The notes under the pieces are model-generated. The model ran no database searches. It saw only the letters and a program-made list of their open reading frames with translations, and was not told where the DNA came from. From positions 1-22,353 of the IMG/VR virus record IMGVR_UViG_3300046542_000191: DNA of 22,353 bases. One strand, given 5' to 3'. A program made the translations under genes and the position numbers. This document shows positions 1 to 22,353 of the stretch, piece by piece. Origin of the DNA: a virus. Each line of letters begins with the position of its first letter. The first letter of the stretch is position 1.

Positions 1-611
1 CCCATGCTGTTGTCCAGCACCACCTGGCCGGGATGGGTGTAGGTGCTGATCAGAAAGGCCATCCAGGCCACTGGCTTTTGCGTCGGGTGGAAGCTGCCGG
101 TCTGTTTGTCGCTGGAGAAGAACTGAACCGAGCGCGGGTACCGCTCTGTCGAGTCGTACTCAGCCAAGGCCAGGGCCTTCCCGTAGCACTCGGAGTTCAC
201 CGTCTTGCGCTTGGCCGTCTTTCGCTCATGCCCCCCCGACATCTGCGGGTTGTATACGGGCTGCTTGCGGTAGAAGACCTGGGCGCTTTCGTGCGCTCGA
301 AGTGGCTGCTTCTTGGAGTTGAGAAAGCCTGTGGCGTTGCCTTTCTCCCAGATCCACTCGTACCGGTAGAGCTTCGGGTTGCTCGCCACCAGCATGGAGG
401 CGAACGGCTGAGCCGCGCACAGAACGATGGCGGCCTCGGGCTTGGCGATCCGCAGGTATTCCCGCCAGAGCGGCTCGAGCGGGATGATGGTGTCCCAGGC
501 GCATTGGGTCGATCCGTAGGGCAGGTCCGCCAGCACCATGTCGACGCTGGCGTCCGGCAGTTGCTTCATGACGTCCAGGCAGTCGCCGAGATAGAGCTGA
601 TATTCGTTCAT
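1..611 (-). CDS. Beta-class amino DNA methyltransferase, 3' end cut by window edge
   Basis: Probable phage DNA amino-methyltransferase (N6-adenine or N4-cytosine) using S-adenosylmethionine. The N terminus reads MNEYQLYLGDCLDVMKQL, then a DLPYG catalytic motif IV at residues 29-33. At the window edge is LDNSMG, which looks like the start of the AdoMet-binding motif I. Motif IV before motif I is the beta-class order. KPVAWMAFLI just before motif I is typical of these enzymes. The reading frame runs off base 1, so the C terminus is missing. The start at 611 is preceded by AGGGGG. An in-frame ATG at 665, overlapping the previous stop and preceded by AAGGAG, would add 18 residues; the family usually begins close to the LGDCL segment, so 611 is preferred. 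Target base and sequence cannot be read from the sequence. It is the last visible gene of the leftward run. Confidence 0.85.
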   Translation of the reverse strand, partial: MNEYQLYLGDCLDVMKQLPDASVDMVLADLPYGSTQCAWDTIIPLEPLWREYLRIAKPEAAIVLCAAQPFASMLVASNPKLYRYEWIWEKGNATGFLNSKKQPLRAHESAQVFYRKQPVYNPQMSGGHERKTAKRKTVNSECYGKALALAEYDSTERYPRSVQFFSSDKQTGSFHPTQKPVAWMAFLISTYTHPGQVVLDNSM

Positions 612-661
612 GGCCTCGGCCCCCTGTAGATGAGCCAGGCCATGTAGAGCAGGGGGGAGGA

Positions 662-1030
662 TCATGGCTGTGGCTCCTTCATCGCTGCCGCTGCAATCGA
701 TTCGATCTGATCGCAGTAGCCATAGATGTCCTGGGCGCTGTTCTGCCCGTTCACGCAGTCACGGACGGTTGGGCGGATGTTTCCGTCGACCTGGGCGGTG
801 ATGGCATGGAGGGCTTGGAGCAGCGCTTCGTTCTCGTCGATCAAGGCCCGGACTGCGGCGGGGTTGGCCGCGGCAATGAAGCGCGCGACAGGGCAGTCGC
901 CATCCTCCTCGAAGGTTTCGAAGACAGCCTCACAGTCGCGGTCGACGACCTGCTTGATTCCGCCATGTTGGTACCAGGGCCCGGCTGGCGCAGCCTCGGC
1001 CAGCCGCTTCAATTCGTTGCGGTCGGTCAT
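662..1030 (-). CDS. Ea22-like phage protein
   Basis: A 122-residue protein beginning MTDRNELKRLAEAAPAGPWYQ, the usual opening of the Ead/Ea22-like family of lambdoid early-left genes. The middle has VARFIAAANPAAVRALIDEN, the typical AANP(A)AV..LI segment of that family, and the C terminus has GYCDQIESIAAAAMKEPQP. Function in the family is unknown. The start at 1030 overlaps the upstream stop by four bases (ATGA), which fixes it against a longer open frame extending to 1216. Its own stop overlaps an alternative ATG of the methyltransferase downstream, so translation of the three genes is probably coupled. Confidence 0.8.
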   Translation of the reverse strand: MTDRNELKRLAEAAPAGPWYQHGGIKQVVDRDCEAVFETFEEDGDCPVARFIAAANPAAVRALIDENEALLQALHAITAQVDGNIRPTVRDCVNGQNSAQDIYGYCDQIESIAAAAMKEPQP

Positions 1031-1794
1031 GGCGTCACCCGCTTGAACTCGACGACCCAGACCCAGGGGTTGGCGTCCCATGCGTCGGCGCCGTTCACTG
1101 AGCTCCAGAGGTTGGCGAACGCCCAGCGCGGTGCGCCAAGGCACTGCTCGTGACTGGTGGTCTTGTCCCACATCCAGCCATTGAGCTGTGGGTGATGCTC
1201 TTCCGGCGCCGGGCACGCCCCGACATCTGTCCAGCCTTTACCCCCGTGCCCGCACTTGCGACCGTAATCGGTGAAGAAACAGCCTTCCGCCTTGGCCTGC
1301 TCATCGCTGATATCCTGCAACCGCTCGACGCGCACAGCGGTGACCTCAAGCAGGATGCGGCAGACCCAACGGTGCATGTGGATGCTCGGCCTGGAATCGC
1401 GCGGGTAATCCCAGTGGGCAACAGAGCCGTTGTACTCGGGATCTTCGCAACGGGCGTATAGGACTGGCTCTCTGTCGGCGGCGTAGCGTGTCAGGACAGC
1501 ACCGTTGGCTGTGTCGTAGTCCGCCTCGGTGGTCTCGCGCACCCACAGTCGGTCGCCTGGCTTGCCGTACGGACACGCGATTGGGTGTTCTGTGCCTTGG
1601 TCATCCATGCAGCTCTCGTCAAAGGTGTGCATAGGGCGCCACGAACCGTCTGGTTGCTGATGAAGCTCGAATTGACAGTCTGCGCTGCGCATGCGCGGTT
1701 TGATCTCCCGCCGCGTGACCGTCTTCCGGTTCTCCAGAATGGCGCGCACCATCGGCGCCGAGAACAAAATAGGGCGTTCTTTCGCTTGGCTCAT
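1027..1794 (-). CDS. ASCH-like phage protein (often labelled morphogenetic protein)
   Basis: A 255-residue protein with the pattern KERPILFSAPMVRAILENRKT near the N terminus, CPYGKPGDRLWVRET near residues 85-100, SIHMHRWVCRILLEVTAV in the middle and NPWVWVVEFKRV at the C terminus. This combination is a common phage family related to the ASCH fold (a PUA-like beta barrel that binds RNA or modified bases). Some databases call it a morphogenetic protein, without support visible here. The LEVTAVRVERLQDIS segment and the terminal WVVEF strand are the recognisable core. The start at 1794 overlaps the preceding stop (ATGA), so the upstream extension to 1818 is unlikely. It lies among methyltransferase genes, so a modified-base or RNA-binding role is an inference only. 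Confidence 0.75.
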   Translation of the reverse strand: MSQAKERPILFSAPMVRAILENRKTVTRREIKPRMRSADCQFELHQQPDGSWRPMHTFDESCMDDQGTEHPIACPYGKPGDRLWVRETTEADYDTANGAVLTRYAADREPVLYARCEDPEYNGSVAHWDYPRDSRPSIHMHRWVCRILLEVTAVRVERLQDISDEQAKAEGCFFTDYGRKCGHGGKGWTDVGACPAPEEHHPQLNGWMWDKTTSHEQCLGAPRWAFANLWSSVNGADAWDANPWVWVVEFKRVTP

Positions 1795-2006
1795 TGCGCC
1801 ACCTCGATCAGCTTCCACTTGGTGTTGTTGCTCTGGCTGTGATCCGACTCAAGCAGGCCGTCTCGCTCCATCCGTTCCAGCTCCCGGCGGACCTGTTTGG
1901 TGGTGAATGGCTCGATATGGAAGCGGAACCACCAGGTGCAGAACCAACCACCGCGCGACCCGCCGGGCCCGCTCATGTATGCGATGATTCTTTGGCGTAG
2001 GCTCAC
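1791..2006 (-). CDS. Small hypothetical phage protein, possible winged-helix
   Basis: A 71-residue protein starting with GTG at 2006, where GTGA overlaps the stop of the upstream gene; no better ATG precedes it. It reads (M)SLRQRIIAYMSGPGG, then an aromatic stretch (GGWFCTWWFRFHIEPF) and TKQVRRELERMERDGLLESD. The last part looks like the recognition helix and turn of a winged-helix DNA-binding fold (QVRRELERMERDGLLE...). It is not recognised beyond that. Both neighbours are joined to it by 4-base overlaps, so it is cotranslated with the ASCH-like protein. Confidence 0.65.
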   Translation of the reverse strand: MSLRQRIIAYMSGPGGSRGGWFCTWWFRFHIEPFTTKQVRRELERMERDGLLESDHSQSNNTKWKLIEVAQ

Positions 2007-2428
2007 GGCATCACCTCGCGGCGGGCCCACTGCACATAGGGGCCGTCGTCCGTGTCAAATATCCCCATCAGGAACCACTCAGGCCCAGGCGATTCGGGAT
2101 TCCATGCGGTGCACGCGGCATCCTCATCTGGCAGGTCTAAAATTTCGTCACCCGAGTGCCAGCCTTTAAGCTCCAACCCTTGCTTCTTGGCCCAGGCGTA
2201 GTACGGGGCAGGATCTTCGCCTTCGCCAAAGTTCGGGATGGAAGGGTGGTACCACCAGCCATCCTTGTCGCGCTTCACTTCGACAGGCCCGAACGGCTTC
2301 CTTTCGTGGGCGGCGCATGGGGTGACACGGTAGACGTGCGAATACTGGCCTTGCCCATCGCTGAAGCTCAGTCGGCAGCCACATTCGGCAGGCTTGTCGT
2401 TGACGAACACGATATTTTCTTCAGGCAT
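2003..2428 (-). CDS. Hypothetical phage protein
   Basis: A 141-residue acidic protein beginning MPEENIVFVNDKPAECGCRL. It has no recognised domain. Paired cysteines at the N terminus (ECGC) and a later cysteine (TPCAAHERKP) could bind a metal, but spacing does not match a standard zinc finger. The C-terminal half is rich in Trp, Pro and acidic residues (GPEWFLMGIFDTDDGPYVQW). The ribosome site AAGGA lies seven bases before the ATG and directly follows a perfect 14-base palindrome (GCCGCTATAGCGGC). Its stop overlaps the next gene's GTG start. Confidence 0.65.
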   Translation of the reverse strand: MPEENIVFVNDKPAECGCRLSFSDGQGQYSHVYRVTPCAAHERKPFGPVEVKRDKDGWWYHPSIPNFGEGEDPAPYYAWAKKQGLELKGWHSGDEILDLPDEDAACTAWNPESPGPEWFLMGIFDTDDGPYVQWARREVMP

Positions 2429-2474
2429 GACTTCGTCCTTGCCGCTATAGCGGCTGACTTTGAAGGGGGAGGGG

Positions 2475-3194
2475 TTACTGCTTGATTTGGCGAAGCGCGG
2501 CGTCGTATTCGAGCGGGTCGCCGTTGGGGTAGCGCTCGACGATCTCCATGAGCTTCTCGTCCTGTGGCATCACCACCGCTACCGGCGCGGGCTGCTCGGC
2601 TGGGTGTGTTGCGTTCCAGTGCTCGAACGCTTCTTGCGTGGTGACTGCCTCGATCTTCTCGTCGCAGGTGTAGCAGTGCGCAACGCCGCCGGCCGCGCCG
2701 ACGTCGCGGTGACCTTGCTTGCACGGGTTCATGCGCCAGTCCTTGTCCATCTCCGCCTCTGGGTCGACGGCCTCTGCGCCGGCATTTATGGCGGCATCGA
2801 TCACGGCGTCGACATCAGTGACCTCCGCACCACTCGGGAACCAGTCCTGAATCAGCCAGATGAACGTCGGCTTATCCCGCAGCCAGAGATACCTAGCCGC
2901 GTTTCTCTCTGCCGCCTGGCACGCCTGCTGTTCTGCCTGGCGCCGCTGTTCCAGGCTGTGGTTCTGCTCGTCGCGCTCGTTCAGCAGCAGTTGCAGGGCG
3001 GCCTCACGAGCTTTGATTTCTTCGAAGTGCTGCGCCAGGGTGCAAGCGAAGTCGCCGGCCAGGCGCTCGCTGATGTACTGGCGATAGTCATGACGCCTGA
3101 GCACGGTTTCGAACAGATTGGCGATGTAGGTTCGGCCAGCGTCCGGCGTGTTGAATTCGAGCTTTGGCACGGCCTGTTGGTTTTCTGCGGGCAT
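2475..3194 (-). CDS. Coiled-coil phage protein with C-terminal Lar-like zinc ribbon
   Basis: A 239-residue protein. Residues about 45-105 are predicted coiled coil, rich in Glu, Gln, Arg and Ala. Then comes RYLWLRDKP...DAVIDAAI, a RY-x-WLR...(I)DAAI motif that recurs in small phage early proteins; the protein at 21359 has a similar one. The C-terminal third contains NPCKQGHRD...HCYTCDEKIEA...EAFEHWN. This C-x4-H...C-x2-C...W-N spacing resembles the zinc ribbon of Lar-type restriction-alleviation proteins. Restriction alleviation is therefore a possible role, by inference only. The ribosome site AAGGA is preceded by a GC-rich palindrome at 3207-3224 (plus-strand numbering). Confidence 0.65.
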   Translation of the reverse strand: MPAENQQAVPKLEFNTPDAGRTYIANLFETVLRRHDYRQYISERLAGDFACTLAQHFEEIKAREAALQLLLNERDEQNHSLEQRRQAEQQACQAAERNAARYLWLRDKPTFIWLIQDWFPSGAEVTDVDAVIDAAINAGAEAVDPEAEMDKDWRMNPCKQGHRDVGAAGGVAHCYTCDEKIEAVTTQEAFEHWNATHPAEQPAPVAVVMPQDEKLMEIVERYPNGDPLEYDAALRQIKQ

Positions 3195-3206
3195 GGCTAT
3201 GTCCTT

Positions 3207-3224
3207 GCCGGGGCATGCCCGGGC
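3207..3224. repeat. GC-rich palindrome upstream of the 3194 gene
   Basis: On the plus strand GCCGGGGCATGCCCGGGC contains the perfect 10-base palindrome GGGCATGCCC. It abuts the AAGGA ribosome site of the minus-strand gene starting at 3194 and lies in the divergent gap with the plus-strand gene at 3282. The bases after it (GGTGGAGAGTGGTGAG) resemble those after the palindrome at 5789 (CGTGGAGTGGGGAGTAAG). There is no U-tract, so a classical terminator is unlikely. Confidence 0.5.
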
Positions 3225-3281
3225 GGTGGAGAGTGGTGAGAGATCAGCTACAGTTCAGCGATCAACAAAAAGGGGTATTAG

Positions 3282-3515
3282 ATGGCTTGCTATGTCTGCA
3301 ATGGAACGGCGCAGGTGTGGGACAGAAACATGGGCGGTAAATCAGTCGATTGTCCAGGGTGTGGTCGCTACGACATATCTGCTTCGGCATTCGCCGACAT
3401 GAATCAGAACATCAGAATTTTCATCGTCGATATGACTCGAAACTGGCTCAAAGAGCAGCGAGCGGCTGGTGAAAATCCTCCGTTGATCGAGCGACACACT
3501 GCTTTCTGGGACTGA
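3282..3515 (+). CDS. Small zinc-finger protein, plus-strand insert in a minus-strand operon
   Basis: A 77-residue protein opening MACYVCNGTAQVW and containing VDCPGCGRYDIS. The two CxxC pairs about 19 residues apart predict a zinc ribbon. The remainder (NQNIRIFIVDMTRNWLKEQRAAGENPPLIE) looks helical. No family is recognised. An AGGGG ribosome site stands six bases before the ATG. The gene is divergent from the one at 3194 and converges on the C5 methyltransferase, with only seven bases between the two stops. Leftward early transcription would read it antisense, so it probably has its own promoter, but I could not identify one. Confidence 0.65.
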   Translation: MACYVCNGTAQVWDRNMGGKSVDCPGCGRYDISASAFADMNQNIRIFIVDMTRNWLKEQRAAGENPPLIERHTAFWD

Positions 3516-3522
3516 CGCTGGG

Positions 3523-5457
3523 CTACGCCGCAGCCGCCTGCTGCTCTACAGCACGCCACGGATCGTTGGCCCGTGCCAAAGCAGCCATCGGCGGCGGACT
3601 GACGCTGTTGCCGCACATGTGGACCTGCTGGGTTTTGGTGAAGGGCTTGCCGTCGGCGCCATGGCTGATGACGTAGTCGGCGGGGAAGCCCTGGGCCTTG
3701 TACAGCTCGGCCGGCTTCAGCATGCGCAGGCAGATGTCGACGATCACATACGGCGTGCCCTTGACCATCACCGTGACCATCGCCAAGCGATCCTTGGTGG
3801 TGATCGTTGGCGCCGGCGCATCGCAAGCGCTGATGTTTTCGGTGCCGTAGTAGCTGATCAGGAAGGCCGCGACGCGAAGGGCGCCGTCTTCATGCTCTGG
3901 CGACAGCTTGTAATGCAGCAATGCGTGATGCTCGGCGCCGGCGGTCATGGTCGGTACCGGATCATCTGCACCCCGGCCAACGCAGTTCCGGCGCAGGGTG
4001 GCTAGGCTGGCGCTCACCAACTGCTGCTGGCTGCCCGTGTTGGTCACCGTGGTCAGTGGCTCGTCCATGCCCTTCGCGTCAGTGGTGTTGAAGCCGCCAT
4101 TCATCTGAGCCATGAAGGCCGTCGCGACCGCGCGGTGGCTCTGGGTCATCAACGTGCCTACAGGCTGATCCGTCGCCGCTGGCTTTCCGCTGTACTCGGG
4201 GCCTCCAGCTCCGACCAGGACTGAACTCGTCAGCGCATGCTTGATGCCGCCTGCAACGACGGTTCCCAGTGGCTGGCCAAGGCCTGGGACACGCGGCTCT
4301 TGCCCGGGGCGCTCGCCATAACCCGCCTGGATGAGCGTCGAGCTTATAAGCGTCAGCTCGCCCCGGTTCGCGCACGTCACAGTAGGCAAGGGCTCCATGG
4401 GATCGTTCACCCTGACGCTACCTTGATGCGTGGCGGGTGCAATGACCGGGCTCGCCATGGCGAACGAGCCGCCGCGGGGCCAGCTGGTGATGGTACGCAG
4501 GGGTTCCGCCGACGATTGCGCAAGCTCGCCGGACCAATTCGCGATCGGTACGATGAACGGCGCCGGGTTATCGATGACAAACTTCTTCATTCCCTTGGCA
4601 ACGCGGCGAAGGGTGGCCGGAGCCAGGTCCTTCTTGCGGCCGAAGATGCTTTTGCCCAGGTCGCTGAAGTCGATGCAGTCGGCGGCGGTCTTCCACTTCT
4701 GCTGGCCTTTGACTGGGTTCTTCGCGTGGGTTGGCTCAGGCCATACGATTGGCTGCCCGTCGCGCCGAGCGATCATGAATAGGCGCTCGCGGCTGGTTGG
4801 GGCGCCGAAGTCGCATGCCTTTATCACGCGCCACTCCACGGCATAGCCCAGGCGCTTCAACTCGGCGACGAACACCGCCCATGTCTGCCCGCGACGCTTC
4901 GGGTCTGGCACCAGGAACTGCTGGTGGACAGGAACCACTTCGCCAGGCTCAGCGATGCCGCCGCCCAGCTTCACCACGCGACCGGTAGCCTTGCAGCGCT
5001 TGGCGATCAGGGGCCCCCACTGAAGGATCTGCTTCACGTTCTCCAGGCTGATCACCCTGGGCCGCTTCATCCCTGCCCATTTGAGGCCTATCCACGACAG
5101 GTTGCGGATCTCGCGCTTACGCGGCTGGCCGCCGGCGGCTTGGCTGTGATGCGTGCAGTCCGGCGACATGTGGAACCAGCCCACGGCCTTGCCGCCGCAC
5201 TCGGTGTCTGGGTCACCGTCGAAGACATCCGTGGTGAAGTGAACTGCGCCCGGGTGATTCACGGTGTGCATGCTGATCGCCTGCGGGCTGTGGTTCTTCG
5301 CCACGTTCACCGTCCGACCCAGGCCCATTTCCAGCCCGGCACCGGCACCGCCGCCACCGCAGAAGAAGTCGACAACGATCTCATCGTCCTGAGGATTGAA
5401 GCCGAGTCCGTATTGGGTTTTGAAATCGAAGGGGTGTTTCTTCTGTTGTGCGGACAT
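3523..5457 (-). CDS. DNA cytosine-C5 methyltransferase with repeat-rich target region
   Basis: A 644-residue AdoMet-dependent enzyme that would methylate cytosine C5. Motif I is DFFCGGGGAGAGLE (residues 30-43). Motif IV is SPDCTHHS with catalytic Cys101; it has Asp where most relatives have the second Pro of PPC. Motif VI is ENV (139-141) and motif VIII is TSRER (221-225). The AdoMet-closing motif is CGNSVSPP near 615-622. The variable target-recognition part between motifs VIII and IX is very long, about 290-560. It is built from at least six recurring pieces of the type (D/Q)xP(L/V/A)xT(V/I/M)(T/V), such as EPLPTVT, QPLGTVV, QPVGTLM, EPLTTVT, DPVPTMT and APAPTIT. This makes it roughly half again as long as a minimal phage C5 enzyme. 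The likely role is protecting phage DNA from host restriction. No cognate endonuclease is adjacent. Confidence 0.93.
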   Translation of the reverse strand: MSAQQKKHPFDFKTQYGLGFNPQDDEIVVDFFCGGGGAGAGLEMGLGRTVNVAKNHSPQAISMHTVNHPGAVHFTTDVFDGDPDTECGGKAVGWFHMSPDCTHHSQAAGGQPRKREIRNLSWIGLKWAGMKRPRVISLENVKQILQWGPLIAKRCKATGRVVKLGGGIAEPGEVVPVHQQFLVPDPKRRGQTWAVFVAELKRLGYAVEWRVIKACDFGAPTSRERLFMIARRDGQPIVWPEPTHAKNPVKGQQKWKTAADCIDFSDLGKSIFGRKKDLAPATLRRVAKGMKKFVIDNPAPFIVPIANWSGELAQSSAEPLRTITSWPRGGSFAMASPVIAPATHQGSVRVNDPMEPLPTVTCANRGELTLISSTLIQAGYGERPGQEPRVPGLGQPLGTVVAGGIKHALTSSVLVGAGGPEYSGKPAATDQPVGTLMTQSHRAVATAFMAQMNGGFNTTDAKGMDEPLTTVTNTGSQQQLVSASLATLRRNCVGRGADDPVPTMTAGAEHHALLHYKLSPEHEDGALRVAAFLISYYGTENISACDAPAPTITTKDRLAMVTVMVKGTPYVIVDICLRMLKPAELYKAQGFPADYVISHGADGKPFTKTQQVHMCGNSVSPPPMAALARANDPWRAVEQQAAAA

Positions 5458-5508
5458 AGAAGATCCTCGCCGGTTGGCGTGATTCGAGTTTGTGGGCTAT
5501 TGGTTGAT

Positions 5509-5526
5509 GGCCCGGCATGGGGCCGG
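5509..5526. repeat. Hairpin-ribosome site cassette, copy 1
   Basis: CCGGCATGGGGCCGG at 5512-5526 can form a CCGGC/GCCGG stem, or GGCCC/GGGCC with the preceding bases. It is followed after ATC by AAGGAG, the ribosome site of the gene at 5543. The whole 24-base stretch to the end of AAGGAG matches 8402-8425 at 22 positions. Confidence 0.6.
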
Positions 5527-5542
5527 ATCAAGGAGAAGAAGG

Positions 5543-5776
5543 ATGGTTATTGATTACAGCGAAGGTGCTTACGTTCTCTACGGGCAGGTTCCTGAGAAAC
5601 CCAGGGTTGGCTGGTCGGAAGACGGCTTCGCTCGGTCGGATATTGGAACATGGGGGTTCCGCCTTGACGGTGAAGAAATCTATGGGCAAGGCGGTGAGCT
5701 TGTTGGCTGGATTGAGGGCGGTGTTGCGTCAACAAAAGCCGGGAAGTTTCTCTTCATCATCGAGCCGGATGCATAG
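5543..5776 (+). CDS. Small hypothetical beta-rich protein, plus-strand insert
   Basis: A 77-residue protein starting MVIDYSEGAYVLYGQVPEKP. It is rich in Gly and aromatic residues with alternating hydrophobic stretches (TWGFRLDGEEIYGQGGELVGWIEGG), suggesting a small beta-sheet fold. No family is recognised. The start at 5543 was chosen because AAGGAG lies seven bases upstream; an in-frame ATG at 5492 lacks such a site and would add a basic 17-residue leader. It diverges from the C5 methyltransferase (85 bases) and converges on the helicase-methyltransferase (48 bases). Confidence 0.65.
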   Translation: MVIDYSEGAYVLYGQVPEKPRVGWSEDGFARSDIGTWGFRLDGEEIYGQGGELVGWIEGGVASTKAGKFLFIIEPDA

Positions 5777-5788
5777 CGACGATGCCAA

Positions 5789-5803
5789 GGCCCGTCCCGG
5801 GCC
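5789..5803. repeat. GC-rich palindrome in a convergent gap
   Basis: GGCCCGTCCCGGGCC forms a six-base-pair stem (GGCCCG/CGGGCC) with a three-base loop. It lies between the stops of the plus-strand gene ending at 5776 and the minus-strand gene ending at 5825. It could slow or end transcription from both sides, but there is no U-tract. The bases after it resemble those after the palindrome at 3207. Confidence 0.45.
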
Positions 5804-5824
5804 GTGGAGTGGGGAGTAAGTGGA

Positions 5825-8326
5825 TTAAGCTGCGGGCAGGGAATCGAGTGCAGCAAACAGATCCGGCATGGCGATCTCCTTTTCTGCAGCCTGCAGGTAC
5901 TGAATGCCGTCGAAGAAATAGGCGGTGTTGAGCTCGCTAGCGCTCCCGCGGCGCCCGGCCTTGAGTGCCCGGTAAGGCACGGTCATCAACCCGCCGAACG
6001 GATCATGGACCAGCTCCCCTGGGTTGCTGTAACGCTCAATCAGCCGGTCCACGATATCGAACTGGAGGGGGCATACGTGGTTCTGAAGGCCGCGCTGTGT
6101 CTGGTTCCCGTTGAGCGTGATCATGCGGTTCACGTCGTGCCATACCTCGGCGTGATGACTGCCGGGGGCAAGGCTCATGAACGTCGATGGCAGTGCCCCT
6201 CGTACCTCAAGCTCTTCGCCGATCCGAACATGAAATTCGTAGTCGTAGACGTTTGCCAGGCTGTATTCGGTAAACGCTTTTGCCAGCTTGTCAGGGCCAA
6301 GGCCTGCTAGGTCATCAGCGGTTAGCTGGCGGTTTCCGCTGGAGCGCCAGAATGCGTGGGCGTCGACCTGCCAACGTGCCCTGGTGTATTGATCCTTGCT
6401 TTTGGCAACTTTCACATCCGCATAGCCCTTCGAGCGATCTGTTTGTGGCTTGCGGAACAACAGCACATACTCAGGCGACCCTACGCCCATCTTTGATCCA
6501 TCCTTGCACTGCTCGGACCAGCCCAGGCGGTAAGTCTGGTTGTTCTCCCGGACCACATCCGTGATAACTGTAATCATCCCCATGTAATCGAAGCCATGTT
6601 TCAAGGCATGGAATGTTGCCTCCATGTGAAATGGTGAAACGGTCGGCGCGCCGGCGCCGGTGACGTTGCCGAACTGGATGCGATCCTTCACGTGGCAGCA
6701 ATACATCCGGCCGGGTTGGAGGATTCTCAGTAGCTCGGGCGTCAGGAAGTCCATTTGCCGCCAGAAATGCTCGTTGCCTTCTGTATGTCCGAAGTCGTTG
6801 TAGCTGGGCGTGTACTCGTAGTGGTTGGCGAATGGGATGCTCGTCACAATCAGGTCGACGGAGTTCTCAGCCATGGCCTGGGCTTCAATCACGCAATCGT
6901 TGTTTGCTGCACGAAAATTTTCGCCGCTCACCTCAAGCCGCTCAACACCGATGGTGCGGGCAAGGATGTCCTGCATGGAAAGGCTGTTGAGCCCGTGCTC
7001 ACGGATAATTGCGGTCATGTTTCCCACCATTTCGTTGTGCTGACGCCACTTGTCCATAAGCGTGCGGAGTACTTCCCGCTCTGCTTCGGAATGGATGATG
7101 TGGATTTCAACCGGGTGCACCTGGAGGAAGCGCTGAATCCGGTGGATCGCCTGAATGAAGTCGTTGAACTTGAAGCCAATGCCGACAAAGATCGCCTTGT
7201 GGCAGTGGCGTTGGAAATTGCAGCCACTGCCGGCAATGACGGGCTTTGCGCTCAGGTACTGGAACTTACCATCGCTGAAATCGATGATTGCCTGCTCGCG
7301 CTCATCCAGATCCTGGCTGCCATACACGCTGACGGCAGTGGGCACGGCCTGCTGAATCGCTCGACGCTCATCCTCAAGGTCGTGCCAGAGAATGTAACTG
7401 CTGTCAGGATCGTTGCGCAGGATCTCGACCATCTTGGCGATGCGCTGCTCCAGGCTGTCGCGCTTCTCGCCACTGGCCTGCTGAACGCCCAAGGAGACGT
7501 TTTTGAACAATAGGCCCTGGCCGTCCTTTTCGGTACCGGCTGCAGCGTGGTCGGCCTGAACTTCATGAAACACCACCTCAAGCGGTGGCAAGTCATATCC
7601 GTCGTCACTGTACCCAAGGTCAGATGGGCGCTGTAGAAAGGCTGCCCAGCTGTTCAGCCATAGCCAAAACTCACGCTCCTTATGCGGGTAGAGGGTCAGG
7701 TTATTGGCCTTTGTGCTGTCGCGCTGGAAGAACCTGGTCAGCGCCTGGCCGGTGTCCATGATGCCCAGGAAGCCGGCGTAATGGATAAGCTCCTTATAGC
7801 GGTTTGGGCTTGGTGTAGCGGTGGCAACAAACCGGTACCGGACTTTCTCAAACAGCGTCAGGAATGTCTGGTAGGTCTTGGATCCGTAGCTGCGCAGCAC
7901 GCTCGCTTCGTCCAGACTGGCAGCCGTGAACAGGTTTGGATCAAGTTTGCCGTCCCGGACCGACTCATAGTTGGTCAGATAAAACACATGGCCATCTTCC
8001 ATTTCGGCGGCCGTGCGAATGAACTTGAAAGTCACACCCAGCATCACACCGTCACGTCGGAATTCCTGGCGCACACCCAGTGGGATGCATACCAGCACAG
8101 AGCCGCCAGCGTGCTTTTGGATCAGCCGAAGGATCTCGATCTGCATGACCGACTTGCCAAGGCCAAATGCCGCGAAAACCGCCCGGCACCCGCCACGGAC
8201 TGCCCATTTCACTATGTCACGCTGGTGTGGCTTGAGAATCGGGTTGATCTCGCTGTCGTCAATGTCGAATCCGGCGAAGTCCGCGAGCCGGATCTTCTTG
8301 CGCAAAAAATCCACGTAGGCGGACAT
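5825..8326 (-). CDS. SNF2-type helicase fused to an amino DNA methyltransferase
   Basis: An 833-residue two-part enzyme. The N-terminal half is a superfamily 2 helicase: LKPHQRDIV Q-motif region (31-39), Walker A GLGKS (55-59), DEAS in place of DEAD/H (139-142), TATPSPN motif III (169-175) and QAIHRIQR motif VI near residue 405. The C-terminal half is a beta-class amino-methyltransferase. Motif IV is TSIPFANHYEY near residue 550; SxPF/Y variants are commonest among N4-cytosine enzymes. AdoMet motif I is DPFGGLMTV at about 775-783. Such fusions occur in temperate phages, and the phage P1 DarB anti-restriction protein has a related arrangement; a similar role here is inference. The start at 8326 has GGAG eight bases upstream and sits just before the conserved region. 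The open frame to 8584 would add 86 unconserved-looking residues antisense to the gene at 8432. Confidence 0.9.
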   Translation of the reverse strand: MSAYVDFLRKKIRLADFAGFDIDDSEINPILKPHQRDIVKWAVRGGCRAVFAAFGLGKSVMQIEILRLIQKHAGGSVLVCIPLGVRQEFRRDGVMLGVTFKFIRTAAEMEDGHVFYLTNYESVRDGKLDPNLFTAASLDEASVLRSYGSKTYQTFLTLFEKVRYRFVATATPSPNRYKELIHYAGFLGIMDTGQALTRFFQRDSTKANNLTLYPHKEREFWLWLNSWAAFLQRPSDLGYSDDGYDLPPLEVVFHEVQADHAAAGTEKDGQGLLFKNVSLGVQQASGEKRDSLEQRIAKMVEILRNDPDSSYILWHDLEDERRAIQQAVPTAVSVYGSQDLDEREQAIIDFSDGKFQYLSAKPVIAGSGCNFQRHCHKAIFVGIGFKFNDFIQAIHRIQRFLQVHPVEIHIIHSEAEREVLRTLMDKWRQHNEMVGNMTAIIREHGLNSLSMQDILARTIGVERLEVSGENFRAANNDCVIEAQAMAENSVDLIVTSIPFANHYEYTPSYNDFGHTEGNEHFWRQMDFLTPELLRILQPGRMYCCHVKDRIQFGNVTGAGAPTVSPFHMEATFHALKHGFDYMGMITVITDVVRENNQTYRLGWSEQCKDGSKMGVGSPEYVLLFRKPQTDRSKGYADVKVAKSKDQYTRARWQVDAHAFWRSSGNRQLTADDLAGLGPDKLAKAFTEYSLANVYDYEFHVRIGEELEVRGALPSTFMSLAPGSHHAEVWHDVNRMITLNGNQTQRGLQNHVCPLQFDIVDRLIERYSNPGELVHDPFGGLMTVPYRALKAGRRGSASELNTAYFFDGIQYLQAAEKEIAMPDLFAALDSLPAA

Positions 8327-8401
8327 GGTGATCTCCAATGCAGGCGCCGCCCTCCGTGACCGGTGGTGGCAATTTGGTTTGGGTTGGGGTATTACGAGTG
8401 A

Positions 8402-8425
8402 CCGGCATGGGGCCGGGACAAGGAG
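8402..8425 (+). repeat. Hairpin-ribosome site cassette, copy 2
   Basis: CCGGCATGGGGCCGG followed by GAC and AAGGAG is a near copy of 5512-5535. The stem is CCGGC/GCCGG with loop ATGGG. It directly precedes the GTG start at 8432. Confidence 0.6.
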
Positions 8426-8431
8426 TTTGAT

Positions 8432-8659
8432 GTGGCTACTGATCGTGAAATCGCTCTGGAACAAGCGCTGGTAATCGTTATTGGCGCGGCGAAGAGCCGT
8501 GGTTATGACGATAAGGATCTGGTTGATCACGCCGCGGCGATGCTGCTGGGAAACAACGTTCTTCGCAGAGTAGAACACCCGCATGTTGATGCCGCGATCC
8601 GGGAAATTTCAGACGCGCACGCGGAAGTTCTATCTGTTACGGAAGTGACGCAGGCCTGA
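8432..8659 (+). CDS. Small helical hypothetical protein, plus-strand insert
   Basis: A 75-residue protein starting with GTG (MATDREIALEQALVIVIGAA). AAGGAG lies seven bases before it; an ATG two bases earlier is out of frame. The sequence appears all-helical (ALEQALVIVIGAAKSRGYDDKDLVDHAAAMLLG) with no recognised family. It diverges from the helicase-methyltransferase and overlaps the 3' end of the convergent gene 8637-9008 by 23 bases, so antisense contact between the two messages is likely. Confidence 0.6.
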   Translation: MATDREIALEQALVIVIGAAKSRGYDDKDLVDHAAAMLLGNNVLRRVEHPHVDAAIREISDAHAEVLSVTEVTQA

Positions 8660-9008
8660 CAAGCTCATCGTCTGATTCAGGCGGGTCATCGGCGAGCGAC
8701 TTCCGCCCGGCCGCCTCAATGAGTCGCGACACCTTTTCAGTAACAACGAAAGGTGTCGTTTTGATGTGCAGCATTGCGGCCTGTGTCTCGAAGTTGGCCG
8801 CGATGAGGGTCATCAGCAGCCGCTGATGAACGTCCTGCTGGTTGTTGATGCCGTGGGCCTTCATGACTCGCTGAAGGTCCTTCTTGAAAACGCCGGCAAC
8901 CTCAACCGTGAACTTCTCGATGCCCAGGGCGGCAGCCTTCGCCGCTGCCTTCTCGCGCTTTCGGCGCTGCTTGAGCGCTTCCGCCGTCGGCTGCTGTGTT
9001 TCGGCCAT
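8637..9008 (-). CDS. Hypothetical basic helical phage protein
   Basis: A 123-residue protein, MAETQQPTAEALKQRRKREKAAAKAAAL at the N terminus, strongly basic and helical. The middle (KFTVEVAGVFKKDLQRVMKAHGINNQQDVHQRLLMTLIAANFETQ) has the beta-helix-helix look of a ribbon-helix-helix DNA-binding unit. I do not recognise a named family. The start at 9008 has AAGGAG six bases upstream; a GTG at 9029 lies before that site and would read through it. It converges on and overlaps the plus-strand gene at 8432. Confidence 0.6.
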   Translation of the reverse strand: MAETQQPTAEALKQRRKREKAAAKAAALGIEKFTVEVAGVFKKDLQRVMKAHGINNQQDVHQRLLMTLIAANFETQAAMLHIKTTPFVVTEKVSRLIEAAGRKSLADDPPESDDELVRPASLP

Positions 9009-9083
9009 GGCCTGCTCCTTCGATTCCACTGGCCGGCAGTGCCAGCCAGGTCTGTCGTTTGCGTTGTTGGGTGCGGAAACGTC

Positions 9084-9548
9084 TCACGCTGCTACCTTCA
9101 CCTGGTGCCAGGCGCCGGCGGCGTAGAACAGCTTCGCGGCCTGGGCCTCATCCATCGAAACCTCGTCTGGGATGGCGATCCAGCCTGACGCTACCAGGTG
9201 GTTGGGGTTCGCGCTGTTGCGCAGCTCTAGGTAGTAATGCTCGATGGCATCGGTTAGGCGCTCGACCTTGTAGATGCCCTCCGGCGAGATCTCGACCGAT
9301 TTGATGTACTCATCACCACGCTCGCCCCGACACATGGCGGCGATGTAGATCGTCCAGCGGTAGGAGAAGTCGAAAATGGCGTTGGCTACCGCCAGGCTGC
9401 GGATCTGCTTGCAGCTCTTCCAGTTCGCCATGATCTGGCTGCCGCTGGGATCGATGTTCACCACCGCGACGTGGTTGGTGCGCAGCAGCGCCCGGCAACT
9501 GCGCTCAGCCCGGGCAAAGCCATTGTTGGGTTTGCGTTTCGACTTCAT
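9084..9548 (-). CDS. Hypothetical phage protein
   Basis: A 154-residue protein beginning MKSKRKPNNGFARAERSCRALLRTNHVAVVNIDPSGSQ. It has a basic N terminus, a hydrophobic middle (AVANAIFDFSYRWTIYIAAMCRG) and an acidic C terminus. No catalytic motif or family is recognised. Its start overlaps the stop of the upstream gene by four bases (ATGA), indicating translational coupling. Confidence 0.6.
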   Translation of the reverse strand: MKSKRKPNNGFARAERSCRALLRTNHVAVVNIDPSGSQIMANWKSCKQIRSLAVANAIFDFSYRWTIYIAAMCRGERGDEYIKSVEISPEGIYKVERLTDAIEHYYLELRNSANPNHLVASGWIAIPDEVSMDEAQAAKLFYAAGAWHQVKVAA

Positions 9549-9790
9549 AGCGAGTCCGCCATCTTGCGTAGGGCGCGGCGCTCGGCCAGCGACAGAGGCC
9601 GGGGTTTGCGCTTGAGGACCGTTTCAGGGTCTATCCGAGTTGAGCGAGGCGGCGGGATGGGATTGCGTGGCGGGCTTGGCAGCTCGCTGACCTGGCCGCC
9701 GGCTGCCAGGAACTGGGCGATCTGCTCGGATATGGCGTCCGCCTGCGGCCGATGATGCTCGACCAGGCTGAGGTGGTTGCTGATATGCAT
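9545..9790 (-). CDS. Small hypothetical phage protein, possible regulator
   Basis: An 81-residue protein: MHISNHLSLVEHHRPQADAISEQIAQFLAAGGQVSEL, then a proline-rich linker (PSPPRNPIPPPRST) and a basic C terminus (KRKPRPLSLAERRALRKMADSL). Proteins of this shape are sometimes labelled transcriptional regulators in Pseudomonas prophages, but no defined DNA-binding motif is visible. The start at 9790 follows GAGG and lies eight bases after the Gp157 stop. A longer frame to 9832 would overlap Gp157 and has no ribosome site. Confidence 0.6.
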   Translation of the reverse strand: MHISNHLSLVEHHRPQADAISEQIAQFLAAGGQVSELPSPPRNPIPPPRSTRIDPETVLKRKPRPLSLAERRALRKMADSL

Positions 9791-9797
9791 GCTGGCC

Positions 9798-10361
9798 TCA
9801 CTTGATGCGGATCGAGCTGTCGCCGCGCTCAAGGTGCGCCCAGGCCGGCTCTTCGATCAGTTCATGTTCTGCGTCTTCGCCGGCGGCCATGCGCTTGCGA
9901 ACCGCTTCGTTGTGCTCGCGGATTTCCTTGAGCTTGGCAGCGATGGCCTTTTTGTCCGGAGTGATGCTTGATTTCACAGAGGTCAGGTCGTCCGGAACCG
10001 CATCCTCGTTGTCCACAACTACCCGCTCACTGCCCATGGCCAGGGTAATGGTGAAGAGCGGACGCTTGATCGACTTGATGTTGGCGGCTTCCATGTTGCG
10101 GCGCAGGTAGTCGGTGATCTGCGACACGCTATTGGATTTGACGCGCTTGAGCTCGGCCAGGCGCTCTATCTCGTTTTCAATCGCAGTAACGTCGCTTTCG
10201 ATGTTCCGGCGCAGCATGACGATGTTGTCGGCCTTGATATCGAAGTCGCCCTGGATCTCGTCCATGGCGTTCTGCAAGGCCTCTTTCAGGCCCTCATCGT
10301 CCGTGTCAGCCATGGCCTGGAGTTCGGCCAGCTTGCCGGTAAGTGCGTAGAGCTGGGTCAT
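9798..10361 (-). CDS. Siphovirus Gp157 family protein
   Basis: A 187-residue protein matching the Gp157 family of siphoviruses: N-terminal helical LYALTGKLAELQAMA, long coiled coil with ESDVTAIENEIERLAELKRVKSNSVSQITDYLRRNMEAANIKSIK, then a beta segment (LFTITLAMGSERVVVDNEDAVPDDL) and KSSITPDKKAIAAKLKE. Family function is unknown; one streptococcal member was linked to phage resistance. It sits directly downstream of the annealing protein with a 4-base overlap, a usual place near recombination genes. The AAGGAG ribosome site follows CCCGGC. Confidence 0.85.
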   Translation of the reverse strand: MTQLYALTGKLAELQAMADTDDEGLKEALQNAMDEIQGDFDIKADNIVMLRRNIESDVTAIENEIERLAELKRVKSNSVSQITDYLRRNMEAANIKSIKRPLFTITLAMGSERVVVDNEDAVPDDLTSVKSSITPDKKAIAAKLKEIREHNEAVRKRMAAGEDAEHELIEEPAWAHLERGDSSIRIK

Positions 10362-11095
10362 GCTGCATTCTCCTTGCCGGGCTCAAGAGCCGCTTTGCGC
10401 TCTTCGAAGGCGCGAGTGATTCGGGCGATAAATGCCGGCTCGTTTCGACGAGTTGCCTCCCGGACATATTTCACATTCAACAGTTTCAGTTCGTGGAGGG
10501 TCACTGCCTTGCCGATGGTCTCGACCGCCGAAGCAAGCCAATCCACGCGCTCCTGCTTTTGGCGCAACTTCTCAGCATCCTTATCTTCGGCACTTGCTAG
10601 GGCCTCTTCTTCCTTAAGCTGGTCGACGTAGGTCTGATCGTCGAACAGGCCCAGGAACACGTCTGCGCTGAAGCCGAGCATCGATAAGGCCTTCTTGATG
10701 GCGTCGGTCAGCGACTTCTTCGGCGCCTCTCCATCAGTGGTCATGCCGTAGCTGGTCTTGTACTGGTATCGAGTGCAGCCGTACTGCTCGATCTCGCCGC
10801 GCTGGCCGTCCTGGAGGAACCAGAGGGCGATCTTCAGCGTGTGGCCGATCTCGCGGCCAATGCAGGAACGCTTGTCGCCCTCGCCGATGTAGATTTCGTG
10901 GCCTTCATCGAAGCGCTCCTCGATTATCTTCCAGCCCCATCCGATGCCAACCGGGCCGAACAGCTCGGTGGCCTTCATAACCATCGCGATGCCGCTCAGA
11001 CTGGTGATGTCCTGGCCGTTGACCTTGGCTTTTTTGGTGAACCGGGTGTCGGTCTTTTCGACCCGAGCCCAGATTTTCAAGTTTTTATCGGACAT
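10358..11095 (-). CDS. Rad52-superfamily-like single-strand annealing protein
   Basis: A 245-residue protein starting MSDKNLKIWARVEKTDTRFTKKAKVNG. The core has SLSGIAMVMKATELFGPVGIGWGWKIIEERFDEG, a later GEIEQYGCTRY, and PKKSLTDAIKKALSMLGFSADVFLGLFDD. A YL-x-FG-x-W segment, a beta sheet and K-x-x-TDA(I/L)KKAL-x-x-LG is the pattern of Rad52/Sak-type annealing proteins. The C-terminal part is helical and basic. The predicted role is annealing of single-stranded phage DNA in recombination. No partner exonuclease is visible in the window. The start at 11095 has GGAGAA upstream; the open frame to 11401 is a shadow of the next gene. Confidence 0.6.
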   Translation of the reverse strand: MSDKNLKIWARVEKTDTRFTKKAKVNGQDITSLSGIAMVMKATELFGPVGIGWGWKIIEERFDEGHEIYIGEGDKRSCIGREIGHTLKIALWFLQDGQRGEIEQYGCTRYQYKTSYGMTTDGEAPKKSLTDAIKKALSMLGFSADVFLGLFDDQTYVDQLKEEEALASAEDKDAEKLRQKQERVDWLASAVETIGKAVTLHELKLLNVKYVREATRRNEPAFIARITRAFEERKAALEPGKENAA

Positions 11096-11108
11096 GACTG
11101 TTCTCCAG

Positions 11109-11417
11109 TTAGAGGCCGGTGCGGGCGCCGTCGCGCTTATGAGGCCAGAAGTCGAAAGCGAATGCAGACAGGGCCATGTGCATTTGGTTTGCCAGCTCTC
11201 GGCCAGGCCGGCGCAGTTCGTCCTGCAAGTAGCACCACTGCATTTCGCCGAAGCCGTAGGCGTGCGGGGAGTCGGTTTGGATGCGGGTTGCAAGAGCCTC
11301 GAAGAAGTCGGCCTGCTGCGCGGTGTCCATGGCCCAGAATGCCTTGGCGAGCGTTTCCGCAGTGATTTGGACGGCGATGCCTTCCGCAACAACGATTTCA
11401 ACTGGTGACTTTTGCAT
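11109..11417 (-). CDS. Hypothetical phage protein
   Basis: A 102-residue protein: MQKSPVEIVVAEGIAVQITAETLAKAFWAMDTAQQADFFEALA, then MQWCYLQDELRRPGRELANQMHMALSAFAFDF. It appears helical in its central part. The pattern LAKAFWxMDxxQQADFFxAL recurs in early phage proteins of unknown function. The start at 11417 has GGAGAA with CAGTC before ATG, the same 14-base start region (GGAGAACAGTCATG) as the next gene at 11095. Confidence 0.65.
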   Translation of the reverse strand: MQKSPVEIVVAEGIAVQITAETLAKAFWAMDTAQQADFFEALATRIQTDSPHAYGFGEMQWCYLQDELRRPGRELANQMHMALSAFAFDFWPHKRDGARTGL

Positions 11418-11465
11418 GACTGTTCTCCGCGCCACCGGAGAGGGGCGCTGTGTGGAATGTTGGCG

Positions 11466-11582
11466 TTATTGAGTGATGCGATCAGCCAATGCGCTCATCA
11501 GCATCAGGAAGGTCCAGAAGGTGATGGCCGAGAACGACCCGCGCCAGATCAATATCCGTCTGGCGCGCTGATGACCGGTCAC
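11466..11582 (-). CDS. Very small single-span membrane protein
   Basis: A 38-residue protein starting with GTG: (M)TGHQRARRILIWRG followed by SFSAITFWTFLMLMSALADR. A basic N terminus followed by one hydrophobic helix (about residues 16-32) predicts an inner-membrane protein with its N terminus in the cytoplasm. The GTGA overlap with the previous stop supports translation. Too small to assign; such proteins are common in phage early operons. Confidence 0.5.
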   Translation of the reverse strand: MTGHQRARRILIWRGSFSAITFWTFLMLMSALADRITQ

Positions 11583-11698
11583 CGCAGCACCTGCGAGAGC
11601 TGAGGCGGCTGGCATACACCGCGGGCCTCTTGCTTGGTCATGTGGTCGAGCATGAGCAACATCAGGGCGGTGCAGAGGATCCAGTAGAGGGCTTTCAT
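11579..11698 (-). CDS. Very small membrane protein
   Basis: A 39-residue protein: MKALYWILCTALMLLMLDHM, then TKQEARGVCQPPQLSQVLR. The first 18 residues form one membrane helix or an uncleaved signal anchor. It overlaps the stop of 11695-11889 (ATGA) and its own stop overlaps the GTG of the next gene, so three small genes are chained by 4-base overlaps. Function unknown. Confidence 0.55.
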   Translation of the reverse strand: MKALYWILCTALMLLMLDHMTKQEARGVCQPPQLSQVLR

Positions 11699-11889
11699 GG
11701 CCGAACCCTTGCCGCAATCCTGCCGCCCTTCATGGTCACAGCCAGGCGCTGCTGGAGATCCTTCACAAGGTCCTCGCGCTTGCGGCCGATCACCTCATTG
11801 AACGGCAGGCCGAAGCCGAGGATGGCGATGCGGCGCTCGATGTCGTCGATCAACTCTTCGTTCAGCGTTTTCACGATTGGGGTAGACAT
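11695..11889 (-). CDS. Small hypothetical phage protein
   Basis: A 64-residue protein: MSTPIVKTLNEELIDDIERRIAILGFGLPFNEVIG, then RKREDLVKDLQQRLAVTMKGGRIAARVRP. It is helical with a basic C-terminal end. No family is recognised. A strong AAGGAG ribosome site stands five bases before the ATG, after GGCCGGCGC; this region lies inside the 3' end of the upstream gene, which it overlaps by 19 bases. Confidence 0.6.
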   Translation of the reverse strand: MSTPIVKTLNEELIDDIERRIAILGFGLPFNEVIGRKREDLVKDLQQRLAVTMKGGRIAARVRP

Positions 11890-12083
11890 GACGACTCCTT
11901 GCGCCGGCCAACGATCTTGTTGAGGCGCCCGCAGTAGTGGTTGAATTCTTCGATGGTGATGCGATTGTCGAGCATCATTTCGGAAAGTGTTTTCTGGATC
12001 ATCACCGACCAGCTGACCGGTGTTTCTGGATCCTCAAGGGTTTCCAGCTCCTGACCGATCAGGACATGCGGGCTCATGGTCAC
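11871..12083 (-). CDS. Small hypothetical phage protein
   Basis: A 70-residue protein if it starts at the GTG at 12083, whose GTGA overlaps the upstream stop. An ATG two codons later (12077) is equally readable. The sequence is MSPHVLIGQELETLEDPETPVSWSVMIQKTLSEMMLDNRITIEEFNHYCGRLNKIVG, ending in basic and polar residues. It looks helical; no family is recognised. GAGG lies ten bases before the GTG. Confidence 0.55.
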   Translation of the reverse strand: MTMSPHVLIGQELETLEDPETPVSWSVMIQKTLSEMMLDNRITIEEFNHYCGRLNKIVGRRKESSCLPQS

Positions 12084-12505
12084 AATGCGTCGTCCTCTGC
12101 TTGGGCAATCAGTGCGTCATCAGCCAAGGGCTCAAGTAGGGCCTGTGCGATTTCGCCGAGTGCTCCCTGCGGGTGGTCGCTCAGCCCAAGCAACTCAATG
12201 GCGTCAGCCTTGGCGGGCTGCCCGTGGAGCGTGTCAATGACCAGGTAGCCGAGCGCTGGGTGAGTGATTTCGCAGCCGGCGAGCCGGTTGTTCACATGCT
12301 CATCGACAGCTACGGCGAACTGGGCGAACGTCACGGTCTGTGGTTGACGCATGCGGCGCTGGAACTTCACATCCACGCCCCGCAACAGGTCCTCAGTCGC
12401 GCTGTGCAGCCACTCAGCCCGAGCAACCTCCCGAGGGCTCTCGCTCACCATCGGAGGCAACTGCGCGTCGTGCATGGCCTGACAAATCTTCAGTGCTGCG
12501 TTCAT
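12080..12505 (-). CDS. Hypothetical phage protein
   Basis: A 141-residue protein: MNAALKICQAMHDAQLPPMVSESPREVARAEWLHSATEDLLRGVDVKFQRRM, then QPQTVTFAQFAVAVDEHVNNRLAGC and an acidic C-terminal third (EIAQALLEPLADDALIAQAEDDAL). It is helical and acidic, with no catalytic motif. The ribosome site is GGAGG, five bases before ATG. The gene is translationally coupled to the next by a GTGA overlap. Confidence 0.6.
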   Translation of the reverse strand: MNAALKICQAMHDAQLPPMVSESPREVARAEWLHSATEDLLRGVDVKFQRRMRQPQTVTFAQFAVAVDEHVNNRLAGCEITHPALGYLVIDTLHGQPAKADAIELLGLSDHPQGALGEIAQALLEPLADDALIAQAEDDAL

Positions 12506-12526
12506 GGTTGCCTCCAGGGTGGCGGG

Positions 12527-12748
12527 TCAGTCGGTTGGCGGGGTGATGAAGGGCTGCCAATGGGTTATGCGATGCTCGAAACGAGAGCCGTCCGGATAGC
12601 GCCAGTCGATGCCGTTCCAGTAGAGGAAGCGCGAGCCATTGGCGAACCGCTGTGCTGCCCTGGCGGGTGTGTAGGCGATGACGTGGTGCTTGCCGCCGCC
12701 TTTCGGCAGGTCAGGCAGTCGATCACTGCAATTGATCCAATCGCTCAT
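12527..12748 (-). CDS. DUF551-type phage protein
   Basis: A 73-residue protein with the DUF551 pattern: MSDWINCSDRLPDLPKGGGKHHVIAY at the N terminus, FLYWNGIDWRYPDGSRF in the middle and ITHWQPFITPPTD at the C terminus. The W-I-x-C-x-x-RLP opening and ITHW-x-P-x-x-x-PP ending are diagnostic. Function in the family is unknown. It is a frequent early-left gene in lambdoid phages. GGAGG lies upstream of the ATG. Confidence 0.8.
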   Translation of the reverse strand: MSDWINCSDRLPDLPKGGGKHHVIAYTPARAAQRFANGSRFLYWNGIDWRYPDGSRFEHRITHWQPFITPPTD

Positions 12749-12769
12749 GGCGACCTCCAGTGTTTGGGG

Positions 12770-13078
12770 TTAGGCGGAACGGGCGGCGAGCATGGCGTCG
12801 GCCAACTCGTAAGAAGCAGCCGCAATCTTCTCGTTGCTGATCAGGCCCCACGTATCGGAGTGAGCGCAGATGCCCTGCATGGCCTTGGCCGCGAAGTAGT
12901 CGCGTAGGCTCATGCCGGACAGTTGGCGTTTCGTCTCTGCCACACTTTTCGGGTTGAAAATCATGTGGTCGTAATCGCCGACTGGGAATGCCGGCTGCAA
13001 ACCATCTTCAATCGCGGCGTCGTACCGGAGCTGGGCGCCTTCAATCTGGCGGTCCATTTGAGCTGCCATGTATTCCAT
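12770..13078 (-). CDS. Hypothetical phage protein with MSLRDYFAAKAMQG motif
   Basis: A 102-residue protein: MEYMAAQMDRQIEGAQLRYDAAIEDGLQPAFP, then GMSLRDYFAAKAMQGICAH and a helical C terminus (IAAASYELADAMLAARSA). The PAFP...G(M)SLRDYFAAKAMQ segment is common in small phage and prophage proteins of unknown function. AGAGGA lies eight bases before the ATG at 13078. A GTG at 13120 with GGAAGGA four bases upstream would add 14 residues and cannot be excluded. Confidence 0.65.
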   Translation of the reverse strand: MEYMAAQMDRQIEGAQLRYDAAIEDGLQPAFPVGDYDHMIFNPKSVAETKRQLSGMSLRDYFAAKAMQGICAHSDTWGLISNEKIAAASYELADAMLAARSA

Positions 13079-13746
13079 GACTGATTCCTCTGTGGTTAAT
13101 CCAACAAATTCCGGCTGCACACGATCCTTCCGCTGGCTGCCGTTGGGCGCGGTGTCATGTGCATGCGGGATTGGTCGGGGAGGGTGGGTGCCGGTCTTTC
13201 CCGGCTGTCATGCAGTGATTCTGTGTCCGAAGGAGGTCGGACCGGCATGCAAGGCCATTACGCCATTCACCCACCTATCGGGCTCTGTCACCCCCTCATG
13301 ACGCGTTCGGGGTTTTACGCGGCGATCCAGACTTGTTTGATTTCCATGGGTTCCAGGGTCGCATCTCTCCATAGCCGTTTTGGCTTTCGCCGAATAAGTG
13401 ATGCAGATGCCCGGTGCTGATCTCCGGGTTGAGAGTCATGCCGAGGTCAACGGCTTGCGCCTACCTCAATATCAGTTATTACGAGCCGGTACCGCGCGGG
13501 CATAAAATAGTACTTAGCCGGTCAGCGTTCACTCTCGGTACTGTTAGTTTTCAAACCTGCCCATCAGCCTGGGCCTGCATCCGCATCGGGGTGTGATCGG
13601 AACACCAGGGCGCAACCCCTACATGGTTCCCGCCGCGTTTTTAGTATTGGCCGTCACGCTCATACCGGCTCAGGACATTCACGGGTCTTTGCGATCCTAG
13701 CGCTGCAGCCCGCTTGGGCACGCTCCAATCACACTCCGATGCGCTC
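13079..13746. other. Unexplained 668-base stretch
   Basis: No convincing large gene lies here on either strand. On the plus strand one short frame has a strong ribosome site (13246-13420), with a weaker frame overlapping its end (13414-13596, GTG start). On the minus strand there are only short frames (47 residues ending at 13299, with no ribosome site; a 10-residue MEIKQVWIAA peptide). A local hairpin at 13443-13467 (GAGGT/ACCTC with inner GGC/GCC) is perfect. The low coding signal next to dense neighbours suggests a regulatory or decayed segment. Confidence 0.4.
13246..13420 (+). CDS. Candidate small plus-strand gene
   Basis: A 57-residue frame starting MQGHYAIHPPIGLCHPLMTR, containing SGFYAAIQTCLISMGSRVAS and ending ISDADARC. 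The main support is an excellent ribosome site, AAGGAGG, ten bases before the ATG. The protein is basic and Cys- and Ser-containing with no recognised domain. Its codon use does not stand out, and the surrounding region has no other genes. It may be a short leader peptide, a real small protein or a chance frame. Confidence 0.3.
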
Positions 13747-13944
13747 TCATAGAGAGGATCGGGCAGCGGCCTTGCAGTCAGCCGCTGTCATTCGGTGTCC
13801 GTCTTCGCACTCAACTACGCGCACGCCGCTGGTGTATCCACGCTCAGCGTTGAGCCTGTTTGCCTCGCTGATGCAGGCGTTCAGGTCGTCATCGGCAAAT
13901 ACCTGCAGCTCTCCGCGCAGGGTGATGTGAAGCACCTTGTTCAT
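13747..13944 (-). CDS. Small hypothetical phage protein
   Basis: A 65-residue protein: MNKVLHITLRGELQVFADDDLNACISEANRLNAERGYTSGVRVVECEDGHRM, then TAADCKAAARSSL. It reads as a beta hairpin followed by a helix and two strands. No family is recognised. CGGAG lies eight bases before the ATG at 13944. The open frame continues upstream to 13986 without a ribosome site. Confidence 0.55.
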   Translation of the reverse strand: MNKVLHITLRGELQVFADDDLNACISEANRLNAERGYTSGVRVVECEDGHRMTAADCKAAARSSL

Positions 13945-14004
13945 AGAATTGCTCCGGGTTGATTTCCCGTCTGGCCCCGTCGCCAAGGCCAGCCAGTGAA
14001 ATGG

Positions 14005-14307
14005 TCATGCTGCGAAAAGTTCGTGCTGGCATGGCTCTGCCGCTTGATATGCCAGCGCCCAGTACGGCAGCGGTCGTCCGAGCATCTTCAGCAGCTCGGT
14101 GTCATCCCAATCCAGCCGAACCGTGGGGATGACATTTCCCTGGTTGCGCCAGTTCTTCATGATGGTTATCAATTGAGGGCCGCAGACACATGGGCCGAGC
14201 AGCCTATCCAGCTCTGAATCACTCAGATCAATAGCCAGATGGCTGTGAAGAACGCCAAGGCTCGCATCAATCAACTGTTGCTCTCTCTGCTCACGTGTAA
14301 CTTGCAT
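14005..14307 (-). CDS. Hypothetical phage protein
   Basis: A 100-residue protein: MQVTREQREQQLIDASLGVLHSHLAIDLSDSELDRLLGPCVCGPQLITIMKNWRNQGN, then VIPTVRLDWDDTELLKMLGRPLPYWALAYQAAEP. It appears mostly helical with a CxC pair. No family is recognised. An AGGGCAGGACA purine-rich site precedes the ATG at 14307. Confidence 0.55.
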   Translation of the reverse strand: MQVTREQREQQLIDASLGVLHSHLAIDLSDSELDRLLGPCVCGPQLITIMKNWRNQGNVIPTVRLDWDDTELLKMLGRPLPYWALAYQAAEPCQHELFAA

Positions 14308-14322
14308 TGTCCTGCCCTCGTT

Positions 14323-14565
14323 TCATGCAACCTTTTCGAGAACTTCCCGGCTGAAGGCCTGGATGTTCATGTGTGCCTTGACCGTCATCTGTCGGCGCTC
14401 CTTGATGTGTTCGCGCAATGCGAGGTCGGCCAGGTCGGCAGGGTCAGTCTCAAGCGCTGCGAGCGCTTCGTCGATGCCGCCGAACCACTTGGCGAGCCGC
14501 CGGGCGCAAGATGCCGCCGCCTCGTTCACCACTTCATCACTCGCTTCGAATACTGGGTTGCTCAT
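14323..14565 (-). CDS. Small hypothetical phage protein
   Basis: An 80-residue protein: MSNPVFEASDEVVNEAAASCARRLAKWFGGIDEALAALE, then TDPADLADLALREHIKERRQMTVKAHMNIQAFSREVLEKVA. It is helical throughout and may be a small DNA- or protein-binding factor, but no family is recognised. AGGAGGAGAA before the ATG at 14565 is a strong ribosome site and decides against the longer frame to 14655. Confidence 0.6.
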   Translation of the reverse strand: MSNPVFEASDEVVNEAAASCARRLAKWFGGIDEALAALETDPADLADLALREHIKERRQMTVKAHMNIQAFSREVLEKVA

Positions 14566-14680
14566 CGTTGTTCTCCTCCTGGCTTTCAAATACCTCCCGG
14601 GGTGTGAGAGGCATTTGTAAAGCCAGATGGCCAACCTGAAACAGCAGGGGGCCATCTGTTTGTTGCTCGGTTATCGGGGA

Positions 14681-15442
14681 TCAGGCCGCCGCTGGAATCA
14701 CAACCAGCACGGTGTTAACCATCGTCCCGGCCTGCTTGAATGAGGCTTCAGGCAGGGTTTCGATGCTGCCACCGCGCTGCTCGACGATCCCGCGAAAGTC
14801 TCGGGTCAGTGCGTCGTCGCGAAAGGTCACGCCGGACGGCATGATCGCCACCAGCCGGCCGCCAGGCTTGAGGAACTTCAAGGCGTGGACGACGTGGTGA
14901 ATATCGCTGCGCTTCTTGTCGAAGGGTGGGTTCATCAGCACACGGTCATAAATTGGCTTCGGCTCGACCTGCAGGAAGTCGCCGGGTTCGGAAACTCCCG
15001 ACAGTGGCAGCTTCAGTTCGATCAGTGCTTTATGGTTGTCCGGCAGCAGTTCATGCATGTCGACCATGACACCTACCGCTGCGGAGTTGGCGGCCACCGC
15101 CAGAGCCCCGCGGCCCGCGCTTGGCTCCAGCACCTTCATCCCATCACCAATCATGGCGAGATCAGCCGCCTGTTTTGCAACGTGTGGCGGAGTAGGGAAG
15201 AAGCCGAAGTCCTGAGGAACGGTAACTTCACCAGTCATCAGGATGTTTTCGATTGCGTCAGCAGCGTCACCGGCGAACAGGTGTGCTTTTGCCTTGGTGT
15301 TCCACTTGCCCCCGGCGGCCTTCAGCGTCTTGTCGAGGCGCTGGTACAGGCTCTTGTCGAGCTGGCCACCGGTGATGAACAGCTTGTTCTCTTCGGTGCG
15401 CGAGGCGCTGAGCAGCGCCATTACTTCGTTGTCGACTTTCAT
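14681..15442 (-). CDS. Class I SAM-dependent methyltransferase with NPPF motif
   Basis: A 253-residue enzyme. FFPTPP (81-86) leads into AdoMet motif I VLEPSAGRGAL (104-114), and catalytic motif IV is NPPF (171-174). Motif I before motif IV is the gamma-class order of N6-adenine methyltransferases, although NPPY/F also occurs in other N-methyltransferases. The N terminus (KLFITGGQLDKSLYQRLDKTLKAAGGKWNTKAKAHLF) is a small added domain seen with phage methyltransferases of this type. The start at 15442 has GGAGAG eight bases upstream; the frame to 15535 would overlap the HNH gene. Probable role: methylation of phage DNA. This is the fourth methyltransferase domain of the window and the only gamma-type one. 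Confidence 0.8.
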   Translation of the reverse strand: MKVDNEVMALLSASRTEENKLFITGGQLDKSLYQRLDKTLKAAGGKWNTKAKAHLFAGDAADAIENILMTGEVTVPQDFGFFPTPPHVAKQAADLAMIGDGMKVLEPSAGRGALAVAANSAAVGVMVDMHELLPDNHKALIELKLPLSGVSEPGDFLQVEPKPIYDRVLMNPPFDKKRSDIHHVVHALKFLKPGGRLVAIMPSGVTFRDDALTRDFRGIVEQRGGSIETLPEASFKQAGTMVNTVLVVIPAAA

Positions 15443-15485
15443 GTGTTGCTCTCCGTTGATTTCCAATGCCGCCTCATAGAAGCGG

Positions 15486-15977
15486 CTAGTCGTGTCTCGC
15501 AAATTCTCCATGCAGCCTGTCGCGCAGTGTTGCAACTGCAGCTTTTGCCTCGGCCAAGCATTCGTAATGGCCGCCGTTATGAACCTTTCGGTTCAGCGTT
15601 ACTTGGACGTGCCATTTTTCGTAATCTGGATTCCAGCTAACCCCCTTCACGCCTGACTTGCTGGTCTTACGTAGCGCTTGGTTATGCTGGTTTTGGGATG
15701 GTGTTGAATCACGCAAATTGGCAATAGCGTTGTTGTGTCGGCACCCATCTATGTGGTCAATCTGGCCGCCGGGCCAAGCTCCGTGATGAATGAGCCATGC
15801 AACGCGGTGGGCTAGGTATGTCTTCCCGCCAATCTTGATTCGCATGTAGCCATTAGTGCCCTTGCTGCCAGCATTACGACCCGGAACGATTCGCGTGTTA
15901 GGCGAGCTATTCCAGGTCAGCAGTCCAGTAGAAGGGTTGTAGGCAAGGGCGTTTATTGCTTGATCATGAGTAAGCAT
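15486..15977 (-). CDS. HNH endonuclease with AP2-like DNA-binding domain
   Basis: A 163-residue free-standing HNH enzyme. YNPSTGLLTWN (13-23) is typical of the family's N-terminal repeat. The active-site region is HRVAWLIHHG (57-66) and IDHIDG (73-78) followed by HNN (81-83), then LRDSTPSQNQHNQ. The C-terminal SGVKGVSWNPDYEKWHVQV...EAKAAV is an AP2-like domain that binds DNA. Phage members act as homing-type nucleases. The start at 15977 has GGGAG six bases upstream. An in-frame ATG at 16085 would add 36 residues that do not look like the family, and it lies in the hairpin-rich leader. The gene is followed closely by the methyltransferase at 15442. Confidence 0.85.
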   Translation of the reverse strand: MLTHDQAINALAYNPSTGLLTWNSSPNTRIVPGRNAGSKGTNGYMRIKIGGKTYLAHRVAWLIHHGAWPGGQIDHIDGCRHNNAIANLRDSTPSQNQHNQALRKTSKSGVKGVSWNPDYEKWHVQVTLNRKVHNGGHYECLAEAKAAVATLRDRLHGEFARHD

Positions 15978-16103
15978 CTTTGACTCCCGGTTTGCTTCCC
16001 GGATGACCCTGTCTCCAAGGTCATCGAGGAAATCTGTTTGTTCGGGGGATTTGAAATCCCGACAGCTGACCGCGATGTAGTCCATGCAATGGCATCCCAC
16101 CCG

Positions 16104-16310
16104 TCAGCACTCTTTAATCCAGGGCCATCTACGCTGCTGGCCACGGGGTGAGGCATCCCCTGTACCGAACTTAAAGGTGTTCGGCTCGCTACCTTGTTTC
16201 GTTTCCGCCGGTGTCGATCCGGCAAGGGGTGTCGCTAAAGAGCGGCGGGTCTGTTGAAGCCCTGGCGCCTTGCTGCTTGGCGTTGAGGCAAATATGTACC
16301 AATGGTTCAT
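16104..16310 (-). CDS. Questionable 68-residue reading frame over a hairpin-rich region
   Basis: The frame begins MNHWYIFASTPSSKAPGLQQ and ends with GTGDASPRGQQRRWPWIKEC. It is Ser-, Pro- and Arg-rich with no domain. There is no ribosome site, and the best promoter nearby (16291-16319) would start transcription downstream of this ATG. I have an impression that similar short frames are annotated in Pseudomonas prophages, but this is memory and not a search. The hairpins listed under the next feature lie inside it, so a conserved RNA could explain conservation equally well. Confidence 0.25.
   Translation of the reverse strand: MNHWYIFASTPSSKAPGLQQTRRSLATPLAGSTPAETKQGSEPNTFKFGTGDASPRGQQRRWPWIKEC
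16123..16284 (-). ncRNA. Candidate structured RNA or 5' leader upstream of the HNH gene
   Basis: Five perfect or near-perfect stem-loops occur one after another: GGCCA/TGGCC (16123-16142), GGGG/CCCC (16145-16160), CCGAAC/GTTCGG (16165-16184), GCCGG/CCGGC with a seven-base loop (16207-16223) and CGCT/AGCG with a four-base loop (16233-16244). A sixth, GGGATTT/AAATCCC, lies at 16046-16060. A minus-strand promoter just upstream would begin the transcript near 16284 and lead to the HNH gene about 300 bases later. The clustering suggests a folded leader or small RNA. No known riboswitch or RNA family is recognised. Confidence 0.35.
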
Positions 16311-16338
16311 AATGGTCAAGTACCAAAAGTACATATTT
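16290..16338 (-). promoter_or_regulatory. Minus-strand promoter inside a repressor-like inverted repeat
   Basis: On the minus strand TTGACC (16319-16314) and CATATT (16296-16291) are separated by exactly 17 bases, a good sigma-70 match. The promoter lies within a perfect inverted repeat: AAATATGTAC at 16290-16299 and GTACATATTT at 16329-16338, 29 bases apart. The ATGTAC/GTACAT core of both arms also occurs three times between the repressor and cro genes. The likely meaning is a promoter under control of the phage repressor or Cro, feeding the structured leader and the HNH gene. Confidence 0.5.
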
Positions 16339-16350
16339 TTATCGCAGGCA

Positions 16351-16376
16351 CAAAAAAGCCCGCTCAATGGCGGGCT
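16351..16376 (-). terminator. Rho-independent terminator of the repressor operon
   Basis: The stem AGCCCGC/GCGGGCT (16357-16363 with 16370-16376) has a six-base loop. On the minus strand it is followed by six T residues (16357-16352), a classical intrinsic terminator. It ends the minus-strand operon of repressor, 144-residue protein and membrane protein, and separates it from the promoter at 16290. The 18 bases CGCAGGCACAAAAAAGCC at 16343-16360 are repeated exactly at 18733-18750. Confidence 0.8.
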
Positions 16377-16397
16377 ACGAATGTGCGGTGATGGCGA

Positions 16398-16640
16398 TCA
16401 GTGCTTCTGAAGGATCCGCTGAATAAGCTCGGGAGGCAATTGATTGAGCGCTGGACGCTCAGCGGGTGGCGGGCTTGCCGGTGGCAATTTGATTTCCTCC
16501 GCGACTCGCTTGGGTTGTGAATCGATTTGCTTGTACACGAGGGTCAGCTCGGTCTTGATCACATGAGCTGCATAGAGCGTGCTCAGGCAAACACAGGAAA
16601 ATCCAGCCACCATTATTGCTTGAGTGAGATTTAGCCTCAT
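16398..16640 (-). CDS. Small membrane-anchored protein in the repressor operon
   Basis: An 80-residue protein: MRLNLTQAIMVAGFSCVCLSTLYAAHVI forms one N-terminal membrane segment (residues 5-27), followed by a charged stretch (KTELTLVYKQIDSQPKRVAEEIK) and a proline-rich tail (PPASPPPAERPALNQLPPELI). It is probably inserted in the inner membrane; a lipobox is not clear. AGGA lies seven bases before the ATG. As the last gene before the terminator it may be expressed in the lysogen, as lysogenic-conversion or exclusion genes often are. That role is inference. Confidence 0.6.
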   Translation of the reverse strand: MRLNLTQAIMVAGFSCVCLSTLYAAHVIKTELTLVYKQIDSQPKRVAEEIKLPPASPPPAERPALNQLPPELIQRILQKH

Positions 16641-16724
16641 AGGGGTTCCTACCGTTTGTGTGCCGCGCGCAAACATTCAGGTCTTGGAGTGTTTTAGGCG
16701 GAACTCAGCGTGCTCCAGCAGTTT

Positions 16725-17159
16725 TCACCCAGCTTTAGCCTTGCTCAGTCGCATCGCAACGCTTTGAGCGCCGCCGAGTTTCTCGACAATTGCTTCCCAA
16801 GGCTTACTGGTGGCTACCGCCAGAGCTGCTGCATGCTTTCCCGTATCGCGAGACTCTACAGCCTCGCGGATCGTCAGCAGAAAACGCAAAAAATCGCCGC
16901 CGCTCACCGGGATCTGGCCAATTTCTGACGCCATTGTCGCCTCGGTCTCAAAAAAGCCGGATAGCCTGGTGCATGGCAGCCACATACCCTGCCAAGGACT
17001 CTCGACAATATTCGGAGGGGCCTGCGTTCGGTCCCAGTGCGTGTCATTGTGGCGTTGCAATATCCTAAGCGGCGTGCGTAATTGCATCGTCGCGCAGAAT
17101 TTAAAATGAGTGACGACATCGCCAGCTGGCCAATTCTGGTCGCTTGCCTTGTATTCCAT
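16725..17159 (-). CDS. Hypothetical protein cotranscribed with the repressor
   Basis: A 144-residue protein beginning MEYKASDQNWPAGDVVTHFKF. The C-terminal half (GGDFLRFLLTIREAVESRDTGKHAAALAVATSKPWEAIVEKLGGAQSVAMRLSKAKAG) is helical and basic and could bind nucleic acid; the N-terminal half is less regular. No family is recognised. The start at 17159 has GAGGG five bases upstream and lies 16 bases after the repressor stop, so both are in one operon. Internal ATGs (17084, 16934) could shorten it. Expression with the repressor suggests a function in the lysogen. Confidence 0.5.
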   Translation of the reverse strand: MEYKASDQNWPAGDVVTHFKFCATMQLRTPLRILQRHNDTHWDRTQAPPNIVESPWQGMWLPCTRLSGFFETEATMASEIGQIPVSGGDFLRFLLTIREAVESRDTGKHAAALAVATSKPWEAIVEKLGGAQSVAMRLSKAKAG

Positions 17160-17175
17160 GACAACCCTCGGCGTC

Positions 17176-17913
17176 TTACAGCATCCCGCCACGCCAGACT
17201 ACGCGGCCGATAATGCGAACCTCGTTTATTTCCCCGTCACGCAACGCCTCGTCGCCATAGCGAGCCTTGTCGGGGTTGTCGCTTCGAATGATCCAACCTT
17301 CGATGTCCGATTTCACTAGGCGCTTGACGATCGTTCCTTTGGTCGCGCTTTGCATCGCGAAGACTTGTCCGTCCTTTGGCTCGATTTTGGACTCATCAAC
17401 CAGCAGGACGTCGCCATCATTGATGGTCGGCTCCATGCTGTGGCCGCTGGCATAGATGACGTCCAGGTGACGCTGATTCAGGTTATTGGCGCGAAGCCAT
17501 GAGGACTTGAACGCCATAACGCCGCGAATCTCGACGTGGGTGTTGTCCTCGCCGCCACCTGTTGATCCCTGAGCTGTTAGTTGGAGAACGCCTGTATAGC
17601 CTGGCTCATTCTCAAGCTCGAACCCCCTGGGTGGGACTCGCTCGTCCAGAACGGGAAGGGTGACGGGCTCCTTCATTTCACCGCGGCCGTACTCAAGCCA
17701 CTCGACGCGAACGCCCAGGGCGTTGGCAACGGCCAGCATCTTTGCCCCGCCGGGCATCGACTCGCCATTCATCCATTTGCTGGTGGCCTTCGGGGTGACG
17801 CCAGCCATTTTTGCCAGGCGAGCACCTGCGCCCCATTCAGGGATCTGGTTGTGCGCAAGCGCGTCTTTCAGGCGGCCGACGAACGCGGCGCGCAAATCTT
17901 CTATTTGAACCAT
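17176..17913 (-). CDS. CI-type repressor with HTH and S24 peptidase domains
   Basis: A 245-residue LexA/CI-like repressor. The N-terminal helix-turn-helix is RLKDALAHNQ...ARLAKMAGVTPKATSKWMNGES (14-52). The C-terminal S24 domain has SGHSMEPTINDGDVLLVD with nucleophile Ser159 and GTIVKRLV with general-base Lys197. It would bind operators next to cro and keep the phage dormant. Between the HTH and Ser159 I see no Ala-Gly or Cys-Gly dipeptide, the usual self-cleavage site. The start at 17913 has no ribosome site, as in leaderless cI genes; an ATG at 17958 would add 15 residues and overlaps the operator region. The gene is divergent from cro. Confidence 0.85.
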   Translation of the reverse strand: MVQIEDLRAAFVGRLKDALAHNQIPEWGAGARLAKMAGVTPKATSKWMNGESMPGGAKMLAVANALGVRVEWLEYGRGEMKEPVTLPVLDERVPPRGFELENEPGYTGVLQLTAQGSTGGGEDNTHVEIRGVMAFKSSWLRANNLNQRHLDVIYASGHSMEPTINDGDVLLVDESKIEPKDGQVFAMQSATKGTIVKRLVKSDIEGWIIRSDNPDKARYGDEALRDGEINEVRIIGRVVWRGGML

Positions 17914-17996
17914 GGGTACATTTTCACATGCGCTTGCATGTACTTTCAGTTCCGACATAACATGTACCGTAAGTTCATATTTAACTCGGAGGCTCT
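17914..17996. promoter_or_regulatory. Repressor-cro operator and promoter region
   Basis: Three copies of the core ATGTAC/GTACAT lie at 17916-17921, 17938-17943 and 17962-17967, about 22-24 bases apart, like the three operators of a lambda-type switch. A possible rightward promoter is TTGCAT (17934-17939) with CATAAC (17956-17961), 16 bases apart, placing the cro start about 30 bases downstream. CATATT at 17976 is another possible -10 but would start transcription on the ribosome site. A leftward repressor promoter could not be fixed. Confidence 0.55.
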
Positions 17997-18236
17997 ATGC
18001 GGCCGCTCAAGAAATCGATCGACGACGCTGGCGGTGTTCCGGCGGTTGCGCAGGCTTGCGAAAAGACCCCTCGCGCCATTTACAAATGGATCGATGCGGA
18101 CGCTTTGCCGCGAACCGAATACACCGGTGAGACCCAATACGCCGAAAAAATTGCCGAGCTGGCTGCCTCCAATGGCAAGCCGTTCGAATCCGCCTGGCTG
18201 CTCGCCGAGGCGCGCCCGAAAAAATCAGCTGCATAA
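17997..18236 (+). CDS. Cro-like / YdaS-type helix-turn-helix regulator
   Basis: A 79-residue DNA-binding protein: [45 protein letters not shown]. The segment [17 protein letters not shown] (residues 16-32) is the helix-turn-helix, with the YKW recognition pattern of Cro/YdaS-type regulators. It would bind the shared operators and shut off the repressor, favouring lytic growth. GGAGG lies five bases before the ATG. It is divergent from the repressor, the expected place for cro. Confidence 0.8.
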
Positions 18237-18265
18237 CCCTTCCGAACAACCAAGGAGCCTCACCA

Positions 18266-18460
18266 ATGGCATATGACGACACGCGCCACTTGAAAGACCG
18301 GGAGATCAAGTCCCGCTACGACGATGAAACCTACGAGGCCTTAAAGGCCGTGGCCCGCCTGCACAAGTTGCAGCTCGCAGTGTTCGTGCGCATGTGCGTC
18401 GAGGAGAAGCTGGAAAGCATCGTCGAGAGCGATGTTACCGATGAACGCCACATGGCCTGA
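18266..18460 (+). CDS. Small ribbon-helix-helix-like protein
   Basis: A 64-residue protein: MAYDDTRHLKDREIKSRYDDETYEALKAVARLHKLQLAVFVRMCVEEKLE. The pattern of one strand (EIKSRYD) and two helices resembles Arc/MetJ-type ribbon-helix-helix regulators. It lies in the cII position but does not look like lambda CII. AAGGAG is the ribosome site, nine bases from the ATG. It is probably an early regulator in the rightward operon. Confidence 0.65.
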   Translation: MAYDDTRHLKDREIKSRYDDETYEALKAVARLHKLQLAVFVRMCVEEKLESIVESDVTDERHMA

Positions 18461-18478
18461 AGGCCTACAGGAGGCCCT

Positions 18479-18721
18479 GTGCCTGAAACCACGATCTGCC
18501 ATGGGATCGATGGAAGGCTTTACGAAAAGCTTGAACGACTGGCGAAAGCGGCAGGCGTAACGCCTGACGAGTACGCCGCAAAGCTTGGAGCTGAGCGTTT
18601 CTTCGAGAAGACCAGGCCAAAAGGTTCCGGAAAGCTTCGGAATCTGCCGGTGACACGGCGTGACCCGCCGAAGGACTCAATAGGCCCGGAAAAGGGAGGC
18701 CCTGATGAAGCCCTTGAATAG
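18479..18721 (+). CDS. Hypothetical early protein
   Basis: An 80-residue protein starting with GTG: (M)PETTICHGIDGRLYEKLERLAKAAGVTPDEYAAKLGAERFFEKTRP, with a basic, Pro- and Gly-rich tail. The first 45 residues (strand, helix, AGVTPDEYA, helix) again suggest a ribbon-helix-helix-like fold. AGGAGG lies five bases before the GTG. The stop is followed after 26 bases by the hairpin at 18747. Confidence 0.6.
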   Translation: MPETTICHGIDGRLYEKLERLAKAAGVTPDEYAAKLGAERFFEKTRPKGSGKLRNLPVTRRDPPKDSIGPEKGGPDEALE

Positions 18722-18746
18722 AAAACCCAAACCGCAGGCACAAAAA

Positions 18747-18772
18747 AGCCGGGGCGCAATCCCGGCTCTTTC
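18747..18772. terminator. Hairpin after the immunity genes, possible weak or bidirectional terminator
   Basis: The stem AGCCGGG/CCCGGCT (18747-18753 with 18761-18767) has a seven-base loop. On the plus strand only CTTTC follows, so termination there would be weak, like lambda tR1, and open to antitermination. On the minus strand six T residues follow. The upstream flank CGCAGGCACAAAAAAGCC (18733-18750) is identical to that of the terminator at 16351. Confidence 0.55.
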
Positions 18773-18807
18773 AACTGCATACAACAAAAGCATCTGTGAG
18801 GCCGATT

Positions 18808-19614
18808 ATGCATACCTCTAGCCACGATGTACAGGCCCTCAAAAAGCCCGCGACACATTTTCACGATTCGCAAAACGTGTCGCGACCCACGATGTCGTCT
18901 CGCGAGATAGCCAACGTTACTGGAAAGCGCCACGCGAACGTCAAGCGCGACATTCTCGCAATGCTCAAAGAGCTCAAGGTAGATGCACTCAGTTTTGAGC
19001 ACATCTACTTGGACGGCCAGAACCGCGAACAGATCGAGTACCTGCTGGACCGTGAGCACACCGATTGCCTGCTGACCGGCTACAGCGCGCCAATGCGGAT
19101 GAAGGTGATTCGCCGCTGGCGCGAACTGGAACAGCAAGACGGTGCCCGCCAGTCCGTGATCGCCAGCGGCACGAAGGTGGTCGGCGAACTGGCAATCCTT
19201 GAGTGCTTCACGCGCCTACTGAAGCCCGCGCCGTCCAGCCAGGTGCTGATGCTTGCCCAGATAGCCAAGAACAATGGCCTGGAGTCGAGTTTCCTGCCCG
19301 GCTACGCAATCGACGCCGCACCAGACGCAACGGGCGGATCCTCGATGCCCACCAAGTCAGCCACGGCCTTGCTGAAGGACAACGGCATCCGTTACGCGCC
19401 GGCAGCCTTCAACACTGCCCTGGCTGCCCGTGGCTTCTTGAAACAGCTCCAGCGCAAAAACTCCAAGGGCGAAATGGTTCCGTTCTGGTCGGTGACTGAA
19501 AAGGGTCTCCAGTACGGCAAGAACCTCACCAGCCCTCAATCCCCCCGCGAGACGCAACCCCACTGGTACGTCGATCGCTTCCTCGAACTGGCCAAACTGG
19601 TCGGGAAGGCCTGA
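18808..19614 (+). CDS. Rha-type phage regulatory protein
   Basis: A 268-residue protein. The N-terminal domain has TMSSREIANVTGKRHANVKRDILAMLKEL, the SSREIA-x-x-TGK-x-H-x-NV signature of the Rha family, followed by IYLDGQNREQIEYLLDREHTDCLLTGYS and MRMKVIRRWRELE. The C-terminal half (TATALLKDNGIRYAPAAFNTALAARGFL...FWSVTEKGLQYGKNL) is a second, KilA-C/antirepressor-like DNA-binding domain. Rha proteins modulate phage growth in hosts lacking some nucleoid factors. GAGG lies six bases before the ATG at 18808, preferred over the GTG at 18796. It is the first gene after the hairpin at 18747. Confidence 0.8.
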   Translation: MHTSSHDVQALKKPATHFHDSQNVSRPTMSSREIANVTGKRHANVKRDILAMLKELKVDALSFEHIYLDGQNREQIEYLLDREHTDCLLTGYSAPMRMKVIRRWRELEQQDGARQSVIASGTKVVGELAILECFTRLLKPAPSSQVLMLAQIAKNNGLESSFLPGYAIDAAPDATGGSSMPTKSATALLKDNGIRYAPAAFNTALAARGFLKQLQRKNSKGEMVPFWSVTEKGLQYGKNLTSPQSPRETQPHWYVDRFLELAKLVGKA

Positions 19615-19615
19615 A

Positions 19616-20587
19616 ATGCAGTACACCGTCACGATAAACCAGGTGAAGGCGCTTGAGTGGGGGCTGAATTCTCAGCAGGCCCTGCTGTTCGCTTTCGTCT
19701 ACGGCTGCCCGAGCTGGACCAAGCCAATCAAGACCGACGACGGGATCTTCTTCGCGCTAAGCAAGGCCAAGATCATCGAGGAGCTACCGCTTCTCACCGA
19801 CAAGCCAGATACCGCTTACCGGATGTTGAAGGCCCTGGAAGAGGCTGGTTTGATTGAGCTTTCCAGCACTTCGAATATCACGCTGTTCCGCCTGACCGAA
19901 AAGGCGATCGAGTGGAATCAAAAGCTTGATGGGTCGGAAAAATATCCGACCCCACCAAAGAATGAAGGTCGGAAAAAAATCCGATCTACCCCGGAAAAAA
20001 ATCCGATCAAGGTCGGAGAAAAATCCGGGCAAGGGTCGGAAAAATCTCCGACAAATCAGGATACCAATCATCAGGGTACCAATCAGGATACCGGTCAGGA
20101 CTTGCAAGGCAGTCCGGACAAGCCGGCCCGCAATCTGGTTCTGGTGGTAGATCGCACTGAGGGGCCACGGGTCGAGATACCCGCTGACATGCCTGGCCCC
20201 AAAGACCAATCCTGCAAAACCTTCAAGGTCTGGGCGAACTACGCCATGGCCTACCGCAAGCGCTACAGCACTTGGCCCGTGTGGAACGCCAAGGTTGGCG
20301 GCCAGCTCGGTCAGCTTGTCGACCGCCTGGGCGCCGATGTCGCCCACCACGTCGCTGCTCACTTTCTAAAAACCAGCGATGCCGCCGTTCTCCGCAAGTG
20401 CCACAGCCTCAACGAGCTGCTGGCCAACGCGGAGAGCTACCACACCCAGTGGGTGACCGGTCAGCGCGTCAACGGGACGACAGCCCGCCAGATGGAGCGG
20501 ACCGAGGCGAACCTCTCCGCAGCGGAGCAGGCCGCCCAGATGGTTTTGGCAAAACGCCAAGCAGGTGACCGCAATGAGTACCTTTGA
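19616..20587 (+). CDS. O-like replication initiator containing the phage origin
   Basis: A 323-residue protein. The N terminus (QYTVTINQVKALEWGLNSQQALLFAFVYGCPSW...ALSKAKIIEELPLLTDKPDTAYRMLKALEEAGLIEL) is a winged-helix DNA-binding domain of the replication-initiator type. Residues about 105-160 are low-complexity and encoded by the iterons. The C-terminal part (KTFKVWANYAMAYRKRYSTWPVWNAKVGGQLGQLVDRLG...) is helical and probably contacts the helicase loader or oligomerises. It corresponds to lambda O, which also carries its origin inside the gene. GGAAGG lies six bases before ATG. The start follows the Rha stop by one base. Confidence 0.8.
   Translation: MQYTVTINQVKALEWGLNSQQALLFAFVYGCPSWTKPIKTDDGIFFALSKAKIIEELPLLTDKPDTAYRMLKALEEAGLIELSSTSNITLFRLTEKAIEWNQKLDGSEKYPTPPKNEGRKKIRSTPEKNPIKVGEKSGQGSEKSPTNQDTNHQGTNQDTGQDLQGSPDKPARNLVLVVDRTEGPRVEIPADMPGPKDQSCKTFKVWANYAMAYRKRYSTWPVWNAKVGGQLGQLVDRLGADVAHHVAAHFLKTSDAAVLRKCHSLNELLANAESYHTQWVTGQRVNGTTARQMERTEANLSAAEQAAQMVLAKRQAGDRNEYL
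19931..20052 (+). repeat. Replication origin: five iterons inside the initiator gene
   Basis: Five copies of a near-palindromic motif of the form GGTCGGAaaaaaaTCCGA start at 19932, 19967, 19989, 20011 and 20034. The last four are 22-23 bases apart, two turns of the helix, and the first is 35 bases before the second. Each can pair TCGGA with TCCGA across an A-rich centre. The first is the most perfect; the third and fourth have one altered arm. They resemble binding sites for the initiator encoded around them, as in lambda ori. Confidence 0.75.
20056..20094 (+). repeat. Three short direct repeats next to the iterons
   Basis: TCAGGATACCAA (20056), TCAGGGTACCAA (20071) and TCAGGATACCGG (20083) are direct repeats of a TCAGGRTACC core with spacings of 15 and 12 bases. 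They encode the NQDTNHQGTNQDTGQD stretch of the initiator. They may be a second binding element of the origin or simply a repeat-expanded linker. Confidence 0.55.
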
Positions 20588-21362
20588 AATGAACGACCAG
20601 CAGGTCGCCGGCCTGGCCGCTGCTATCTGCGCCACCGCCGAGGCTATGGGCCAGGAAATGAATCCGGGCACCGCGGCGATGATGGCTGAAGACCTCTGTG
20701 CGTACCCGGTGCCGGTCGTGAAAGCCGCGTTGAAGGCCTGCCGTTTCGAGGTGAAAGGCAAGCTGGCAATGGCTGACATCCTCCAGCGCGTTCAGATTGC
20801 CGACGGCCGCCCGGGGAAGGACGAGGCCTGGGCGATTGCCATGACCACAAATGACGAGTTCGAAACCGTGGTGCTGACCGATGAAATCCAGCTGGCTCTG
20901 GCCGCCGCGAAGCCCGTCCTCGACGCCGGCGACCAGGTTGGCGCCCGCATGGCGTTCATCAGCGCTTACGAGCGTTTCGTCAGCCAGGCCCGAGAAGACG
21001 CCAAGACAGTCAACTGGCACGTCTCCGTGGGCTTTGACGCCAATCGCCGAATCCAGGCCGTTACCAAGGCCATGGAGCTGAAGCGAATTCCCCAAGAGCA
21101 CGCTCATAAGTATCTGGCTGACCTGAGTGTCGTGCCGGTCACTGAGGATGGCCGAGCCATTGCGGGCCTGCTCACTGGCGCCGTCACCCGGCCGGCTCCG
21201 GCCCTGCGCGAAAAGCTGCATCTGGTGAAGTCCTCGATGCTGGAGATGCGTGCCGCCAGCGCTGACAAAAAAGACGAAATGCGGATTGAGGCTGCCAACG
21301 AGTTGGCGGATCGCCGCGCACTGCTGATCAAGCAGGCCCAGGAACTGGAGCAGCGGACATGA
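20574..21362 (+). CDS. P-like replication protein, possible helicase loader
   Basis: A 262-residue protein. The N terminus (NDQQVAGLAAAICATAEAMGQEMNPGTAAMMAEDLCAYPVPVVKAALKACRFEVKGKLAMADILQRV) has the helical pattern of loader or inhibitor domains such as G39P. It is followed by GRPGKDEAWAIAMTTNDEFETVVLTDEIQLALAAAKPVLDAGDQVGARMAFISAYERFV. No Walker A is visible, so it is not a DnaC-type ATPase. Position right after the initiator is that of lambda P. The start at 20574 overlaps the initiator by 14 bases; a GTG at 20565 is a less likely alternative. The loader role is inference. Confidence 0.5.
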   Translation: MSTFEMNDQQVAGLAAAICATAEAMGQEMNPGTAAMMAEDLCAYPVPVVKAALKACRFEVKGKLAMADILQRVQIADGRPGKDEAWAIAMTTNDEFETVVLTDEIQLALAAAKPVLDAGDQVGARMAFISAYERFVSQAREDAKTVNWHVSVGFDANRRIQAVTKAMELKRIPQEHAHKYLADLSVVPVTEDGRAIAGLLTGAVTRPAPALREKLHLVKSSMLEMRAASADKKDEMRIEAANELADRRALLIKQAQELEQRT

Positions 21363-21868
21363 CCATCGACAAACAAAAACTCCAGAAGCTGCTGTGGGCT
21401 GAGGCTGCGTCATACCGGGCTGACTGCGCAGACTGGAAGCGCAACACCGAGGCGCTGCAAGAGTTCCTGGGTGAGAAGACGCTCGAGGAAGTGGCGCTGG
21501 AGCTGCTGGCGGAGAACGAGCGTTTGCAGTCTGCCGCCAGAACGCTGGGCCAACTTCGCTACACGGACAATGGCGGAGAGCTTTGGAAGCCGCCCCTTGG
21601 CGAGAAGCCGAATTTTAATTTGGTCGACCAGCTCAAGGCAGAGGTTGATTCGCTTACCCGGGAAGCCGACAGGCAATACACGACCATTGAAGCGTATCGC
21701 AAGGATGCCGAGCGCTTTCAGTGGCTGCTCAAAAACGCCAGCATCATCTTTGACAAAAAAGCCGCATATCAGGCTGAAACTGGATTCATCAAGTTCGACA
21801 CCATGCCCGGTCGCACGGAAACCGCGTCGGCCATCGACGCCGCCATGAGCAAGGGAGAGCAGCCATGA
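21359..21868 (+). CDS. Coiled-coil hypothetical early protein
   Basis: A 169-residue protein: MTIDKQKLQKLLWAEAASYRADCADWKRNTEALQEFL, then LELLAENERLQ and LVDQLKAEVDSLTREADRQY, which are coiled-coil-like. Near the C terminus DAERFQWLLKNAS...TASAIDAAMSKGEQP matches the RF-x-WL...(A)IDAAM signature of small phage early proteins, also seen in the protein at 2475-3194. It overlaps the upstream and downstream genes by ATGA. Function unknown. Confidence 0.6.
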   Translation: MTIDKQKLQKLLWAEAASYRADCADWKRNTEALQEFLGEKTLEEVALELLAENERLQSAARTLGQLRYTDNGGELWKPPLGEKPNFNLVDQLKAEVDSLTREADRQYTTIEAYRKDAERFQWLLKNASIIFDKKAAYQAETGFIKFDTMPGRTETASAIDAAMSKGEQP

Positions 21869-22056
21869 ATGCATTCAGCATCCTCAGCGTCATCTTCACA
21901 GTTATCGGCCTGATACTGATCGGCCCTTCGCTGCTGGTCAGCGAGGAATTCATCATCGCCGCCCTGGCGAGTGTGTTTGTAGCCGTCTACCTGGACCACT
22001 TGGGGATCGAGAAAGACCTCCGTGATTTCCTGGCTGAGGGGAGGGCCAAGCGATGA
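21865..22056 (+). CDS. Small two-span membrane protein
   Basis: A 63-residue protein with two membrane helices: MNAFSILSVIFTVIGLILIG (4-24) and EFIIAALASVFVAVYLDHL (28-45), then a charged cytoplasmic tail (EKDLRDFLAEGRAKR). It is probably located in the inner membrane. It overlaps both neighbours (ATGA), so it is part of the replication operon. Function unknown. Confidence 0.6.
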   Translation: MNAFSILSVIFTVIGLILIGPSLLVSEEFIIAALASVFVAVYLDHLGIEKDLRDFLAEGRAKR

Positions 22057-22353
22057 GCAATGTCATCCACAAGCCCCGCCACTACTGGGCGACTGGCTCG
22101 AACCGCATCCGCGATGTGTTCCGCCTGGCCTACCTGTTCGCCACTGAGCTTTCCGCCGCCGGCGCCGTGGAGATCATCGTCCGCCCGGTGAAGTCCCGCC
22201 GCACCCTGGAGCAGAACGCCAAGCTCTGGGCGATGTTGGGCGATATCTCCCGCCAGGTCGATTGGCCGGTCAATGGTGTGATGCAGAAGCTCGACAGCGA
22301 GGACTGGAAGGCCCTCATGACCGCGGCGGCCCGCCAGGAGATCCGCATGGCCC
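22053..22353 (+). CDS. ninB: NinB recombination protein, 3' end cut by window edge
   Basis: The first 100 residues of a NinB (lambda Orf) homologue. The segment RTLEQNAKLWAMLGDISRQVDWPV (residues 50-73) is diagnostic, compare lambda NinB with its DQNRKLWACLGDVSRQVEW. LDSEDWKALMTAAARQE follows as in the family. NinB binds single-stranded DNA and can help annealing recombination in place of RecFOR. The ATG overlaps the previous stop by four bases. The N terminus (residues 1-35) is longer or more divergent than lambda's. The frame continues past the window end. Confidence 0.88.
   Translation, partial: MSNVIHKPRHYWATGSNRIRDVFRLAYLFATELSAAGAVEIIVRPVKSRRTLEQNAKLWAMLGDISRQVDWPVNGVMQKLDSEDWKALMTAAARQEIRMA

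Follow-up and report, generated by a model that had tools for sequence, protein, structure and literature searches.

In phage lambda, the repressor gene is flanked by the divergent OL/PL and OR/PR, with spaced 17-bp operators governing each promoter. Escherichia phage HK022 (X16093), reached via a repressor search among named phages, has annotated oR1-3, oL1-2, pL, and pR, and its 17-bp operators with ATGTAC/ATGAAC half-sites are like those described here. The CI protein of HK022 is reported to bind adjacent operators cooperatively, and OL-OR looping takes place in vivo (PMC8053113). We analyzed a stretch of viral DNA of 22,353 nucleotides (IMG/VR record IMGVR_UViG_3300046542_000191, positions 1 to 22,353; in the following "the window"), in which divergent early promoters likewise flank the repressor gene in a lambda-like manner, each under spaced 17-bp operators. 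With high confidence, the site at 16290-16338 can be regarded as the OL/PL of a lambda-like switch between lysis and lysogeny, of the HK022 type and carried by a Pseudomonas phage, a reading drawn from the match to the HK022 layout, the conservation of the operators in relatives, and their exchange together with the repressor HTH. It is new for this contig and known in kind, the mechanism being textbook. The switch comprises the following elements:

16291-16319, minus strand: predicted early-left promoter PL (-35 TTGACC at 16319-16314, 17-bp spacer, -10 CATATT at 16296-16291)
16294-16310, minus strand: operator OL1, 17 bp, ATGAACCATTGGTACAT read in PL direction, overlapping the PL -10
16318-16334, minus strand: operator OL2, ATGTACTTTTGGTACTT, its last bases being the start of the PL -35
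16357-16376, minus strand: intrinsic terminator, AGCCCGCCATTGAGCGGGCT plus T run, at the end of the repressor operon and immediately upstream of PL
16398-17192, minus strand: variable cargo slot separating PL from the repressor, occupied by two small genes (16725-17192 and 16398-16676)
17176-17913, minus strand: CI-type repressor, HTH plus S24 peptidase, 245 aa from ATG 17913
17905-17921, minus strand: operator OR3, ATGTACCCATGGTTCAA, lying over the repressor ATG (17913) and spaced 33 bp from OR2
17938-17954, plus strand: operator OR2, ATGTACTTTCAGTTCCG, 24 bp from OR1
17962-17978, plus strand: operator OR1, overlapping the PR -10 region
17997-18236, plus strand: Cro-like protein (PHROG 35 transcriptional repressor), encoded at the head of the right operon

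The operators, their spacing, and their overlap with the promoters are read directly from the DNA. All five are copies of one 17-bp palindrome, ATGTAC-N5-GT(A/T)CAT, and hold the five highest consensus scores across the 22-kb window; the full OL sites, ATGTACCAATGGTTCAT and AAGTACCAAAAGTACAT, reach 11/12 on the half-site consensus. Measured from center to center, OL1-OL2 and OR1-OR2 are each 24 bp apart, leaving a 7-bp gap between the paired operators in both cases, and OR2-OR3 are 33 bp apart. The preliminary description had placed the hexamer ATGTAC/GTACAT three times between repressor and cro and again in the left site, and we located it at 17916, 17938, and 17962 as well as at 16294 and 16329. 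The sequence it reported as shared by two sites, AAAGTACAT, occurs in the window only at 16326 and 17938 (minus strand), with 0.04 occurrences expected. Likewise, its perfect 10-base inverted repeat at 16290-16338 is present, the arms AAATATGTAC and GTACATATTT being fully complementary over 10 bases (82% when extended to 17 nt). Repressor-type operators are indeed found at this repeat; however, they are two adjacent 17-bp units, and the inverted repeat consists of the outer half-sites of OL1 and OL2. We rejected its reading as a single operator because 17-bp units with 5-bp centers fit all five sites and HK022. A search of literature text with GTACTTTTGGTAC gave no match.

So that the test would not be circular, OR1-3 alone served to train a weight matrix, with the OL sites left out. 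Applied to the whole window, it recovered OL1 at 21.9 bits and OL2 at 18.6 bits, the next match scoring 11.8. Among 1,000 dinucleotide shuffles, the OL1 score was reached in none and the OL2 score in three, and an OL-like pair of full 17-bp sites at 23-25 bp never appeared (0/1,000). These figures bear on the explanation that the inverted repeat arose by chance as a palindrome, or serves as RNA or terminator element without repressor binding, to which we assign a negligible probability. The hexamer alone would fit with chance, being mildly over-represented with eight copies in the window (five of them at the OL and OR regions) against 3.3 expected, so that its count alone is weak evidence. Against this explanation stand the absence of the full pair from the shuffles, the persistence of the site in more than 150 loci with a repressor-to-site interval that differs in both size and makeup, and the separate, proper terminator at 16357-16376. 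Because of this terminator, we also rejected the OL site itself as a terminator. A terminator-like GAGCGGGCTTTTTT is found in many relatives, including those with another operator type.

The minus-strand promoter TTGACC-17-CATATT, already noted in the preliminary description, is present at 16319-16291 with a start predicted near 16284. It is the sole sigma-70-like match between 15.4 and 18.8 kb, a number not above chance (one found, 1.5 expected). In PL direction, the OL2 end ...GTACTT leads into the -35 TTGACC and the OL1 end GTACAT into the -10 CATATT; CI bound at OL1/OL2 would cover both promoter elements. Relatives keep two short stretches that do not belong to the operators themselves, GAC/TAC following OL2 and ATATT following OL1. 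Conservation of OL2 among these relatives is biased, as this operator belonged to the seed of the search for them.

Transcription from PL would enter the following region:

15978-16284, minus strand: putative untranslated PL leader of about 300 nt, its extent deduced from where PL lies and where HNH begins
16236-16243, minus strand: boxA-like GCTCTTTA inside CCGCTCTTTAGCGA, 50 nt after OL1
15486-15977, minus strand: gene for an HNH endonuclease (Pfam HNH_3 2e-14), opening the left operon

The order of leader and HNH gene under PL stands as previously proposed, whereas the gene start probably has to be moved. The mechanical call (15486-16100, minus strand, from GTG 16100) is over-long, as its first 41 codons resemble the untranslated leader in relatives, making ATG 15977 the probable start and giving a leader of about 300 nt. 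The PHROG 99 match begins at residue 34 of the long ORF. Downstream of the HNH gene, the left operon continues on the minus strand with methyltransferase-like, Gam-like, exonuclease-family, and helicase/methyltransferase genes. Homologous leader sequence was found at this place in relatives, and an Rfam search of the leader returned no family above threshold.

Of the 79 distinct leaders in the high-GC group, 64 contain the exact octamer GCTCTTTA, and so do 14 of the 56 lower-GC leaders; control octamers appear in none (0/79 in the high-GC group). The 50 nt that follow boxA, folded as a test for a boxB hairpin, did not clearly outperform shuffles (mean z -0.5), and such a hairpin was not supported. 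In HK022, the region after PL encodes the put RNA (PMC9378689). The conserved boxA suggests that the left operon may rely on Nus-type antitermination instead of HK022 put, with the leader as the element that would promote antitermination. As a tentative extension, which we rate as possible at best, a widespread group of Pseudomonas phages may combine HK022-type operators with a boxA PL leader, perhaps with Nus-dependent antitermination through the ~15-kb left operon.

On the other side of PL, the two small genes are probably co-transcribed with the repressor. A 15-codon in-frame extension upstream of the repressor ATG (MSELKVHASACENVP, 17914-17958, minus strand) runs through OR2 and OR3 and is also open in several relatives, probably as a by-product of operator conservation. 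Inspection by eye for the PRM position did not locate the repressor promoter.

Using the repressor as query, we retrieved 24 viral and 5 genome loci, 15 of which match over the full length including the HTH. The OL2-OL1 pair is present in 14 of these 15, at 62-5,195 nt beyond the repressor, the contig of the 15th ending too soon; in the phages Riah and pAN it follows 52 and 7 nt beyond the repressor, respectively. Pattern searches for OL and OR yielded at least 120 stretches each. Among the matches listed, all 85 loci with both sites have OL and OR in divergent orientation at a distance of 0.8-6.0 kb, with an OR gap of always 7 bp and an OL gap of 7 or 8 bp. Overall, the OL pair is conserved in more than 150 loci, with a repressor-OL interval varying in length and content.

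In relatives (e.g., L040, L048, L078, and L116), the interval from repressor stop to OL is a variable cargo slot that can reach about 5 kb, its content lying on the same strand as the repressor. Some of the cargo matches defense models (AbiGi 2e-55, PDC-S42 1e-34, PDC-M66A/B), and in this the slot can be likened to the rex region of lambda. Lower-GC phages (GC about 0.5; e.g., L043, L045, L046, and L053) carry the OL pair with a TTTACA -35 and an additional site, ATATAC...GTTCAT. It lies 53 bp upstream of OL2, a distance close to that reported between OL2 and OL3 of HK022.

A further 13 loci have a repressor related solely beyond the first HTH helices, and 12 of them have one other HTH in common (L021-L030, L033, and L034). 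These 12 are devoid of ATGTAC-type sites. Instead, CGGTATT-N10-AATACCG is found in the repressor-cro gap and at the OL position (e.g., L022, 5799 and 8265), at both places in 10 loci, with the two others cut by contig ends. At the OL position, these loci share with the type of the window both the terminator context and the leader that follows. They represent a second immunity type, which has its PL leader and the C-terminal portion of its repressor in common with that of the window. Such a joint change of OR and OL with the DNA-binding domain is what repressor action at the two sites would predict.

The same exchange speaks to the explanation that 16290-16338 is mainly a target of Cro or of another regulator (e.g., Rha-like) with local control of leader and HNH gene only, which we consider very unlikely. 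It gains something from a Cro resembling that of HK022 (60% identity over 48 aa), from the HNH gene being the first after the leader, and from a Rha-type regulator gene nearby. However, the operator type switches along with the DNA-binding domain of the repressor, and the site itself is kept in relatives while the leaders following it diverge. In addition, the corresponding HK022 sites are bound by CI (PMC8053113), and a scan of the minus strand revealed no strong terminator separating HNH from the remaining left operon or, within it, one gene from the next. The lambda-like OL/PL for the left operon that had been suggested in the preliminary description is backed by the HK022 match, the pair kept in relatives, and the HTH co-exchange, whereas the role it gave to Cro is one that we infer.

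Under the HK022-type OL/PL reading, we infer for this phage that CI binds its operators cooperatively and represses, that loops form, and that Cro acts as well. In a lysogen, CI dimers would sit cooperatively on OL1 and OL2, covering the -35 and -10 of PL, and the resulting shut-off would keep the leftward early operon silent (long leader, HNH, methyltransferase, Gam-like, exonuclease, and helicase). CI on OR1 and OR2 would shut off PR and cro, and the OL-bound and OR-bound CI, about 1.6 kb apart, would probably loop together. Upon induction, CI would be cleaved and both PL and PR would fire, with Cro probably occupying the same sites later. In practical terms, PL, PR, and all five operators become annotatable by sequence in many Pseudomonas prophages, and their immunity group becomes predictable from the repressor HTH. 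The paired exchange of operators with the HTH moreover provides a clean natural test of the sites that the repressor uses.

Compared with known systems, the window differs from lambda in operator sequence and in having two OL sites where lambda has three; also unlike lambda, OR3 of the window covers the repressor ATG at 33 bp from OR2. The classic Pseudomonas lambdoid D3 (AF165214) has a CI with 38% identity and three operator sites before cro; these operators differ (ATGGGAATACTCAT and alike), and ATGTAC-type OL/OR sites are absent from it. Riah (OR351070) and vB_PstS-pAN (MW651859) carry the same OR2-OR1 and OL2-OL1 modules around the repressor as the window, from which they differ in their early genes and in an OL located 7-52 nt after the repressor. 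In comparison with HK022, the distance from repressor to PL is 841 nt in the window, with two genes and the terminator in between, versus about 60 nt, and the -35 is TTGACC versus TTTACA. HK022 furthermore has OL3 and OFR, whereas no OL3 or distal OFR-type site rose above background in our scan of the window, and it has the protein-free put RNA where the leader of the window has boxA. Overall CI identity is just 31%, which we counted against the main reading, as we did the absence of OL3 and OFR and the chance-level promoter scan, but the recognition helices, VTPKATSKWMNGES in the window and VTPKAISKWFNGES in HK022, are almost identical. The switch layout is identical to that of HK022: the spacings agree for oR1-oR2 (24 bp), oR2-oR3 (33 bp), and oL1-oL2 (24 bp), and the pL -35/-10 is interleaved with oL2/oL1 at the same places. 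The HK022 cI ATG lies inside oR3, as does the repressor ATG within OR3 of the window. On the level of single operators, oL1 (ATGAACTTTAAGTACAT) and oL2 (ATGTACTATTGGTACTT) of HK022 are near-identical to OL1 and OL2 of the window, respectively, as is its oR2 (CGGAACTGATAGTACAG) to OR2.
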